A stretch of 64,000 nt of DNA, taken from Rhodothermus marinus. Its GTDB lineage: Bacteria > Bacteroidota > Rhodothermia > Rhodothermales > Rhodothermaceae. Position numbers and translations under genes: made by a program. The notes under the pieces were generated by a model. The model was given only the letters and a program-made list of their open reading frames with translations. It did no database searches and was not told the origin of the DNA. Each line of letters opens with the position of its first letter. Position 1 is the stretch's first letter. This document shows, piece by piece, positions 1 to 64,000 of this stretch. The stretch is taken from the NCBI RefSeq assembly GCF_009936275.1, contig NZ_AP019797.1:921501-985500 (forward strand), given 5' to 3'.

Positions 1-194
1 AACCCCTGCAGCCCGGGGATAACGACTTTAAGTTCGTCAAAGGAATAGGCAACCAGCAGCGCCGCCACAGTGCCCCCCACTGTGATGAGCACAGAGGGAA
101 TATCTATGAAGGTGAGCCAGTTGCCCCCCAGAAAAATGGCGGCAAAGATCAGCGCAAAACCCAGTCCTAAGCCGATCGGCGTGGATTTCTCCAT
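1..194 (-). CDS. motA: Flagellar motor stator protein MotA, N-terminal part (cut by window edge)
   Basis: Only the first 64 codons are inside the window; the gene runs off the left edge. The ATG at 194 opens a product starting MEKSTPIGLGLG, with a first membrane helix (about residues 7-22), then the family-typical FIDIPSVLITVGGT segment and a second helix ending AYSFDELK. This matches the N terminus of the MotA/PomA stator family, the proton or sodium channel subunit that drives flagellar rotation with MotB. It lies 103 bases downstream of cheB on the same strand and has its own sigma-28-like promoter at 275-301. MotB would be expected just beyond the edge. Family assignment rests on about 60 residues but the motifs are characteristic. 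Confidence 0.88.
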   Translation of the reverse strand, partial: MEKSTPIGLGLGFALIFAAIFLGGNWLTFIDIPSVLITVGGTVAALLVAYSFDELKVVIPGLQG

Positions 195-274
195 GGCGAC
201 ACCGTCCCGTACTTCAAGGTGGCCGGACTCTCAGGACGTACTGCGCGCTCCAAAAGGGCAGACGCCCGGGGAAA

Positions 275-301
275 GTATCGGCAGTTCAGGAGGCAGCTTA
301 A
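275..301 (-). promoter_or_regulatory. Sigma-28-type promoter for motA
   Basis: Read on the minus strand: TTAA, 15 bases, GCCGATAC. This matches the flagellar sigma-28 consensus (TAAA-N15-GCCGATAT type). The upstream TTAA overlaps the cheB stop codon, so the promoter is embedded at the end of cheB. The predicted start lies about 75 bases before the motA ATG. Confidence 0.75.
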
Positions 302-1359
302 GGGGAGACAGGCTGGGCGACCGGCGTGCAACCCAGGCTTCGGGCCAGGAATGGACCGATCTGCTCCAGCGGCAGCACCGCATCGCTCAGTCCGGCCTCG
401 GCCACGGCGCGGGGCATGCCATAGACCACGCAGGTGGCCTCGTCCTGGGTGATCACTTTGCCGCCGTGCTGCTTGATCAGGCGGGCGCCTTCCAATCCGT
501 CGCGACCCATGCCGGTCATCACGACGGCCAGCACCTTGCCCCCGAAGGCCTGGCAGACACTCTGAAACATGACGTCCACCGAGGGGCGGTGCAGCGTGGC
601 CGGTTCGACAGGCGTTCGGATCACCGGCACGTGGCCGTTGCGGCGCTCGAGTACCAGATGACGCCCGCCGGGGGCCAGAAAGACCCGCCCGGGCTCCAGC
701 GGCATGCCCTCTTCCGCTTCGACCACCGTCAGCGGACTGAGGCTGTTCAACCGCTCGGCGAGCGAACGGGTAAAGTGGGGGGGCATGTGCTGGACGATCA
801 GCACCGGCACGGGCAGGTCGGCCGGAAGCGCCGGAATGACCTGCTGGAGGGCGCGGGGGCCGCCGGTGGAAACGCCGATGGCAATAGCGCGGGCTTCGCG
901 AAAGCGAAACGCCGGCAGCGCCTCGGTGCCCGGGGCGGCGGACCTGCGACGCGTCGGTAGCGGACGCGTGCGGGCGATCGTCTTGATTTTTTCCAGCAGT
1001 TCAGCGCGAATGCGCGAGATTTCGATGGAGACGTACGAGTGCTGCTTGGGGATGAAATCGACGGCACCGGCTTCCAGCGCTTCGATCGTCGCCTGCGCGC
1101 CTTCCTGCGTCAGCGAGCTGACCATGATGACGGGCACAGGATGCTCGCGCATGATGCGCCGCAGCGCTGTCAGCCCGTCCATGCGCGGCATTTCGACATC
1201 GAGCGTAACGATGTCGGGCTTGAGTTCCCGCACTTTCTCGATGGCTTCCAGCCCGTCGCGGGCCGTGCCCACCACTTCGACTTCCGGGTCGCCCTCCAGC
1301 ATGATGGAGAGCGCCTTGCGCATGAAAGCCGAATCGTCGACGATGAGTACGCGAATCAT
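298..1359 (-). CDS. cheB: Chemotaxis response regulator protein-glutamate methylesterase CheB
   Basis: 353 residues. The N-terminal receiver domain (about 1-120) has acidic residues D8/D9, the phosphoacceptor D54 in LDVEMPRMDG and K105. A short linker leads to the CheB esterase domain (about 155-345), with the catalytic triad visible as S164 (GVSTGGP), H191 (VQHMPP) and D287 (TGMGRDG). The enzyme demethylates or deamidates chemoreceptors in adaptation and is activated by phosphotransfer from CheA. It is the last che gene of the operon, 23 bases after cheA. No CheD is present, and no chemoreceptor gene lies in this window, so its substrates are encoded elsewhere. Full length, ordinary member of the family. 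Confidence 0.97.
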   Translation of the reverse strand: MIRVLIVDDSAFMRKALSIMLEGDPEVEVVGTARDGLEAIEKVRELKPDIVTLDVEMPRMDGLTALRRIMREHPVPVIMVSSLTQEGAQATIEALEAGAVDFIPKQHSYVSIEISRIRAELLEKIKTIARTRPLPTRRRSAAPGTEALPAFRFREARAIAIGVSTGGPRALQQVIPALPADLPVPVLIVQHMPPHFTRSLAERLNSLSPLTVVEAEEGMPLEPGRVFLAPGGRHLVLERRNGHVPVIRTPVEPATLHRPSVDVMFQSVCQAFGGKVLAVVMTGMGRDGLEGARLIKQHGGKVITQDEATCVVYGMPRAVAEAGLSDAVLPLEQIGPFLARSLGCTPVAQPVSP

Positions 1360-1382
1360 GGACTTTCTCTGCAGATAGCGGT

Positions 1383-3695
1383 TCAGGCTGTGACCAGCGC
1401 AGCCTGGAAGGCTTCACTGCCGCGGAGACGCTGCGTTTCCATGCGCACCAGCTCGCCCACATCCAGAATCATGATCACCCGACCGTCGCCGAGGATCGTG
1501 GTCCCGGCCACGCCGGGCACCTTCTTGAGGTAGTTGCCCAGCGGCTTAATCACGATTTCCTTCTGGCCGATCAGATCGTCCACGATCAGGCCCAGGCGAT
1601 GGTGGGCGATGCCCACAATGACGGCGTAGGCGCGCTCGGGATGGTACGTCCAGCCAGGTACCTGCAGCATTTCGCCCACGCGCAGCAGTGGAATGACCGC
1701 GTCGCGCAGGCGGATGACTTCGCGGCCTTTGATGGTGTATACCGTGTCGGGCTCGAGCCCGACCACTTCAATGACCGAATGCAGCGGAATGGCGAAGGCT
1801 TCTTCGCCCACGCGCACCAGCAGGCTCTGGATGATGGCCAGCGTCAGCGGCAGCTTGAGCGTGAAGCGCGTGCCCTGACCGGGCACCGAGTGGACGCTGA
1901 TGGTGCCGTTCAGTTTGGTGATGTTGGTCTTGACCACGTCCATGCCCACGCCCCGACCTGATACTTTGCTGACGCGCTGGGCCGTGCTGAAGCCGGCCCG
2001 GAAAATAAGCTCCAGCGCTTCGCGGTCGCTCATCTCGGCCGCTTCTTTTTCGGTAATGAGGCCCTTTTCCAGGGCCTTGGCCTTGAGTTTCTCCGGATCG
2101 ATGCCGGCGCCGTCGTCTTCGATTTCGATGACGATGTGGTTGCCCTCCTGCGAGGCGGCCAGTCGAATGCGGCCGGTAGGCGACTTGCCCCGGGCGCGGC
2201 GTGTTTCGGGATCCTCGATGCCGTGGTCGGCGGCATTCCGGATCAGGTGCACCAGCGGATCGCTGATTTCTTCGATGAGCGACTTGTCCAGCTCGGTCTC
2301 TTCGCCCTCGATGATCAGCTCGATCTGCTTGTCGAACTCGCGGGCCAGATCGCGCACCAGGCGCGGAAACTTGTTGAACACGCGGCCGATCTGCACCATG
2401 CGCGTGTGCATGACGGCCGACTGCAGCTCGGTGGTGATGAAGTCGATCTGGGTGGTCGTGTCGGCCAGCTCGCGGAGCAGCTCGGCGTTGTCGCCGTCGG
2501 TGCTCAGTTCGCTGAGGAGCTGCAGCAGCCGGTTGCGGCCCAGCACCAGCTCGCCCACCAGATCCATGAGGTTGTCGAGGCGGCGCACCTCGACACGGAT
2601 TGTCTCGGTGCTCTGATCCCGACGGGCGGCCTGTCCGTTGCCCGAAGGCGCCGAAGCGGCCGGGGTCGATCGGGACGTATCGGCTGTCTCCGAAGCAGGT
2701 GCCGTGGCCGGTGGCGTGGTCCGGGCTTCCGGCGTGGGCGCTGCAGGCGCCGACTCGGAGCGGGCGGGTGCCGGCTTGCCCTCGGCAATCGCCTGAAGTC
2801 TTTCGATGGCGGCGCCGATGGGCAGCGGTTGCAGGTTGCGGGTTTCGACCTGCTGGAGGAGTTGTTTCATCAGGTCGAAGGCGTCGAAGAGGACGTCCAT
2901 CATGGTGGGCTCGAAGGCGAGCGTGCCTTTGCGGAGGCGGTTGAGGACGTCCTCGAAGTGGTGGGCCAGGAGGCTGAGCTGTTCGAGGCTGAGGAAGCCG
3001 GAGGTGCCTTTGACGGTGTGGACGGCGCGGAAGATTTTGTCGACGAGCTGACGGTCGTCGGGGGTTTTTTCGAGCTGGAGCAGGTCGTGCTCCAGGTCTT
3101 CGAAGATTTCGCGGGTCTCGACGATGAAGCTCTCGACAATCTCCCGCACCTCCTCCGAAAAGAGCGTCTCGGCCAGGGCCTCCAGGGCGGCGGCCTCCTG
3201 GGGGGCAGCAGGCGCAGATTGCGCAGGAGTCGGTGCCGATGGTTCCTGAGGAGCGGTTGGGGTCGTTTTATCGGCGCTTCCGGCTGCAGCCTCCTCGTCG
3301 GCCAGCGCTTTGAGCTTACGCAGGATGTCCTCCAGCGGAATGGGCTGGAGGTTGCGCTCCTCGACCTGGTGGAGGAGTTGTTTCATCAGGTCGAAGGCTT
3401 CGAAGAGGATGTCCATCATGGCGGGCTCGAAGGCGAGCGTGCCTTTGCGGAGGCGGTTGAGGACGTCCTCGAAGTGGTGGGCCAGGAGGCTGAGTTGTTC
3501 GAGGCTGAGGAAGCCGGAGGTGCCTTTGACGGTGTGGACGGCGCGGAAGATTTTGTCGACGAGCTGACGGTCGTCGGGGGTTTTTTCGAGCTGGAGCAGG
3601 TCGTGCTCCAGGTCTTCGAAGATTTCGCGGGTCTCGACGATGAAGCTCTCGACAATCTCCCGCATCTCCTCCGAAAAAATAGGATGCTCGCTCAT
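1383..3695 (-). CDS. cheA: Chemotaxis histidine kinase CheA with two tandem P1 (HPt) domains
   Basis: 770 residues. Domain order is P1a (about 7-112, phosphoacceptor H54 in AVHTVKGTSGF), an Ala/Pro/Thr-rich linker, P1b (about 179-284, H226 in the same motif), a second low-complexity linker, P3 dimerisation (about 366-430), the P4 ATPase and the P5 CheW-like domain (about 620-760). P4 shows the N box LIRNAADHGIE (485-495), the G1 motif DDGAGID (527-533) and the G2 motif GRGVGMD (580-586). No P2 (CheY/CheB docking) domain is recognisable; the linkers are too low in complexity. It autophosphorylates and feeds CheY and CheB. The two P1 segments are almost identical in both protein and DNA, which indicates recent duplication or ongoing homogenisation. 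Confidence 0.96.
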   Translation of the reverse strand: MSEHPIFSEEMREIVESFIVETREIFEDLEHDLLQLEKTPDDRQLVDKIFRAVHTVKGTSGFLSLEQLSLLAHHFEDVLNRLRKGTLAFEPAMMDILFEAFDLMKQLLHQVEERNLQPIPLEDILRKLKALADEEAAAGSADKTTPTAPQEPSAPTPAQSAPAAPQEAAALEALAETLFSEEVREIVESFIVETREIFEDLEHDLLQLEKTPDDRQLVDKIFRAVHTVKGTSGFLSLEQLSLLAHHFEDVLNRLRKGTLAFEPTMMDVLFDAFDLMKQLLQQVETRNLQPLPIGAAIERLQAIAEGKPAPARSESAPAAPTPEARTTPPATAPASETADTSRSTPAASAPSGNGQAARRDQSTETIRVEVRRLDNLMDLVGELVLGRNRLLQLLSELSTDGDNAELLRELADTTTQIDFITTELQSAVMHTRMVQIGRVFNKFPRLVRDLAREFDKQIELIIEGEETELDKSLIEEISDPLVHLIRNAADHGIEDPETRRARGKSPTGRIRLAASQEGNHIVIEIEDDGAGIDPEKLKAKALEKGLITEKEAAEMSDREALELIFRAGFSTAQRVSKVSGRGVGMDVVKTNITKLNGTISVHSVPGQGTRFTLKLPLTLAIIQSLLVRVGEEAFAIPLHSVIEVVGLEPDTVYTIKGREVIRLRDAVIPLLRVGEMLQVPGWTYHPERAYAVIVGIAHHRLGLIVDDLIGQKEIVIKPLGNYLKKVPGVAGTTILGDGRVIMILDVGELVRMETQRLRGSEAFQAALVTA
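2844..3161 (-). repeat. cheA P1 repeat, copy 2
   Basis: 318-base segment coding CheA residues 179-284. It is nearly identical to the segment 516 bases upstream in the gene (3360-3677). Differences are limited to scattered substitutions, for example an alanine to threonine change near the end. Confidence 0.9.
3360..3677 (-). repeat. cheA P1 repeat, copy 1
   Basis: Segment coding CheA residues 7-112, the partner of the direct repeat at 2844-3161. Both copies keep the phosphoacceptor histidine. Confidence 0.9.
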
Positions 3696-3725
3696 GGCAC
3701 CACTCTCTGGCTATTGGTGGGGACG

Positions 3726-4736
3726 TCAGCGATTCGAGTCGTTCCGCTTCGGATTGAACAGGGCATCGATTTCGTCCTGGGAGGCGGGAGTGCTTCCGCC
3801 GCCGAACAGGGCGTCGATTTCATCCTGGGAGGCAGGGGTACTTCCGCCGCCGAACAGGGCGTCGATTTCGTCCTGGGAGGTCGGGGTGCCGCCGCTGAAC
3901 AGACCATCGATTTCGTCCTGCGAGGCGGGAGCGCTGTTTCCGTTAAAGAGCGCGTCGATTTCTTCCTGCGAGGCCGGTCCAGCGGCTTCGTCATCCTGAG
4001 ACAGCGGGGCGGTGTATTGCAGGGCGTTGACCAGAGCATCGACACGCTGCTGGCGGCTACCATCCCGGTCGTAGCGGGCGTGGGGATCGAACGTCCCTTC
4101 GGCAAAGAGCTGTCGGGGTAGCTCCAGATCGTCGAGCACTTCGCTACCCAGCCGTCGGATAAGCTGGGCCATGCGATACCGCACCGACTCGATCAGGTGG
4201 TTGACGGCGGCCAGCTGCTGGGCCGTGATGTCCTGCACCTGCAGCGCCATCATGATGCGGTTCATGCGTTCGCGCAGCGAGTCAATCAGCTGCTGCTGGC
4301 TTTCCAGCATGGCCTGCAGCGTGGCATAATGCTGCCGGCGTTCTTCCAGCAGCGTCTGGAGCTGCTTGTGCCAGCTCTCCGGAAGCGGCTGCCACAGCTG
4401 CTCCTCCTGGGATTGCAGCGTCTGGAGCGCCTCGGGTGCCGCGGCCCAGGACTTTCTGAACGTATCCAGGTCATTCAGCACCACGTCGATCAGGTCGAGG
4501 ATCTCCGTGGTGGCCATTTCGGTGGCCTGCGTGACGCTTTTGAGCTGCGAGCTGGCCCGCGGCATTTTGCGGGTGCTTTCGGCCAGCGAGTCGTTGACCT
4601 CCGAGAGGAGCGGGGAGATCTCCCGGAGGAAATAGACCACCTCTTCTATGAACGGAATGGCCCGTTGGCCGAGAATGAAGACGGCGCGCAGCTCGTTCAG
4701 CTTGGAAAGCAGCTCCTGTATGTGATTGGTCGTCAT
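3726..4736 (-). CDS. cheZ: CheZ-family CheY-P phosphatase with five C-terminal CheY-binding-like repeats
   Basis: 336 residues, against about 214 for E. coli CheZ. The helical body (about 1-205) contains QDITAQQ with D169 and Q173, matching the catalytic Asp and Gln of the CheZ QDLTGQ motif. After a spacer (205-250) the tail holds five copies of an SQ(D/E)EID(A/G)LF motif, at residues 255-264, 271-280, 286-295, 302-311 and 318-327, separated by short Gly/Ser/Thr/Pro linkers. E. coli CheZ ends in one similar CheY-binding helix, and FliM begins with one (SQAEIDALL). I infer a multivalent CheY-P tether on a phosphatase that ends the signal. The gene sits between cheY and cheA; 10 bases separate its start from the end of cheY. 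Confidence 0.9.
   Translation of the reverse strand: MTTNHIQELLSKLNELRAVFILGQRAIPFIEEVVYFLREISPLLSEVNDSLAESTRKMPRASSQLKSVTQATEMATTEILDLIDVVLNDLDTFRKSWAAAPEALQTLQSQEEQLWQPLPESWHKQLQTLLEERRQHYATLQAMLESQQQLIDSLRERMNRIMMALQVQDITAQQLAAVNHLIESVRYRMAQLIRRLGSEVLDDLELPRQLFAEGTFDPHARYDRDGSRQQRVDALVNALQYTAPLSQDDEAAGPASQEEIDALFNGNSAPASQDEIDGLFSGGTPTSQDEIDALFGGGSTPASQDEIDALFGGGSTPASQDEIDALFNPKRNDSNR
3756..3974 (-). repeat. In-frame tandem repeat in the cheZ tail (5 units of about 45-48 bases)
   Basis: The units encode SQDEIDALF-type motifs with a protein period of 15-16 residues. The last three units are almost identical, including GGGSTPA linkers, so copy number could change by slippage or unequal recombination. 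Confidence 0.9.
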
Positions 4737-4746
4737 TGCGGCCTCC

Positions 4747-5127
4747 TCAGGCGGTTTTCAGAATCAGGTTGATCTTTTCGCGGAGCACTTCCGGCGTAAA
4801 GGGCTTGACGATGTAGTTGTTGACGCGGGCCTGCATCGCGGCGATCACGTCCTCCTTCATCCCGCGTGTGGTGACCATCAGGATCGGCAGGTTGCCGAAG
4901 CGGGCGTGGCTGCGAATGGCTTTCGTCAGCTCCAGCCCGTTCATGTTGGGCATGTTCCAGTCGGTGATGACGAAGTCGATGGAGCCCTGCTCCAGTTTTT
5001 CCAGGGCATCGGCCCCATCGCTGGCCTCGACCACGTCGGTGTAGCCGATCTCGCGCAGCGCGTTGCAGACGATGCGCCGCATCGTGGGGGAATCATCGAC
5101 GACCAGGAACGTCATGGCTTCGCTCAT
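4747..5127 (-). CDS. cheY: Chemotaxis response regulator CheY (motor-type)
   Basis: 126 residues, a single receiver domain. The acidic pair D11/D12, phosphoacceptor D56 in TDWNMPNMNGL, T86/T87 and K108 in VKPF are all present. DDSPTMRRIV and WNMPNM are typical of motor-binding CheY of the E. coli kind. It is phosphorylated by CheA, binds the switch protein FliM and is dephosphorylated by CheZ. It lies directly upstream of cheZ, with a second stand-alone receiver gene just before it. FliM is not in this window. Confidence 0.94.
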   Translation of the reverse strand: MSEAMTFLVVDDSPTMRRIVCNALREIGYTDVVEASDGADALEKLEQGSIDFVITDWNMPNMNGLELTKAIRSHARFGNLPILMVTTRGMKEDVIAAMQARVNNYIVKPFTPEVLREKINLILKTA

Positions 5128-5148
5128 GCCTTTTGATTTTTGGTCGGT

Positions 5149-5514
5149 TCAGGAGATAAACTTGGACACTTCGTACTGCAGTCGTTGCGCGTCGAAGGGT
5201 TTGGTCAGGTAGGCCTGCACGCCCAGTTGCTGGCTCTGGCTGACCAGCTCGGCATCTTCGAGCGAAGACAGCACCAGGATCGGGATGTGGGCGTACTCCG
5301 GGTCGGAGCGCAGCGCCTGCACCAGACCGATCCCGTCCATCTTGGGCATGTTCAGGTCGGTAATGACCAGATCGACCGGCGTCTGGGCAATTTTTTCCAG
5401 CGCTTCCAGGCCGTCGCAGGCCGTCAGCACCGTGAGGCCCTGGGCCCGCAGAGCAAACGTGACGAACTTGCGGGCCGTGCTGGAGTCGTCGACGACGAGA
5501 ACCGTCTTAGCCAT
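5149..5514 (-). CDS. Second single-domain CheY-like response regulator
   Basis: 121 residues from the ATG at 5514; this start gives the usual MAKTVLVVDDSS opening and overlaps the last 8 bases of cheR. It has the receiver residues D9/D10, the phosphoacceptor in TDLNMPKMDG and the conserved lysine in TKPF. It differs from its neighbour outside the active site, for example LRAQGLTVLTACDG and LSSLEDAEL. It may be a phosphate sink, a second motor input or the regulator of another output; the sequence does not decide. It is translationally coupled to cheR by the overlap. Confidence 0.92.
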   Translation of the reverse strand: MAKTVLVVDDSSTARKFVTFALRAQGLTVLTACDGLEALEKIAQTPVDLVITDLNMPKMDGIGLVQALRSDPEYAHIPILVLSSLEDAELVSQSQQLGVQAYLTKPFDAQRLQYEVSKFIS

Positions 5515-6400
5515 GGCGATACGGGCTATTTTCGGAAGCTTCGGCTTCTTTTCGGTAAACAATGGCCTTGCCAAAACGCACCGGCTGGAAGGCCTGGCTG
5601 ATGCCGTAAAGGGTCTCCGAGAACCCGATAAACAGGTAGCCGCCCGGTACCAGACTCCGGTAGAATGACTGGACCACGCGGCGCTTCATATTATCGTCGA
5701 AATAGATGAGAACATTAGCGCAGATGATTAAATCGAAATTGCGCATGGCATTCATGGCGACCGCATCGGCCAGGTTCAACACCTGGAATTTCACCATCTT
5801 GCGAATTTCCTCGCGGACCTGGTAGCGATCGCCCTGCCGGACGAAATAGCGTTGAAGATATTCAGGCGGCACGTTGCGGATGGCATAGTCGCCGTAGATC
5901 CCCTGCTGGGCCTGCTGGAGCACGTTCGTGTTGATGTCGGTGCCGATGATCTCGAAGCGGGCATAGGGATGGCGCGGGAGAATGCGATCCCGCAGAAAAA
6001 TGGCCAGCGTGTAGGGCTCTTCGCCGCTGGAGCAGCCCGCACTCCAGATGCGGATCTGGTGTCTGGTGCGCAGCCATTCAGGCAGGATGTGCTGCTCGAG
6101 CACTTCCAGATGGCCGGGCGCGCGAAAGAAATAGGTTTCGTTGATGGTGATGGCGTTGACCAGATGACGGAATTCCTCCCGCGCCTGGCCGTTCTGCAGA
6201 GCATGCAGGTAGGCCCGGCCGTTCGGCAGGCGGAGTTCATTCAGGCGGCGTCCGACCCGGCTTTCCAGCAGATAGCGCTTGTTGTCCTGAAAGTAGATGC
6301 CGGTCTTTTCGTAGATCAGCTGGCGCAACTGCTGGAATTCTGCGTCCGAAAGGACGCCCTGTTGTTGCGGGGTCAGGGGTAGGCGTGCCAGCAGACTCAT
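5507..6400 (-). CDS. cheR: Chemotaxis protein methyltransferase CheR
   Basis: 297 residues. The N-terminal helical domain (LRQLIYEKTGIYF through NAITINETYFFR) is followed by an S-adenosylmethionine-binding methyltransferase domain with SAGCSSGEEPY (motif I), GTDIN, and ICANVLIYFD. It methylates receptor glutamates and opposes CheB. The N-terminal extension is short and no beta-subdomain anomaly is visible. Its stop codon lies within the start region of the following cheY-like gene. The gene begins 15 bases after the HEAT-repeat gene. Confidence 0.96.
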   Translation of the reverse strand: MSLLARLPLTPQQQGVLSDAEFQQLRQLIYEKTGIYFQDNKRYLLESRVGRRLNELRLPNGRAYLHALQNGQAREEFRHLVNAITINETYFFRAPGHLEVLEQHILPEWLRTRHQIRIWSAGCSSGEEPYTLAIFLRDRILPRHPYARFEIIGTDINTNVLQQAQQGIYGDYAIRNVPPEYLQRYFVRQGDRYQVREEIRKMVKFQVLNLADAVAMNAMRNFDLIICANVLIYFDDNMKRRVVQSFYRSLVPGGYLFIGFSETLYGISQAFQPVRFGKAIVYRKEAEASENSPYRHG

Positions 6401-6415
6401 GGCGGTACGGGGTTG

Positions 6416-7681
6416 TCAGGGCTGGTAGGCAGAACTACGGCGGGCCGTGCAGAGCGCGTCGTCGGCATAGTGGCGCACGGCCGGATCGGGGTCATGCAAT
6501 CCCTGCTGAACCAGAGCAAAGAAGGCGGGGTGCTGCAGCTGCAGGCCCAGTGTGATGGCCGCCATTTTGGTTTCGGCATCGAGGCTTTCGAAGTGGGCCT
6601 GAAGGAACTGGGCCGCCTGCGGCAGCTGGAAGTCGTCCAGGCAGCCGTGGGTCAGGAGCGCGATGGCAAAGCCTGCGGCCGCGTCGAGCGACATCCGACC
6701 CGTTTCGGCGCAGCGGGCCACACAGGCGAATGCCGTGGGGTAGGTGGAGATGGCTTCGAACAGGGCCAGGTCCAGCTCGTCGTGCTGCCCCGCATGCTCC
6801 AGCATGGCCTCGATGGTCGCCTCGTCGAGCATGTGGCGCAGGCCACGCACGGCCGCTTTTTTGAAGCTCAGATCGGGCTCCTGAAGCATTTCCAGCAGGT
6901 AGGGACGGAGCCGTTCTGGTAGGGGAGGGATCGGCCCGGTGGCCGATTCGTAGGCCTCGATCAGGTCGTAGAGCACTAAGGGACGGGCTTCGGGCGTGGC
7001 CTGCTCGACCTGGCGCAGCAGCAGATGCAGCACTTCAGGAATCGGATACCGCGAGAGCGCTTCGGCGGCGGCGTACTGAACGACCGGATCCGGATCGTTC
7101 AGGGCCGCCTCAATAAGCTGCAGCCCGCGTGCATCCCGGAACGTCCCCAGCGCCGCCAGGATGTGCGGCCGCTCGGCTGGGTAGAACCGATAGCGTTCGC
7201 GCAGCACCGGGGCGTACTCGGTAGCCCCCAGCGCGGCCAGCGCATCGATGGCGGCCAGGCGGACGTTCGTGTCCGGATCGTCCAGCCGGGCCGCGATGCG
7301 ATCGACTACGTCGTAGGCCGGGAGCTGCGCCAGGACGTCGATGGCAAACTTGCGCGCGTCCGCATCGTCGATGTCCACGTAGGGCAGGAGCGCCTGAATC
7401 GACGGCGCGCCGATGCGGACGAGCACCTCGCCGGCCAGGTTGCGCACAGGCAACTCGGGATGCTGGATGAGCGGCACCACCGCCCGGGCCGCTTCCTCGG
7501 TGCCGATGGCCACCAGATGCTCGGCCGCGGCTTCGCGAATGCCCGGATCGGGATCCTGCAGGCAGTGGGCCGCGACCGGAATCGTTTCGGCGGGCGTGTG
7601 GGTGGCCAGCAACTCGTTCAGCGCATCCAGACGAACAGACGGATCCGGATGCTGCAGACCTTCAGGCAGCATCATCGACAT
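6416..7681 (-). CDS. HEAT-repeat (PBS-lyase-like) protein in the chemotaxis operon
   Basis: 421 residues made almost entirely of alpha-helical HEAT/EZ-type repeats of about 30 residues. Repeated patterns such as HPDPSVRLDAL, DPDPGIREAAAEHL, HPELPVRNLAGEVL, DPDTNVRLAAIDAL, DPDPVVQYAAAEAL and DPDPAVRHYADDAL run along most of the length. No signal peptide, membrane segment or catalytic motif is seen. Such solenoids usually act as protein-binding scaffolds. It sits between cheW and cheR, so I infer an accessory role in the signalling array or adaptation, but no substrate or partner can be named. Confidence 0.88.
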   Translation of the reverse strand: MSMMLPEGLQHPDPSVRLDALNELLATHTPAETIPVAAHCLQDPDPGIREAAAEHLVAIGTEEAARAVVPLIQHPELPVRNLAGEVLVRIGAPSIQALLPYVDIDDADARKFAIDVLAQLPAYDVVDRIAARLDDPDTNVRLAAIDALAALGATEYAPVLRERYRFYPAERPHILAALGTFRDARGLQLIEAALNDPDPVVQYAAAEALSRYPIPEVLHLLLRQVEQATPEARPLVLYDLIEAYESATGPIPPLPERLRPYLLEMLQEPDLSFKKAAVRGLRHMLDEATIEAMLEHAGQHDELDLALFEAISTYPTAFACVARCAETGRMSLDAAAGFAIALLTHGCLDDFQLPQAAQFLQAHFESLDAETKMAAITLGLQLQHPAFFALVQQGLHDPDPAVRHYADDALCTARRSSAYQP

Positions 7682-7705
7682 GGCTTTTCACCGATGGTTG
7701 TGCGA

Positions 7706-8203
7706 TCAGGAAGCTTCGGCTTCGGCGGTCTCCTGGAGCGGCTGGAGGCGATGCTTTTCTTCGTCGGTCAGGATGCGCTCCAGGTCCAGCAGGATGAGCA
7801 GGCGATCGTCGAGCTTGGCCACGCCCGTGATGTAGTGGGCATCGATGCCGATGGCCAGCTCCGGCGGCGGTTCGATCACGCCGGCATCGACGCGCAACAC
7901 CTCGCGTACGGCATCGACCATGAAGCCGACGATCTTGTCGCCCAGTTCCACCACGATGATGCGCGAGTTCTTATCGCGCTCGCGCCGCGGCAGGTTGAAC
8001 CGCTTGCGCAGGTCCACGACGGGCACGATGCGCCCGCGCAGGTTGATGACGCCTTCGACGAACGCGGGCGCATTCGGCACGCGCGTAATATCGACGGGCC
8101 GGATGATCTCCTGCACGTTCAGAATGTCGACGCCAAACTCTTCGTTTTCGATCAGAAAACTGACCAGTTGGAGAATCTGCGAACGAGACGTCTGCTGCTG
8201 CAT
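7706..8203 (-). CDS. cheW: Chemotaxis coupling protein CheW
   Basis: 165 residues from the ATG at 8203; an upstream TTG at 8227 is possible but less likely. A single CheW/SH3-like domain with FGVDILNVQEI, the signature NLRGRIVPVVDLR, a central GFMVDAVREV strand and the closing LLDLERIL. It links chemoreceptors to the P5 domain of CheA. It is the first gene of the chemotaxis operon, preceded by a near-perfect sigma-28 promoter and by the terminator of the flagellar operon. The C-terminal tail after the domain is short and Glu/Ala-rich. Confidence 0.95.
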   Translation of the reverse strand: MQQQTSRSQILQLVSFLIENEEFGVDILNVQEIIRPVDITRVPNAPAFVEGVINLRGRIVPVVDLRKRFNLPRRERDKNSRIIVVELGDKIVGFMVDAVREVLRVDAGVIEPPPELAIGIDAHYITGVAKLDDRLLILLDLERILTDEEKHRLQPLQETAEAEAS

Positions 8204-8248
8204 GGCCAGCGGTGGGGTTGAATCCAACAGGAATACCTTCCGGCTACC

Positions 8249-8275
8249 ATATCGGCCAGAAAGGGCGCTTCTTTA
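8249..8275 (-). promoter_or_regulatory. Sigma-28-type promoter for the cheW-cheB operon
   Basis: Minus strand TAAA, 15 bases, GCCGATAT: an exact match to the classical flagellar sigma-28 (sigma-D) consensus and spacing. It lies about 46 bases upstream of the cheW ATG and downstream of the terminator at 8297-8332, so it is correctly placed to start a separate chemotaxis transcript. Confidence 0.88.
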
Positions 8276-8296
8276 GAGAAATATGAGGTCTTTACG

Positions 8297-8332
8297 TAAA
8301 AAAGCGTACCCCGGCCACAGGCCGGGGTACGC
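8297..8332 (-). terminator. Rho-independent terminator of the flgB-flgE2 operon
   Basis: A perfect 13-base stem (GCGTACCCCGGCC on one arm) with a 3-base loop at 8304-8332, followed on the minus strand by a run of T. It lies 21 bases past the stop of the second hook gene. Confidence 0.92.
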
Positions 8333-8350
8333 CGGGAGGTTCACCGCAAA

Positions 8351-8806
8351 CGCTTATCGTTTGAGCTGGACGAGTTCCTGGAGCATTTCGTCGGAAGTCG
8401 TGATGATGCGGGCCGAGGCCTGGTAGCCGCGCTGCGTGACGATCATGTCGGTGAACTCGGTGGCCAGGTCCACGTTGCTCATCTCGAGCGTACCGGCCAC
8501 GATCACCGTGCGGTTCAGCTCGACGCCGGCGCGTCCCAGGGCCAGATCGCCCGAGGAGCTGGTCAGGCTCCAGAGGTTGTCGCCGACCTGTTGCAGGCCG
8601 TTGACGTTGTTAACGGACCCGAGGGCCAGTTGATAGATTTTTTGCTGGTAGCCGTTGGAGAAGTTGAGTTCGACGATGCCTTCCTGGTTGATGCTGAAGC
8701 CGATGAGGGAGCCGGGGGGTTGGCCGTCCTGGTCGCGGACGGTGGCGGTGGTGGAGCCGGCGTACTGGGTGAGGGCATCGTCGGCCCCCGCCAGGTTCAG
8801 CGTGAA
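8351..8806 (-). repeat. Hook-gene 3' repeat, copy in flgE2
   Basis: About 456 bases, nearly identical to 10162-10617, with a few silent differences. It codes the C-terminal part of the hook protein. Confidence 0.92.
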
Positions 8807-10030
8807 AGTCTCATCTAGGCCATCCCCATTGAAATCCAGAGATACCGGCAATGTGAGTTCCCCGTCACCGCTCAGATCGTCAATCAGACCGCCATCGACC
8901 GCACGGATTTCTGTGAGCGTTCCCTGGGTGTCATAAATCAACTTGGCCAGATACCCGGTGTGAAGCGGCTGACCGTCCCGATCCAGAATCCGCAATGCCC
9001 ATTCGTCCTGGGGGTCGCCGTTTTCCAGCGAGTTGATCCGTGTAAATTCCAGAATTACCGACGAATCTTTCCCCTGTGCATCGTAAACGACCGTGGAAAT
9101 GGTCACCTTTTCGCCAATCTCCTGGAGCTCCAGACCAATCGGGTTTGCTGGACTGCTGCTCGACAACGGTTCAAAGGTAAAAGAAATTGGGAAGGGTGTG
9201 ATAGAGCCGCTACCGTCGGGATCGTAGTTGTTGACCGTCAACTGAAATGTCGAGGGATCATCCGGGTCGGAAGCCGGAATTTCAGTGATGGTCACGCCTG
9301 AATCTGAGCTGCTCATGCTGGAGATATTCCAGTCTTCATCAAACGTGATTTGAATGTCTGTGGCAATAACCTGGCCATTCTCATCGATGATGCTTCCCGT
9401 CCATTCGTAGATATCATTCCGTTCTACCTGAAAAGTAAACGTAGGATAAAACGGATTATCCGAGGAGATGGTCAACGATACGGGGTCCTGGGTGCTGGCT
9501 TCCGCATTGAGGTTGCCGCGGACGTAGATGTTTTCGGTTTGTTTGGGGGGAGCGGTGGCGCTGAAGGGAACGCGCACGTCTTCGAGCGCGGCCGAGCGCA
9601 GCTCACCGTTTTCATCGAAAGCCCAGCCCTGCACCTGCAAACCGCTGTTGGTCACCAGTTCACCAAAGCGGTTGATCGTGAAATTGCCGGCGCGCGTCAG
9701 GTAGATGCGATCCCCGCCACGGACGACGAAGAACCCGTCGCCGTTGATGCCCAGGTCGGTGGCCACGCCGGTGTTTTCGAGGGCGCCCTGGGCGAAGTTC
9801 ACATCGATCGAACCCACCGAGACGCCCAGCCCGACGTAGGCGGGGTTGATGCCACGGCCGCCGGCGGTGCGGCCCACACCCAGCAGCGTCTGGCCGAGCA
9901 GTTCGTTGAAGGCGGCGCGGCCGCGTTTGAAGGCGGTGGTGTTGACGTTGGCGATGTTGTTGGAGATGACGTCCATGCGGACCTGATGGCTTTTGAGTCC
10001 GGAGACGCCGGTGCGCAGAGAGCGAATCAT
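8354..10030 (-). CDS. flgE: Flagellar hook protein FlgE, second copy with enlarged central domain
   Basis: 558 residues. The N-terminal rod/hook domain (MIRSLRTGVSGLKSHQ, then NNIANVNTTAFKRGRA) and the C-terminal domain (ending ITTSDEMLQELVQLKR) match the upstream copy at 10165-11412. The first 177 residues are the same, and the last 158 or so agree. The centre (about residues 178-408, bases 8807-9499) is unrelated in most of its length to that of the first copy, about 143 residues longer, and noticeably less GC-rich. The hook is the universal joint between rod and filament; its central domains are surface exposed. The two genes may form a mixed hook, alternative hooks, or one may be a different rod/hook member; N and C termini favour FlgE. 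Confidence 0.92.
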   Translation of the reverse strand: MIRSLRTGVSGLKSHQVRMDVISNNIANVNTTAFKRGRAAFNELLGQTLLGVGRTAGGRGINPAYVGLGVSVGSIDVNFAQGALENTGVATDLGINGDGFFVVRGGDRIYLTRAGNFTINRFGELVTNSGLQVQGWAFDENGELRSAALEDVRVPFSATAPPKQTENIYVRGNLNAEASTQDPVSLTISSDNPFYPTFTFQVERNDIYEWTGSIIDENGQVIATDIQITFDEDWNISSMSSSDSGVTITEIPASDPDDPSTFQLTVNNYDPDGSGSITPFPISFTFEPLSSSSPANPIGLELQEIGEKVTISTVVYDAQGKDSSVILEFTRINSLENGDPQDEWALRILDRDGQPLHTGYLAKLIYDTQGTLTEIRAVDGGLIDDLSGDGELTLPVSLDFNGDGLDETFTLNLAGADDALTQYAGSTTATVRDQDGQPPGSLIGFSINQEGIVELNFSNGYQQKIYQLALGSVNNVNGLQQVGDNLWSLTSSSGDLALGRAGVELNRTVIVAGTLEMSNVDLATEFTDMIVTQRGYQASARIITTSDEMLQELVQLKR

Positions 10031-10137
10031 GGCCGTTACTTCGCGTTTGGTTTTACAGGATGCTCAGGATGAGCGCTGCAGCGTCGGTCGGTCGGCTGCA
10101 GCAACCGGCATCCCAGATGGGGCCTGCCGGTGCGTTC
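9500..10137 (-). repeat. Hook-gene 5' repeat including the leader, copy of flgE2
   Basis: Matches 10882-11519 at a constant offset of 1382 bases. It covers 531 coding bases that appear identical plus about 107 non-coding leader bases with about four substitutions. The duplication therefore included the region upstream of the gene. Confidence 0.92.
10075..10102 (-). other. Leader inverted repeat upstream of flgE2
   Basis: Two GCTGCAGC octamers 12 bases apart, conserved in the leader of both hook genes. They could form a small mRNA hairpin before the start codon. Confidence 0.4.
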
Positions 10138-10161
10138 AGGTTCACCGGATTACACTATGAG

Positions 10162-10617
10162 CGCTTATCGTTTGAGCTGGACGAGTTCCTGGAGCATTTC
10201 GTCGGAAGTCGTGATGATGCGGGCCGAGGCCTGGTAGCCGCGCTGCGTGACGATCATGTCGGTAAATTCCGTGGCCAGGTCCACGTTGCTCATCTCGAGC
10301 GTACCGGCCACGATCACCGTGCGGTTGAGTTCGACGCCGGCGCGGCCCAGGGCCAGATCGCCCGAGGAGCTGGTCAGGCTCCAGAGGTTGTCGCCGACCT
10401 GTTGCAGGCCGTTGACGTTGTTAACGGACCCGAGGGCCAGTTGATAGATTTTTTGCTGGTAGCCGTTGGAGAAGTTGAGTTCGACGATGCCTTCCTGGTT
10501 GATGCTGAAGCCGATGAGGGAGCCGGGGGGTTGGCCGTCCTGGTCGCGGACGGTGGCGGTGGTGGAGCCGGCGTACTGGGTGAGGGCATCGTCGGCCCCC
10601 GCCAGGTTCAGCGTGAA
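10162..10617 (-). repeat. Hook-gene 3' repeat, copy in flgE1
   Basis: Partner of 8351-8806. Confidence 0.92.
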
Positions 10618-11412
10618 GCTTTCCAGAGTGCCATCATTGTCGATGTCCCAGTCGAACGTCTGGAGCGCTTCGGTGGGATCCAGGTTGCCCTGCGTGTCGA
10701 AGGTGATCAGGTTATCGCCACTGGTAATCGTAACACCCAGGGGATTCCCGTCTTCGTCCAGCAAATTCCATTGCCATTCGTTGGGATTGGAGGTTCTTGT
10801 AAATTCAATGATGATGGTTTTGGCTTTCCCCTGCGGATCATACACGACGGTAGAGACCGTCACGCTTTCGCCGGCTGCCAATTCCGCATTGAGGTTGCCG
10901 CGGACGTAGATGTTTTCGGTTTGTTTGGGGGGAGCGGTGGCGCTGAAGGGAACGCGCACGTCTTCGAGCGCGGCCGAGCGCAGCTCACCGTTTTCATCGA
11001 AAGCCCAGCCCTGCACCTGCAAACCGCTGTTGGTCACCAGTTCACCAAAGCGGTTGATCGTGAAATTGCCGGCGCGCGTCAGGTAGATGCGATCCCCGCC
11101 ACGGACGACGAAGAACCCGTCGCCGTTGATGCCCAGGTCGGTGGCCACGCCGGTGTTTTCGAGGGCGCCCTGGGCGAAGTTCACATCGATCGAACCCACC
11201 GAGACGCCCAGCCCGACGTAGGCGGGGTTGATGCCACGGCCGCCGGCGGTGCGGCCCACACCCAGCAGCGTCTGGCCGAGCAGTTCGTTGAAGGCGGCGC
11301 GGCCGCGTTTGAAGGCGGTGGTGTTGACGTTGGCGATGTTGTTGGAGATGACGTCCATGCGGACCTGATGGCTTTTGAGTCCGGAGACGCCGGTGCGCAG
11401 AGAGCGAATCAT
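10165..11412 (-). CDS. flgE: Flagellar hook protein FlgE, first copy
   Basis: 415 residues, an ordinary FlgE length. It has the flagellar rod/hook N-terminal motif, a beta-rich middle with VSTVVYDPQGK and the FLG-C-terminal segment with EMSNVDLATEFTDMIVTQRGYQ. It follows flgD and the flagellar operon protein, the normal order for hook assembly genes. It is followed after 134 bases by a second hook gene with near-identical ends. The centre between the shared flanks (about residues 178-265) is short compared with the second copy. Secreted through the flagellar export apparatus, so no signal peptide is present. Confidence 0.95.
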   Translation of the reverse strand: MIRSLRTGVSGLKSHQVRMDVISNNIANVNTTAFKRGRAAFNELLGQTLLGVGRTAGGRGINPAYVGLGVSVGSIDVNFAQGALENTGVATDLGINGDGFFVVRGGDRIYLTRAGNFTINRFGELVTNSGLQVQGWAFDENGELRSAALEDVRVPFSATAPPKQTENIYVRGNLNAELAAGESVTVSTVVYDPQGKAKTIIIEFTRTSNPNEWQWNLLDEDGNPLGVTITSGDNLITFDTQGNLDPTEALQTFDWDIDNDGTLESFTLNLAGADDALTQYAGSTTATVRDQDGQPPGSLIGFSINQEGIVELNFSNGYQQKIYQLALGSVNNVNGLQQVGDNLWSLTSSSGDLALGRAGVELNRTVIVAGTLEMSNVDLATEFTDMIVTQRGYQASARIITTSDEMLQELVQLKR

Positions 11413-11519
11413 GGCCGTTACTTCGGGTTTGGTTTTGCAGGATGCTCAGGACGAGCGCTGCAGCGTCGGTCGGTCGGCTGCAGCAACCGGCATCCCAGAA
11501 GGGGCCTGCCGGTGCGTTC
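10882..11519 (-). repeat. Hook-gene 5' repeat including the leader, copy of flgE1
   Basis: Partner of 9500-10137. Confidence 0.92.
11457..11484 (-). other. Leader inverted repeat upstream of flgE1
   Basis: GCTGCAGC, 12 bases, GCTGCAGC; the same arrangement as at 10075-10102. Confidence 0.4.
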
Positions 11520-11528
11520 GTTCAGTCG

Positions 11529-11918
11529 TTACAGGATGTAGGCACTGTCAATCTGGGTGAAAATCCGTTGCTGCATTTCCTGGCGGTCGAGGGCCGTCAC
11601 CACGGTGCGGTTCGTGACGCTGACGATGAAGGCTGCCTCAGGGTGCAGCACCAGCGCTTCGCGCGCACCTTTAGCCGACAGCTCCTGCACGGCCTCGGTG
11701 AGCTGTCGGGCCAGCAGGTCATCGAAGGCGATGCCGCGCTGGGCGATGCGCTGGCGCGCGTGGGCCGAGAGACGCACGCCTTCATCGGGCGCCTGCACCT
11801 GGCGCAGCACTTCGGCAAACGAGGAGCGCGGCGGATCGTGCGTGCGCGGCGCCTGCGTGGGCGACGTCGACGTGCCCGGCACAGGCTGCACGCGCGCGGC
11901 CAGTTCCTGTACCTTCAT
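11529..11918 (-). CDS. Flagellar operon protein (TIGR02530-like), between flgD and flgE
   Basis: 129 residues. After a Pro/Thr-rich N-terminal third, the conserved part reads VRLSAHARQRIAQRGI, then a helix and ALVLHPEAAFIVSVTNRTVVTALDR. This is the pattern of the small conserved protein often encoded between flgD and flgE in Firmicutes and other phyla. Its function is not established as far as I know; location suggests hook assembly. It starts 27 bases after flgD and has no signal peptide or membrane segment. Confidence 0.85.
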   Translation of the reverse strand: MKVQELAARVQPVPGTSTSPTQAPRTHDPPRSSFAEVLRQVQAPDEGVRLSAHARQRIAQRGIAFDDLLARQLTEAVQELSAKGAREALVLHPEAAFIVSVTNRTVVTALDRQEMQQRIFTQIDSAYIL

Positions 11919-11945
11919 GGCGTTTCTTATGGTTTAATGGAAGGT

Positions 11946-12638
11946 CTATTCGGATTCCACGCCCCGGACGGACTGCATGGGCACCGAGCGGTCACCGATC
12001 CAGAGCAGAATGCCCTCGGGGCCGAACGTCACGCGGGTGACGCGTCCGCGCACGAAGGAGCGGGCCGCTACCGGATCGCCATCGGCATCGGTGGCAAGCA
12101 CCTCGATCGTGTAAGTGCCGGCGGGAAGCGCCTCGCCCGCATCGTTTTTTCCGTCCCATTCCACGGCATGTTCACCCGCGGCCCTGGGGCCCAGGAAGAT
12201 CGTCCGTACCACCTCGCCGGCCTCGTTGCGAATCTGGATGCTGACCTGTTGGGCGGCGTCGCCCAGTTCGATCCGGAAGGGGACAGGTTCTTCGCCCCCC
12301 CAGGTAAGCCGATCGCCTTCGGCTTCGATGATCTTGCCCACCAGCCCGGCCGCTACGCTGTTGTGGATGCCCTGGGCCAGCGCGGCGTAGGCGTCGGACT
12401 GGGCCGCCAGCGTCTCGTTGATGCCGATCAGCTGTTCGACGGTGGAAAACTGAGCCAGCTGTGCGGCAAATTCGCGGCTGTCCAGCGGGTTGATGGGGTC
12501 CTGATAGCGCAGCTGGGTCACCAGCAGTCGCAGGAAGGCTTCTTTGTCCAGCTCCTGCGATGGCGGTGCGGGCGCACTGGGCGTGCTCTGCAGCGCCTGC
12601 TGGCGGATTTCGTCAATGGGAGCGATCAGGGACGGCAT
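11946..12638 (-). CDS. flgD: Flagellar hook capping/assembly protein FlgD
   Basis: 230 residues. The N-terminal FlgD motif DKEAFLRLLVTQLRYQDPINP and FAAQLAQFSTVEQL (about residues 30-75) is followed by a Tudor-like segment and an Ig-like FlgD domain with VEWDGKNDAGEALPAGTYTIEV. FlgD caps the growing hook and is needed for FlgE polymerisation. It lies 12 bases downstream of fliK, giving the usual fliK-flgD-flgE order. Confidence 0.96.
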   Translation of the reverse strand: MPSLIAPIDEIRQQALQSTPSAPAPPSQELDKEAFLRLLVTQLRYQDPINPLDSREFAAQLAQFSTVEQLIGINETLAAQSDAYAALAQGIHNSVAAGLVGKIIEAEGDRLTWGGEEPVPFRIELGDAAQQVSIQIRNEAGEVVRTIFLGPRAAGEHAVEWDGKNDAGEALPAGTYTIEVLATDADGDPVAARSFVRGRVTRVTFGPEGILLWIGDRSVPMQSVRGVESE

Positions 12639-12650
12639 GGCGGTACGGGT

Positions 12651-14864
12651 TTAACCAATCCATTCATGTCGGCTACCGGGACGCAGCACCCGTGCACGGG
12701 AAGATTCGGCCGGTGCAGGGCCGGACGCATCTGAGCCGGAAGCAAGCGGCGTACCATGAGCGGGGGCCTGCGTGAAGGCCTGTTGTTGCCGGGCGCCCTG
12801 CTCGCCGCCACCGGAGAGCGAGAACTGCACGGCGGTCTGGTACTGCGCCTGCAGCGCCTCCTGAATGCGGTCGGCGTGGGCGGCCACCAGGGCCCGGAGC
12901 TGTGGATCGCTGAGCTGGACCGACACGGCCACGTGGTCGGGATGGCGGCGCGTCTCGACGCGCAGCGTACCTTCGCCGTCGGCCAGTTCCACTTCCAGCA
13001 TCTGTCCGTCGAAATGCTGACGGACGCGTTCGGCAAAAGCCATGGCCATCTGGAACCACGCGGCCGTGCGGATCACCCGCGGCAGGGCCGTTGCCTGCGG
13101 TGGGAGCGCCACCGTATGGGAGGAAGCTACCGGAGGTCGATCGATTTCGTCAGGTGCGTGCTGCACTTCCAGAGAAGAATCGGTTTCGGTATCCTGTTCA
13201 GAGGGAAGCGCAGCTTCGGCCATTGAAGCCTCAGCGTCCTGCATGGAAGGATGTGCAGATGGAGTGGCAGATTTTGCCGGCGTACCGTCCGGCTTTGCTA
13301 CAGTTTCGGAGTGATCCGTGGTCTGAGATGGGGGTGTCACCGCAAGGGAGGAGGTGCTCGGTGGACGACCGGGCTTTTCGGGGGTGTGTCGTACTTCCCG
13401 GGTGATATTCGATTCGAGGTTGTGTCTGAACGCGGGGGTGGTTTCGACCCATGGGGTGTCGGATTCAGGCGTGGAAGGGTGTGCAGGCCTGTGGTCCGAC
13501 ATTGTTGCGGTTTGGGCACCGTCCGTCGCCTCCTCGGAAGGAGGCGCGTACGAGACGTTAGAAGCCTCCCATAGAGAAAGCAACCCTGCAGATTGCGCGG
13601 CAGGATTGCCTGTAGTCTGTTGTGCAGGCGTTCCGGCGGTTGCCAGGGGACCATCGTGGGAGGACTCGGGAAGCGCCTGCTTCTGCGCCACGGGGTTTTT
13701 CTGGCGGACAGCCGTCGCCGGGGCGGCCTCAGCTTCTGTCGGCGTCGGAGCAGAGACGTTGACGGGTTCAGACGCTTCGGCCGTAGTGGAGAGGAGGGGG
13801 TGGGACTCCAGTGCAGGCTCTCCTTGCGATGCGGGTTCGGCGGGCATCGAGGACGCAGAGCGCGACTCCGTGAGCGCTGTCGCCGTTGCTTCCTGATTGA
13901 CCGCTTCTGGATTGGCCTGCAGGCGAATGGGCCGTATCCCGATAGCGGCGCCTGGGTTTACGTCTCTGCGCGATGCACTGGAGCTGGTCTCAGCGAATCG
14001 ATTTTGATCGGTAGGGCCATGATCGCGGTTCGGTGCGGCTCCGGACTGTTGCGCTACGTGGGCTGCCAGTTCAGGGGCAACGGGCGCAGGCGAGTGTCTT
14101 GCTGGCTCTGGCACTGAAACACTTTCCGGTGCCATGGCCGGTGGGCGCTGCGTTTCGGCCTGATCGGGTCGCTGAGGCGCCATCTCGTGCCGGGTCTGGG
14201 CAGAGGTGGCCTGTGTAAAGCGCGCGTCATCGGAGGGCACCAGGGCTTTTGGATCGGCTTCGGCCTCAATGCTTTGCGATCCGCGAAGCGCAGCGCTGCG
14301 CAGGCCCGGAGTTTCTGGATTCGTTTTGTCCGGGGCCCTTTCGGAAAGGGACGGTTCGTCTGATTCGATCGAAGAAGGAAGGGCCGTCTGCGCAGAACCA
14401 TTCGCGTTCGTTTCAGCCCGGGGAATCAGAACGGCCCCGATTTCGTCAGCAGATGCTGTTTTCTGTTCAGGCAATGCGGCATGCGGGGAAGTCGAGGTCT
14501 CGGGCGGGGAAATGGTCGGCGGAGAGGCTGTCGCCACCGCTGAAAGCACCGAAGCAACTTCGGGTGCGAGCGAGACCGACCGGGGGCTCTTCCGATCACG
14601 ATGGGGGTGATGCGTTTCACCGGTCGGCGTCGAAGGTGGCGAGCCAGGTTCTTCCGGCGTTTTCGGCAGGATTTCGCGTCCGGAGCGCGTGTCGTTTTCG
14701 GATGAAGCGTTGGCCGCCGGGTTTTCATCCCCGGGGAAAAACAAAGCCAGGGCTGCTTCCAGCAGTCGGGCGAAGCGGCGCGGTCGGCCTTCCGCCTGAG
14801 GCGCGGCAGGGGCGTTCGCCAGAGGCTGATCGGGAGAGGCGGAGGGTAGGGGCAACAGGTTCAT
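12651..14864 (-). CDS. fliK: Flagellar hook-length control protein FliK
   Basis: 737 residues from the ATG at 14864; a TTG 33 bases upstream is an alternative that would overlap the previous gene. Most of the protein (about 20-600) is a disordered Pro/Ser/Ala/Thr/Glu-rich ruler region of low complexity. The C-terminal FliK domain (about 610-700) shows MLEVELADGEGTLRVETR and VQLSDPQLRALV, the substrate-specificity switch part. FliK measures hook length and switches export from hook to filament proteins. It is much longer than the roughly 400-residue enteric FliK; this fits either a long ruler or simple drift in the linker. Confidence 0.88.
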   Translation of the reverse strand: MNLLPLPSASPDQPLANAPAAPQAEGRPRRFARLLEAALALFFPGDENPAANASSENDTRSGREILPKTPEEPGSPPSTPTGETHHPHRDRKSPRSVSLAPEVASVLSAVATASPPTISPPETSTSPHAALPEQKTASADEIGAVLIPRAETNANGSAQTALPSSIESDEPSLSERAPDKTNPETPGLRSAALRGSQSIEAEADPKALVPSDDARFTQATSAQTRHEMAPQRPDQAETQRPPAMAPESVSVPEPARHSPAPVAPELAAHVAQQSGAAPNRDHGPTDQNRFAETSSSASRRDVNPGAAIGIRPIRLQANPEAVNQEATATALTESRSASSMPAEPASQGEPALESHPLLSTTAEASEPVNVSAPTPTEAEAAPATAVRQKNPVAQKQALPESSHDGPLATAGTPAQQTTGNPAAQSAGLLSLWEASNVSYAPPSEEATDGAQTATMSDHRPAHPSTPESDTPWVETTPAFRHNLESNITREVRHTPEKPGRPPSTSSLAVTPPSQTTDHSETVAKPDGTPAKSATPSAHPSMQDAEASMAEAALPSEQDTETDSSLEVQHAPDEIDRPPVASSHTVALPPQATALPRVIRTAAWFQMAMAFAERVRQHFDGQMLEVELADGEGTLRVETRRHPDHVAVSVQLSDPQLRALVAAHADRIQEALQAQYQTAVQFSLSGGGEQGARQQQAFTQAPAHGTPLASGSDASGPAPAESSRARVLRPGSRHEWIG

Positions 14865-14883
14865 GGTCTCGGAAAGATTACGG

Positions 14884-15480
14884 TTACTGGCTTCCAACCG
14901 AAGTCACTATGGACTCCTGATCGCCGGATTTCTGCATCAGGCGGCTTACCAGGCGGGCCGCCTGTTCGGGGGGGAGCGACTGGAGCAGGAGGGTGCGGCC
15001 GCGTCCCTGGGTTTCCAGGTAGAGCATATCCAGAATTTCGGGGGAGAGCTGGCTCAACAAAGCGCGGCGTTGGTCGTCTTCCAGGCGTGTGATGGTGGTG
15101 GCCAGTTCCTGAGCCTGAATGCGTCGGCGTTCTAAAACAGCCAGTTGCTGTTGTGTTTGTTGCAGATGCCTTTGCGTTTGGGTAAGCGTCTGCTGAAGCG
15201 TGTTCATCTGCTGGTACAGGATGCGAAGCGAGTCGCGCAGCTGCTGCAGGGTATCGCGCGTAGCCGCGAGCGAGTCGGCCAGCAGGGCCAGTGTATCCGG
15301 TGCCAGAGAATCGGTCCGCACAGAATCGGCCAGTGCGCTGTTAAGCTGACGTAAACTATCGAGCTGCTGTTGCACCTGCTGCACGCGCTGCGGGGCGATG
15401 TAGGGCATGGCGAAGTACATCCCCACCACGCCGATGAGGAAAAAGACGATCGCCAGCGCAATGCGAAGCACGAGCTTCAT
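14884..15480 (-). CDS. MotE-like flagellar protein (membrane anchor, coiled coil, MgtE-N-like domain)
   Basis: 198 residues. One N-terminal membrane helix (about 5-27) is followed by a long periplasmic coiled coil rich in Gln/Leu (about 32-130). A small helical C-terminal domain follows (ALLSQLSPEILDMLY ... LLQSLPPEQAARLVSRLM), resembling the MgtE N-terminal fold found in MotE/FlbB-type proteins. Proteins of this plan are commonly encoded between fliJ and fliK. They are linked to stator or basal body stability in some bacteria. Its ATG overlaps the fliJ stop codon (ATGA). Confidence 0.75.
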   Translation of the reverse strand: MKLVLRIALAIVFFLIGVVGMYFAMPYIAPQRVQQVQQQLDSLRQLNSALADSVRTDSLAPDTLALLADSLAATRDTLQQLRDSLRILYQQMNTLQQTLTQTQRHLQQTQQQLAVLERRRIQAQELATTITRLEDDQRRALLSQLSPEILDMLYLETQGRGRTLLLQSLPPEQAARLVSRLMQKSGDQESIVTSVGSQ

Positions 15481-15938
15481 GACGCACGCTGCTGCAGCTT
15501 ACGGACGTAGGCTCCGGTCGCCTGCTCGTCGATCCAGGCGCGCTCGGCGGCGGCTTCGGCTTCCAGATGGCGGGCATATTGCCGCTCGCGCAGGCGTTCA
15601 AGCGATTCCTCCGCCTGCCGGCGTTCCAGTACCAGCGCACGGGCTTCGGCTTCCTGCTGCTGGAGCCGGGCCAGTTGCTGCTCCAGCTGGCGAAGCTGGC
15701 GCCGGGCTTTCAACCAGTAGGCTTCCTGGCGGCGAAGCTGAGCCGGATCGACGGCCGATTGCCGCGCCGCAAGTTCCTGGTGCAGTTGCTCCAGCTTCTG
15801 CCGGGCTGCTTCAATTGCTTCTTCCAGTTTCTGGCGTTCCTGCTGGAGGCGGATCAGCGCCTCTACGGCCTGTTCGGTCTGATGCTGCCGCAGGCGCAGC
15901 ACACTTTGCAACGAAAAGCGGAATTTCTTGCCTTGCAT
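15477..15938 (-). CDS. fliJ: Flagellar export protein FliJ
   Basis: 153 residues, almost wholly a coiled coil rich in Gln, Arg, Glu and Leu. It starts with the FliJ-type MQGKKFRFSLQSVLRLRQHQ. FliJ is the stalk of the FliI ATPase that connects it to FlhA during export. It lies 68 bases downstream of fliI, and its stop overlaps the start of the next gene by 4 bases. Assignment rests on the N-terminal pattern, coiled-coil nature and position. Confidence 0.88.
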   Translation of the reverse strand: MQGKKFRFSLQSVLRLRQHQTEQAVEALIRLQQERQKLEEAIEAARQKLEQLHQELAARQSAVDPAQLRRQEAYWLKARRQLRQLEQQLARLQQQEAEARALVLERRQAEESLERLRERQYARHLEAEAAAERAWIDEQATGAYVRKLQQRAS

Positions 15939-16005
15939 AGGACGCTGCGGGGTACTACACGGCGGTTGTGGAGGTATCTGTCGTTAAAGCAAAAGGTCGG
16001 CCAAT

Positions 16006-17358
16006 TCACGAAGCGCGGGCGGGCAGGCTGCGCAGCATGTCGGCCAGTTGCGCGACCGGGTCGTCGGCAACTTCGTCGACGCCCTGGCGCAGGAAAGCCA
16101 TGAGCGCTGCGTGGGCCAGGATGGCCCGGTCGATTTCGGGCCGCGTGCCCATCTCGTAGGCACCGACGCGGATCAGGTCTTCCGCTTCCTGATAGGTGGC
16201 CAGCAGACGGCGGGCTTCTTCGACCAGCGCGCGGTGCTCGGCCGTCGTGACGCGGGGCATGACGCGGCTGACGCTCTGCAGCACATCGATGGCCGGGAAA
16301 TGGTTGGCGTGAGCCAGGCGCCGGGAAAGCACGATATGGCCGTCGAGAATGCCGCGTACTGCGTCGCCGATCGGGTCGTTCATGTCGTCGGCATCGACGA
16401 GCACCGTAAAAATGCCCGTGATCGTACCGCGTGCGCCGGGACCGGCCCGCTCCAGCAGCCGGGGGAGCATGGCAAAGACGCTGGGTGTGTAGCCGCGCGT
16501 GGTGGGCGGCTCGCCGACTGCCAGGCCGATCTCGCGCTGGGCCATGGCCACGCGCGTGATCGAATCCATCATCAGCAGCACGTCCAGGCCGCGATCCCGG
16601 AAATACTCCGCGATGGCCATGGCCACACTGGCGCCTTTGACGCGACTCATGGCCGCCTGATCGCCGGTGACGGCCACGACGACCGAGCGCTTGAGCCCTT
16701 CCGGACCCAGGTTGTCGGCAATGAATTCCTGCACCTCGCGGCCGCGCTCGCCGATCAGAGCGATGACGTTCACATCGGCACGGGCACGGCGGGCGATCAT
16801 GCCCAGCAGCGTACTTTTGCCGACACCGGAGCCGGCGAAAATACCGATGCGCTGGCCGCGTCCGAGCGTCAGGAAGGTGTCGATGGCGCGGATGCCGGTA
16901 AACAGCGGCGTGTCGATCATGCGCCGCGACAGAGGCGGGGGCGGATCGTTGCGTACGGGCTGCTCGTCGGTGACCGTCAGCGGTCCTTTGCCGTCGATGG
17001 GGCGGGCGTTGGCATCCACCACACGCCCCAGCATGGCCTCGCCGACGCGAATTGTCAATGGCAGGGCGGAGGGTTCGACCAGATAGCCGGCACGCAGGCC
17101 GCGGGTCTCTTCGAGCGGCATCAGGATCGTGGTGTTGCCGCGCAGGCCCACCACTTCGGCCTTGATGCGCCGGGCGCCGGGCTCCTGTCCTTCGTGGATA
17201 TAGCAGAGTTCGCCGACGGCCGCCGGCAGCTCGGACGCCTCGATGAGCAGCCCGACGACGCTCTGCACCTTACCGAAGTGGAGCGGGCGCAGCGGATGGC
17301 GGCGCACCTGCTCCAGACAGTGCGCGACGAACGAGTTGGAGGGGGATCCGTTAAACAT
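16006..17358 (-). CDS. fliI: Flagellum-specific ATP synthase FliI
   Basis: 450 residues. Walker A GSGVGKST (176-183), Walker B LLMMDSITR, and the family signature GEPPTTRGYTPSVF are all present. The overall layout matches the F1-beta/T3SS ATPase family. It energises unfolding and export of flagellar subunits at the membrane base. Its start overlaps the fliH stop by 8 bases, consistent with translational coupling to its regulator FliH. Confidence 0.97.
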   Translation of the reverse strand: MFNGSPSNSFVAHCLEQVRRHPLRPLHFGKVQSVVGLLIEASELPAAVGELCYIHEGQEPGARRIKAEVVGLRGNTTILMPLEETRGLRAGYLVEPSALPLTIRVGEAMLGRVVDANARPIDGKGPLTVTDEQPVRNDPPPPLSRRMIDTPLFTGIRAIDTFLTLGRGQRIGIFAGSGVGKSTLLGMIARRARADVNVIALIGERGREVQEFIADNLGPEGLKRSVVVAVTGDQAAMSRVKGASVAMAIAEYFRDRGLDVLLMMDSITRVAMAQREIGLAVGEPPTTRGYTPSVFAMLPRLLERAGPGARGTITGIFTVLVDADDMNDPIGDAVRGILDGHIVLSRRLAHANHFPAIDVLQSVSRVMPRVTTAEHRALVEEARRLLATYQEAEDLIRVGAYEMGTRPEIDRAILAHAALMAFLRQGVDEVADDPVAQLADMLRSLPARAS

Positions 17359-18271
17359 CGTCGGCAGAAGACTGCTGTTCGGGCGATCCCGGTGCGTCGG
17401 AGGACGGGGTAAGGCCCAGTCGCTGGCGCAGCCGCTCCAGGATCTCCTGACGGATGCGGCGTTGCATGGCTGTGGGCGTCTGGACGATCCAGTCGCCTTC
17501 GCTCAGTTCGGAATTGAGATCCCAGTGCAGGTCAGGGTGGCGGCTTTCGAGCTGGGCGATCACCCCCTGCTCCTGCAGCCGCAGAAAGTCGACCGGATGC
17601 ATGGAGACCTCCAGCGGAGCCGAGCGGGCCAGTTGCTCGACGGCTTCGGTGAGCGTGCGCGCCGAAACGCCACGGATGCTTTCAGGAAGCGGGGCGTCCA
17701 GCAGCGTCTCGGCCACTTCGAGGGCCAGTTCGACGAGCATGGGCTCCAGCTGTCGGGTGTAGTCGGCCCAGGCCTGGCGCAGCCGCTCCAGCTCGCGGGC
17801 CAGTTGTTCCTGAAGCGCCTGCAGGCGCGGGGCCCACTCGGCCTCGGCGGCAGCGCGACCGGCCGCTTCGCCTTCAGCGCGGGCCTGATTTACGGCTTCT
17901 TCCAGGCGCCCCTGCCATTCGGCCTCGATCGCAGCCCGGAGGGCCGCCTCATCGAGCGCAGGCGGCGATGCCTCCTCGGAAGATTGCTCCAGCTCGGGCT
18001 CCACGCGCCACACGTCGTCCTCGGAAGTCCAGACTTCCTGAGAGAGTTCGACGGGTTGTGCCTGGATCGCCTGCGCGCGTCGTAGCAGTCCGCGATAGCG
18101 GAATTCTGGGGACTCCTCGGCTTCATCCTGTGCTGCCGGCTGCACCTGGCTGCGATGCAGGCGGGGCGGTGGACGCCGGGCCGGCCCCTCTGGAGCGGGC
18201 GAGGAACGCCGGGGATCGGATCGATCCGACAGAAAGTCGGCCAGCGACAGGATGCGGCGCCGGGTAGCCAT
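17351..18271 (-). CDS. fliH: Flagellar assembly protein FliH
   Basis: 306 residues. The first 100 are Pro/Arg/Glu-rich and variable. Residues about 120-190 contain a long helix rich in Ala, Glu and Arg. The C-terminal FliH/V-type ATPase E-subunit-like domain (about 190-285) has LALEVAETLLDAPL and SRHPDLHWDLNSEL. FliH holds FliI in an inactive or docked state at the export gate. It lies between fliG and fliI, the usual order. Longer than enteric FliH (about 230) because of the N-terminal extension. Confidence 0.9.
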   Translation of the reverse strand: MATRRRILSLADFLSDRSDPRRSSPAPEGPARRPPPRLHRSQVQPAAQDEAEESPEFRYRGLLRRAQAIQAQPVELSQEVWTSEDDVWRVEPELEQSSEEASPPALDEAALRAAIEAEWQGRLEEAVNQARAEGEAAGRAAAEAEWAPRLQALQEQLARELERLRQAWADYTRQLEPMLVELALEVAETLLDAPLPESIRGVSARTLTEAVEQLARSAPLEVSMHPVDFLRLQEQGVIAQLESRHPDLHWDLNSELSEGDWIVQTPTAMQRRIRQEILERLRQRLGLTPSSDAPGSPEQQSSADDV

Positions 18272-18277
18272 AGATTA

Positions 18278-19324
18278 TCAGATGACCATTTCCTGACTGT
18301 TGCGCGAAAGCGTAATCTCCTCCTGTTCTTCGAGCCGCTGGGCGGTTTCGAGGATGCGGCGCTGCGCCTCGTCGACATCGCGCACGCGCACCGGTCCCAT
18401 CAACTCCAGCTCCTCCTGGATCATCTGGGCGGCGCGTTCGCTGACGTTGCGCAGAATCTTTTCTTTCAGTTCGCCGGAGGCTGCCTTGAGTGCCAGCGCG
18501 ATGTCCTTCTGATCGACCTCGGTCAGCAGCCGCTGCATGTCGCGGTCGCTGATGTGCACCAGGTCGTCGAAGGTGAACATCAGCGCCTTGACCGAAGTAG
18601 CCAGCTCCGGATCGCGCTCGCGCAGCGCCTCCAGCACGGCCCGCTCGACGGTGCGGCTGCTGCTGTTGAGAATTTCGGCCACTTTTTCCACGCCACCCGA
18701 CGCGCTCAGCTCGGCACCGAAAACCGAACTGATATGCTGACGAATCACGTCCTCGATGTCGCGCAGCAGCTCGGGCGACGTCTTGCCCATGGTGGCCAGC
18801 CGATAGATGATTTCGGTACGCAGTTCTTCCGGGAGATTGGAGATGATGTCGGCGGCCTTGCGCGCGTTCAGGTGGGCCAGAATCAGCGCGGCCGTCTGCG
18901 GATGCTCGTTCTGAATGAAGTTGACCAGCTGGGCGGTCTCGACGGTCTGCAACAGGTGGAAGGCCGAAACCTCCATGGCCGCTTCGACGCGCATGAGAAT
19001 TTCCTCGGCACGGCGAGGACCCAGCGCGGCCTCCAGTGCCTCACGAGCAAATTGGAGGCCTCCCTGCGCGATGTAATCGTGGGCCATGGCCGAGTCGCGA
19101 TAGTCCAGCAGGACGGCCTCAACGACATCGGCACTTACGTTGCGCATGCGCGCAATTTCGATCGAGATCTTTTCGACCTCTTCATCACGCAGGTGCTTGA
19201 GCACCTTGCTGGCCGCCTGCGTCCCCATGGCGATGAGCAGCACCGCCGCCTTCTGGGCGCCGGTCATGTTGTGCTGCGTCATTTCGGGGACTTCCTGCGC
19301 CTGCTGTTTGGTGGCGTTTGCCAT
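18278..19324 (-). CDS. fliG: Flagellar motor switch protein FliG
   Basis: 348 residues, standard length. The N domain binds FliF (TGAQKAAVLLIAMG). The middle domain has the EHPQT motif (140-144) used to contact FliM. The C-terminal domain has MFTFDDLV (249-256) and a charged helix ending in VDQKDIALALK, the torque-generating face that meets MotA. It starts 16 bases after fliF. No missing motif is seen. Confidence 0.97.
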   Translation of the reverse strand: MANATKQQAQEVPEMTQHNMTGAQKAAVLLIAMGTQAASKVLKHLRDEEVEKISIEIARMRNVSADVVEAVLLDYRDSAMAHDYIAQGGLQFAREALEAALGPRRAEEILMRVEAAMEVSAFHLLQTVETAQLVNFIQNEHPQTAALILAHLNARKAADIISNLPEELRTEIIYRLATMGKTSPELLRDIEDVIRQHISSVFGAELSASGGVEKVAEILNSSSRTVERAVLEALRERDPELATSVKALMFTFDDLVHISDRDMQRLLTEVDQKDIALALKAASGELKEKILRNVSERAAQMIQEELELMGPVRVRDVDEAQRRILETAQRLEEQEEITLSRNSQEMVI

Positions 19325-19340
19325 GGCTCCCCGTCCGTTT

Positions 19341-20942
19341 TCAATCCTGCATGTCGGCTACCAGCCAGCTCCGGATGATTTCGGCCGCCTCTTCCGGCTT
19401 TTCGTTGACCTGTTTCTGGACTTCCTCGAACAGGATGTGCTTGGCCTTCAGGCGGGCCTTGGCTTCGGCCGATAGCCGACTGGTGTAGATGTCGTCGATC
19501 AAAACCAGCTCCTCGTCGGATTCGCCGGATTCCAGACCGGGCACCGCTTTGCCCTGCAGCGCCCCCGAAGCGCCTTCGGGGGCACCGAGCGCTCCCTGTT
19601 TACGGTCGACGCGGCCGATGAGCACCTGCGTCTCGCCGGCCAGCTCGCCCATGCGACGGACCAGCGCGCGCAGCAGCCAGACGGCCAGGCCCAGGGCCAG
19701 CACCATGAGGCCGTAGCGCAGGTAGAGATTGAGTTGCTCCTGACGGCGCTGCTCGCGGAGTTCCTGGGCGATCTGGTCGTCGATCTGCGTGTCGAAGCGC
19801 GTCTGATGAATGGCAAAGCGGTCGCCTCGCTCCGGCCGGAAACCGACGGCGTTTTTGACCAGCTCTTCGATTTCCCGGAGTTCGTCTTCGGTGTAAGGGC
19901 GTGGCTGCGGCGTGCCGTCCGGGCCCGGCTCGAAGCGCTGGTTGAGGATGACCGAAACGGTCAGGTATTCGACGTCGCCGCCGTTTTGCTGGATGCGTTC
20001 GACCGTACGGCTCAGTTCATAGTTGCGCACCATGGAGCTGGCCGAAGACCCTTCGCCACCGGTGCCGGCCTCTTCCAGACGTTCCTCGCTGATGACCGTG
20101 GCGCTTTCGGGATCGATGAGCTGTCGCTCGGTAACCGCCTGGTCGAAGTTCAACGTGGCCGAAACGCGCACGATGGCATTACCGGGGCCCAGCACGCGGT
20201 CGAGCATGGACTGGCCTTTTTCGGTCAGATGGGCCTCGAGCGCCTGACGCAGTTTGAGCTGGGTGCTGCTGAGGGCGAGTTCGGCGTTGCCGGCGTCCGG
20301 ATTGGAGAGCAGGTTGCCCCGGGCATCCAGCACGGTCACGTTGGCCGGATCGAGCCCTTCGACGGCACCGGCCACCAGCGCCGTGATGCCGTCGATCTGC
20401 TCTTCGGTCAGGCGCGCGCCGCTTTTGAGTGAGAGCAGCACCGAAGCACTGGGAGCCACCTGGGTTTCGCGGAACGGGCTCCGCTCCGGTAACACCAGAT
20501 GGACCTTGGCCAGCTCGACCTGCTGCAGGCTCATGATCGTGCGGGCCAGCTCGCCCTCCAGCGCCCGTTTGTAATTCAGCCGCTGCATGAAGTCGGTCAT
20601 GCCGAGCGTGTTTTTGTCGAAGAGCTCGTACCCGACCGGTCCGTCGCTGACGAGCCCTTCTCCCGCAAACCGCAGGCGCAGTTCGTAGACGCGATCGCGC
20701 GGGACCCAGATGGCCGTGCCGCCTTCTTTGAGCTGATAGGGGACGTTTTCTTCCTGGAGCGTCTCGACAATCCGACTGGCATCCGAGGGGGAAAGGCCGC
20801 CGAACAACAGGGCATATTCCGGCCGTCCGGCCCAGTAGGCAATGCCCAGCAGCAACAGAATGCTGCCGATCGTAACGGCGCCCAGCGCCAGCCGCTGGCC
20901 AGGAGAGAGCCGACTCAGAAACTGCTTGAGCTGCTCGAACAT
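19341..20942 (-). CDS. fliF: Flagellar MS-ring protein FliF
   Basis: 533 residues from the ATG at 20942; a TTG 39 bases upstream is less likely. It has an N-terminal membrane helix (about 17-40), periplasmic YscJ/FliF ring-building motifs (WAGRPEYALLFGGLSPSDA, YKRALEGELARTI) and a second membrane helix near residue 430 (YGLMVLALGLAVWLL). A C-terminal FliG-binding tail (AEIIRSWL) ends the protein. FliF forms the ring on which the switch and export gate assemble. The operon continues into fliG. Confidence 0.96.
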   Translation of the reverse strand: MFEQLKQFLSRLSPGQRLALGAVTIGSILLLLGIAYWAGRPEYALLFGGLSPSDASRIVETLQEENVPYQLKEGGTAIWVPRDRVYELRLRFAGEGLVSDGPVGYELFDKNTLGMTDFMQRLNYKRALEGELARTIMSLQQVELAKVHLVLPERSPFRETQVAPSASVLLSLKSGARLTEEQIDGITALVAGAVEGLDPANVTVLDARGNLLSNPDAGNAELALSSTQLKLRQALEAHLTEKGQSMLDRVLGPGNAIVRVSATLNFDQAVTERQLIDPESATVISEERLEEAGTGGEGSSASSMVRNYELSRTVERIQQNGGDVEYLTVSVILNQRFEPGPDGTPQPRPYTEDELREIEELVKNAVGFRPERGDRFAIHQTRFDTQIDDQIAQELREQRRQEQLNLYLRYGLMVLALGLAVWLLRALVRRMGELAGETQVLIGRVDRKQGALGAPEGASGALQGKAVPGLESGESDEELVLIDDIYTSRLSAEAKARLKAKHILFEEVQKQVNEKPEEAAEIIRSWLVADMQD

Positions 20943-21022
20943 CTTCGTACTACCAACTCCAGCCTGTGGATTGGGAGACAACTACGGGGTGGTGAACAGA
21001 GGCCGGCGTGGGCCTGTCCGCA

Positions 21023-21331
21023 TCAAATCTGCGTGCGCATCAATTCCTGGTAGGTCTCCAGCAGACGATTGCGAACTTCCGTCATGAGCTGGAAGTAGAG
21101 CCGCGCCTGGTTCATGGAGATCATCACCTCATGCAGATTTTCCTGCTCGCCGGCGATGAAGGCCTCGACCTGCTCGTCGGCGTCCTTCTGGGCGCGGTCC
21201 ACTTCCTGAATGGCCTGCGCCAGTGTGTCGGCAAAGCCACCGTCGACCGATTCGCGCGAGCGCGGCGTGGGCAATCGCCGCTCGTCGCCGCCGCTCAGCT
21301 GCCGCAGACGTTGGAGCTCGGCCACGTTCAT
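21023..21331 (-). CDS. fliE: Flagellar hook-basal body complex protein FliE
   Basis: 102 residues. The C-terminal half carries the FliE pattern FADTLAQAIQEVDRAQKDADEQ, a variable link, then EVMISMNQARLYFQLMTEVRNRLLETYQELMR. FliE joins the MS ring to the rod and is among the first proteins exported. It precedes fliF, as is usual, although here two extra genes separate it from flgC. Confidence 0.95.
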   Translation of the reverse strand: MNVAELQRLRQLSGGDERRLPTPRSRESVDGGFADTLAQAIQEVDRAQKDADEQVEAFIAGEQENLHEVMISMNQARLYFQLMTEVRNRLLETYQELMRTQI

Positions 21332-21347
21332 GACGAAAGCGACCAGG

Positions 21348-21635
21348 TTAGCCTTTCACGTCCAGCCGGGTCCCCAGTCCGCCGGGCTGCAGGGTTTGCA
21401 GCGTGCGGTTGGGACCGTAAAGACGGAGCGTCATTTTCTCGGATGGCGGAAAATGACGCTGGATCCATGTCCATTCCTCCTGGGTCACGCCCTCGGGACG
21501 CGCGTGCTGCGCCGTCGGCGTTTCCGAAGGCGTTTGCGGAGCGGACGGCGTCGGCGCCGGATCGGGCCGCCGCGTCGCGCTCGGCTCCGGCGTGTTCAGG
21601 AAGGAAGGCCAGTTGTTGTGAATGCGCAGGTCCAT
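21348..21635 (-). CDS. Unrecognised small protein encoded between flgC and fliE
   Basis: 95 residues from the ATG at 21635, placed 4 bases after the previous stop; a TTG 15 bases earlier would overlap it. It starts with a possibly ordered MDLRIHNNWPSFLN, then a Pro/Thr/Ser-rich linker (about 17-45). It ends in a compact part with VTQEEWTWIQRHFPPSEK and MTLRLYGPNR. No signal peptide, membrane helix or family motif that I recognise. Its place inside a tight operon, with 16 bases before fliE, suggests a role in early rod or basal body assembly. The spacing and codon use support a real gene. Confidence 0.7.
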   Translation of the reverse strand: MDLRIHNNWPSFLNTPEPSATRRPDPAPTPSAPQTPSETPTAQHARPEGVTQEEWTWIQRHFPPSEKMTLRLYGPNRTLQTLQPGGLGTRLDVKG

Positions 21636-21639
21636 ATCG

Positions 21640-22023
21640 CTAAGCGGCAATCAGCGGGGAGGTCGAACGTTTGGCCAGTCGGGGGAAAGCATGCAGGTCG
21701 TAGTCCTGCACGAAGCGGGACAGCTCTGGAGGAAAGTAGACGAGGTAGCGTCCGGCCCGGGGCTCGTAAGCGGTACCCCAGACTCGGGCGACCCGTCTGG
21801 CGGTGTCGTGTGACGCATAGGCTACGCCGCACCGGCCGACGAGCCCGTCCAGTGCCTGCGCCAGCGGGCAGCGCCGCATGTGGCCGGGCTGTCCGGTCGG
21901 CAACTGCTTCAAAGGCGCCTTGCCCAGCGCGCGACGTGCCAGGTTCACCTGACGAAGGACGGCGCGCTCGCGCGGGCGCAGCCAGCGCAACAGCCAGAAA
22001 ACGATGGGAGACCGGTACGGCAT
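21640..22023 (-). CDS. Unrecognised basic protein encoded after flgC
   Basis: 127 residues, rich in Arg and strongly basic. It starts MPYRSPIVFWLLRWLRPRE, so the N terminus is hydrophobic/aromatic but too short and charged for a clear signal peptide. The rest has LRQVNLARRALG, a possible His/Cys cluster in GHMRRCPLAQALDGLVGRCGVAYASH, then RYLVYFPPELSRFV. I do not recognise a family. It starts 4 bases after the flgC stop and ends 4 bases before the next ATG, so it is almost certainly co-translated with flagellar rod genes. Two cysteines about 15 residues apart and nearby histidines could bind metal, which is speculation. Confidence 0.7.
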   Translation of the reverse strand: MPYRSPIVFWLLRWLRPRERAVLRQVNLARRALGKAPLKQLPTGQPGHMRRCPLAQALDGLVGRCGVAYASHDTARRVARVWGTAYEPRAGRYLVYFPPELSRFVQDYDLHAFPRLAKRSTSPLIAA

Positions 22024-22027
22024 GGCC

Positions 22028-22528
22028 TCAGATTTCCAGGGTTCGTTTGACGATTTCTTTGGCGGCCTGAATGGTGGAGAGGTTGGCCTCGTAGATCCGG
22101 TTGGCCGAAATCAGATGGGCCATTTCCTCCACCACGTTCACGTCGGGGTAGGCCACATAGCCGTTGGCGTCGGCGTGCGGATGGGTGGGATCGTACTCGT
22201 AGCGCAGCCGAAGCGTCTCGGCGATCGTGGTTTCCGGACCCAGCTCGGCTTCCGGCAGGCGCGTCAGCAGCGACGGGGAGGAACTGTGGCGGGGGTCCTG
22301 GGTGCGCGGGGCCGTACGCAGCCGGCTGAGCAGCTCGTAAAAGCGCCGGTTGCGGACTTCGGGGTTGGTGTGCACGGCCCGTTTGATGGCGTACGGCGTA
22401 CCTTCATCGGTGCGGGTGGTGGCCGCGTTGGCGATGTTCTCGGTGGCCGCGCTCATGGCCATGCGCTGGGCCTCTAAGCCCCGGGCGGCCGTCCGGAAAA
22501 ATGAGAAGATGCGGGTAGGCAGCGGCAT
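22028..22528 (-). CDS. flgC: Flagellar basal-body rod protein FlgC
   Basis: 166 residues. The N-terminal rod motif (AARGLEAQRMAMSAATENIANAAT) and the C-terminal FlgC signature (DVNVVEEMAHLISANRIYEANLSTIQAAKEIV) are both present, with the usual YPDVN link before the second. It is a proximal rod subunit exported by the flagellar type III system. It starts 18 bases after flgB and precedes two unknown genes before fliE. Slightly longer than enteric FlgC (134) because of a variable middle. Confidence 0.94.
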   Translation of the reverse strand: MPLPTRIFSFFRTAARGLEAQRMAMSAATENIANAATTRTDEGTPYAIKRAVHTNPEVRNRRFYELLSRLRTAPRTQDPRHSSSPSLLTRLPEAELGPETTIAETLRLRYEYDPTHPHADANGYVAYPDVNVVEEMAHLISANRIYEANLSTIQAAKEIVKRTLEI

Positions 22529-22546
22529 GGCGGCGTTATGGGTTTA

Positions 22547-22885
22547 TCAGCCGGTGCGTCCGGTAATGGCCGTGCGCATCAGGTCGAAGTGCTCACGCAG
22601 GGCCCGTGTGGTCAGCTGCGTGCGCATCTGCGTATCGGCCAGTTCCATGAGTTCGTCTTCCAGCACCGGCGGTGTGTTTTCCATCCGCATGCGCGGTTCG
22701 ACCTCTTCCGGCTGGCGGAGGCCGGGAATCTGGTGACGCGCCTGTTGCAACGCTTCTTCGAAAGAGACGCTGACCCGCTGGTAACCCGGCGTGTCCAGGT
22801 TGGCAATGTTGGCCGCCAGCGCCTTCAGGCGCCAGGTGTAGGCCTGCATGGCGTGGCGGAGCAACTGGAGCTTGGCAGGTTCCAT
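22547..22885 (-). CDS. flgB: Flagellar basal-body rod protein FlgB
   Basis: 112 residues. The N-terminal part has LLRHAMQAYTWRLKALAANIANLDTPGYQ, the FlgB/rod signature. The C-terminal helix is MELADTQMRTQLTTRALREHFDLMRTAI. It is the first gene of the long hook-basal-body operon and is preceded by a sigma-54-like promoter. Proximal rod component. Confidence 0.95.
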   Translation of the reverse strand: MEPAKLQLLRHAMQAYTWRLKALAANIANLDTPGYQRVSVSFEEALQQARHQIPGLRQPEEVEPRMRMENTPPVLEDELMELADTQMRTQLTTRALREHFDLMRTAITGRTG

Positions 22886-23217
22886 AATCGACCCGATCGT
22901 TTCCGAACCGGAATGCGATTGGGCGAAAAATCAACCACCGTGCCAGGCGCGACAACAGCGCTTAAGAATCCCGAAGAGGCGTCGATATGACTGGATTAAG
23001 CCGGTGGATGATTGCCCCGCCTGAAAAGAAACGGCAGGAAACGGGGAAAAACTTGCCGTTCGCCAGCAGGGAAGGCGCCGGGTCGGCTCCATGGTGTGAC
23101 GGCATGTGATTTGTCAGCCCAACGGACGTTCGGTTTCGCCGTGAACGTGGTATAGGCAGAGGTGGCCGGTCTTGAAACCGGACCGGAGCATTCAACCTGA
23201 AGTTGCCCGCGTTGCTT
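22886..23217. other. Divergent intergenic region between flgB and the sensor kinase
   Basis: 332 bases. It contains the sigma-54-like site at 22930-22945. I see no clear promoter for the plus-strand kinase gene, no RNA gene and no further coding frame. Upstream activator sites for the regulator would be expected here but cannot be recognised by eye. Confidence 0.6.
22930..22945 (-). promoter_or_regulatory. Candidate sigma-54 (-24/-12) promoter of the flgB operon
   Basis: Minus strand TGGCAC, 5 bases, TTGAT, against the consensus TGGCAC-N5-TTGCA. The -24 part is perfect and the spacing exact; the -12 part has A in place of C. It lies 45-60 bases upstream of the flgB ATG. A sigma-54 activator gene lies 1.1 kb away. 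Confidence 0.6.
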
Positions 23218-23940
23218 ATGGCTTCTCTGACCGAAAAACCCACCAGTGCACAGGAGACCTCCGACGCGTTACTGGCCAACCTGGCCCAGGTGCTGGCCCA
23301 TCGGTTACGGGGTCTGATCACCAGCATCGAAGGATTTACGGATCTACTGGCCGATACGCTGGCCACGCCGGAGCAGCGCGAACTGGCGCTGCGCGTCTTT
23401 GAAAGCACGGCGTCCATCGAGCGCATTCTGTCCGAGTTGCAGTGGTACAGCCGTCCGTTGCACCCGATGCCCGGTCGGCGTCCGCTACGCACGCTGCTGC
23501 AGGAACTCCTGGTGATGCTGGAGGAGAACGAGGCAGCCCGCGTGGCGCTTGACCTGCGGCTGTCCGGACGGTATCAGGTCCGGGCCGATGTCATGCTGCT
23601 CCGCCAGGCGCTTTTCATGCTGCTGAAAAATGCACTGGAGGCTACCGGACCGGCCGGCGTGGTGCAGTTGCGGGTGCTGGGCGAGCCGCGCTCCCTGCGC
23701 TTCGAGGTCTGGAACGAGGGCTGGATGCCCCCCGAGGTGGCCGAGCAGATCTTCGTGCCGTTTTTCACCACCAAGGCACAGAACCTCGGGATCGGGCTGC
23801 CCATCGCCCGGCGCATCGCCGAAGCGCACGGCGGGACCGTCTATCTGGCCAACAACGATCCGGACGCCGGGATCTGCATGGCGCTGATTCTGCCGCAGGA
23901 CGATGAACCCGCCGCCGATGGCGCGTCCTCCTTGGCTTAG
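23218..23940 (+). CDS. Soluble histidine kinase next to flagellar genes (FlrB/FleS-like role)
   Basis: 240 residues from the ATG at 23218. There is no membrane segment and no sensor domain; the protein begins almost directly with the phosphoacceptor region (AHRLRGLITSIEGF, H28). The N box is LLKNALEA (N138), and there is an F box (FVPFFTTK) and G2 box (GIGLP). The G1 box reads VWNEGWMPPEV: the usual ATP-binding Asp is Asn and the following Gly is missing. It is followed by a sigma-54 response regulator. I infer the kinase of the flagellar regulatory cascade, possibly with weak or altered ATP binding. Confidence 0.82.
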   Translation: MASLTEKPTSAQETSDALLANLAQVLAHRLRGLITSIEGFTDLLADTLATPEQRELALRVFESTASIERILSELQWYSRPLHPMPGRRPLRTLLQELLVMLEENEAARVALDLRLSGRYQVRADVMLLRQALFMLLKNALEATGPAGVVQLRVLGEPRSLRFEVWNEGWMPPEVAEQIFVPFFTTKAQNLGIGLPIARRIAEAHGGTVYLANNDPDAGICMALILPQDDEPAADGASSLA

Positions 23941-23962
23941 AATCCTGGAAGCCTTATCTTTA
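23932..23962 (+). promoter_or_regulatory. Candidate Bacteroidota-type promoter before the sigma-54 activator
   Basis: TTGG, 19 bases, TATCTTTA, resembling the TTTG-N19-21-TAnnTTTG promoter of Bacteroidota. It overlaps the 3' end of the kinase gene and lies about 50 bases before the ATG at 24011. Confidence 0.45.
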
Positions 23963-24010
23963 GTTAATCTCCAGAACAGTAACGCTCTCCCAACCAATCG
24001 TTTGCCTACC

Positions 24011-25429
24011 ATGGCGGCGCCTCAGCGCGACGTTCCGCACATTTTGCTGGTCGACGACGAACACCTGCTGCACACGCTCTTTGAGCGGCTGTTCAGCCGG
24101 CACGGCCTGCGCCTGACAAGCTGCTACAATGCGCTGCAGGCCATGGAGGTGCTCAAGAAGGAGGCCGACGCCTTCGATCTGGTCATCACCGATTTCAAAA
24201 TGCCGGATATGGACGGGCTGGAGCTACTCGCCTATATCCGGCAAGAGCACCCGGACCTGCAGGTGATCATGATCACGGCGCACGCGAACGTGCAGCACGC
24301 CGTGCGGGCCATGCAGAACGGGGCCATCGACTACATTCCCAAGCCGTTTTCGACAGAGGAGCTGGTCGAGCGCGTGCAGGCCGCGCTGGCCCGCCGCCGG
24401 GAGCAGCAGGAAGCCCGGGCGAAGCAACCGGCGCGCACATCACAGCGCCGCGCCCGACCGACCATCGAATACGTGGGGGAGCATCCCACGATTCATCGGC
24501 TCAAAGAGATGTTGCCCCGCGTGGCCGCCAACAAAGCACCGGTCTTTATCCAGGGCGAAAGCGGTACCGGCAAGGAGATCCTCGCCCGACTGATTCACCA
24601 GATGAGCGACCGGGCCGAAGGGCCGTTCGTGGCGATCAACTGCGCCAACCTGCCGCGCGAGCTCGTCGAAAGCCACCTGTTCGGGCACCGGAAGGGCGCT
24701 TTCACCGGAGCCATCGAAGACATGACCGGCGCCTTCGAGCGGGCCGAAGGTGGAACGCTGCTGCTGGACGAGATCACCGAGGTCGATCTGGCCATCCAGG
24801 CCAAGCTGCTCCGTGTGCTGCAGGAGCAGGAAATCCAGAAGGTGGGGTCCACGGAGACGCGCAAGATCGACGTGCGGGTCATTGCCACCAGCAACCGCAA
24901 CCTGAGCGAGGCCATTGCCAAGGGCGAGTTCCGGGAAGACCTGTATCACCGGTTGAGCGTGTTTCCGTTGAGCGTGCCGCCGCTGCGGGAGCGCATGTCG
25001 GACGTTCCGCTGCTGGTGACGCACTTCATCAAGAAGTACTGTGAACTGTACGGCCTGCCGCCCAAAAAGGTGTCAGACGCGCTGATGGAGCGCTTCATGC
25101 AGTACTACTGGCCGGGCAACGTGCGCCAGCTGGAAAACTACGTGCAGCGCGGCGTACTGCTTTCGGCCGAACGGGAGGTTATCGAGGTCGAAGACGTTTT
25201 CAACGACTTCTTTGCCGATGCCGAACCGGCGCGACAGAACGCCTCGGCAGAAAAAGAAGAGCTCCTTGGACGCGTGCAGACCATCGAGGACATGGAGCGG
25301 GAGATGATTCTGCGCGCGCTCAAGGAGACCAACAACAACCAGCAGCTGGCCGCCCAGAAACTGGGCATCAGCGCCCGCACGATTCGTAACAAACTGAAGC
25401 GCTATCGCGAGCAGGGATTGATTTCCTGA
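24011..25429 (+). CDS. Sigma-54-dependent response regulator (NtrC family, FlrC/FleR-like role)
   Basis: 472 residues from the ATG at 24011; a longer frame opens upstream but would overlap the kinase gene. The receiver domain (about 8-125) has the phosphoacceptor D61 in TDFKMPDMDG. The central AAA+ domain has Walker A GESGTGKE, the sigma-54 contact loop GAFTGA and Walker B GGTLLLDEI. The C-terminal Fis-type helix-turn-helix reads LAAQKLGISARTIRNKLKRYR. It activates sigma-54 RNA polymerase when phosphorylated. The neighbouring flgB operon carries a candidate sigma-54 promoter, so it is the likely class II flagellar activator. Sigma-54 itself is not in this window. Confidence 0.93.
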   Translation: MAAPQRDVPHILLVDDEHLLHTLFERLFSRHGLRLTSCYNALQAMEVLKKEADAFDLVITDFKMPDMDGLELLAYIRQEHPDLQVIMITAHANVQHAVRAMQNGAIDYIPKPFSTEELVERVQAALARRREQQEARAKQPARTSQRRARPTIEYVGEHPTIHRLKEMLPRVAANKAPVFIQGESGTGKEILARLIHQMSDRAEGPFVAINCANLPRELVESHLFGHRKGAFTGAIEDMTGAFERAEGGTLLLDEITEVDLAIQAKLLRVLQEQEIQKVGSTETRKIDVRVIATSNRNLSEAIAKGEFREDLYHRLSVFPLSVPPLRERMSDVPLLVTHFIKKYCELYGLPPKKVSDALMERFMQYYWPGNVRQLENYVQRGVLLSAEREVIEVEDVFNDFFADAEPARQNASAEKEELLGRVQTIEDMEREMILRALKETNNNQQLAAQKLGISARTIRNKLKRYREQGLIS

Positions 25430-25443
25430 GCGAATATGCGCCG

Positions 25444-25812
25444 CTATTGCTGCTGGGGCGGCAGGCTCTGGGCCAGCATCTGCTCCACGATGCGCTCCGC
25501 GATTTCCTTGAGTACAGCGGGCTGCTGATAGTAGCCCGATTGCAGGTGGCGCAGGATGGCCGCCACCCGTTCCGGACTGATGGAGGGGACGCTACGCAAG
25601 GCCTGGCGTGCAAATTCCAGATCCGGGGTGGCCTCCGCCTGCTGAGCGGCCGTGCGGGCAGCCTCCGAAAGATCGACGCGATCCTCCGAAGCCGGCTTTT
25701 CCGGCGTGTTTTCCGCCGCCCGCTTGCTCACCTCGCGCGCACCGCTCAGCGCTTCGCGCTGCAGCGGGTCAAGTCGCTGCGATCCACCCGACTGAATATC
25801 CCGAACGTCCAT
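25444..25812 (-). CDS. flgM: Anti-sigma-28 factor FlgM
   Basis: 122 residues. The disordered N-terminal half is rich in Glu, Ala and Ser and contains DRVDLSEAARTA, typical of FlgM. The C-terminal half has FARQALRSVPSISPERVAAILRHLQSGYYQ and ends in helices, matching the sigma-binding part. It holds sigma-28 inactive until exported through the completed hook. It is convergent with the sigma-54 regulator gene, with only 14 bases between stops. It has its own sigma-28 promoter, which makes a negative feedback loop. Confidence 0.85.
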   Translation of the reverse strand: MDVRDIQSGGSQRLDPLQREALSGAREVSKRAAENTPEKPASEDRVDLSEAARTAAQQAEATPDLEFARQALRSVPSISPERVAAILRHLQSGYYQQPAVLKEIAERIVEQMLAQSLPPQQQ

Positions 25813-25852
25813 AGCTATCAGGTCGCTATCTGGTGACCCCCTCCATACGAAA

Positions 25853-25879
25853 ATATCGGCACTTTATCTGAAAAGTTAA
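25853..25879 (-). promoter_or_regulatory. Sigma-28-type promoter for flgM
   Basis: Minus strand TTAA, 15 bases, GCCGATAT. It lies in the 77-base gap between the preceding gene and flgM, about 41 bases before the ATG. Confidence 0.78.
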
Positions 25880-25889
25880 GCGATGCTGC

Positions 25890-26246
25890 TCAACCCTGCA
25901 AGCCGGCACGCAGTACGCTTCGCTTCGGGGCCGTTTCTTCCTGATAGTGCTGGCGGGCCTGTTTGTACTGTTCCAGCTCCACCAGCGAACGGGTCAGGCG
26001 CTGCTCGGTCTGGCTCAGGAGCTCCTGCAACCGTCGATGCTGGGCCGTCAGGGCCACACGCAGCACTTCCCATTCGGGGTCGAAGCCGTTCGGTGGCTCA
26101 TGATCGCGAAGCTGTTCGACAAGCGTGCCACGTCGTGCGATCAGTTCCTGGAGTTTTTCGAATTCGTGGTTGATCAGGGCCTGCTCGACCGCTTCGCCGA
26201 GGTCCAGAATTTCGCGAAGCACTGCCAGCGTGTCGTGCTCGGACAT
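25890..26246 (-). CDS. FliT/FlgN-like flagellar export chaperone (putative)
   Basis: 118 residues, all helical and charged. LREILDLGEAVEQALINHEFEKLQELIARRGTL resembles the first helices of the FlgN/FliT chaperone family. The second half is a coiled coil (LLSQTEQRLTRSLVELEQYKQA). No signal peptide. It lies between fliD and flgM, which fits FliT (the FliD chaperone) or FlgN (the FlgK/FlgL chaperone). Sequence alone does not separate these. Confidence 0.65.
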   Translation of the reverse strand: MSEHDTLAVLREILDLGEAVEQALINHEFEKLQELIARRGTLVEQLRDHEPPNGFDPEWEVLRVALTAQHRRLQELLSQTEQRLTRSLVELEQYKQARQHYQEETAPKRSVLRAGLQG

Positions 26247-26310
26247 GGCGTCCAGGATGACTGGTAATTGGTGTTATTGGTTAAGGTCTATACGGACCGA
26301 TTGGATTCGC

Positions 26311-27813
26311 TTAAAAAAACGTGCCACCTCCGTAAAGGAAGCCGCTGAGGAATTGTTGCTGGCCCTGGAAGAGGGCAATCGTTTCCTGCACGCGGGCAAA
26401 CTGTGCCCGGAGCTGCTCCTCTCGCCGGGCCAGTTGTTCTTCAAAGTCGGCAATGCGATCGTCCAGACGACGAATCGAGGCTTCAAGGGAATCCTCTCGC
26501 TGATCGATGATGCCCCCCGTTTTGACGAATGTCTCCACATGGGTAAGCAGCCGGGTGGCGATGCCGTCGTTTCCGGAGAACAGGCGCTCTACGGCCTGCG
26601 GATTGCGCTCGACGGCCTGAATGAGCTTGTCTGCATCGCTCAGCGTGAGCGTGCCGTCGTTGTTGATGGTGATGCCCAGATCGGTGATATAGTGCGGGCC
26701 TTCGGTGGGCTGGCCACTTACTTTTCGCACCACTTCGTTACGGAGCGTAAAGCGCAGGCCGGAAAACACCGGATCGCCGGCAAAGTCGCCGCGCGTTTCC
26801 GCCTTACCGTCAACGTTGCTCTTGCCCGCCAGGTAGAGGAGTACGTCGTTATACTTCTTGATAAAATCCTCCACCTTGGCTTTGATACCATTGCTGTTAG
26901 GCGTAATGGTAAAATCGGCCGGCGACGTGCTGATCTGCTTGAGTTCCAGCGTGACGCCTGCCAGGGCATCGGTCACACGATTGGTGTCCCGGTAAAGCGT
27001 CAGGCCGTCCAGCACGAACTGGCTGTTGAGTTCGGAGTCGGTCTCGCTGGTTCCCACGTATTTAACCTGGCCGCCGCCGGTGCCGGAGGCAACAACGTTA
27101 TTGTTGATTTCGAGCGTCGATAGCAGTCCGGCGGCCGAGTCCACGAACTCCAGCCGGTAGGTGAAGCCTGTCTTCCCGCTGCGCAGTGAGAGCCGGGCCG
27201 TGCTGGACGTTTCGTTGATGACCGAGGCGTAGGCGCGCTCATCGGATTTGATCGTGCCGGCATCGACGGCCGCCTGGAAGGCATCGTTGATGGCCGTGGC
27301 GATTTCGTTCAGGATTTCCTCGTCCGTCGTGCCGGTGGGGTTGACGGTCACCTGAATGTCCACCCGGTTGTTCGGGTCGGTATCGGTGGGACTGGCCACG
27401 CGGATGGTGAACGTCTGCGCCCCGTTCGTGTCGAAAAAGCTGCGCAGGCTCGATCCGCTGCTGGTGTATTGCTTGGAGATCCGTGTGTCGGCCGAAGCCA
27501 GGCGTTTCACCTCCAGCGTATGCGTGCCCAGTGCGGCCGAATCGCCGGCCGATACGGAGAATTCGGTGGCCGACGTGGTGGCGCTTTTGCCCTGGAAGGG
27601 GCGCGCCAGCGGATCGGTCAGCGTTTTCAACAGGCTGTGCAGCGCCGAGAGCTTGCTGTCGAAGTCCTTGACAACCCCTTTGAGCCGCTCCTGTTCGGCC
27701 TTCTTTGCCTGGAGGTCCAGCTTAGGCTGGCTTTCGATCGAGATAATCGCGCTGATGAGCTGCTCGTAGGGGTCGTTGGCGCGATAGACCGACAGCAGCG
27801 GATTGACAGCCAT
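26311..27813 (-). CDS. fliD: Flagellar filament cap protein FliD
   Basis: 500 residues. The N-terminal FliD domain has YRANDPYEQLISAIISIESQ, with a heptad-rich stretch after it. The middle holds beta-rich D2/D3 domains. The C-terminal FliD domain has VEDFIKKYNDVLLYL and a final coiled coil (RRLDDRIADFEEQLARREEQLRAQF) ending QQQFLSGFLYGGG. It caps the filament and promotes flagellin folding. It lies 31 bases downstream of fliS, presumably on the same sigma-28 transcript. Confidence 0.95.
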   Translation of the reverse strand: MAVNPLLSVYRANDPYEQLISAIISIESQPKLDLQAKKAEQERLKGVVKDFDSKLSALHSLLKTLTDPLARPFQGKSATTSATEFSVSAGDSAALGTHTLEVKRLASADTRISKQYTSSGSSLRSFFDTNGAQTFTIRVASPTDTDPNNRVDIQVTVNPTGTTDEEILNEIATAINDAFQAAVDAGTIKSDERAYASVINETSSTARLSLRSGKTGFTYRLEFVDSAAGLLSTLEINNNVVASGTGGGQVKYVGTSETDSELNSQFVLDGLTLYRDTNRVTDALAGVTLELKQISTSPADFTITPNSNGIKAKVEDFIKKYNDVLLYLAGKSNVDGKAETRGDFAGDPVFSGLRFTLRNEVVRKVSGQPTEGPHYITDLGITINNDGTLTLSDADKLIQAVERNPQAVERLFSGNDGIATRLLTHVETFVKTGGIIDQREDSLEASIRRLDDRIADFEEQLARREEQLRAQFARVQETIALFQGQQQFLSGFLYGGGTFF

Positions 27814-27844
27814 GGCGCTTTATGCAGGATGGTCCCGCTCGGGT

Positions 27845-28165
27845 TCAGGCGGCACGGGCCATGACGACGCCTTCGTGCCATGCTTCGCGCAGTCCTTCCA
27901 GAATGCGCTGGACGACGGCAATGTCGCCGATGGCGCTCTCGCGCAGACAGAATTCGTACAGGGCATAGAGCCGCTCGGCCAGTTCACCGCCGGCCTCGAA
28001 GTTCAGCGCCGACATGAGTTCCACCAGCACGGCGCGTACCTTCGGGCGATCGTTGCGCCGGCAGGCCGCAATGCCCAGATCGTACAGTTTGAGAATCAAC
28101 TGCTCGGGGGACGCGCTGAGGACGGCCTGCTCCTGATATTTCCGCATGGGATGTACGGTGCTCAT
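27845..28165 (-). CDS. fliS: Flagellin export chaperone FliS
   Basis: 106 residues from the ATG at 28165; a much longer open frame continues upstream but enters the promoter region. MRKYQEQAVLSASPEQLILKLYDLGI is the FliS N-terminal signature; helices about 30-100 follow. It binds the C terminus of flagellin to prevent premature polymerisation. First gene of the fliS-fliD unit, preceded by a sigma-28 site. Confidence 0.93.
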   Translation of the reverse strand: MSTVHPMRKYQEQAVLSASPEQLILKLYDLGIAACRRNDRPKVRAVLVELMSALNFEAGGELAERLYALYEFCLRESAIGDIAVVQRILEGLREAWHEGVVMARAA

Positions 28166-28260
28166 GGCAATACGCTGGTTTGAAGGTTCGCGGAAGCTTT
28201 TTCCTGCCGGAAGGCAGGTTTTCCCTTGCAGAAGCAGCGGCCGCCTTGCTTCTGACGGAA

Positions 28261-28287
28261 GTATCGGCCAATGCAGGCGCGGCTTAA
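28261..28287 (-). promoter_or_regulatory. Sigma-28-type promoter for fliS-fliD
   Basis: Minus strand TTAA, 15 bases, GCCGATAC, giving a leader of roughly 90 bases before the fliS ATG. It lies in the divergent region shared with the plus-strand glycosyltransferase gene. Confidence 0.78.
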
Positions 28288-28357
28288 GTGGCCGGGCGAA
28301 TTGGCACATTTTCTTCTACGCAGGTCACGCAAACCCTGAACGTAACCCACGACCGCC

Positions 28358-29521
28358 ATGCCCCACGACGAGGCGCGACCGTTGCTGTCGCTCTGCATGA
28401 TCGTCAAAAACGAGGCCGAATACCTGGAGACTTGCCTGAAGCTGGCCCGGCCGCACGTGGACGAAATCGTCGTCATCGATACGGGATCGACCGACGGCAC
28501 GCAGGACATCGCCCGGCGCTATGCCGACGTGTTCGAGGAAATCGAATGGCCCAATTCCTTCGCCGCCGCCCGCAACTACAGCCTGGACCGCGCCTCGGGA
28601 CGGTACATTCTGATCCTGGACGGCGATGAATACATTGCCGATCCCAGGGATTGGTTGTTGTTGCGGGAGGTATTGCAGCGCAGCACGCTAACCTGCGTTC
28701 GGCTCAGAATACGTAATCTGATGCCACCTCATAGCTTTGTCGTAGCAGATGTTTCTTTTCAGGAGCGTATTTTCCCCAACGATAGTTCGATTCGATACTC
28801 GGGAAGAGTTCATAATCAAATTGTTGAAGCCTTGAAGGAATACCAGAAAAAGACCGGTTATCCTACCATCGATTTACCAATTGATGTGATTCATGTTGGG
28901 TATGCTCATAATAAAGAAAAACTACAAAAAAAATATTTACCCAGATTGCCGCTGCTTAAGGAAGAATATGAAACAGCAGAAAATGAGGTAGCTAAGGCCT
29001 ATTACGGATATCAGCTTGCTGCTGGATATTTTGTTTTAAAAGAGTACGATCGTGCTCTTGAAATCTTTGAGCAATTAAACTACGAAGCACTTGCAAAATG
29101 GAATATAAATAATGCCTTTTATGCTCAGATGCTTGCAGCACAGGCTGCACTCCAGAAGAGAGATGGAAAAAAAGCATTGTTGTTTTGTAATAAGATGTTG
29201 AATATTAACCGTAATGAACCGGCTGCGTATTTTTTGTGTGGTCTTGCTTTGTTTTTAGAGAAGCAAATAGAAAATGGAATATTGTTTATTGCAGAATCAT
29301 TCGATATTAATGAAAAGAATCCCAGTGCAAGATTTCCTGTAAATGAAGAGGTATCTTTGAATTTGTTGGAGGAAATATTGGAGCGGTTGCATTTAAATGA
29401 TGTTAAGTTGAAGATGAAAAAAGTGCGCACGGGAATGTCAAGGGGTGAGCTGAAACAACTATTAGATGATATTCGCAGAATGATGGTCTTGATGGAGCAG
29501 CGAAGAGCAACCGCTGCTTAG
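28358..29521 (+). CDS. Family 2 glycosyltransferase with TPR-like C-terminal region, beside flagellin genes
   Basis: 387 residues. The N-terminal GT2 domain has LSLCMIVKNEAEYLETCL, IDTGSTDGT and the metal-binding DGDE in LILDGDEYI. The C-terminal half is helical with TPR-like patterns (YYGYQLAAGYFVLKEYDRALEIFEQL). No membrane segment. GT2-TPR proteins beside flagellin genes often glycosylate flagellin; that role is inferred from position. The first 290-330 bases have host-like GC-rich codons, while the rest is strongly AT-rich, so the gene looks like a mosaic. It is divergent from fliS and convergent with the second flagellin gene. Confidence 0.88.
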   Translation: MPHDEARPLLSLCMIVKNEAEYLETCLKLARPHVDEIVVIDTGSTDGTQDIARRYADVFEEIEWPNSFAAARNYSLDRASGRYILILDGDEYIADPRDWLLLREVLQRSTLTCVRLRIRNLMPPHSFVVADVSFQERIFPNDSSIRYSGRVHNQIVEALKEYQKKTGYPTIDLPIDVIHVGYAHNKEKLQKKYLPRLPLLKEEYETAENEVAKAYYGYQLAAGYFVLKEYDRALEIFEQLNYEALAKWNINNAFYAQMLAAQAALQKRDGKKALLFCNKMLNINRNEPAAYFLCGLALFLEKQIENGILFIAESFDINEKNPSARFPVNEEVSLNLLEEILERLHLNDVKLKMKKVRTGMSRGELKQLLDDIRRMMVLMEQRRATAA

Positions 29522-29532
29522 TCCAAAAATGA

Positions 29533-29568
29533 AAGGAAGTGCCAGCCCGATTGGACTGGCACTTCCTT
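29533..29568. terminator. Bidirectional terminator between glycosyltransferase and flagellin
   Basis: A perfect stem GGAAGTGCCAG/CTGGCACTTCC with a 10-base loop, extendable by flanking A/T pairs. On the minus strand it is followed by TTTCATTTTT, which suits the flagellin transcript. On the plus strand a weaker T-rich stretch follows, suiting the glycosyltransferase. Confidence 0.85.
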
Positions 29569-29653
29569 CCCGTTTCCGGTGTTGGGTTTTGGGGTCCTGA
29601 ACCGTCCCTTCCCGGAATCGGGAAATAGGAGACAGTTGGGGATGCTGCCAAGG

Positions 29654-30532
29654 TCAGAACAATTGCAACACCGACTGCGGTGCGACGTTGGCCTGCGCGA
29701 GGGCGGCCACACCCGTCTGCTGCAGGATCTGCAGCTTGGCCAGTTGCATCTGCTCGTAGGCGAAGTCGGCGTCGGCAATGCGGCTGCGCGCGGCCTCGTA
29801 GTTGTTCTTGGCCGTGGCCAGATTGTCCAGCTTGAACGAGAGCCGCTTCTGGTAGTCACCGATCTTGCCCAGACGCGTGGCTACGTTCTGAATGGCCGCC
29901 TCGATGGCCTGCAGCGCATGCGTGGCCTGTGCCACCGTGTCAAGGCCCCATTTGCCATTGGAAAATACCGAGGCCTGCGATACGCTCGAGAACAGCCCGA
30001 CCGAAGCGGACGTGTTCGCAATCGCCTCGATCTTTACATTGAAATTGTCTTGTGCGGCTGCAGAATCTCCCACTTGAAAACCGAGGGAGACGGTGCTGGA
30101 AGCGCTGAAGAGCGCTTTGCCGTTGAACTCGGTGGCGTTGAGGATGTCACCGATTTCGGCGGTGAGCTGGTTGAGCTGGTTTTCGATGGCGTCGCGTTCT
30201 TCGGCGCCCATCGTGTCGTTGGCAGCCTGGACGACTTTCTCCTTCATGGTCTGGAGGATTTCCATGATGGAGTTGAGGCTGCCTTCGGCGACGGTGAGCA
30301 GGGATTTGGCATCGCCGATGTTGGCCAGGGCCTGTTCCTGGCCGCGGATTTTGGCTTTGAGTTTGGCCGCGATGGAGTAGCCGGCCGAGTCGTCTTCGGC
30401 GCGGTTGATGCGGCTGCCGGTGGCCAGGCGCAGCTGGCGCAGGCCGAGCTCACTGTTGGTGCGTTGCAGGTAGGTGTAGGCCTGCAACGACTGCAGGTTC
30501 GTGTTAATGCGGGTCAGGTCTCCGAAACCCAT
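29654..30532 (-). CDS. fliC: Flagellin, second copy
   Basis: 292 residues, a short flagellin made only of the D0/D1 core. The N-terminal flagellin domain has TNLQSLQAYTYLQRTNSELG and LRLATGSRINRAEDDSAGYSIA. The C-terminal domain has NYEAARSRIADADFAYE and ends VLQLF. It has a strong Shine-Dalgarno sequence (AAGGGAGG, 6 bases before the ATG). It follows the first flagellin gene by 137 bases and shows no sigma-28 site of its own, so co-transcription is likely. It differs from copy 1 mainly around residues 140-165 and a few end residues. The two may form a mixed filament. Confidence 0.96.
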   Translation of the reverse strand: MGFGDLTRINTNLQSLQAYTYLQRTNSELGLRQLRLATGSRINRAEDDSAGYSIAAKLKAKIRGQEQALANIGDAKSLLTVAEGSLNSIMEILQTMKEKVVQAANDTMGAEERDAIENQLNQLTAEIGDILNATEFNGKALFSASSTVSLGFQVGDSAAAQDNFNVKIEAIANTSASVGLFSSVSQASVFSNGKWGLDTVAQATHALQAIEAAIQNVATRLGKIGDYQKRLSFKLDNLATAKNNYEAARSRIADADFAYEQMQLAKLQILQQTGVAALAQANVAPQSVLQLF

Positions 30533-30604
30533 GGCGAACCTCCCTTACGGTTTAGTTGAACATTAGGGTTACGTTGGCTCGCGGACCCGTGGATCGTGGG
30601 GGAG

Positions 30605-30650
30605 GGGACGCCCGGTGGCCTCGTGGGGCAGACACGGGGCCACCGCTTTT
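30605..30650. other. Intercistronic hairpin between the flagellin genes
   Basis: GGTGGCC/GGCCACC with an inner CGTG/CACG pairing. The T-rich tail (CTTTTTATTTT) lies on the plus strand only, so for the minus-strand flagellin transcript it is not a normal terminator. It may stabilise or process the mRNA, or partly attenuate. Confidence 0.5.
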
Positions 30651-30669
30651 TATTTTCAGGGCTTCATTC

Positions 30670-31551
30670 TTAGCCGAACAACTGGAGGATGGCCTGCGGT
30701 GCGACGTTGGCCTGCGCGAGGGCGGCCACACCCGTCTGCTGCAGGATCTGCAGCTTGGCCAGTTGCATCTGCTCGTAGGCGAAGTCGGCGTCGGCAATGC
30801 GGCTGCGCGCGGCCTCGTAGTTGTTCTTGGCCGTGGCCAGATTGTCCAGCTTGAACGAGAGCCGCTTCTGGTAGTCACCGATCTTGCCTAGACGCGTGGC
30901 TACGTTCTGAATGGCCGCCTCGATGGCCTGCAGCGCATGCGTGGCCTGTGCCACCGTGTCAAGGCCCCATTTGCCATTGGAAAATACCGAGGCCTGCGAT
31001 ACGCTCGAGAACAGCCCGACCGAAGCGGACGTGTTCGCAATCGCCTCGATCGCCACCTCAAAGTTGTCCTGGGCATCCGTAGAATCTCCCACCTGGAATC
31101 GGAGGGAGACGGTGCTGGCAGAGCTGAAGAGCGCTTTGCCGTTGAATTTGGTGGCGTTGAGGATGTCACCGATTTCGGCGGTGAGCTGGTTGAGCTGGTT
31201 TTCGATGGCGTCGCGTTCTTCGGCGCCCATCGTGTCGTTGGCAGCCTGGACGACTTTTTCCTTCATGGTCTGAAGGATTTCCATGATGGAGTTGAGGCTG
31301 CCTTCGGCGACGGTAAGGAGGGATTTGGCATCGCCGATGTTGGCCAGGGCCTGTTCCTGGCCGCGGATTTTGGCTTTGAGTTTGGCCGCGATGGAGTAGC
31401 CGGCCGAGTCGTCTTCGGCGCGGTTGATGCGGCTGCCGGTGGCCAGGCGCAGTTGGCGCAGGCCAAGTTCGGTGTTGGTACGCTGCAGGTAGGTGTAGGC
31501 CTGCAGCGCCTGCAGGTTCGTGTTAATACGGGTCATGTCTCCGAACGACAT
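30670..31551 (-). CDS. fliC: Flagellin, first copy
   Basis: 293 residues, again only the D0/D1 core and no surface domain insertion. The N-terminal and C-terminal flagellin domains are almost the same as in the downstream copy, at both protein and DNA level. The centre reads TKFNGKALFSSASTVSLRF, against TEFNGKALFSASSTVSLGF in copy 2. A good Shine-Dalgarno (GGAAGGAG) stands 3 bases before the ATG. It is transcribed from the sigma-28 promoter at 31610-31636 and is probably the major filament protein. Confidence 0.96.
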   Translation of the reverse strand: MSFGDMTRINTNLQALQAYTYLQRTNTELGLRQLRLATGSRINRAEDDSAGYSIAAKLKAKIRGQEQALANIGDAKSLLTVAEGSLNSIMEILQTMKEKVVQAANDTMGAEERDAIENQLNQLTAEIGDILNATKFNGKALFSSASTVSLRFQVGDSTDAQDNFEVAIEAIANTSASVGLFSSVSQASVFSNGKWGLDTVAQATHALQAIEAAIQNVATRLGKIGDYQKRLSFKLDNLATAKNNYEAARSRIADADFAYEQMQLAKLQILQQTGVAALAQANVAPQAILQLFG

Positions 31552-31609
31552 GGCTCCTTCCGGGTTTGGTTGGACGGTTCAGGCAAGCGATTTTAAAAAT
31601 CTACCGCCT

Positions 31610-31636
31610 GTATCGGCACACATCCGCGGCGACTTA
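31610..31636 (-). promoter_or_regulatory. Sigma-28-type promoter for the flagellin genes
   Basis: Minus strand TAAG, 15 bases, GCCGATAC, about 59 bases before the ATG. Confidence 0.78.
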
Positions 31637-31661
31637 AATCCTGCCGACCAGGACAACCGTG

Positions 31662-31693
31662 CCAGAAATAAAAAAGGCCCGAAATGGGCCTTT
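31662..31693 (-). terminator. Terminator downstream of the hemB/HhH-GPD genes
   Basis: Minus-strand stem AAAGGCCC/GGGCCTTT with a 5-base loop followed by TTTTATTT. It lies 38 bases after the stop of the HhH-GPD gene and isolates it from the flagellin promoter. Confidence 0.85.
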
Positions 31694-31730
31694 CTGAAGG
31701 GTTCACGGAATAAGCGACAGGGGATGAACG

Positions 31731-32273
31731 CTACCGTCTGCCAAGCTCTCGGCTGAAGTCCCGGTGGCCGAAGTAGTGCAGCACGTAGGGGAGCTTGCGG
31801 AGTTTGTCTTCGCCGAAGCCGGGCAGTTTGCCCACGCGCCGCTGGATTTCCATAAGCGAGGCCCCGTCGGCCCACAGCCGCGCGGCCTGGCCGTCGTAAT
31901 GCGTGCAGAGGTGGCGGGCGACGGCCTGCGTCAGCTCGGCCATGCGGTTGGTGAACCGGTGCACGGCCGGCTTTTCGGCAAACAGCCGCTGAAGTTCGGC
32001 CAGCGGCATTGCGGCAATGCGGCACAGGTCGAGGTGCCCCAGACGATCGCGCAGCCGGATCGGCCCGGTAAAGGCAAACTCGGCGCGCACGCGCTGGTCG
32101 TAAAGCAGACCCAGCAGCACGGCGTTCGCGTCGCGCCGGAGATAGGCGTCGGCTTCGGGATCGCCGGTGAGCGTCCCGGAAAGATGAAACCGGCCCATCA
32201 TCCGCACAAAGCCGCCTTCCAGGTCACCGGGGTCGAGCGGCACAATGGCCGGCACGCTTACTCCTGCAGCCAT
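31731..32273 (-). CDS. HhH-GPD family protein (TIGR03252-like), possible DNA glycosylase relative
   Basis: 180 residues. The motif LLGLLYDQRVRAEFAFTGPIRLRDRLG and a later helix-hairpin-helix-like GKLPGFGEDKLRKL fit the uncharacterised HhH-GPD family described mainly in Actinobacteria. Base-excision glycosylases of this superfamily carry a catalytic Asp after the hairpin. Here the residues after it are LPYVLHYFGHRDF, so the Asp position is uncertain. The start codon overlaps the end of hemB by 16 bases, so the two are translationally coupled. Function not known. Confidence 0.75.
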   Translation of the reverse strand: MAAGVSVPAIVPLDPGDLEGGFVRMMGRFHLSGTLTGDPEADAYLRRDANAVLLGLLYDQRVRAEFAFTGPIRLRDRLGHLDLCRIAAMPLAELQRLFAEKPAVHRFTNRMAELTQAVARHLCTHYDGQAARLWADGASLMEIQRRVGKLPGFGEDKLRKLPYVLHYFGHRDFSRELGRR

Positions 32274-33286
32274 TGCGCAACCTGTTTGGCGAAGTAGGTG
32301 AGGATCACGTCGGCACCGGCGCGACAGATGGCCGTGAGCGCTTCGAGCACCGCGGCTTTTTCGTCGAGCCAGCCGCTCAGCGCGGCCGCCTTGAGCATGG
32401 CGTACTCGCCGCTGACATGGTAGGCGGCCACCGGCACATCGGAAGCCTGCTTCACCCGATAGATGACGTCCAGGTAGGGGAGTGCCGGCTTGACCATGAC
32501 CATGTCGGCCCCTTCTTCCAGATCCAGCCGCAGCTCGCGCAGCGCTTCACGGGCGTTGGCCGGGTCCATCTGGTAGGTTTTCTTGTCGGGCGGCACCCCG
32601 GGGCGGAGGCGCGGGGCCGAGTCGAGCGCATCCCGGAAGGGCCCGTAGAAGGCCGAGGCGTATTTGGCCGTGTAGGAGAGAATCGCCACTTCGGTGAAGC
32701 CGGCTTCGTCAAGTGCCCGGCGGATGGCGCCCACGCGGCCGTCCATCATGTCCGAGGGGGCCACGATGTCGGCGCCGGCCTGTGCCTGCACGACGGCCAT
32801 CCGGGCCAGGATCTCCACCGTCTCGTCGTTGAGAATGCGGCCGTCGCGTACGATGCCGTCGTGACCATCCGACGAGTAGGGGTCCAGCGCCACGTCGGTG
32901 ATGACCAGCAGCTCGGGCACGGCCTCCTTGACCGCCCGGATGGCCCGGGGATAGAGACCGTCCGGGTTGAGCGCCTCGCGGCCGTCGGGCGTCTTGAGCG
33001 ATTCGTCCAGCGCCGGAAACAACGCCACGGCCGGGATGCCCAGCGCGTGCAGCTCCCGCGCCTCCCGCACCAGTTCGTCGATGCTGAGCCGGTACTGGCC
33101 CGGCATCGAGGGCACTTCCTGGCGCACGCCGTGGCCCTCGACGACGAACAGCGGCGCTACGAGCTGGTCCACCGACAGGCGCGTTTCGCGCACCATGCGC
33201 CGGATGGCTTCGGTCCGGCGCAACCGACGGGGGCGCTCGATCAGCGAAAGCGTCACGCTCTGTGTCGTTTGCATTTCCATGGCCAT
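32258..33286 (-). CDS. hemB: Delta-aminolevulinic acid dehydratase (porphobilinogen synthase)
   Basis: 342 residues. It condenses two 5-aminolevulinate molecules to porphobilinogen in tetrapyrrole synthesis. The two active-site lysines are in SYTAKYAS and MVKPALPYLD. The metal-site segment reads DVALDPYSSDGHDG, with Asp in place of Cys, so it belongs to the zinc-independent (magnesium-type) class. It is followed by an overlapping HhH-GPD gene and preceded by cysS 12 bases upstream. Confidence 0.96.
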   Translation of the reverse strand: MAMEMQTTQSVTLSLIERPRRLRRTEAIRRMVRETRLSVDQLVAPLFVVEGHGVRQEVPSMPGQYRLSIDELVREARELHALGIPAVALFPALDESLKTPDGREALNPDGLYPRAIRAVKEAVPELLVITDVALDPYSSDGHDGIVRDGRILNDETVEILARMAVVQAQAGADIVAPSDMMDGRVGAIRRALDEAGFTEVAILSYTAKYASAFYGPFRDALDSAPRLRPGVPPDKKTYQMDPANAREALRELRLDLEEGADMVMVKPALPYLDVIYRVKQASDVPVAAYHVSGEYAMLKAAALSGWLDEKAAVLEALTAICRAGADVILTYFAKQVAQWLQE

Positions 33287-33298
33287 TCTGCAGGTTGA

Positions 33299-34813
33299 TC
33301 AGACAAGCACCTTGCGACGCCAGCGGGTGCCTTCGGGCGTGTCCATCACTTCGACGCCCATCTGCAAAAGTTGCTCGCGAATGGCATCGGCCCGGGCGAA
33401 GTCGCGGGCACGCCGGGCCGCATCGCGCTCGGCCAGCAGGCGCTCGACTTTCTCCACAAATGGATCTTTCTCGCGTCGCGTGTGCGCGCAGGGACGCTCC
33501 GGTGGATAGACGAAGCCCAGCAGCGCATCGATCTGCTCCAGCCAGCGCCGGGCGCTTTCGGCCGAGGCCCGGTTGAGCTGGTCGCCGAAGCCCAGGATCA
33601 GCTTGACGCCTTCGAGCGCCGTGGCCAGCGCCACCGGGGTGTTCAGGTCGTCACAGAGGGCTTCCAGTGTCTTATCGTAAATCGTAGAAAGGCGATCACC
33701 AAGCCGATCCGGCCCGGAACGATCGCTTTCCAGCGCGGCTTCGACGTGTCGGGCGGCCTCCTGGTAGCGCTGCACGATCCGGATGCTGTCGCGCAGGTGC
33801 TTGCGCGTGAAGTTGAGCGGCTCGCGATATTTGCCGGAAATCAACGCGTAGCGCAGCGCCATCGGATCGATACCGTGGCCGCCGGCCTCGAGCGGGAAGA
33901 TCAGCTCGCGCACGGTGAAGAAGTTGCCCTTCGACTTGGACATCTTCTCCCCCTCGACGAGCAGGAAACGGGTGTGCACCCAGTAGCGGGCCAGCGGCTT
34001 ACCCGTGAGACTTTCGGCCTGAGCAATCTCACATTCATGATGGGGGAAGATCAGGTCTTCGCCGCCCAGGTGCAGGTCGAACGTCTCGCCCAGGTATTCC
34101 ATGGACATGACCGAGCACTCGATGTGCCAGCCCGGAAAGCCCCACCCCCAGGGGCTGTACCATTGCATCAGGTGTTTTTCGTCCTTTTTCCACAGGGCGA
34201 AGTCGCGGGGGTCACGCTTTTCCGGGTCCTGCACCACGTCGCGCACGGCCCGGGCGAGCTGCTCCGGATCGCGGTTGCCCGAGAGCTTGCCGTAGTCGGG
34301 GAAGCTGGGCACGTGGAAGTAGACGCCCTGGCGCGTTTCGTAGGCGTGGCCGGTTTTTACCAGTTGTTCGATGGCCAGAATCTGCTGGCGGATGTGCTCG
34401 GTGGCCCGGGGACGGACGTCCGGTTCGACCAGCTTGAGCGCCTGCCAGTCTTCCAGAAAGGCCTGTGTGTAGTAGCGGGCCAGGTCCCAGATGTTGGGGA
34501 AGCGGCGGCCTTCTTCGGAGCGCAGGGCGCGTTCCAGCTTGTCTTCGCCGCTGGCGTCGGCGTAGTCGTCGACGGTCAGGTGCCCGACGTCCGTGATGTT
34601 GCAGACGTAGACCGTCTGCCAGCCCAGAGCCTGGGCCACGCGTACGATCAGGTCGGCCGTCAGAAAGCTCCGAAAGTTGCCGATGTGGGCGTAGGTGTAG
34701 ACTGTGGGCCCGCAGGCATACAGCCGGAGGCGATTGCGCTCCAGCGGATAGATCGGCTCGATCGAGCGCGTGAGCGTGTTGTACAGACGCAGTGTCCTGG
34801 AAGAACCCTCCAT
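33299..34813 (-). CDS. cysS: Cysteinyl-tRNA synthetase
   Basis: 504 residues from the ATG at 34813; a TTG 9 bases earlier is the alternative. It has a class I synthetase layout: [16 protein letters not shown] (zinc Cys and HIGH-like motif), the zinc-site pattern GWHIECS and HHECEIAQ, and KMSKSKGNF (KMSKS loop). The C-terminal DALR-like domain ends near [12 protein letters not shown]. It charges tRNA-Cys. Standard length. It is likely the head of a cysS-hemB-HhH transcript. Confidence 0.97.
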
Positions 34814-34880
34814 GCGGCGCAAGCGACGGTTACTGGCTTCCGGCGCACTCTAACGGTCCGGAGCCCGTCGGGTTGCACCG

Positions 34881-35396
34881 TCAGGAGGCCGGCTGGTGGC
34901 GCCGGATTTCCCAGACCAGATGACGCAGCTCGGGCAGGATGAGCCGGTCGAGGGCCAGCTTGACGGCATTGAGCGAGCCGGGCATGGAAAAAATCAGTGT
35001 GTTTTTGTACACGCCGCCGATGGCCCGCGAGAGCATGGCGCCGCTTCCGATTTCCTGAAAGGAGAGCATGCGAAACAGTTCGCCAAAGCCGGGCAACGTT
35101 TTTTCGAGGCGGGCGGCCACCACTTCGTAGGTGGTGTCGCGGCCGCTGATGCCGGTGCCGCCGTTGGTCAGGATCACGTCCACGCGCCCGGCCAGTTCGT
35201 CCAGGAGCGCCCCGATCATCTCGGGTTCGTCGGGCACGATGGCGTAGTGGGCCACCTGGTGGCCGTGCTCTTCGAGCCGCTTGCGGATGAGCGTACCGCT
35301 CCGGTCGGTCTCTTCGGTGCGCGTGTCGCTGATCGTGACGACGGCGCAGCGGACGGTCTGTCCGCGTGCCGATTCCTGGTGCAGTTCGTAGCTCAT
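34881..35396 (-). CDS. moaB: MoaB/MogA-family molybdenum cofactor protein
   Basis: 171 residues from the ATG at 35396. The MoCF-binding fold is marked by [30 protein letters not shown] and [13 protein letters not shown], and the typical [14 protein letters not shown]. It adenylates molybdopterin or has a related role in molybdenum cofactor synthesis; MoaB and MogA cannot be separated firmly here. Its ATG overlaps the yidD stop region by 4 bases. No other moa genes are in this window. Confidence 0.9.
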
Positions 35397-35689
35397 GGAT
35401 GTTCCGGGTTGGGGGATTCCGGACGGGGTTCGCCAAACCAGCGAGGCGGATCGTAACCGTAGCCGCCCCAGGGGTGGCAGCGGGCTAGCCGCCAGAGCGT
35501 CAGGATCAGGCCGCGGACGGCCCCGTATTTCTGAAACGCCTCGATGGCGTAGTGCGAGCAACTCGGTGTGTAGCGGCAGGTGTCGGGCAGGTGGGGACTG
35601 ATGATCAGCTGATAACCCCGCACCAGTCCGATCAGCAGCCGCCGGGGCAGCGTCCAGAGAAAACGGCCGATGGCGCGAAGTACCTGCAT
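35393..35689 (-). CDS. yidD: Membrane protein insertion efficiency factor YidD
   Basis: 98 residues. The core [38 protein letters not shown] and [14 protein letters not shown] is the complete YidD signature, with the conserved cysteines. A positively charged amphipathic N terminus associates with the membrane. It is thought to help YidC-dependent insertion. The usual neighbours rnpA and yidC are absent; here it is coupled to a moaB-like gene. Confidence 0.95.
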
Positions 35690-35722
35690 GGCACCATCCG
35701 AACGCCGCGTCCGGCCGTGAGT

Positions 35723-36433
35723 TCACCGGTGGCCGGGGCGTTGTGGCGGGATCGGCCGGGCCGGACGGGGCACGCGACCAGAAGGACGCAGCCGATCCCA
35801 CAGGCGCAGCAAACGAGCCGGGCGTGTGGGGGGCGGGGACGTATGCGCCGGTGGCTCCGGATCGAGCCGAGCGTCGATCCCGTCGAAAAACTGAAACCGC
35901 GCGGGATTGATGTGGGCCACGGCCGGTCCCCGATAGGGCCGACCGGCGCTTGCCCACGGAGGCGGATCGTCGCTCGGCATGGAGATGGGGCTGTAGAAAT
36001 GGCGCACGGTGATCGGGAACGGCCGGGCCGAAGGCGGCGCCTGGAAGACCTCAAGCGCGATGCGCAGGGCCTGTTGCCAGCCCGGCACGGTCGAACGCGG
36101 TGTCAGACTCAGGATCAGATCACGCCGCGGGGTGGGGCGGTTGAAGGCGCTGAACTGACGGGGCTCCAGCACCACTTCGCGGTAGGTGTCGCCCCGGTAA
36201 CGGGTTTCTACCCGGTTGCGCACGACCCAGGCCACCAGCCGCTGCTCCTCGGGACGGTTGCTTTCGGAGTAGATGCACCGGGCCAGCCAGAGCACTTCGT
36301 CCTGCTCCAGCGGCGACAGGCGCCGGAAGGCCGCCAGAAAGTCGCGGCGGCCGAGCGAATCGGGTGGCGCGGCTGCTCCGGCCTCCGGTCGCGCCAGTAA
36401 CACCAGACAACAGATCGCCAGACCGCGCAGCAT
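35723..36433 (-). CDS. SleB-like cell wall hydrolase (Hydrolase_2 family)
   Basis: 236 residues. A signal peptide (MLRGLAICCLVLLARPEAGA) is followed by the SleB/CwlJ-type domain: LARCIYSESNRPEEQRLVAWVVRNRV, containing the likely catalytic Glu, then RQFSAFN and a later ITVRHFYSPISMP. A Pro/Arg-rich tail (about 185-236) follows. The family cleaves peptidoglycan, best known from spore germination, but is widespread in non-spore formers. The exact bond is not predicted. Confidence 0.85.
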   Translation of the reverse strand: MLRGLAICCLVLLARPEAGAAAPPDSLGRRDFLAAFRRLSPLEQDEVLWLARCIYSESNRPEEQRLVAWVVRNRVETRYRGDTYREVVLEPRQFSAFNRPTPRRDLILSLTPRSTVPGWQQALRIALEVFQAPPSARPFPITVRHFYSPISMPSDDPPPWASAGRPYRGPAVAHINPARFQFFDGIDARLDPEPPAHTSPPPTRPARLLRLWDRLRPSGRVPRPARPIPPQRPGHR

Positions 36434-36541
36434 GGGCTTCGGGGTGGTGAACGAACTGGACGGAGCCGTGTCAAAACAGGTGCCGATCGGCGTCTCGGGT
36501 TAAAAGTTCGTAGAGAAAGGACAATCGGCGGACAAAACCGG

Positions 36542-36549
36542 TATTTTTG
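36542..36549 (+). promoter_or_regulatory. -7 box before hisI
   Basis: TATTTTTG, an exact TAnnTTTG match, 33 bases before the hisI ATG. No TTTG element is seen at the right distance upstream, so only the -7 part is supported. Confidence 0.4.
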
Positions 36550-36582
36550 CCTGAAAAGTTTTCCGCAAACCCGAGGAACGCC

Positions 36583-36975
36583 ATGGACGCACAGGCGCTT
36601 CTGGAAGCCGTTCGTTTCAACGAGCAGGGGCTGGTGCCCGCCATCGCGCAGGATGCCGAGACGGGCGAGATCCTGATGGTGGCCTACATGAACGAGGCGA
36701 CGCTCCGGCGGACGCTGGAGACCGGCCTGATGACCTACTGGAGCCGCTCGCGCCAGGAGGTCTGGGTGAAGGGCGCCACCAGCGGGCACACCCAGGAGGT
36801 GCGCGAGGTGCGCGTCGACTGCGACGGCGACGTGCTGCTGTTCAAGGTCAAGCAGAACGGCGGGGCCGCCTGCCACACCGGCCACCGCTCCTGCTTCTAT
36901 CGCAAGCTGGAGGGCGACCGCCTGGTCGAAACCGACGCCCCGGTATTCGACCCGGCGCAGGTGTACCGGAAATAG
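36583..36975 (+). CDS. hisI: Phosphoribosyl-AMP cyclohydrolase
   Basis: 130 residues from the ATG at 36583. Metal-binding motifs [11 protein letters not shown] and [11 protein letters not shown], plus [10 protein letters not shown] and MTYWSRSR, mark HisI. It opens the purine ring of phosphoribosyl-AMP in histidine synthesis. It lacks the HisE pyrophosphohydrolase domain present in some HisIE fusions. No other his gene is nearby, so the pathway is dispersed. Confidence 0.96.
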
Positions 36976-36996
36976 ATGTTCGAGCAGCTGGCAAGA

Positions 36997-37012
36997 ACGA
37001 CATAATTGTCGT
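36997..37012. promoter_or_regulatory. Perfect inverted repeat upstream of the amidase gene
   Basis: ACGACATAATTGTCGT, six-base arms with a four-base centre. It lies just before a TACCTTCC box that could be the -7 element of the amidase. It could bind a dimeric repressor; no regulator is assigned. Confidence 0.35.
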
Positions 37013-37106
37013 ACCTTCCTTTCCTGTAGCAAGGACCTGAACCAGCGGTCTGAAGGGACGGTACGGAGCTTGCTGCAGCTCGGGGCGGATTGAACCGGTA
37101 TCGACC

Positions 37107-38327
37107 ATGCGGGCGGCACTGCTACTGCTGCTGATCGGGTGCTTCTGGGAGAGCGCGTGGGCTCATGCGCTGCCGCAGGTGACGCGCGTCTCGTTCGCGC
37201 CACGCTCCGATCAGAGCGGCTATGTGATTCGAATCCACACAACCGATCACGTGGGGGCCTACCAGGAGCCGGAGTGGCTGGACGCCCGTCGCCTGCAGCT
37301 TGTGCTCTATTACACCGAGCCGGCACCCGATCTGCAGCACGATCCACCGCAGGGGCCGATCCGGGCCTACACGATCGAGCCCCGCAACGATCACCTGGTC
37401 TTTCAATTCGAGCTGGACGAACACGTCACGGCCGAGGCGGCGGCCTACCGGGATCGCTACTCGACGGACATCCTCATCGGGCTGACCATCGTGCAGCGCG
37501 ATCCGCCGGTAGCCGAAGCGGAACCCCTGCCGCAACCGGCCGCGAGCGAATCGGCGCCGACGCGGACGGTGGCGCTGGGGAGCGAAACGCCCCCGACGCC
37601 CCGGGTGGCCGACCGCTGGCACCTGGACACCGTCGTGATCGATGCGGGGCACGGCGGAAAAGACCCGGGCGCGGTGGCCAACGGCGTGCGGGAAAAGGAC
37701 ATCACGCTGGCCGTGGCGTTGAAGCTGGGCGAGTATCTGGAGCGGCTGCTGGGCGTGCGGGTCGTCTACACGCGCAAGGATGATCGCTTTGTCGGACTGC
37801 GTGAGCGGGGCCGGATCGCCAACGAGGCGGGCGGCAAGCTCTTCATCTCGCTCCACTGTAACGCGTTGCCCGGCAATCGTCGGGTGCATGGCGCCGAAAC
37901 CTACTTCCTGGGATTGCACAAGACCGAGGCGGCCCGCCGCGTGATGGAGCGAGAAAACAGCGTCGTGCGCCTGGAAGAGGATCCGTCGCAGTACGAGCAC
38001 TTCACCGAGCAGGAGCTGATCCTGATGACGCTGGCGCAGAGTGCCTACCTGCGCAAAAGCGAGAAGCTGGCCATGCTCGTGCAGGAGCAGTTCGCCGAGC
38101 GCGTGGGACGCGTCAACCGCGGTGTCAAGCAGGCGGGCTTCTACGTGCTCTGGAGCGCTTCGATGCCGGCCATTCTTGTGGAGCTGGGCTTTCTGACCAA
38201 CCCGCAGGAGGCGGCTTTCCTCAAAAGCAAGGAAGGCCAGGCCTACATGGCCAGCGCCATCTTCCGAGCGGTGCGCACCTTCAAGGAACACTACGAGCGG
38301 GAACTGGCGTTTCCAGCCGCGCGATGA
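37107..38327 (+). CDS. N-acetylmuramoyl-L-alanine amidase (AMIN plus Amidase_3)
   Basis: 406 residues. A signal peptide (MRAALLLLLIGCFWESAWA) is followed by an AMIN-like beta domain (about 22-130) and a linker. The zinc-dependent Amidase_3 domain (about 175-400) has IDAGHGGKDPGA (His ligand), Glu in REKDITL, FISLHCNA (His ligand) and the catalytic Glu in ILVELGFLTN. It cleaves the amide bond between MurNAc and L-alanine during cell separation, in the periplasm. AmiC-type architecture. Confidence 0.94.
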   Translation: MRAALLLLLIGCFWESAWAHALPQVTRVSFAPRSDQSGYVIRIHTTDHVGAYQEPEWLDARRLQLVLYYTEPAPDLQHDPPQGPIRAYTIEPRNDHLVFQFELDEHVTAEAAAYRDRYSTDILIGLTIVQRDPPVAEAEPLPQPAASESAPTRTVALGSETPPTPRVADRWHLDTVVIDAGHGGKDPGAVANGVREKDITLAVALKLGEYLERLLGVRVVYTRKDDRFVGLRERGRIANEAGGKLFISLHCNALPGNRRVHGAETYFLGLHKTEAARRVMERENSVVRLEEDPSQYEHFTEQELILMTLAQSAYLRKSEKLAMLVQEQFAERVGRVNRGVKQAGFYVLWSASMPAILVELGFLTNPQEAAFLKSKEGQAYMASAIFRAVRTFKEHYERELAFPAAR

Positions 38328-38349
38328 TTGCTGGCTCGAACCTTATCTG

Positions 38350-38892
38350 ATGGAAAATATGAACGCGACGGCGCTGGAAACGCTCAAACAGGCCATCCGT
38401 ACGGTGCCCGACTTTCCCGAACCGGGCATTCAGTTCAAAGATATTACCCCGGTGCTGGGGCATCCTGAACTGCTTCGGCTGGCCATCGAGGCGCTGCTGG
38501 AGCCGTTTCAGGATCAGGAGATCACGAAGGTGGTGGGGATCGAGTCGCGGGGCTTCATTCTGGGCGGTATGCTGGCCCACCATCTGGATGCCGGCTTCGT
38601 GCCGGTTCGCAAGAAAGGCAAGCTGCCCTACCAGACCCTTGCGGAAAGTTATCAGCTGGAATACGGCACCGATACGATCGAAATGCACATCGACGCCATC
38701 GAGCCCGGCGACCGCGTGCTGATCCACGACGACGTGATCGCTACAGGCGGGACGGCCGAGGCTACGATTCGTCTGGTCGAGCGGGCCGGGGGCGAGGTAG
38801 TCGGCTGTGCATTTCTGATCGAGTTGACCGAATTGCAGGGGCGTAAGCGGCTTCCGTCCCATGTGCCGATCCATACGGTGCTTCAACTCTGA
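38350..38892 (+). CDS. apt: Adenine phosphoribosyltransferase
   Basis: 180 residues. FPEPGIQFKDITPVLG, GIESRGFILG and the PRPP-binding loop VLIHDDVIATGGTA are present. It converts adenine and PRPP to AMP (purine salvage). It follows the amidase by 22 bases and precedes a lipoprotein gene by 6 bases, so all three may be one transcript. Confidence 0.97.
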   Translation: MENMNATALETLKQAIRTVPDFPEPGIQFKDITPVLGHPELLRLAIEALLEPFQDQEITKVVGIESRGFILGGMLAHHLDAGFVPVRKKGKLPYQTLAESYQLEYGTDTIEMHIDAIEPGDRVLIHDDVIATGGTAEATIRLVERAGGEVVGCAFLIELTELQGRKRLPSHVPIHTVLQL

Positions 38893-38898
38893 AAAGCC

Positions 38899-39450
38899 AT
38901 GCACGGAAAGGGCGGATGGCTTGCGCTGGCGTTGCTGGCGTTTACGCTGGTGCTGGCCGGCTGCGAGGCGGCGGCCAGCGAGCGGCTGACGCTGCCGGAG
39001 ATCGAGGTGTCGTTTCGCTTCGAGGTGAGCGGCAATGCACTGACTGACGGCCAGCCCTACACGGCCACGTCGGTCAACACGGTCGATCTGATGACGGCCC
39101 TCCAGCAGCGAGGGGGCTACACGAAAAATGAGGTGGTAGCCGCTACGGTAACGGCCGCCGAAATTGAGCGCGTCCAGCCCGCCTTGACCGATCTCTCGGA
39201 GTTGCTCAGCGAAGCCCGGGTGTTGCTGACGGCCTCCGGGCTGAGCGACCTGGAGGTGGCGTCCCGTACCGGATTCCCGGACGACGAGACGGCCTCGATG
39301 GCTCCGCGAAGCGGTGCGGACATCACCGCTTTTGTAAAAAAGCCTGCGTTCGGGGCCAAACTGCGGCTGGTGCCGCTGCAACCGGATGCCGGGGAAACCT
39401 ACGTCTACGAAGTGCGCCTGACGCTGCGCGTTCAGGTCGAGGGGGTCTGA
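38899..39450 (+). CDS. Predicted lipoprotein of unknown function
   Basis: 183 residues. The signal peptide ends in a lipobox (LVLAGC, Cys at about residue 22), so it is likely lipidated and exported. The mature part is beta-rich, for example PEIEVSFRFEVSGNAL and TYVYEVRLTLRVQV, with no catalytic motif. I do not recognise the family. Its 3' end overlaps the convergent ridA gene by 19 bases. Confidence 0.85.
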   Translation: MHGKGGWLALALLAFTLVLAGCEAAASERLTLPEIEVSFRFEVSGNALTDGQPYTATSVNTVDLMTALQQRGGYTKNEVVAATVTAAEIERVQPALTDLSELLSEARVLLTASGLSDLEVASRTGFPDDETASMAPRSGADITAFVKKPAFGAKLRLVPLQPDAGETYVYEVRLTLRVQVEGV

Positions 39451-39830
39451 CGGACGGCGATGCAGGAGATCTCGACGCGGGCGCCTCGGGGAAGGGCGGC
39501 TACCTGCACCGCCTCGCGCGCGGGCGGCGACTCGTTGAAGTAGCGGGAATACACTTCGTTGATCTGCGCGTAATCGTTGATGTCAGTCATGTACACCGTG
39601 CAGCGCACCACGTCTTTGTAGTCCATGCCGGCGGCACGCAGCACTGCGCCCAGATTTTCCAGCACCTGCTCGGTCTCTCGCTCGATGCTGTCGGTGATCA
39701 GACTGCCGGTCTTCGGGTCGATGGCGATCTGTCCGGAGCAGTAGAGCGTGTCGCCCACCAGCACGGCCTGGCTGTACGGACCGATGGCCGCCGGCGCACG
39801 GGGCGTCTTGATGATCGTTCGCTCAGGCAC
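39432..39830 (-). CDS. ridA: Reactive intermediate deaminase RidA
   Basis: 132 residues from a GTG start at 39830. RidA/YjgF family: APAAIGPYSQAVLVGDTLYCSGQIAIDP, VVRCTVYMTDINDYAQINEVY and the conserved Arg in RGARVEISCIAV. It hydrolyses reactive enamine/imine products of PLP enzymes. Single gene, divergent from the SDR gene and convergent with the lipoprotein gene. Confidence 0.95.
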   Translation of the reverse strand: MPERTIIKTPRAPAAIGPYSQAVLVGDTLYCSGQIAIDPKTGSLITDSIERETEQVLENLGAVLRAAGMDYKDVVRCTVYMTDINDYAQINEVYSRYFNESPPAREAVQVAALPRGARVEISCIAVRQTPST

Positions 39831-39928
39831 GGTGAAGATTCCGTCGATGGTCTACAGATCTCATTAGCCTTTATTAACTTGCAAAACGCACTTGCTGAAC
39901 GGCAAACGAAGAATCCGCTAAGGACGCC

Positions 39929-40744
39929 ATGGATCTGGGTTTGCAGGATCGTATTGCGCTGGTGACGGGTGCCAGCAGCGGGCTGGGCTGGGCGGCGGCG
40001 CTGGAACTGGCCCGCGAAGGGTGCCGCGTGGCCATCTGCTCGCGTTCGGAGGCGCGCATTCAGGCGGCAGCCCGCCGCATTGTCGAAGCACTCGGCCTGG
40101 CCGAAGACCGGGTACTGCCGTTGGTCTGCGACGTGACCGATGAGGCGCAGATCATCCGGATGATCGAACAGGTGGTCGATCGGTGGAACGTCCTGAACAT
40201 TCTGGTGACGAACGCCGGCGGGCCACCGGCCGGCTACGTCGGCGACTTTACGGCCGACGACTGGCGGGCGGCCCTGGAGCTAAACCTGCTCAGCACGATC
40301 AACCTCTGCCGACATGCACTGCCGCACCTGCGCCGCGCAGCCCGTGAGCCGAACGGCCTGGCCCGCATTCTGATGATCACGTCCATTTCGGCCAAGCAGC
40401 CGATCCCGAACCTGTATCTGTCGAACGCCGCGCGGGCGGGCGTGCAGGGCTTCGCGAAGAGTCTGGCCGAAGAACTGGGGCCTGAAGGCATCACCGTCAA
40501 CACGCTGCTGCCGGGCTACACGCGCACCGAACGGTTGCAGGAGCTGGCCCGGGTGCAGCAGCAGCGCACCGGCCGCTCCCTTGAAGAAATCGAGACAAGC
40601 TGGGCCGAACAGGCCGCGCTGAAGCGGATCGGCGAGCCGCACGAGTTTGCCGCGGCCGTGGCCTTTCTGGCCAGTGCCCGCGCCAGCTACATCACGGGCG
40701 TAGCCTTCCCGGTCGATGGCGGACGCTCGAAGCACCTGCTCTGA
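39929..40744 (+). CDS. Short-chain dehydrogenase/reductase (atypical active site)
   Basis: 271 residues. The Rossmann motif TGASSGLGWAAA and the NAGGPP motif are present, as are the catalytic Ser region (MITSISAKQP) and the C-terminal YITGVAFPVDGG. The usual YxxxK is replaced by YLSNA, so the Lys is missing. This variant pattern (LSNAxRA) is seen in a subgroup of FabG-like SDRs. Substrate cannot be predicted. It precedes mnmA by 72 bases. Confidence 0.9.
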   Translation: MDLGLQDRIALVTGASSGLGWAAALELAREGCRVAICSRSEARIQAAARRIVEALGLAEDRVLPLVCDVTDEAQIIRMIEQVVDRWNVLNILVTNAGGPPAGYVGDFTADDWRAALELNLLSTINLCRHALPHLRRAAREPNGLARILMITSISAKQPIPNLYLSNAARAGVQGFAKSLAEELGPEGITVNTLLPGYTRTERLQELARVQQQRTGRSLEEIETSWAEQAALKRIGEPHEFAAAVAFLASARASYITGVAFPVDGGRSKHLL

Positions 40745-40816
40745 GGCACCGGAACGGGCAACCGCCCCTGCCGTACAACCGCCGCGCATACCTGAAAACA
40801 ACGAACCCGGGAGAAG

Positions 40817-41965
40817 ATGAGTCGGCACGGACGGGTACTGGTGGCGATGAGCGGCGGGGTGGATTCGTCCGTCACGGCCGCCCTGCTGCACGAGCAGGGC
40901 TACGAGGTGGTGGGCATCACGATGAAGACGTGGGACTACACCTCCAGCGGTGTGCGTACGGGCAAAGAAGTGGGTTGCTGCTCGCTGGAGTCCATGAACG
41001 ATGCCCGCGCCGTAGCCGTGCGGCTGGGCTTTCCGCATTTCATCGTGGACATCCGTGAGGAGTTCGGCGACTGGGTGATCGAACGCTTCACCGAGGAGTA
41101 TCTGGCCGGCCGCACGCCCAATCCCTGCATTCTCTGCAACACGCACATCAAGTGGGCGGCGCTGCTGCGACGGGCCGATCGGCTCGGCTGCGACTACATT
41201 GCCACCGGGCATTACGCCCGCATTCGCTACGACGAGTCGCTGGGGCGCTACGTGATCTCGCGCGGACGCGATCTGAACAAGGACCAGAGCTACGTGCTCT
41301 GGGGGATTGCGCAGGAGCACCTGGCCCGGACGCTTCTGCCGCTGGGCGACTATACCAAGCCCGAAATCCGGCGCATGGCCGCCGAGATGGGCTTCGAGCG
41401 GCTGGCACAGAAGCCGGATTCCTACGAGATCTGCTTCATCCCGGACAACGATTACCGGCGTTTTCTGCGCCAGCGCGTGCCCGATCTGGACCGGAAGGTC
41501 GGCCCGGGCAAGTTCGTGCTGAAGGACGGTACCGTGGTGGGCACGCACCGGGGCTATCCGTTCTACACGATCGGCCAGCGGCACGGTCTCGGGCTGGCGC
41601 TCGGCTATCCCGCCTACGTCACCCACATCGATTCGGAGACGAACACGATCACCGTCGGGCCACGTGAAGAGTTGCTTCGTCAGCGGTTGGTGGCCCGCCA
41701 GATCAACCTGGTCAAGTACCCGGACCTGCGCGAGGAGCGTCCGGCCATCGGCAAGATCCGCTACAAGGACGAGGGTGCGCCCTGTCTGGTCTGGCAGGAG
41801 GGGGATGCGCTGCACGTGGCCTTTGCTGAGCCCCGACCGGCCATCACACCGGGACAGGCCGTCGTGCTCTACGAAGGCGACGACGTGCTGGCCGGCGGCT
41901 GGATCCACGAGGTGCTGGACACCGAAGACACGCCGGCCACGGCCGCAGCGAAGAACTTGTCGTAG
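40817..41965 (+). CDS. mnmA: tRNA-specific 2-thiouridylase MnmA
   Basis: 382 residues. The P-loop AMSGGVDSS, the first catalytic Cys in GRTPNPCILCN, the second in SYEICFIPDNDY, and ATGHYARI are all present. It thiolates U34 of Lys, Glu and Gln tRNAs using sulfur from the IscS/Tus route and ATP. Full length. It is followed by a response regulator 39 bases downstream. Confidence 0.97.
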   Translation: MSRHGRVLVAMSGGVDSSVTAALLHEQGYEVVGITMKTWDYTSSGVRTGKEVGCCSLESMNDARAVAVRLGFPHFIVDIREEFGDWVIERFTEEYLAGRTPNPCILCNTHIKWAALLRRADRLGCDYIATGHYARIRYDESLGRYVISRGRDLNKDQSYVLWGIAQEHLARTLLPLGDYTKPEIRRMAAEMGFERLAQKPDSYEICFIPDNDYRRFLRQRVPDLDRKVGPGKFVLKDGTVVGTHRGYPFYTIGQRHGLGLALGYPAYVTHIDSETNTITVGPREELLRQRLVARQINLVKYPDLREERPAIGKIRYKDEGAPCLVWQEGDALHVAFAEPRPAITPGQAVVLYEGDDVLAGGWIHEVLDTEDTPATAAAKNLS

Positions 41966-42004
41966 CACGCTGCTGGTTGTAGATTCCGGATAAAAAGCGG
42001 GAAC

Positions 42005-42715
42005 ATGGGGAAAGCACGTCTGCTGATCATAGAAGACGACGCGGAAGTACGCGAGGCGCTGGCGCTGTGCCTGGAGACGGCGGGCTACGAGGTGGACGCC
42101 GTCGCCACCGGCGAGGCGGGGCGCGAGAAGGCCATCACGGTGCCCGGCTACGATCTGATCATCCTGGACGCGAGGCTTCCGGGGCGCGATGGCTTTGAGG
42201 TGCTCCGCGAGTTGCGTGAGGAGGACGGGGTAATGACGCCTGTCCTGATGCTTACCGGGCTGAACGACCGGGAGCACCGCCTGAAGGGCTTTGAGCTGGG
42301 CGCCGACGATTACGTGGCCAAGCCGTTTGCGCCCGAGGAGCTGCTGGCCCGCGTGGAGGCCGTTCTGCGCCGCGCCAAGCGGCAGCCCCAGCCCGAAAAG
42401 CGTCGCTTCCGGGTAGGCGGCATTGAGGTCGATCTGGTGGAAGGCACGGTGACGCGCGACGGCCAGCCGGTGGCACTGACCGACATGGAATTCCGGCTAC
42501 TGCGCTACCTGATCCTGCACCGTGGCCGCACCGTCACCCGCGAGCAGTTGCTCCGGGAAGTCTGGGAGCTTCCGCCCACCGTGCAGACCCGCACCATCGA
42601 TCGTCACATCAACGCCCTCCGCAAGATCATGGACGGCGAGGACGAAGCAAGCTGGCCGATTCAGAGCGTCTACGGGATCGGTTACCGGCTGGTGGGCGGG
42701 GAGTTCGTCGATTGA
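42005..42715 (+). CDS. OmpR/PhoB-family response regulator
   Basis: 236 residues. The receiver domain has the acidic pair IEDD, phosphoacceptor in ILDARLPGRDG and KPF. The winged-helix DNA-binding domain (about 130-232) has TDMEFRLLRYLI, VTREQLLREVWE and TIDRHINALRKI with SVYGIGYRL. There is no histidine kinase gene nearby. Its 3' end overlaps that of the convergent regulator gene by 34 bases. Confidence 0.94.
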   Translation: MGKARLLIIEDDAEVREALALCLETAGYEVDAVATGEAGREKAITVPGYDLIILDARLPGRDGFEVLRELREEDGVMTPVLMLTGLNDREHRLKGFELGADDYVAKPFAPEELLARVEAVLRRAKRQPQPEKRRFRVGGIEVDLVEGTVTRDGQPVALTDMEFRLLRYLILHRGRTVTREQLLREVWELPPTVQTRTIDRHINALRKIMDGEDEASWPIQSVYGIGYRLVGGEFVD

Positions 42716-43422
42716 TCCTCGGCCCGAAGGCGATAGCCTTTGCCGTAGACGGTTTCGATATAGCGGGGCTGGCGCAGGTCGGGCTCGATTTTTTTGCGAA
42801 TCGAAGCGATGTGCCGGTCGATCGTCCGCGTTTCGACGTCGCCGACGATGTGCCACACGTCGCGCAGGAGTTGTTCGCGCGTGACCACTTCGCCCCGATG
42901 GTGGATTAGATAGCGGAGCACATTCAGCTCCATGGCCGTGAAGTTGATGCGCTCGGAGCCGCGGTAGGCCTCGTGCGTGCTGAAGTTGATCTCCACGTCG
43001 CCGATGTGGTAGATCTGCATGGGCGCCCGGTCGGGCGGTTGCGTTCGTTGCAGGATGGCCCGTACGCGGGCGGCCACTTCGTCCGGATCGAAGGGCTTGA
43101 CGATGTAGTCGTCGGCGCCCAGCCCGAAGCCCTGCAGGACCTGCTCGCGTTCGCCGCGGCCGGTGAGCACCAGCACGGGCGTCTCCAGCCCGCGCCGGCG
43201 CATTTCCTGAAGTACTTCGAAGCCGCTCCGATCGGGCAACATCACGTCCAGCAAGACGACGTCGAACCGATGGGCGTTTGTGAGCAGTTCGAGCGCTTTA
43301 TGCGCTTCCGGGGCGTGGGTGACGCGATAGCCCTGCAGCTCGAAGAAATCCTGAAGGGCCTGAGCCACGTCGGCGTCGTCTTCGACGATCAGCATGTGAT
43401 AGGTCGGCGTCGACTCGGCCAT
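42682..43422 (-). CDS. OmpR/PhoB-family response regulator (second, convergent)
   Basis: 246 residues from the ATG at 43422; a longer frame upstream is not supported. The receiver has VEDDADV, LLDVMLPDRSG and KPFD. The winged helix has FTAMELNVLRYLI, VTREQLLRDVW, TIDRHIASIRKKIE and ETVYGKGYRL. It is a paralogue of the convergent neighbour, with about the same domain layout. It has its own sigma-70-like promoter. No partner kinase lies in the window. Confidence 0.94.
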   Translation of the reverse strand: MAESTPTYHMLIVEDDADVAQALQDFFELQGYRVTHAPEAHKALELLTNAHRFDVVLLDVMLPDRSGFEVLQEMRRRGLETPVLVLTGRGEREQVLQGFGLGADDYIVKPFDPDEVAARVRAILQRTQPPDRAPMQIYHIGDVEINFSTHEAYRGSERINFTAMELNVLRYLIHHRGEVVTREQLLRDVWHIVGDVETRTIDRHIASIRKKIEPDLRQPRYIETVYGKGYRLRAEDQSTNSPPTSR

Positions 43423-43462
43423 GGTGCTGCCTGTGCGCTGGTTGAACGGGAACTCTTTCTGG

Positions 43463-43491
43463 AGATTAGCAACTGAAGGGGGCGCTGTCAA
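43463..43491 (-). promoter_or_regulatory. Sigma-70-like promoter for the second response regulator
   Basis: Minus strand TTGACA, 17 bases, TAATCT. The -35 part is perfect; the -10 matches only in part. It lies 41 bases before the ATG. Confidence 0.5.
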
Positions 43492-43515
43492 CTTTCTTGA
43501 CCAGCTAAAAAAGCA

Positions 43516-44589
43516 ATGGAAGCTACGAACGAAGCTTTTCTGCTGAAACTTCTGGAAACGCCCAGTCCGTCGGGGTTTGAACAGGCCCTGCAGCGCACCT
43601 GGGCGCAGCACGTGAAGCCGTGGGCCGACGCCGTCGAGCAGGATAGCTATGGCACGGTCTGGGCTGTAAAGCGCGGGCGGGCCGATCAGCCACGGCTGAT
43701 GCTGGAGGCGCATGCCGACGAGGTGGGCTTCATCGTGCAGCACATCTCAGATGAGGGATTTCTGCACATTGCGCCCATCGGCGGAGCCGATCGGGCACTG
43801 GCCCGCGCGCGTCGGGTGCAGGTGCTGGGCAGCAACGGGCCGGTGGACGGCGTGCTGGGACATACGGCCATCCACCTGCGCGATACGAAAGACGAGAAGG
43901 TGCCCGAGTGGCACGAACTGTTCGTGGACGTGGGGGCCCGCAATCGGGAGGAGGTGGCGGCGCTGGGCATCCGGGTAGGGCATCCGGTGGTGCTGGCTAG
44001 CGGGCCGTTTCGGCTTCAGGGGCGGCGGCTGGTGGGACGTGCGCTCGACAATCGGCTGGGCGGCTTCATTCTGGCCCAGGTGCTGGCCGCGCTGGCCGAA
44101 ACGCCCGCAGAAGCAACTGTCTACGCCGTCAACGCGGTGCAGGAGGAGACGGGCGGCTATGGCGCGCGCATGGTGGCCTACCGGCTGCACCCGGACCTGG
44201 CGCTGGTGCTGGAGGTGACGCACGCCACCGATACGCCCGGCCTCGACGCCCGGCGGCATGGACTCGTCCGTCTGGGAGCCGGACCCGTGTTGACGCACGG
44301 CACGGCCAACCACCCGCTATTGGTCGAGCGCCTGCTGGCCGTGGCCGAGGCCGAAGGCATCCCCGTGCAGCACGAGGCGTCGTCCCGACGCACCGGCACC
44401 GACGCCGACGATATCTTCCCGACACGTGGTGGCATTCCCTGCGCGCTGGTTTCGGTGCCGCTTCGCTACATGCACTCGCCGGTCGAGGTGGTCGATCTGG
44501 ACGACGTGGCCCACACGGTCCGGCTACTGGTGGCCTTCGTGCGCAGCCTGCAGCCGGACGATCGCTTTCTTCCGGAACTGACGGCGTAG
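43516..44589 (+). CDS. M42-family metallopeptidase (glutamyl aminopeptidase/endoglucanase-like)
   Basis: 357 residues. Metal ligands are seen in LEAHADEVGF, in GRALDNRLGG, and in VQEETGGYGA; later THATDTPG completes the dinuclear site. The family removes N-terminal residues from peptides and forms tetrahedral dodecamers. No signal peptide, so cytoplasmic. It is divergent from the regulator gene and convergent with the aldehyde dehydrogenase gene, with 2 bases between the stops. Confidence 0.93.
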   Translation: MEATNEAFLLKLLETPSPSGFEQALQRTWAQHVKPWADAVEQDSYGTVWAVKRGRADQPRLMLEAHADEVGFIVQHISDEGFLHIAPIGGADRALARARRVQVLGSNGPVDGVLGHTAIHLRDTKDEKVPEWHELFVDVGARNREEVAALGIRVGHPVVLASGPFRLQGRRLVGRALDNRLGGFILAQVLAALAETPAEATVYAVNAVQEETGGYGARMVAYRLHPDLALVLEVTHATDTPGLDARRHGLVRLGAGPVLTHGTANHPLLVERLLAVAEAEGIPVQHEASSRRTGTDADDIFPTRGGIPCALVSVPLRYMHSPVEVVDLDDVAHTVRLLVAFVRSLQPDDRFLPELTA

Positions 44590-44591
44590 GC

Positions 44592-46040
44592 TCAGAAGAA
44601 CGGCAGGAAGCGGTCGATCAGGCGCTGCGCCTGCTCGCCATAGGGCGGATAGAGCCGGCGCAGCAGCGGAAAGTCGAACCGCCGGTAGACCACGGGGCGC
44701 TCGTTGGAGAAGGCCAGAAAGCCGTGGTAGCGGTAGGCTTTCCCGATCCCGCTGGGACCGACGCCGCCGAAGGGCAGGTCGGGGTGATTGAAGTGCAGCA
44801 GCGTATCGTTCACGCAGCCGCCACCGGCCGAGGTGTGATTGAGCACGTGCTGCACGCGCCGGTCATCCCGGGCAAACACGTAAAGCGCCAGCGGCTTGGG
44901 GCGGCGGTTGATGGCCTCCAGTGCTTCGTCCAGATGGTCGAAGACCTGAACGGGCAGGAGCGGACCGAAGATCTCTTCCTGCATGATGGCGGCCTCGTCG
45001 GGCACCTGCGTCAGCACGGTGGGCGGCACGAAGCGTTCTGCTGCAATCCAGGGGCCGCCTATGGCCTCGCGGGCGCCGTGGGCCAGCGCGTCTTCGTACA
45101 GATGGCGCAGCCGCTCGAAGTGGCGGTCGTTGACGATCCGGGCGTAGCTGTCGCTCTGCCGCCAGGCTTCGGGATCCGGTCCGTAAAACGCTTCGATCTG
45201 CTCCCGAAGGGCCGCCACCAGCGCGTCGTGCAGGCTCCGGTGCACCAGCACATAATCGGGCGCGATGCAGGTCTGGCCCGCATTGGTAAACTTGCCCCAG
45301 GCGATTTTTTCGGCGGCCTGCTCGACGTCGGCCGTCTCATCAACGACGGTGGGCGACTTGCCCCCCAGTTCGAGGGTAACGGAGGCCAGATGGCGGGCGG
45401 CCGCTTCCATGACCAGGCGTCCCACCCGCGGACTGCCCGTGAAAAAGATGTGGTCGAAGGGCAAGTCCAGCAATGCTTCGGCCACCGTGTGATCCCCTTC
45501 GAAAACGGCCACTTCTTCCGGATCGAACACCTCTTCGATGATGCGTCGGATGGTGCGGGCGCTGTTGGGGGCGAACTCCGAGGGCTTGACGATCACGCAA
45601 TTGCCCGCCGCGATGGCCGTCACGAGCGGGGCAAGCGTCAGCGTGAAGGGATAGTTCCAGGGCGAAAGGAGGAGCACCACGCCTTTGGGTTCGTAGCGGA
45701 TCTCGGCACGGGTGCCCAGGTGCGTCAGCGCCGTGCCCACGCGTTTCGGGCGCATCCAGTGGGCCAGGTGGCGGGCCACGTAGCGGGCTTCGGTGACGAC
45801 GGGGGCGATTTCGGTCAGGTCCACCTCCAGCGGTGGCTTCCGGAAATCGGCCCAGAGCGCCGCCCGGATGGTTTCGCGGTGATCCAGCACGGCCTCGCGC
45901 AGGCGGATGAGCTGGCGTCGCCGCTCGCGTACGGTGCGATTACGGATGGCGACGTGATGCCGCCGCTGGCGCTCGAAGACTTCGGCCATGGTGCGCGCCA
46001 GTTCCGGCGTGCAGGGCATGGCAGACGGGTGGGGCGTCAT
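44592..46040 (-). CDS. Class 3-type aldehyde dehydrogenase
   Basis: 482 residues from the ATG at 46040. An upstream in-frame ATG at 46097 exists, but the stretch between them contains a TATACT-like -10, so the shorter form is preferred. It has LLLSPWNYPFTLTL, NAD-site FFTGSPRVGRLV, catalytic Glu in VTLELGGKSP and catalytic Cys in NAGQTCIAPDYVL. It oxidises aldehydes to acids with NAD(P). The C-terminal end carries a hydrophobic/basic stretch with possible membrane contact, as in fatty aldehyde dehydrogenases, but this is weak. Confidence 0.93.
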   Translation of the reverse strand: MTPHPSAMPCTPELARTMAEVFERQRRHHVAIRNRTVRERRRQLIRLREAVLDHRETIRAALWADFRKPPLEVDLTEIAPVVTEARYVARHLAHWMRPKRVGTALTHLGTRAEIRYEPKGVVLLLSPWNYPFTLTLAPLVTAIAAGNCVIVKPSEFAPNSARTIRRIIEEVFDPEEVAVFEGDHTVAEALLDLPFDHIFFTGSPRVGRLVMEAAARHLASVTLELGGKSPTVVDETADVEQAAEKIAWGKFTNAGQTCIAPDYVLVHRSLHDALVAALREQIEAFYGPDPEAWRQSDSYARIVNDRHFERLRHLYEDALAHGAREAIGGPWIAAERFVPPTVLTQVPDEAAIMQEEIFGPLLPVQVFDHLDEALEAINRRPKPLALYVFARDDRRVQHVLNHTSAGGGCVNDTLLHFNHPDLPFGGVGPSGIGKAYRYHGFLAFSNERPVVYRRFDFPLLRRLYPPYGEQAQRLIDRFLPFF

Positions 46041-46179
46041 GGTTTCACTGCGGGGAGGTTGGACATTCTGATTTAATAGTATACGTTTTTGAAACATACG
46101 TCAAGGCTTCGGAACAATTCTCCGGCTTGCTTCGCTTCTTTACGGAGGCGGAACCGTTCACCAGACATTCGGGGGAACC

Positions 46180-46812
46180 ATGAAGGCGCTGCTGGTTGTG
46201 GACGTGCAGAACGACTTCTGCCCGGGGGGCGCCCTACCGGTACCCGAAGGCGATGCGGTCGTTCCGGTGATCAACCGGCTGAATTCGTATTTTGAGAACA
46301 TCATTCTGACGCAGGACTGGCATCCGGCGGGCCACTGGTCGTTTGCCTCGGCGCATCCCGGCAAGAAGCCGTTCGAGACGATCCAGCTCAGCTACGGCGA
46401 GCAGGTGCTCTGGCCGGATCACTGCGTGCAGGGCACGCCGGGCGCCGATTTCCATCCGGAGCTGGACACCACGCGCGCGCAGCTCATCATCCGGAAAGGA
46501 TTCCGGAAGGAGATCGACTCCTATTCGGCCTTCTACGAGAACGACAAGCAGACCACGACGGGACTGGCCGGCTATCTGAAGGAGCGGGGCATCACGACGC
46601 TGTACGTGGTCGGACTGGCGGCCGACTTCTGCGTGAAGTGGTCGGCGCTGGACGGCCGCCGGCTGGGCTTTGACGTGTACGTGGTCACCGACGCCACGCG
46701 TGGTATCGACACGAACGGCTCGCTGGCGCGCGCCTGGGAAGAGATGAAGGCGGCCGGCGTGCATCTGATCACTTCCGACGAGGTGATCCGCCAGACCGAG
46801 CCGGTAGCCTGA
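46180..46812 (+). CDS. pncA: Nicotinamidase/pyrazinamidase
   Basis: 210 residues. The catalytic triad can be placed: Asp in VVDVQNDF, Lys in RKGFRKEIDSYSAF and Cys in VGLAADFCVKWSALD. Metal ligands lie in QDWHPAGHWSFA. It converts nicotinamide to nicotinate for NAD salvage. Single gene followed by a terminator. Confidence 0.95.
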   Translation: MKALLVVDVQNDFCPGGALPVPEGDAVVPVINRLNSYFENIILTQDWHPAGHWSFASAHPGKKPFETIQLSYGEQVLWPDHCVQGTPGADFHPELDTTRAQLIIRKGFRKEIDSYSAFYENDKQTTTGLAGYLKERGITTLYVVGLAADFCVKWSALDGRRLGFDVYVVTDATRGIDTNGSLARAWEEMKAAGVHLITSDEVIRQTEPVA

Positions 46813-46837
46813 AGCCTGACCGAGGTATGGATAACGG

Positions 46838-46872
46838 GGCGTCTGGTGGCAGGCCGGACGCCTCGCTTTTTT
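46838..46872 (+). terminator. Terminator of pncA
   Basis: Stem GGCGTCTGG/CCGGACGCC with one G-T pair and a 7-base loop, followed by six T after a four-base gap. It lies 26 bases after the pncA stop. Confidence 0.8.
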
Positions 46873-46945
46873 GTAGAACTTCTATTGCGCATCCAGCGTT
46901 GGGCTGCCCGTCTTCAAGCGGTTTGCGCGCCCTGTGCCTGGATGA

Positions 46946-48340
46946 ATGGTTCTGCGCTATAGCCTGCATTACCTGATTGCCCGGGGAATTCCGGCACTGG
47001 TAAACTTTCTGGCAATTGCCGTCTACACGCGGTTGCTGTCGCCAGATGCGTATGGGCGCTACATTCTTGTGCTGGCCGGGGTCAACATAGCCAATCTTAC
47101 CGTTTTTCAATGGCTTAGGCTGTCCCTGGTGCGTTATCTGCCGGCGTATCAGGAGCAAGAAGGCGTCTTGCTGGGCACCATTGGCCGGATCTACCTGATT
47201 CTGATGGCGGGAGTGGGCGTGCTGGGAGGAGTAGCTGGATTGGTTGTCGGAGGGGAATGGCAGCGTCTGGTGCTGGTGGCGGTGCTGTTGTTGTGGATGC
47301 AGGCCTGGTTTGAACTCAATGTCGAACTGTTAAGGGCTCGGTTGCAGACGCGCGCGTATGGCTGGGCGATGGGCGTGCGGAGCGTGGGCGCCCTGGGTCT
47401 GGGCACGTTGTTCATTCTGGGCGGACTGGGGGCGTTCGGGCCCCTGCTGGGTATGACATTGAGTATGGCAGGAGTTGGCCTTTTCTTTGTTTACCAGAAC
47501 TGGCGAACTATACGGCTTCAATTAAATTGGAATCAATTTATTCCATTATTACGTTTTGGACTCCCGTTAGCTGGTAGTGTATTTTTGAACTTGGCGCTCA
47601 ATGCGTCTGATAGATTCTTAATAGCATTGTTGATCGATGAAGGAAAGGCAGGTATTTATTCAGCAGGATATGATTTGGCATATCAACCTATTATATTACT
47701 TTTCAGTGTTGTAAACCTGGCTTCATATCCACTAATCGTAAGAGCATGGGAGAATAGAAAGGAAAGAATGGTTAAAGAATATTTATCAGACAACATAACA
47801 TTGTTGTTGGCAATTGGTTTTGCATCCGGCATTTTTGTTACCGAATTTTCTGATCTTATTGTGAAAACGGTGTTGGGAGAAAAGTTTTATGATGCTACTA
47901 TAATAGTGCCATGGATAGTGTGGGGAACATTATTGGAAGGAATTCGGATATACCATTCAGATTTTAGTTTTCATTTGACTGAAAATACAAAAAAACAGTT
48001 GTATGTGGTGATGTGTGGGCTTTTTGTTAATTTAATTGTAAATTTGATTTATATTCCTCGAATGGGTATGATTGCTGCAGCCTGGTCAACATTGATAGCT
48101 TTTGGCTGTGCTTTATTGCTTAGTATTTGGTGGGGAAGGCGATTAATTCTTTTTACTCTGATATCAAAAAAAGTTACTTGGGTAGTAACTACAGGAATTG
48201 TTGTACTGTTTTGTGTAAAGTTTTTGAAATCAAATTTTGATTCTGTAGAAGTTGTGATAATCAGTGTTTTGTTGTGTTTGCTTTATGTTTTTTCTGTTTT
48301 TTGTTTATTAGTTCGAAATATAAAGATTCCCACTGATTGA
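46946..48340 (+). CDS. Polysaccharide/oligosaccharide flippase (Wzx-like, MOP superfamily)
   Basis: 464 residues with about 12-14 membrane helices. The opening SLHYLIARGIPALVNFLAIAVYTRLLSPDAYGRY is typical of polysaccharide biosynthesis flippases. It should move lipid-linked saccharide units across the inner membrane. The first 560 or so bases use host-like GC-rich codons; from about base 47515 onward the gene is strongly AT-rich. The 3' end overlaps the convergent glycosyltransferase gene by 80 bases. No wzz-like gene seen. Confidence 0.9.
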   Translation: MVLRYSLHYLIARGIPALVNFLAIAVYTRLLSPDAYGRYILVLAGVNIANLTVFQWLRLSLVRYLPAYQEQEGVLLGTIGRIYLILMAGVGVLGGVAGLVVGGEWQRLVLVAVLLLWMQAWFELNVELLRARLQTRAYGWAMGVRSVGALGLGTLFILGGLGAFGPLLGMTLSMAGVGLFFVYQNWRTIRLQLNWNQFIPLLRFGLPLAGSVFLNLALNASDRFLIALLIDEGKAGIYSAGYDLAYQPIILLFSVVNLASYPLIVRAWENRKERMVKEYLSDNITLLLAIGFASGIFVTEFSDLIVKTVLGEKFYDATIIVPWIVWGTLLEGIRIYHSDFSFHLTENTKKQLYVVMCGLFVNLIVNLIYIPRMGMIAAAWSTLIAFGCALLLSIWWGRRLILFTLISKKVTWVVTTGIVVLFCVKFLKSNFDSVEVVIISVLLCLLYVFSVFCLLVRNIKIPTD

Positions 48341-49415
48341 CAATTTGATCCAGAGAGTAAACATTTTCCATGTAATTCCTGCCTTTGATTCCCATAGCAA
48401 TGCGCTGTTGAAGAGGTAAGTTCATGAGTCTGAGCATGGCTTGAGCCAGTGCTTCTGGATTCTTGGGAGGAACTAAGAATCCAGTTTCCTGGTCGATAAC
48501 AACTTCACTGTTTCCTCCCACATCTGTGGCGACAATAGGAAGGGCGCATGAAGCGGCTTCTTGTAAGACAAGAGGCATTCCTTCCCATTCTGAAGACATA
48601 ACAAAAGCATCTGCAGCATTCATAAGTCGGGGAATATCATCTCGTATACCCATAAAAAGAACATACTGATCTATTTCTAATTTGATTGCAAGATTTCTTA
48701 ATGTCGAGTAAAGAGGACCATCTCCTGCAATCATAAGCCGAGTATTTCTGTTTTTTCTTAAAACTTTTTGAAATGCATGAAACAGACTGGGGTAATCTTT
48801 GGCCTCCACCAATCTTCCAACCGAAAGCCAGAGGAAATAGTTGTCTAATTCTAACTCTTTACGAAGATTGATTCTATACGTCTTGTCAGGACGAAATTTT
48901 GTAGTGTCAACAGCGTTAGGGATATATCTTATTTTATGAGGGGAAACCGCTTTAATGTCAATATAGCGTTTCAAGCCTGCTTTACTTACTTGCGTGGTGA
49001 TGTCGCATAGCGGATCAGTGATTCGATAAGATAATTCGCGTAGTTTTAGTGAACCTCTTTGGCCTTTTTCAATAATATTCTGGGCTGTACATATTAAAAC
49101 CGGGATTTCTGTAACTAATCGAGTTAATCTTGTAAGAATGTTGGCATGAACCATGTGACTGTGAACAACATCTGGTTGCCAGCTTCTTATTAATTGTGCC
49201 AATTTTAAGAATTTAGTGCTTGGTATTTTCTGGGTTATATTTAACGTTGTAACTGGTATTCCTGCGCTTTCTAATTCATCTATGTATGCTTTAGGAGGAG
49301 TAATAGAAACCACCCTTACATCCCATCCTCGAAGTTTGAGTTGGGTGGTAATTCTTACTAATTGGGCTTCTCCTCCCCCATATGTGAGACCTGTTATTAC
49401 GTGAAGACATTTCAT
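48261..49415 (-). CDS. GT4-family glycosyltransferase (group 1)
   Basis: 384 residues. The N-terminal domain starts MKCLHVITGLTYGGGEAQL and has HSHMVHANILTRL. The C-terminal nucleotide-sugar domain has VGRLVEAKDYPSLFHAF, AGDGPLY, and SSEWEGMPLVLQEAASCALPIVATDVGG with the EX7E-type motif. GT-B fold retaining enzyme; sugar not predictable. Strongly AT-rich codons and a Lys-rich C terminus. Transcribed against its neighbours and overlapping the flippase gene at the 3' end. Confidence 0.9.
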   Translation of the reverse strand: MKCLHVITGLTYGGGEAQLVRITTQLKLRGWDVRVVSITPPKAYIDELESAGIPVTTLNITQKIPSTKFLKLAQLIRSWQPDVVHSHMVHANILTRLTRLVTEIPVLICTAQNIIEKGQRGSLKLRELSYRITDPLCDITTQVSKAGLKRYIDIKAVSPHKIRYIPNAVDTTKFRPDKTYRINLRKELELDNYFLWLSVGRLVEAKDYPSLFHAFQKVLRKNRNTRLMIAGDGPLYSTLRNLAIKLEIDQYVLFMGIRDDIPRLMNAADAFVMSSEWEGMPLVLQEAASCALPIVATDVGGNSEVVIDQETGFLVPPKNPEALAQAMLRLMNLPLQQRIAMGIKGRNYMENVYSLDQIVNQWESLYFELINKKQKKHKANTTKH

Positions 49416-49753
49416 AATTTAATATTCAATTTATTTTGTGTAAAATTTAAATATTCAAAACGCATGCTATATGATTTGTGTTCCCTCAAAATAAAGATGG
49501 GCTATGATGATGTGAGGGCTAGTATTTCTAAGAGATTTGATGTTTAAGCTTTTGAATGTCAGGGGTATACCCTGCTGATCGCAGCTTTTTAAGTCTGAGT
49601 CGCCCTGCGCAAGTTCTGAATGAAACGAGGTCTACATACGCAGCTTATCCAGAAAGCAGATACGAGGTTTGTGCTTGCTCGCTGACCCCATGCGTGGAGG
49701 GGCCGGGATGTTTTATATTGGACAGGAGTGAATGAACGGCGGCATATACATTG
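49416..49753. other. Non-coding gap between divergent glycosyltransferase genes
   Basis: 338 bases. The left half is AT-rich and the right half closer to host composition. A TATATTGG box about 35 bases before the second gene may be a -7 element. No RNA gene, repeat or coding frame was recognised. Confidence 0.5.
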
Positions 49754-50902
49754 ATGTTGGAAGCTGGAAGAAAAGGGTCGGTGCATGTTGTTTATCTGAT
49801 TACGCGGGCGGATGAATTGGGCGGTGCCCAGATGCACGTACTGGAACTGGCGAGAGGGTTTCGGGTGCGTGACTGGCAGGTAACCGTTCTGGCTGGCAGT
49901 GAAGGCTCTTTTTCAGAACTGGTGCAGGCGGCCGGTATTCCTTATGTTCATGTTCCTTTTTTGCAGCGCGCCATTCATCCCTGGAAGGACATGCGCTGTT
50001 TGCTGGTGTTACGCCAGTTGCTCCGGAAGCTTATGCCTGATCTGGTGGCCACCCATTCCTCAAAAGCTGGATGGATAGGGCGGCTGGTTGCGCGGAGTCT
50101 GGGAATTCCCGTAGTTTTTACCGCCCACGGGTGGGCATTCACTGAGGGAATTGGCTATCCCCAGCGATGGTTTTTCAAAGTAGCTGAGCGCCTGGTAGCG
50201 CCACTGGCCGATAAGATCATCACCGTATCCGAATATGACCGCCAGCTTGCTTTGCGCCATCGTATTGTTGAACCTGAACGGGTGATTACGGTCTATAATG
50301 GGGTTCCGGATATTCCTCCAGAGTTGCGGGCCTGCCCGCTGACAAAAGAAGGGGAACGAGTACGCCTCATCATGGTGGCCCGCTTCAGCCCTCAGAAAGA
50401 TCATGCATTGGTGCTGCGGGCACTGGCCGGCTTGCGTGACCTTCCCTGGGAGTTGGAGCTGATTGGAGATGGACCGTTGCGTCCTGCATGTGAGCAGCTG
50501 GCCCGCGACCTTCACATCAGCGACCAGGTTTATTTCAGGGGGGAACGCAAGGATGTGGCCGAGCACTTGGCTCAGGCCCATCTTTTTGTACTGGCTTCCC
50601 ATTACGAGGGGCTTCCCATCACCATTCTGGAAGCCATGCGTGCAGGTTTGCCGGTTGTTGCCGCCAATGTCTCTGGCGTCAGCGAAGCGGTACAACATGG
50701 GCGCACCGGCCTTCTGTTTGCTCGGGGCCATGTGGAAGAACTGAGAGCCTGTTTGCAGCAACTCATTCTTAACGCAACACTGCGATGTTCCATGGGGGAA
50801 AGTGGACGAAAACGATATGAAAGGCACTTTACGCTTGAACGTATGCTGGAAAACACAGCGCATGTATATCAGGAAGTTTTGAGAAATAGAGGAAAGATCT
50901 AA
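49754..50902 (+). CDS. GT4-family glycosyltransferase (group 1)
   Basis: 382 residues from the ATG at 49754. The N domain has YLITRADELGGAQMHVLELARGF, VATHSSKAGWIGR and FTAHGWAF. The C domain has VARFSPQKDHALVLRAL, IGDGPLRP and ASHYEGLPITILEAMRAGLPVVAANVSG. Similar to capsule/exopolysaccharide glycosyltransferases of the GT4 family. Composition lies between that of the host and of the AT-rich neighbours. It precedes the EpsG-like gene by 18 bases. Confidence 0.92.
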   Translation: MLEAGRKGSVHVVYLITRADELGGAQMHVLELARGFRVRDWQVTVLAGSEGSFSELVQAAGIPYVHVPFLQRAIHPWKDMRCLLVLRQLLRKLMPDLVATHSSKAGWIGRLVARSLGIPVVFTAHGWAFTEGIGYPQRWFFKVAERLVAPLADKIITVSEYDRQLALRHRIVEPERVITVYNGVPDIPPELRACPLTKEGERVRLIMVARFSPQKDHALVLRALAGLRDLPWELELIGDGPLRPACEQLARDLHISDQVYFRGERKDVAEHLAQAHLFVLASHYEGLPITILEAMRAGLPVVAANVSGVSEAVQHGRTGLLFARGHVEELRACLQQLILNATLRCSMGESGRKRYERHFTLERMLENTAHVYQEVLRNRGKI

Positions 50903-50920
50903 ATTGATGAAAAACGAAAG

Positions 50921-51961
50921 ATGATATACATAATAGGATGGCTGCTTGTTTACTATTATTTTGCAATGTGCTTTTTTCTGAAACGTCACCTTAAGGTGAT
51001 TGCTGGAGGGGTAATTTTACTCTTAAGCTTAATTGCGATCTTCAGAGGCTCTGTTGGAACCGACACAGCTACTTATGAAAGATTGGTCACGCGTATAGAT
51101 ACCTGGTCAGGCCTTGAGCCCGCCTTCTGGATTCTGATGTATGTTTTTAATTTGTGGCTAGACGATCCTGTTTGGGTGGTCAGAGCATTTTCTGGGATTT
51201 TTGCAGGAATTTTATTGTGGTTTGTTTATAAGTCGGATGAGGAGGAATTGTTTTTTTTGATGGCTTTTTTTGTTCCTCTGTTTTTTTATAATTACAGCAT
51301 GAATGTAATTCGTGTGGGCATAGCTTTCTCCATTTTGTTGTTGGCTCTTCAGCAAGATAGGAGACAAGAGTATAAAAAGGCAATTTTGCTTGGAATATTG
51401 TCTGTTCTGTTTCATTATTCTCTCTTATTTGCTCTTTTCTTTCTGTGGTTTAATCTCGATTATAACAAAGAGAATGTGTGGAATAGAAAAAATTTGTTTT
51501 TAATTTTTGCTGTTTCATCTTTGATTGCCATTTTGGTTATTTTGAATGAACACTACTTTCTTTCAAAACTGGCAATCTATGCTTATCTGGAAGCTCCAAG
51601 TTTGTTTTCCGGGCTTTCACGTATTATGTTGGGACTTGTACTGTTGGCTCCAATACCCTTCAGCAACATTTCTGAATACCAGAAGAAAAGAATTATTTAT
51701 AGCTCGTTATTTTTTATGATTTTGTTTTTCAGCATGGGTATTTATGTTACACCTCGTCTGCTGGATATGGTGAATCTGTTGATTCCGATGGCAATGCTGC
51801 GCGCCTACCGGCGCGTAAATGAACCAATGGACTGGCGCTTCAAAGCCGCCCTGTTTGTGGCCGGATTGGGCGGCGCAGTCGGAATGTATCGCTACATGCT
51901 CAACGAGAGTTTCTGGTCGCCCTCCCCGTTCCTTCCCTACCACACGGTCTTCGACCGCTAA
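50921..51961 (+). CDS. EpsG/Wzy-like polysaccharide polymerase
   Basis: 346 residues with about 10 membrane helices. The GTDTATYERL motif after the second helix is typical of EpsG-family polymerases. It likely joins repeat units on the periplasmic side. It is AT-rich until about 51780, then GC-rich to the end (MAMLRAYRRVNEPMDW onward). The stop codon overlaps the stop of the convergent dipeptidase gene. Confidence 0.85.
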   Translation: MIYIIGWLLVYYYFAMCFFLKRHLKVIAGGVILLLSLIAIFRGSVGTDTATYERLVTRIDTWSGLEPAFWILMYVFNLWLDDPVWVVRAFSGIFAGILLWFVYKSDEEELFFLMAFFVPLFFYNYSMNVIRVGIAFSILLLALQQDRRQEYKKAILLGILSVLFHYSLLFALFFLWFNLDYNKENVWNRKNLFLIFAVSSLIAILVILNEHYFLSKLAIYAYLEAPSLFSGLSRIMLGLVLLAPIPFSNISEYQKKRIIYSSLFFMILFFSMGIYVTPRLLDMVNLLIPMAMLRAYRRVNEPMDWRFKAALFVAGLGGAVGMYRYMLNESFWSPSPFLPYHTVFDR

Positions 51962-53166
51962 GGCGTCTGCAGCTCGGCGGCGGCGGCTTCGACGGCCTCC
52001 CAGACGCGCAGCAGATTGCCGCCCAGGATTTTTTCGAGGTCCTCCTCGCTGTAGCCGCGGCGCAGGAGCTCGGCCACCAGGTTCGGATACATCGACACGT
52101 CCTGCAGCCCCGCCGGCAGGGCAAAGACGCCGTCGAAGTCGGAGCCCAGCCCGACGTGATCGACGCCCACGAGCTGCACGACGTGGTCGATGTGATCGGC
52201 CACGTCGGCCACCGTGCCGATGGGATGACGCTTGCGCTGCAGCGCCATCCAGCGACGCCCTTCCGGCGACTCGGGATCGATGCCCTGCGCTTCCAGTTCG
52301 GCCCGCAGTTGCCGACGGAGCGAGTCGCCCATGGCCTGATATTCGCCGCGCAGAAACGAGGAGCCGAAGTTGATCATGATCACACCGCCGTTGGCTGCCA
52401 GCGCCCGGATCATCTCATCGCTCATGTTGCGCTCCCAGCCGGGCGTGAAGTGCCGGGCCGACGAATGCGAGGCGATCACCGGGGCCTTCGTGCGACGCAG
52501 CACGTCGTAGAAGGCGCTGTCGGATACATGCGAGATGTCGATGAGCATGCCGAGCCGGTTCATTTCGTCGACGACCTGCTCACCGAAGGGGCTCAACCCG
52601 TTCCAGACGCGCGTGGTGTCGTAGGAACTGTCGCAGATCTGGTTGACGCGGGCATGGGTGAGCGTGATGTACCGGATGCCCCGCTCGTAGAAATAGGCGA
52701 CGTTGCGCAACTCGCCTTCCAGTCCGGAGCCGTTCTCCATGCCCATGAGCAGGGCAATGCGTCCCTCCCGATGGGCCCGGCGCACGTCCTCCGGCGAACG
52801 CGCCAGCATGAACTTGTCGGGGGCCTGACGGGCCAGCGCTTCGACCATGTCGATCAACGAATCGGCCAGCGCTTTAGAAGCACCGGGCGTGTCCTGCAGC
52901 TCGGCCGGCAGGTAGATGGAGAAAAACGGGGCGTCCAGACCGCCTGCGCGGGCGCGCTCGTAGTCGAAGTCGCCCAGCTCGGTGCGCCGGGTGATGTCTT
53001 CCGGAAACTGACGCAGCCGGTAGGGCACGTCGATGTGGCCGTCGATGAGGATGAACCGTTGCGTGAGCGCGCGGGCATGTTCCAGCAGCCGCTGCTCCTC
53101 GGAGCGACAGGCCGCCAGCAGTCCGGCCAGCAGCCCTGCGAAAACGATCAAACGCATGGGAATCAT
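51958..53166 (-). CDS. Membrane dipeptidase (M19, renal dipeptidase family), predicted lipoprotein
   Basis: 402 residues. The N-terminal MRLIVFAGLLAGLLAAC is a signal with a lipobox; an ATG three codons upstream (53166) is equally possible. The zinc site can be followed: HID in LIDGHIDVPYRL, Glu in LLMGMENG, His in DISHVSDSAFYDVL and VIASHSS. M19 enzymes hydrolyse dipeptides, including D-containing ones. It is probably anchored in the outer or inner membrane and acts in the periplasm. Confidence 0.93.
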   Translation of the reverse strand: MIPMRLIVFAGLLAGLLAACRSEEQRLLEHARALTQRFILIDGHIDVPYRLRQFPEDITRRTELGDFDYERARAGGLDAPFFSIYLPAELQDTPGASKALADSLIDMVEALARQAPDKFMLARSPEDVRRAHREGRIALLMGMENGSGLEGELRNVAYFYERGIRYITLTHARVNQICDSSYDTTRVWNGLSPFGEQVVDEMNRLGMLIDISHVSDSAFYDVLRRTKAPVIASHSSARHFTPGWERNMSDEMIRALAANGGVIMINFGSSFLRGEYQAMGDSLRRQLRAELEAQGIDPESPEGRRWMALQRKRHPIGTVADVADHIDHVVQLVGVDHVGLGSDFDGVFALPAGLQDVSMYPNLVAELLRRGYSEEDLEKILGGNLLRVWEAVEAAAAELQTP

Positions 53167-53205
53167 CAGGCAGGTTGACGATGCCCGAAGAATACCAAAC
53201 GCCGG

Positions 53206-54012
53206 TCAGGATAGCAACCGGGCGGGCCGTTGCGTCTGCAGGTGGTTCAGATAGGCGGGTGTCTCCAGCAGCCGGGCGCCGTACCAGGAGAAGGGCTGTC
53301 CGTCGACCAGCAGGAACGTGGCCTCGGGACACAGCTGCCGTAGCTCCTCGATGTGCTTTTCCCTGAACGGATAGGGTTCGCTGCTGAGCAGCACGACTTC
53401 GGGGCGCAGTGCGCGGATTTCCTCAGGCGTCAGCACCGGATAGCGCGTCCGGTCGGCACACACGTTCTCGAAGCCTCCGCGCCGGAGCATGTCGTGGATG
53501 AACGTGTCGCGACCGACGCTCATGTATGGATCGCGCCAGATCAGATAGAGCGTGCGCCGGGGCGGATAGGTCGGCAGTGCCGCAAAGCGTTCGGCAATGG
53601 TAGTGGCCAGCGCTTCGGCGGCCGTTTCGGTGCCGGTCAGGTAGCCGACCTGGCGAATCATCTGCAGCGCTTCCTCCAGCGTTCGTACGTGGGTGACAAA
53701 AACAGGCACATGCGGATCCAGCGTCTCGACGATTTCGCGGGTGTTTTCTTCCAGGTTGGCCAGGACCAGATCGGGCTGCAGGCCCAGCAGCCGCTCGTAG
53801 TTGACCTGTTTGGTGCCGCCCACGATCGTTTTGCGACGCTTCCAGTCGGGCGGGCGCACGCAGAAACGGGTCAGTCCCACGACGGCCTCATCCAGCTCGA
53901 GCGCCGCCAGCAGCTCGGTCAGGCTGGGCACGAGCGAGACGATGCGGCGAGGTGGACGGGCAAGGCGGATCGTGCGGCCGCGTGCGTCGGTCAGTTCACG
54001 CGGAAAGGTCAT
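53206..54012 (-). CDS. Helical-backbone metal receptor (BtuF/FepB-like), without signal peptide
   Basis: 268 residues from the ATG at 54012. RRIVSLVPSLTELLAALELDEAVVGLTRFC and later VGGTKQVNYERLLGLQPDLVLAN fit the periplasmic binding protein family used for cobalamin and iron chelates. No signal peptide or lipobox precedes the domain, so it may act in the cytoplasm, as other such members are predicted to. Its start overlaps the mpl stop by 17 bases. There are no ABC permease or ATPase genes nearby. Confidence 0.85.
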   Translation of the reverse strand: MTFPRELTDARGRTIRLARPPRRIVSLVPSLTELLAALELDEAVVGLTRFCVRPPDWKRRKTIVGGTKQVNYERLLGLQPDLVLANLEENTREIVETLDPHVPVFVTHVRTLEEALQMIRQVGYLTGTETAAEALATTIAERFAALPTYPPRRTLYLIWRDPYMSVGRDTFIHDMLRRGGFENVCADRTRYPVLTPEEIRALRPEVVLLSSEPYPFREKHIEELRQLCPEATFLLVDGQPFSWYGARLLETPAYLNHLQTQRPARLLS

Positions 54013-55510
54013 GGGTCGTTCGCGACGTGGCCGGTTCCGTCTGGTGCTGCAGCGCACGCAGCAGGCGTTCGTGCAGGTTGCCAAAGGCGCCGTTGCTCAT
54101 GATCAGGGCGATGTCACCGGGACGAAGCGCTTCCAATAAAAGCGGAAGCAGCACGTCGGCCCCCTCGGCCACGTGGGCCGGAATGCCCCGTGCCCGGATG
54201 CCGGCCGCTACCGATTCGGGATCGAAAAAGTCCTCGGGCCGGTCGTTGTGTCGAAACGGGGGCATGCTCAGCCATACCTCGTCGGCGTCGTCGAAAGCTT
54301 CCATGTAGGCCTGCTCGAAGCGTTTGCGGCGGCTCGAGTTGGAGCGCGGCTCGAAGACGGCCACCAGGCGGCGATCCGGCCAGCGCTGGCGGGCGGCGCG
54401 GAGCGTCTCGCGGACGGCCGTCGGGTGGTGTGCAAAATCGTCCACTACGAGCACGCCGCCGGCCTCGCCCCGCACCTCCAGCCGACGTTTCATGCCGGGG
54501 AAGCTGGCCAGCCCCTCGCGCAGTTGGTCGGGCGAGAGACCTATCTGCAGCGCGAAGGCACACACGGCCAGCGCATTGCGCAGGTTGTGGCGGCCGCTCA
54601 GCGGCAGGAAGAAGCGTCCCAGCTCGCGTCCGTCCACGATCAGGGTGAAGTGCTGACCCTCGAACGTCGGATAGACCTGCCCGACCGTCACGTCACAGAG
54701 CGTATGCAGCCCGTAGGTGCGCACCTGAGCGCGGCAGGTGCGGGCCACCTGCCGGACCGTCGGGTCGTCGCCGTGCGCCACCAGCAGTCCTTCGGGAAGG
54801 AGCAGGGCGACCAGTTGCTCGAAGGCTTCCCGGTAATCGTCCAGGTCGTCGTACAGGTCGGCGTGGTCGAACTCGATGGAGGTCAGCAGAACGGCCTGCG
54901 GGCGATAGTGCAGGAATTTGGGCCGCTTGTCGAAGTAGGCGCTGTCGTACTCGTCGCCCTCGACGACGAACCAGGGGCCGGAACCAATGTGACCGCTCGT
55001 TTCGGCGCCGATCATGACGCCGCCGATGAAGAAGCCCGGATCCAGCCCGGCCCGGTCCAGCACGTGGGCCAGCAGACCCGCCGTGGTGGTTTTGCCATGG
55101 GTGCCGGCCACGACGACCGGTTGGCGGTATTGGAGGAAGAAGTGAGCAAGTGCCTCGGGCAGAGAGCATTGCGGCAGTCGGCGTTCTCGGGCCGCCGCCG
55201 CTTCGGGATGCGTGGGCGTGCAGGCGTTGCCCACGACGACCAGGTCCGGCGGGGGCTCCAGATGGGCCGGATCAAAACCTTCATAAAAGGAAATGCCATG
55301 GCGGCGTAGCAGTGTGCTCATGGGCGGATAGGCGGCCGCATCGCTGCCGCGAACCTGATAGCCCGCTTCCCGGAGCAGCAGGGCCAGCGTGCCCATGCCC
55401 GTGCCGCAGATACCGATCAGGTACACGTCACGAACGGCTTCCGGAGGAAGCAGCGGCGGCCGCTCGAACCGGCGCAGGTGGGCGTCGGGATAATCTTCCA
55501 GCCGTTTCAT
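53996..55510 (-). CDS. mpl: UDP-N-acetylmuramate tripeptide ligase Mpl
   Basis: 504 residues from the ATG at 55510. It starts with a Rossmann-like UDP-binding part (VYLIGICGTGMGTLALLLREAGYQVRGSD in pieces), then the Mur ligase P-loop GTHGKTTTAGLL. The central part has FVVEGDEYDSAYFDKRPKF, typical of Mpl rather than MurC. The C domain has VLVVDDFAHHPTAVRETL. It links UMurNAc to recycled L-Ala-D-Glu-mDAP. It starts 2 bases after the CNNM-like gene. Confidence 0.92.
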   Translation of the reverse strand: MKRLEDYPDAHLRRFERPPLLPPEAVRDVYLIGICGTGMGTLALLLREAGYQVRGSDAAAYPPMSTLLRRHGISFYEGFDPAHLEPPPDLVVVGNACTPTHPEAAAARERRLPQCSLPEALAHFFLQYRQPVVVAGTHGKTTTAGLLAHVLDRAGLDPGFFIGGVMIGAETSGHIGSGPWFVVEGDEYDSAYFDKRPKFLHYRPQAVLLTSIEFDHADLYDDLDDYREAFEQLVALLLPEGLLVAHGDDPTVRQVARTCRAQVRTYGLHTLCDVTVGQVYPTFEGQHFTLIVDGRELGRFFLPLSGRHNLRNALAVCAFALQIGLSPDQLREGLASFPGMKRRLEVRGEAGGVLVVDDFAHHPTAVRETLRAARQRWPDRRLVAVFEPRSNSSRRKRFEQAYMEAFDDADEVWLSMPPFRHNDRPEDFFDPESVAAGIRARGIPAHVAEGADVLLPLLLEALRPGDIALIMSNGAFGNLHERLLRALQHQTEPATSRTTHDLSA

Positions 55511-55512
55511 GG

Positions 55513-56640
55513 TCAGCGATTCGGGTGGGGAGGACCACCGGTCAGACCCAGGCGCACGGCGGCCTCGCGTTCGGCGGTAGAGGACTCGGCCGCCGCTTCC
55601 GATTCCGGAAGCAGCCCCAGCCGGGCCGCGCGGCGCCGCCACTGCTGGCGGGCCAGCTCCTGCATGTCGCGCGTCGAATCGGCCTCGTCCACGATTTCCA
55701 GCCCTAGCAGCGTTTCCACGACGTCCTCGAGTGTTACGATGCCCGCCGTGCCGCCGTACTCGTCGATCACCAGCGCTATGTGTTCCAGACGGTTCAGCAT
55801 GCGCTCGAACAACTCAGGCAGCGGCAGGTTCTCCGGCACCACCAGGATTTCGCGGCGCAGACGATGCAACGGGACGTCGCCCTCGTCCCGGGCGGCGCGG
55901 AGCAGGATTTCATCTTTCAAGACATAGCCGGTGATGTGGTCCTTCGTTTTCCGGTAGATGGGAATGCGCGAGAAACGCAGCTCGGGATGGCGGCGCAGCA
56001 CCTCGGCGATGGTCAGCTCTTCGGGCAGCGCGAAGACGACCGTGCGCGGCGTCATGATGTCCTTGGCCCGCAGTGCATGAAAGCGCAGCAGGTTTTTCAG
56101 GATGCGCAGTTCTTCCTGCTCGAAGACGCCCTGCTGGCGTCCCAGCTCGGCTAGGGCGGCCAGCTCTTCGCGGCTGATCGAGGGCGCTCGACGCTCGCGG
56201 GCCAGCAGGCGCGTGATGCCTTTGGAAAGCAGTACGAACGGATAAAGGATCCAGATCATGGGAGGCAGCATGCGGGCCACGGCCGGAGCCAATGCACGCC
56301 AGTAGAGGGCGCCCACGGTCTTCGGAATGATCTCGGAAAGGACAAGGATCAGCAGCGTCAATATGCCCGAAATGATGCCCACGTAGGCGTCGCCAAAGAT
56401 TTTTGCAGCCTGTGCGCCTGCTCCGGCTGCACCGGCCGTATGGGCGATGGTGTTCAGGCTCAGGATGGCCGCCAGCGGTCGGTCGATGTCGCGCTTGAGG
56501 CGCTGCAGCAGCCGACCGGTTGTTGTATGCTGATGAGCAGCCACGTACGACGGCGTGACGCTGAGCAGCACCGCCTCCATGATGGAACACAGAAACGAGA
56601 CGCTCAGCGTCAGCGCCAGGTAAAAGATCAATAGGCCCAT
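55513..56640 (-). CDS. CNNM/CorC-family transporter-like protein with CBS pair
   Basis: 375 residues from the ATG at 56640. The DUF21/CNNM membrane domain (about 1-140; three or four helices, with NTIAHTAGAAGAGA and LSEIIPKTVGALY) is followed by two CBS domains. The first starts DIMTPRTVVFAL and the second includes IALVIDEYGGTAGIVTLEDVVETLLG. The family is linked to magnesium/cobalt efflux or sodium-coupled Mg transport. The C-terminal CorC_HlyC domain is not clearly present. Ends 2 bases before mpl starts. Confidence 0.9.
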   Translation of the reverse strand: MGLLIFYLALTLSVSFLCSIMEAVLLSVTPSYVAAHQHTTTGRLLQRLKRDIDRPLAAILSLNTIAHTAGAAGAGAQAAKIFGDAYVGIISGILTLLILVLSEIIPKTVGALYWRALAPAVARMLPPMIWILYPFVLLSKGITRLLARERRAPSISREELAALAELGRQQGVFEQEELRILKNLLRFHALRAKDIMTPRTVVFALPEELTIAEVLRRHPELRFSRIPIYRKTKDHITGYVLKDEILLRAARDEGDVPLHRLRREILVVPENLPLPELFERMLNRLEHIALVIDEYGGTAGIVTLEDVVETLLGLEIVDEADSTRDMQELARQQWRRRAARLGLLPESEAAAESSTAEREAAVRLGLTGGPPHPNR

Positions 56641-56732
56641 CGGGTAAGCTTCTCGGATGCGCGTCCTGAGCCGGTGATACAAACACAGTGGACAAAAAAA
56701 GAATGCCGCCGGGTGCAGGGGAGTTTCAACAG

Positions 56733-56766
56733 AAAAAAGGTCCGGGCACCGAAGGCCCGGACCTTT
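56733..56766 (-). terminator. Terminator downstream of the type IX cargo gene
   Basis: Minus strand stem AAAGGTCCGGGC/GCCCGGACCTTT with a 7-base loop, followed by TTT. It lies about 27 bases after the stop of the large surface-protein gene. Confidence 0.88.
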
Positions 56767-56792
56767 GCCAGCCGCCAATGCTTGCCCGGCGA

Positions 56793-59525
56793 TCAGTGAG
56801 CCACAACGACGGGTACCGTCTGCACGCCGTCTTCACCCTGCAACCGCACCAGGTACAGTCCCGCCGGCAGGGCACTTGCCGACCAGCGCAGCCGGTGCTC
56901 GCCGGCCGTCACCGGGCCATCGATCAGCCGGGTCACTTCCTGGCCCAGCAGGTTGTAGACGACCAGGCGGATGCGCTCGGTCCGGGGCACCTGCACGACG
57001 ACCACCGCCGTCCGGTTGGCCGGATTCGGGTAGATGCTTCGGAGCACCAGGCGCGTGTCGTCAGGTAGCGTTTCGTTTTCGTCCACAACCGGTGGAATTA
57101 ACAATGCGCCGGTCACCATATCGACCAGTACCACCAGCGAATCTTCCTGGGCGAGTGTGGCAGCGCGTTTACCCGATGTAAATCCCCGAAAGATGATCTC
57201 CCAGATGAAGTGTCCTTCCAGGTGCGGATAGCGGTCCGGCATGGCCCGCCCTTCCATGGTGATCCAGGCATCGGGGTGCGATTCCAGAAACGCGCTGCCG
57301 CCGCTGGCCATCGCCGTGGCCATCGCCTCGTCCGAGTCGATGAACGATTCGGGCAGTGTAGGCCAGTTGGCTACGGAATCGGACGGCGGCGAGGAAGGAT
57401 AGAATTCGAAGGCAAACGTCTCCTCCGGAGCCGAGACGGCTACGGTGATCTGCGTGTTTGCATCGCTCTGATAAGCGTCGTACGTCCACCAGGAAGCAGT
57501 GCCATCCGGATTGACCCCGTCCGAGAAGATGCGTTTGAGTTCCGCCCCCGGGTAGTCTTCGGCCAGGGAGTCCCGGACGGCTTGCAGCGGCGCACGGGCT
57601 GTGAACGGCCCGATCGGTTCAAACGTCTGCGCCTCGACAAAGGCGCCGGTGGTCATGTTGATGAAGTACGTGGCAGATGCCTGCGCAATGGTTCGGCGCT
57701 CGGCACGTTTGGATGTCCACCCGGGGTAGGCTTCCAGCCTCAGCGCATACAGCGGCGTGTTCGGATCGACCTGCAATCCGTACTGCTCGGCCAGAAAGCC
57801 ACCTTCTAGCCAGGAAGAGACCGATTCGTTGTCATGCGCGTTCAGAAATTCGGCTGCGCTGCGCGCCCGTGCCGTGTCGGCCGCCTGGTCGGAGTCGATG
57901 ATCTCCGGGAAGGGAATCTTGGGCGCGTCCGCCCAGTCGCTCTGGCTCAGCGTGTCGATCCAGGTCACCAGCGTGTTGCTGAGCGTAAGACTCAGCGCCT
58001 GACCACCGGCGACGACCTCGACCGTCCACCAGGAAGCTTTTCCACTGTAGGGATCAAAAGGATTGGCCCAGAAACGAACAATCCCATCGCTCTGCAGGAT
58101 GCGCTTGGCGGGCGCCACCCGCTGCCAGGCAGCCTGCAGAGCCTCGACGGCCGTGGCCGGTTCGTAGGCCACGAGCTCGTTGCCGCTCAGGTCATAGGCG
58201 GCGCTGTATTCCAGGTTGCCTTCAAGGGGCGTCGGCAGCGAACGATTTTCCTGCACGAGCCAGATGGACTGCTCCGGATCCAGCGGGTACAGCTCGATCG
58301 GCAGGATGCCAAGACCGTCGAAATAGCGGGCAAGCTGGCCGGCCTGAAGCAGAAAGCGCTCGGTATTGCCGGCGGCCGGGAAGCGACTCCGATAGGCCGC
58401 TATGATGCCATCCGAATCCACCATGTTGTCCAGCGGCAGCGGGGCCATCTGATCGTAGGGTGTCGGTGAAGGCAGGGCCATCGGTGGCGCTGCCGACGTG
58501 GTGCCCCATGTGGAAAGGCCATAGGCCGTTTGCTGTGAGGGCGAATAGGCCGTAAAGCCCCAGCTCAGCGCCCGGCCGTTTTCGTCAGGTACGCCCTGAA
58601 TAAAGACGATCTGGGCGTCCGGGGCCACGCTCGCCATTGCCAGCGCCAGTTGGGCTACCTGGGCCGCCTGAAGCGCTGTGAGCGGTTCGAGGCGGATGAC
58701 CGGAATCGTCAGCCCGGAAAGATCGCCGGAGATCTGCAGGGGATCGGGTGTTCCGTCCTCGTTTTGATCGTAGAAGCTAAAACTCAGCGGACCTGTGAAA
58801 TCGGGCGCAAGTAAAAACGCCCACAGGTAGTAGGTGCCGGGGCGCACGTACTCGATGGCAAACGAGCCGTCCGGATTGGATACCGCCACGCGAATCGGCT
58901 CGCCTTCTGGCTCCGGGGTAGGCCAGAGTGCCACATACCAGTTGCCCAGGTGATTGGACTGAATCGGCAGGGGACGTGCCGCAAGGCGCGGGGCGCGCGC
59001 CAGCGTAAACGGACCGGAAGCAGACGAGGCCAAAGGCCTGGCATGCGGTTCTGAGAACGACCAGAAGGTGAAAAGGCTCGGTCGGACCGACAACGGTCGT
59101 TTGCTCGGTCCGCTCTGCATTTCTACGAGCTGGCCGCTGACCGTGTAGGGGCCTGTTGCAGACGAGGTCGTGTAGTGAAACACGTACCGCCGGGCCAGCC
59201 GGCTCCCATCAACTCCCTTGGCATAGTGCACCACCCAGGTGTAATCCTGATCGGTCTGATGGGTGACGAGGAACGTCACCGTTTGGCCATCCGTGCTGAA
59301 CGTGATCCGCGTTGGATCGGTCAGCTGCTGTTGCAATAGCGTGTCCAGCGGAAAGATAAGAAGACTGTCGGCCGGATTGATGGCCTTGTTGAACGTGATG
59401 GATACCGCCGTGGTCAGATCCACGCTGGCGCTGCCGTGGGCGGGGGTCGTGGAGACGACCTCGAGGTCCTGGGCCTGTGCAGCAGCGGCCAGCGCGAGCG
59501 TCAGGAGTAGCATCAGGCGTCTCAT
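56793..59525 (-). CDS. Large secreted protein with Big_5 domain and type IX secretion C-terminal signal
   Basis: 910 residues. Signal peptide MRRLMLLLTLALAAAAQAQ. Residues about 20-115 form a Big_5/Ig-like domain (VVSTTPAHGSASVDLTTAVSITFN). The middle contains PepSY-like or unassigned repeated modules of about 150-170 residues, each with patterns such as IDSD and WWTYDAYQSD or WWTVEVVAGG. The final 80 residues (IYPNPANRTAVVVVQV, YNLLGQEVTRL, LPAGLYLVRL) are a type A sorting domain of the type IX secretion system. It is likely displayed on or released from the cell surface. Function unknown. Confidence 0.88.
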   Translation of the reverse strand: MRRLMLLLTLALAAAAQAQDLEVVSTTPAHGSASVDLTTAVSITFNKAINPADSLLIFPLDTLLQQQLTDPTRITFSTDGQTVTFLVTHQTDQDYTWVVHYAKGVDGSRLARRYVFHYTTSSATGPYTVSGQLVEMQSGPSKRPLSVRPSLFTFWSFSEPHARPLASSASGPFTLARAPRLAARPLPIQSNHLGNWYVALWPTPEPEGEPIRVAVSNPDGSFAIEYVRPGTYYLWAFLLAPDFTGPLSFSFYDQNEDGTPDPLQISGDLSGLTIPVIRLEPLTALQAAQVAQLALAMASVAPDAQIVFIQGVPDENGRALSWGFTAYSPSQQTAYGLSTWGTTSAAPPMALPSPTPYDQMAPLPLDNMVDSDGIIAAYRSRFPAAGNTERFLLQAGQLARYFDGLGILPIELYPLDPEQSIWLVQENRSLPTPLEGNLEYSAAYDLSGNELVAYEPATAVEALQAAWQRVAPAKRILQSDGIVRFWANPFDPYSGKASWWTVEVVAGGQALSLTLSNTLVTWIDTLSQSDWADAPKIPFPEIIDSDQAADTARARSAAEFLNAHDNESVSSWLEGGFLAEQYGLQVDPNTPLYALRLEAYPGWTSKRAERRTIAQASATYFINMTTGAFVEAQTFEPIGPFTARAPLQAVRDSLAEDYPGAELKRIFSDGVNPDGTASWWTYDAYQSDANTQITVAVSAPEETFAFEFYPSSPPSDSVANWPTLPESFIDSDEAMATAMASGGSAFLESHPDAWITMEGRAMPDRYPHLEGHFIWEIIFRGFTSGKRAATLAQEDSLVVLVDMVTGALLIPPVVDENETLPDDTRLVLRSIYPNPANRTAVVVVQVPRTERIRLVVYNLLGQEVTRLIDGPVTAGEHRLRWSASALPAGLYLVRLQGEDGVQTVPVVVAH

Positions 59526-59592
59526 GGCGCACCCTCATTTTTTGGTTTTGAGATTGGCGGGTAGAGAGGGGGTGATCGCTCGGCGACTTCTC

Positions 59593-59600
59593 TAAAGATA
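59593..59600 (-). promoter_or_regulatory. -7-like box before the type IX cargo gene
   Basis: Minus strand TATCTTTA, close to TAnnTTTG, about 68 bases before the ATG. No upstream element at a convincing distance. Confidence 0.3.
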
Positions 59601-59670
59601 CAAAATTTTCCAGAGGTTAAACAGACAGGCAAGCAGGATGCCGCTGGCCGGGCTTAATGCGGCATGGCTC

Positions 59671-60507
59671 GAACTTATCCGGAAAATAGGGATACTCTGT
59701 AATCGCCACGATAATCGGAGCGGCCTCATGAAACTCACCGACGCACAATGGGCACGCATCGAGCCCCTGATCGTCTCCCCTCCTAAACGCCCTGATCGAC
59801 GCGGCCGTCCCCGACGCGCCGACCGCGAGATCCTCGAAGCGATCCTCTGGATACTCCAGACCGGCGCTCCCTGGGCCAAGCTCCCCGCCCACTTTCCGCC
59901 CAGGTCCACCTGCCACGACCGCTTCCAGGCATGGAACCGAAACGGCACCCTCCAACGCATTTTGCAGGTGTTGGCCGAAGAACTCCACCAACAGGGCAAG
60001 CTCAAGCTTTCGGAGTGCTTTATCGATGCCTGCTTTGTCGCTGCTAAAAAGGGGGGACGTGTGTGGGCAAGACAAAGCGAGGTAAAGGAAGCAAACTCAT
60101 GGCGATAGCCGATGCCAATGGGATGCCGCTGGCGGTGCTGGTGGCCAGTGCTTCGCCACATGAGACCCGGTTGGTCGAAGCCACTCTGGCGGCTCGTTTT
60201 ACCGAGGCCAGGCCAGTACGTTTGATTGGAGATCGGGCATATGACAGTGATCCGCTGGATAAGGCATTGGCGCAACAGGGTATAGAGATGATTGCCCCGC
60301 ATCGGCGGAATCGGAAGCGGAAAAAGACGCAGGATGGGCGTAAGCTTCGTCGCTATCGACGCCGTTGGAAAGTAGAGCGGTTGTTTGCGTGGTTGGGGCA
60401 TTTTCGCCGGATTGTGATGCGTCATGAGCGCTACGCGGAAAACTACCTGGGTTTTGTATTGCTCGGGTGCCTCATGATCTTCTTGAGAACCTTTTTCGGA
60501 TGACTTC
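59671..60507 (+). mobile_element. IS5-family (IS427-like) insertion sequence
   Basis: About 837 bases with imperfect terminal inverted repeats. The left end is GAACTTATCCGGAAAAT (59671-59687), and the right end reads GAAGTCATCCGAAAAAG on the minus strand. It contains a two-frame transposase. The exact ends and target duplication are uncertain, with CTC or TCG both possible on the two sides. It lies between the type IX cargo gene and the site-2 protease gene and does not break either. Confidence 0.8.
59728..60503 (+). CDS. IS5-family transposase made by -1 frameshift
   Basis: Two overlapping frames. Frame A (59728-60108) starts [15 protein letters not shown] and has [18 protein letters not shown]. 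Frame B (joined near 60056, ending 60503) has [29 protein letters not shown] and the C-terminal [17 protein letters not shown] -1 slip at the run AAAAAGGGGGG (60046-60056) joins them into [14 protein letters not shown], which matches uninterrupted IS5 transposases. Catalytic Asp (FIDACF), Asp (GDRAYD) and Glu (VERLFAW) all lie in the expected spots, so the element looks intact. Confidence 0.85.
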
Positions 60508-60642
60508 TCGAAGAAAAGCCCGGATGCGCCGACATCGCCGGTTTTTTTCAGGGGCATTCATGTCTATCTTTCAAAAGAAGCACAAGCCCCGGTACAAACG
60601 GGATTGCGTGGGAAACGAACGTAAACGGTAAGCGCAACGCAG

Positions 60643-61755
60643 ATGAAAGGTGCCCTGCGCATCGGCCGGATAGCCGGCATCGACATTTTTCTACACTGGA
60701 CATTCGGCCTGCTGATTGCCGGCATTTTTGCTTTTTACCTGTTGCATGGCGTGGGAGTGCAGGCGGCGCTGGCGGGTGTGGTGCTGGTCCTGGTCGTCTT
60801 CGGGTGCGTGGTCCTGCACGAGCTGGGCCATGCGCTCATGGCGCGACGCTTCGGGGTCCCCACCCGCGACATCACGCTGTACCCGATCGGTGGGGTGGCC
60901 CGCCTGCAGCGCATCCCGGAAGAGCCCATCCAGGAGTTCTGGATCGCCGTGGCCGGGCCGGCCGTCAATCTGGTAATCGCCACCGTGCTGGCGCTGGTAC
61001 TCTGGGGCGTGGGCGGTAGCTTCGACCCGAATGCGCTGGTGCAGCCCCGCCTGCATTTTCTGACGTCGCTGATGTGGATCAACCTGCTGCTGGTGGGCTT
61101 CAACATGCTGCCGGCCTTTCCCATGGACGGCGGCCGCGTGCTCCGGGCGCTGCTGGCGCTGCGCATGAACTACGTGCGCGCCACCCAGATTGCCGCCAGC
61201 ATCGGGCAGGGTATGGCCGTGCTTTTCGGGCTGTTCGGGCTCATCAGCTTCAATCCGATCCTTCTGTTCATTGCATTGTTCGTGTACGTGGGCGCCCAGC
61301 AGGAAGCGCAGCAGGCCATGTTCCGCTCGCTCACGCAGGGCATCCCGGTGCGTCAGGCCATGATGACGCGTTTTCAGGTGTTGCACCCGGACGACACGCT
61401 GGGGCGGGCGGTCGAGGCCCTGCTGGCCGGAGCCGAACACGATTTTCCGGTGATCGAGAACGGTCAGGTGGTGGGGGTGCTGACCCGGAAGGCACTGCTG
61501 CATGCGCTGGCCCGCGAGGGACAGTCGGGCCGGGTACGCGATGCCATGCGATCGAACTGCCGCCCCATCGAGGATACGGCCATGCTCGAAGAAGCCTTTC
61601 TGCGCATGCAGGAAACCGGCTGCGAGGCGCTTCCCGTCGTGCATAACGGGCAGCTCGTCGGCTTGCTGACGCTGGAAAACGTCGGGGAACTGATGATGAT
61701 CGCCTCGGCGCTTCGGCAGGCCGAAGCCCTGCGGGCCCAGTTGCCCCATCCTTGA
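60643..61755 (+). CDS. Site-2 protease family metallopeptidase with two CBS domains
   Basis: 370 residues. Membrane helices surround the zinc motif VVLHELGH (H59, E60, H63), and a second metal motif NMLPAFPMDGG lies near residue 155. The C-terminal part (about 230-355) is a CBS pair with DDTLGRAVEALL and PVVHNGQLVGLLTLENV. M50/SpoIVFB-like proteases cut membrane proteins, such as anti-sigma factors. The CBS pair may sense nucleotides. No obvious substrate gene is adjacent. Confidence 0.93.
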   Translation: MKGALRIGRIAGIDIFLHWTFGLLIAGIFAFYLLHGVGVQAALAGVVLVLVVFGCVVLHELGHALMARRFGVPTRDITLYPIGGVARLQRIPEEPIQEFWIAVAGPAVNLVIATVLALVLWGVGGSFDPNALVQPRLHFLTSLMWINLLLVGFNMLPAFPMDGGRVLRALLALRMNYVRATQIAASIGQGMAVLFGLFGLISFNPILLFIALFVYVGAQQEAQQAMFRSLTQGIPVRQAMMTRFQVLHPDDTLGRAVEALLAGAEHDFPVIENGQVVGVLTRKALLHALAREGQSGRVRDAMRSNCRPIEDTAMLEEAFLRMQETGCEALPVVHNGQLVGLLTLENVGELMMIASALRQAEALRAQLPHP

Positions 61756-61804
61756 ATTTGTCGGGAAGTCCGCCTTCGTAAGCGCTTCATGACAGGCAGC
61801 TTGG

Positions 61805-61837
61805 TTTGAACCCGTCCGGCTTTTTATCGTAGCTTTG
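61805..61837 (+). promoter_or_regulatory. Bacteroidota-type promoter for pyruvate kinase
   Basis: TTTG, 21 bases, TAGCTTTG: both elements match TTTG/TAnnTTTG exactly. It lies 31 bases before the pyk ATG. Confidence 0.7.
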
Positions 61838-61868
61838 CCCGATCTCGAACAGGCCTGCCTGTGACTCC

Positions 61869-63308
61869 ATGACGCGCCGCACAAAGATCGTCTGTACGCT
61901 GGGACCGGCCTCGTCGGATCGCGAGATCATCCGAAAGCTCATTGAGGCCGGTATGGATGTGGCCCGGTTGAATTTTTCGCACGGCACCCACGACGAGCAT
62001 CGCCGCCGCATCGAAATTGTCCGAGAAGAGGCGCGCAAGCTCGGACGCGACGTGGCCATCCTGCAGGATCTGCAGGGCCCTAAGATCCGCCTCGGTGAAG
62101 TGGCCGAGGGCGGCATTCTGATTCACGAGGGGCAGCGGCTGATTCTGACGGCCCATCCCGAGCGGGCCGACGGGCAGACCCGCATCTTTGTGAACTATCC
62201 CACGCTGGCGCAGGACGTGGAGCCCGGCGGTCGCATTCTGCTCGACGATGGCCTGCTGGAATTGAAAATCGTGGACGTGGAAGGCGAGGACGTGATTACG
62301 GAGGTGGTGGTCGGCGGGCCGCTTCGCTCGCGCAAAGGCGTCAACCTGCCCCACCTGCGCAACTCCACGCCGTCGCTTACCGAAAAGGACCTGCGTGATC
62401 TGGAGTTCGGCCTGCAGATGGAAGTGGACCTGATCGCGCTTTCGTTCGTGCGAAGCGAGACAGACGTGGCCGATCTGATGCGCCGCGTGCGGGACTCCGG
62501 CAAAGAAGTACGAGTCATTGCCAAGATTGAAAAGCCGGAGGCGGTGGCCAAGATCGATCAGATTCTGGCGCAGGCCGACGGGATCATGGTGGCGCGCGGT
62601 GATCTGGGGATCGAGATGCCGCTGGCCGAGGTGCCGGCCGTGCAGAAACGCATCATCCGGAAGTGTCTGGCCGCAGCCAAGCCGGTCATCACGGCCACGC
62701 AGATGCTCGAAAGCATGATCGAGAACCCGCGGCCCACGCGTGCCGAGGCCAGCGACGTGGCCAATGCGGTGCTGGACGGCAGCGACGCGCTGATGCTCTC
62801 GGGCGAGACGGCCACCGGAAAGTATCCGGTGCGCGTGGTGCAGGTGATGGACGAGATCATTCGGCAGGCCGAACGCTTCCGGCGCGAGATTCGCGAAAGT
62901 CGGGGCCACTGGCTGCACATCCCGAAGGGCGCCGACGAGGCCGAGTCGGTTACCGAAGCCATCGGCTATACGGCCTGCCAGCTTGCCGAGCAGGTGGGCG
63001 CCGTGGCGATCGCCTGCCTGACGGCCACGGGCAGCACGGCCCGCATGATCGCCCGCCACCGGCCGCCCGTTCCGGTCTATGCCTTCACCGACAACCCCCG
63101 CATTGTCCCGCAGCTCAGCCTGCTCTGGGGCACGCGCGCCTTTTCGATTCCCTTTCAGCGCGACACGGACCAGGGCGTGCAGCTGGTGCACCGGATTCTG
63201 AAAGAACAGGGGCTGGTCAGGCCGGGCGATCTGGTGGTCATCACGGCCGGAATGCCGCTGCCGGCCAAAGGACGCACCAACATGGTGCACGTCAGTCGGA
63301 TCGAGTAG
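61869..63308 (+). CDS. pyk: Pyruvate kinase
   Basis: 479 residues. TKIVCTLGPASSDREII, MDVARLNFSHGTHDEH, the barrel motif VIAKIEKPEAVAKID, ARGDLGIEMP and the cap of MLESMIENPRPTRAEASDVANAVLDG are present. The C-terminal allosteric domain follows. It converts PEP and ADP to pyruvate and ATP. Full length. Its end overlaps the convergent phosphatidyltransferase gene by 17 bases. Confidence 0.97.
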   Translation: MTRRTKIVCTLGPASSDREIIRKLIEAGMDVARLNFSHGTHDEHRRRIEIVREEARKLGRDVAILQDLQGPKIRLGEVAEGGILIHEGQRLILTAHPERADGQTRIFVNYPTLAQDVEPGGRILLDDGLLELKIVDVEGEDVITEVVVGGPLRSRKGVNLPHLRNSTPSLTEKDLRDLEFGLQMEVDLIALSFVRSETDVADLMRRVRDSGKEVRVIAKIEKPEAVAKIDQILAQADGIMVARGDLGIEMPLAEVPAVQKRIIRKCLAAAKPVITATQMLESMIENPRPTRAEASDVANAVLDGSDALMLSGETATGKYPVRVVQVMDEIIRQAERFRREIRESRGHWLHIPKGADEAESVTEAIGYTACQLAEQVGAVAIACLTATGSTARMIARHRPPVPVYAFTDNPRIVPQLSLLWGTRAFSIPFQRDTDQGVQLVHRILKEQGLVRPGDLVVITAGMPLPAKGRTNMVHVSRIE

Positions 63309-64000
63309 GCTTTCGGGCTTCCCGAGCGCGCCAGCCGAGCAGCAGGCCGCTCCAGAGCAGATACGGCCCCAGAAAAACCTGCGGCAACCGGGCAGCCTGG
63401 CCGAAAAACACTAACACGGCGGCCACCGCCAGTTGCAGACCCAGTCCCAGCGTGGACAGCGCCGTCATGAACGAAGGCGAAGGCAGCGGCGGGGTGCTCG
63501 TGCCGGTCAGCCAGGCGTCCAGTCGGGCAACGAGCCGATCTTGCCAGCCGTACAGCATGAGATAGAGGCGCTGGAGCAGCCGCGTAAGCCGGGGCGGATC
63601 CCAGGGATAAGGCCGGGCCTGGCGTTCATCCGGCAGGCTGGTGCGCTCGCCGGCAAGGTGGTGGCGGTAACGGACATAGTAAAAATTGTAAAGCGAGCCC
63701 TGCAGGAGCATGGCCAGCAGGCCCGCGGCCGAAAACAACCGGTCGCGAAGTCGTCCGCCCCGCCGATCGGCCACAGCCGCAAACAGCGCCACGTTTACCG
63801 CGAAGTCTGCAATCGAGTCGAAATAGCGGCCCAGCCGGGAGGGGCGCTGGTGGCGGGCCAGCGCTCCGTCGAGCCCGTCTAGCAGGTGCTTGCCGATCAG
63901 CAGCACGGCGGCCAGGCGATCGGTACGTCGTTGCCCGCGGCGAACCAGCCATGCGGCAAGCAACCCGTCCACCAGAAAAAGCCAGGTGATATGTACGGGA
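63292..64000 (-). CDS. CDP-alcohol phosphatidyltransferase family protein (5' end cut by window edge)
   Basis: At least 235 residues; the frame stays open to the right edge (PVHITWLFL precedes the internal GTG), so the start lies outside. The family motif DGx2ARx8Gx3Dx3D is seen as DGALAR ... GRYFDSIADF. Several membrane helices follow. Members transfer phosphoalcohols from CDP-alcohols to make phospholipids or related polymers. The substrate is not predictable. A long insert between the helices (about residues 100-160) is Arg/Pro-rich and unusual. Confidence 0.88.
   Translation of the reverse strand, partial: PVHITWLFLVDGLLAAWLVRRGQRRTDRLAAVLLIGKHLLDGLDGALARHQRPSRLGRYFDSIADFAVNVALFAAVADRRGGRLRDRLFSAAGLLAMLLQGSLYNFYYVRYRHHLAGERTSLPDERQARPYPWDPPRLTRLLQRLYLMLYGWQDRLVARLDAWLTGTSTPPLPSPSFMTALSTLGLGLQLAVAAVLVFFGQAARLPQVFLGPYLLWSGLLLGWRAREARKPTRSD

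Follow-up and report, generated by a model that had tools for sequence, protein, structure and literature searches.

CheY-P-bridged CheZ oligomers with cooperative activity have been a matter of debate since 1996. The best-described CheZ, that of Escherichia coli (1KMI), consists of a long helical hairpin with the catalytic residues D143 and Q147, a flexible linker, and a single motif, SQDQVDDLL, at the extreme C terminus. This tail motif is the main docking site for CheY-P, and a flexible tether links it to the hairpin (PMC1447658); the exchange Q204L within it reportedly lowers phosphatase activity (PMC12270135). A related CheY-binding peptide is present once, at the N terminus of FliM on the motor switch; its I-D pair was mutated in Caulobacter to abolish binding of a CheY homolog (PMC7534056), and an affinity of ~27 µM for activated CheY is the value quoted in PMC9126983. 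Lipkow (2006) proposed that CheY-P bridges CheZ dimers into oligomers (PMC1447658), and oligomerization of E. coli CheZ is disputed (PMC2673030).

The window (the whole stretch of DNA that was analyzed, 64,000 nucleotides of Rhodothermus marinus) contains a chemotaxis cluster in the order cheR (assigned from its sequence), stand-alone receiver gene, cheY, cheZ, cheA, and cheB (Table 1). The cheZ ORF starts with ATG and encodes 336 amino acids. A profile search gave a match to Pfam PF04344 with 42.6 bits (cutoff, 30.7) and an E value of 8.1e-11, and E. coli CheZ (1kmi_Z) was the top PDB match in a search with the family profile (E = 0.0012); the family profile was required, since the single sequence gave no significant match in the PDB. 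Scores for the NCBIfam equivalogs "protein phosphatase CheZ" were below the cutoffs (24.0 versus 350 bits for NF041271 and 20.3 versus 257 bits for NF008368), and the protein is, judged by these profiles, a divergent member of the Pfam CheZ family outside both equivalogs. The catalytic residues D169 and Q173, said to be kept in the preliminary description of the locus, are unchanged in 26 of 26 relatives and, in the alignment to 1KMI, correspond to the E. coli residues D143 and Q147. By family profile and catalytic pair, the protein is CheZ, with predicted phosphatase activity. Overall similarity to the E. coli protein is low, and instead of a single motif at the extreme C terminus, it carries five, with an LF ending and Gly/Ser linkers.

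Table 1. Features of the cheZ region (positions in the window)
Feature	Position	Strand	Basis
cheA, two near-identical Hpt domains	1383..3695	-	Pfam, DNA identity
cheZ (CheZ-family CheY-P phosphatase, five-motif C-terminal tail)	3726..4736 (3729-4736 also given)	-	ORF, Pfam, 1kmi_Z match
Motif 5, SQDEIDALF (residues 319-327)	3756..3782	-	Motif scan
Motif 4, SQDEIDALF (residues 303-311)	3804..3830	-	Motif scan
Motif 3, SQDEIDALF (residues 287-295)	3852..3878	-	Motif scan
Motif 2, SQDEIDGLF (residues 272-280)	3897..3923	-	Motif scan
Motif 1, SQEEIDALF (residues 256-264)	3945..3971	-	Motif scan
Conserved block FDPHARYDRDGSRQQRVDALVN (residues 216-237), upstream of array, degenerate-motif-like	4026..4091	-	Conservation in relatives
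Catalytic segment D169-x-x-x-Q173 (QVQDITAQ)	4218..4232	-	Invariance in relatives, alignment to E. coli
cheY (likely binding partner and substrate)	4747..5127	-	Pfam Response_reg, CheY structures, residue mapping

All five tandem SQ(D/E)EID(A/G)LF repeats that had been claimed for the end of the protein were located, between residues 256 and 327, with spacings of 16, 15, 16, and 16 residues and joined by short linkers of Gly, Ser, Thr, and Pro. The underlying DNA is a repeat as well (3756-3974; period, 48; 4.6 copies; 80% matches with TRF). Every copy fits the FliM/CheZ consensus S-Q-x-[DE]-[IV]-D-x-L-[LF], and so does the N terminus of FliM of the same genome (identified by Pfam), which begins MAKPLSQEEIDILL; a comparison with the host FliM had been suggested beforehand, and its peptide SQEEIDILL indeed matches the motif of CheZ. 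The pattern S-Q-[DE]-E-I-D occurs six times in the 3.43-Mb genome, with five copies in cheZ and one at the N terminus of FliM, the reversed control pattern occurs nowhere in it, and a relaxed pattern found the same six places in the whole genome and nothing beyond CheZ and FliM. The motif is not, then, a low-complexity tail of many unrelated proteins of this genome, the objection raised in the preliminary description, and its restriction to CheZ and FliM rules out a chance or low-complexity tail. An assembly or sequencing artifact is ruled out because the nearest genome of the same genus also has exactly five copies. Upstream of the array, the conserved block follows the pattern FDPxAxYDxxxxRQxxVDxLV, in which F216, A220, Q229, and D233 are invariant in 26 of 26 CheZs of the phylum; it is possibly a second, older contact to CheY.

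CheZ of this family has a long helical hairpin that makes a four-helix bundle in the dimer. In the AlphaFold model of CheZ (26 relatives), helices 3-115 and 120-199 form a long hairpin (block pLDDT, 61 to 92), and low-confidence disordered linkers with a short helix (227-240) follow after residue 199. Each motif is modeled as one short helix (257-265, 273-280, 288-296, 304-312, and 320-327), with confidence in the tail mostly 40 to 60; only around the last motif does it reach 75. The modeled tail has the appearance expected of tethered docking helices, at low confidence. Fold searches with the model returned many unrelated coiled coils and nothing specific.

The copies carry a record of selection. 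In eight CheZs from Rhodothermus and its order, the pooled within-protein pN/pS among motif copies was 0.11, with a pS of 0.52 and a pN of 0.057. In a comparison of 25 distinct motif units with the consensus unit, silent changes (77) outnumbered replacements (29), even though replacements make up 62 of the 79 possible single-base changes of the unit; as the copies share ancestry, the significance of this excess is only indicative, and its direction is clear. As most differences between the copies are silent, neither chance nor slippage free of selection accounts for the array, recent junk slippage being disfavored by the pN/pS of 0.11, and these ratios argue that the copies are mostly old and that their sequence is maintained by selection. 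Duplication is ongoing nevertheless, because copies 1 and 3 and their linkers are identical in DNA in another genome of the genus (L049). Copy number in genomes of the genus is 5, 5, 4, 4, 4, and 2, and since it ranges from 2 to 5, the exact number is not essential (the count for L021 is indeterminate, as a run of N starts within the array). Such variation, the identical copies of L049, and further recent duplications close by (the cheA Hpt domains and the flgE-like genes) would also be expected if only one motif were functional and the others were tolerated products of tandem duplication whose number drifts. However, redundant copies would have decayed, which does not fit the pN/pS of 0.11 at a pS of 0.52, and arrays recur in distant lineages; we regard drift as very unlikely.

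How unusual is a tail of five motifs? Motifs were counted downstream of the catalytic segment in the better-scoring loci and not in a random selection, and for a few sequences the degenerate RQxxVD block is part of the count. In Gammaproteobacteria, 29 of 30 CheZs had one motif and 1 had none. Among 84 alphaproteobacterial CheZs, 57 had one motif, 13 had two, 2 had three, and one each had four and seven, with none recognized in 10. Within the own phylum, 14 of 32 CheZs had one motif, and the remaining sequences had 0 to 5. Going by these counts, a CheZ tail normally carries one motif. A scan for three consecutive motifs in a genome collection of 84,980 species yielded 24 stretches, among them the CheZ arrays of Rhodothermus, Ponticaulis/Hyphomonadaceae, and an Azospirillaceae paralog; several others were acidic or coiled-coil low-complexity proteins without motif context. 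With two motifs as the query, 394 genomes of the own phylum gave matches only in Rhodothermus and in a single other genome of its order, all in CheZ. Both results are lower bounds, since the patterns required a CAG start and arrays starting with CAA were missed. Cohaesibacter CheZ paralogs have 2 to 3 motifs, and altogether, tails with 3 to 7 motifs are found in Rhodothermus and its order, Ponticaulis, the Azospirillaceae paralog, and Cohaesibacter. The Azospirillaceae paralog (L051) likewise has the catalytic motif followed by an array, of seven motifs from SQADVDTMF to DQSAIDALF, but it is alphaproteobacterial, its core is very distant, and its VD/ID and MF variants are unlike the Rhodothermus CheZ; its array is apparently an independent expansion. 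Multi-motif tails seem to have arisen in several lineages. The preliminary description knew of no CheZ with an array of this kind. Our literature search, which covered few subscription journals, also found no publication describing one, but the array is not unique, as alphaproteobacterial CheZs fairly often have two motifs and other lineages have arrays of three to seven. In sum, the CheZ of Rhodothermus is a real, selected, and recurrent elaboration of a known protein, with an apparently undescribed tail. The two to five interchangeable motifs within one genus offer a natural dose series for the question of CheZ oligomers and cooperativity, and the array is an example of a short bacterial signaling motif that turned multivalent under selection.

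What could the array be good for? In our model, which we consider probable, it is a multivalent docking tail that raises the capture of CheY-P per CheZ dimer and possibly bridges dimers. The single C-terminal docking peptide of CheZ would have been multiplied to five behind a disordered tether, and each motif would form a short helix on the α4-β5-α5 face of CheY-P, in the manner of the N-terminal FliM peptide and the tail peptide of E. coli CheZ. From there, CheY-P would be passed on to D169 and Q173 in the active site of either the same CheZ dimer or an adjacent one. With ten motifs per dimer, weakly binding CheY-P would more likely be tethered beside a catalytic site, part of the CheY-P would be kept off FliM, and CheY-P could bridge several CheZ dimers, for which the Lipkow oligomer model has two tail sites per dimer and the Rhodothermus CheZ up to ten. 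That each copy binds CheY-P, and at which site, we infer from homologs; the stoichiometry of binding and the avidity, buffering, and bridging by the array are inferences that go further. An illustrative equilibrium with E. coli values (Kd of 27 µM and 3 µM CheY-P), not taken from a thermophile, gives a probability of 0.17 with one motif and 0.48 with five that a dimer tethers one or more CheY-P molecules, and free CheY-P of 89% and 60%, respectively; if a single site is weak, more motifs per dimer raise capture.

The same estimate bears on a tail that acts mainly as a buffer or sponge, competes with FliM for CheY-P, and sets the working range of the motor, with little catalytic gain from the extra motifs. 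The motifs of CheZ are of the FliM type, and five of them would sequester ~40% of the CheY-P, versus ~11% for one, at a Kd of 27 µM. However, this illustrative figure depends strongly on the Kd, with ~16% bound at 100 µM, and a pure buffer needs no placement on a phosphatase. We hold buffering as the main role to be unlikely.

The candidate ligand is encoded next to cheZ. The cheY product is close to the CheY structures of E. coli and Helicobacter, with E values down to 1.7e-42, and keeps the switch residues D56, T86, Y105, and K108, equivalent to D57, T87, Y106, and K109 of E. coli CheY. A second stand-alone receiver is encoded at 5149-5574 and differs from CheY at several face positions. The copies might, instead of holding several molecules of one CheY, serve different receivers (CheY, the second stand-alone receiver, and other response regulators); the genome has 37 receiver-domain matches, two of them stand-alone receivers beside cheZ, and related arrays elsewhere sit in unrelated proteins. 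Among the five copies, though, three are identical and none lacks the core residues, which points to one type of ligand on the tail, and the divergence of the second receiver at the face adds to the case against this division of labor, which we judge to be quite unlikely.

CheA has two Hpt domains that arose by duplication (2827-3126 versus 3343-3642, 96% identical over 300 nt), and Pfam detected no P2/CheY-binding domain in it, even at an E value of 10. Since CheA has two Hpt domains and no detectable P2, it is imaginable, as a speculation, that CheZ may be the main docking scaffold for CheY. Elsewhere in the window, two adjacent genes for FlgE-like hook proteins (8354-10030 and 10165-11412) have ends that are 98 to 100% identical over 300 nt and middles that differ, and a gene for a HEAT-repeat protein (6416-7681) lies in the chemotaxis cluster between cheR and a cheW-like gene.

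A far-reaching extension of the docking model, to which we give only a small chance, is that arrays of FliM/CheZ-type motifs are a portable multivalent docking module for response regulators, with separate origins in the CheZs of Rhodothermus, Azospirillaceae, Ponticaulis, and Cohaesibacter, in a receiver-domain protein, in a zinc-ribbon membrane protein (4 to 9 copies), and in a Lon protease, and that the Rhodothermus array forms CheY-P-dependent networks of CheZ dimers, gives cooperative signal termination, and substitutes for the P2 domain absent from CheA.

The same motif arrays are present in unrelated proteins of Alphaproteobacteria and spirochetes. A protein of Cohaesibacter and other Hyphomicrobiales with an MJ0042-type zinc ribbon (L198:1300-2634(+), L201:1294-2715(+), and L205:973-2229(+)) has 4 to 9 copies of SQDDIDALF on linkers resembling DSPSGGG and probably contains a transmembrane segment; it is possibly a membrane-bound CheY-docking array. 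A receiver-domain protein (L227:1501-2247(+)) has a C-terminal tail with four ESQDDIDNMF motifs, and its sister (L228:1504-2037(-)) carries one; in an AlphaFold model of the former, run as a test of docking within the chain, the tail was disordered. The Lon protease of Treponema UBA1793 (L046:3487-6441(-)) has four FliM-like motifs (LTQSEIDKLV ... LTQEEIDKLF) in an insertion that separates the AAA+ lid from the protease domain.
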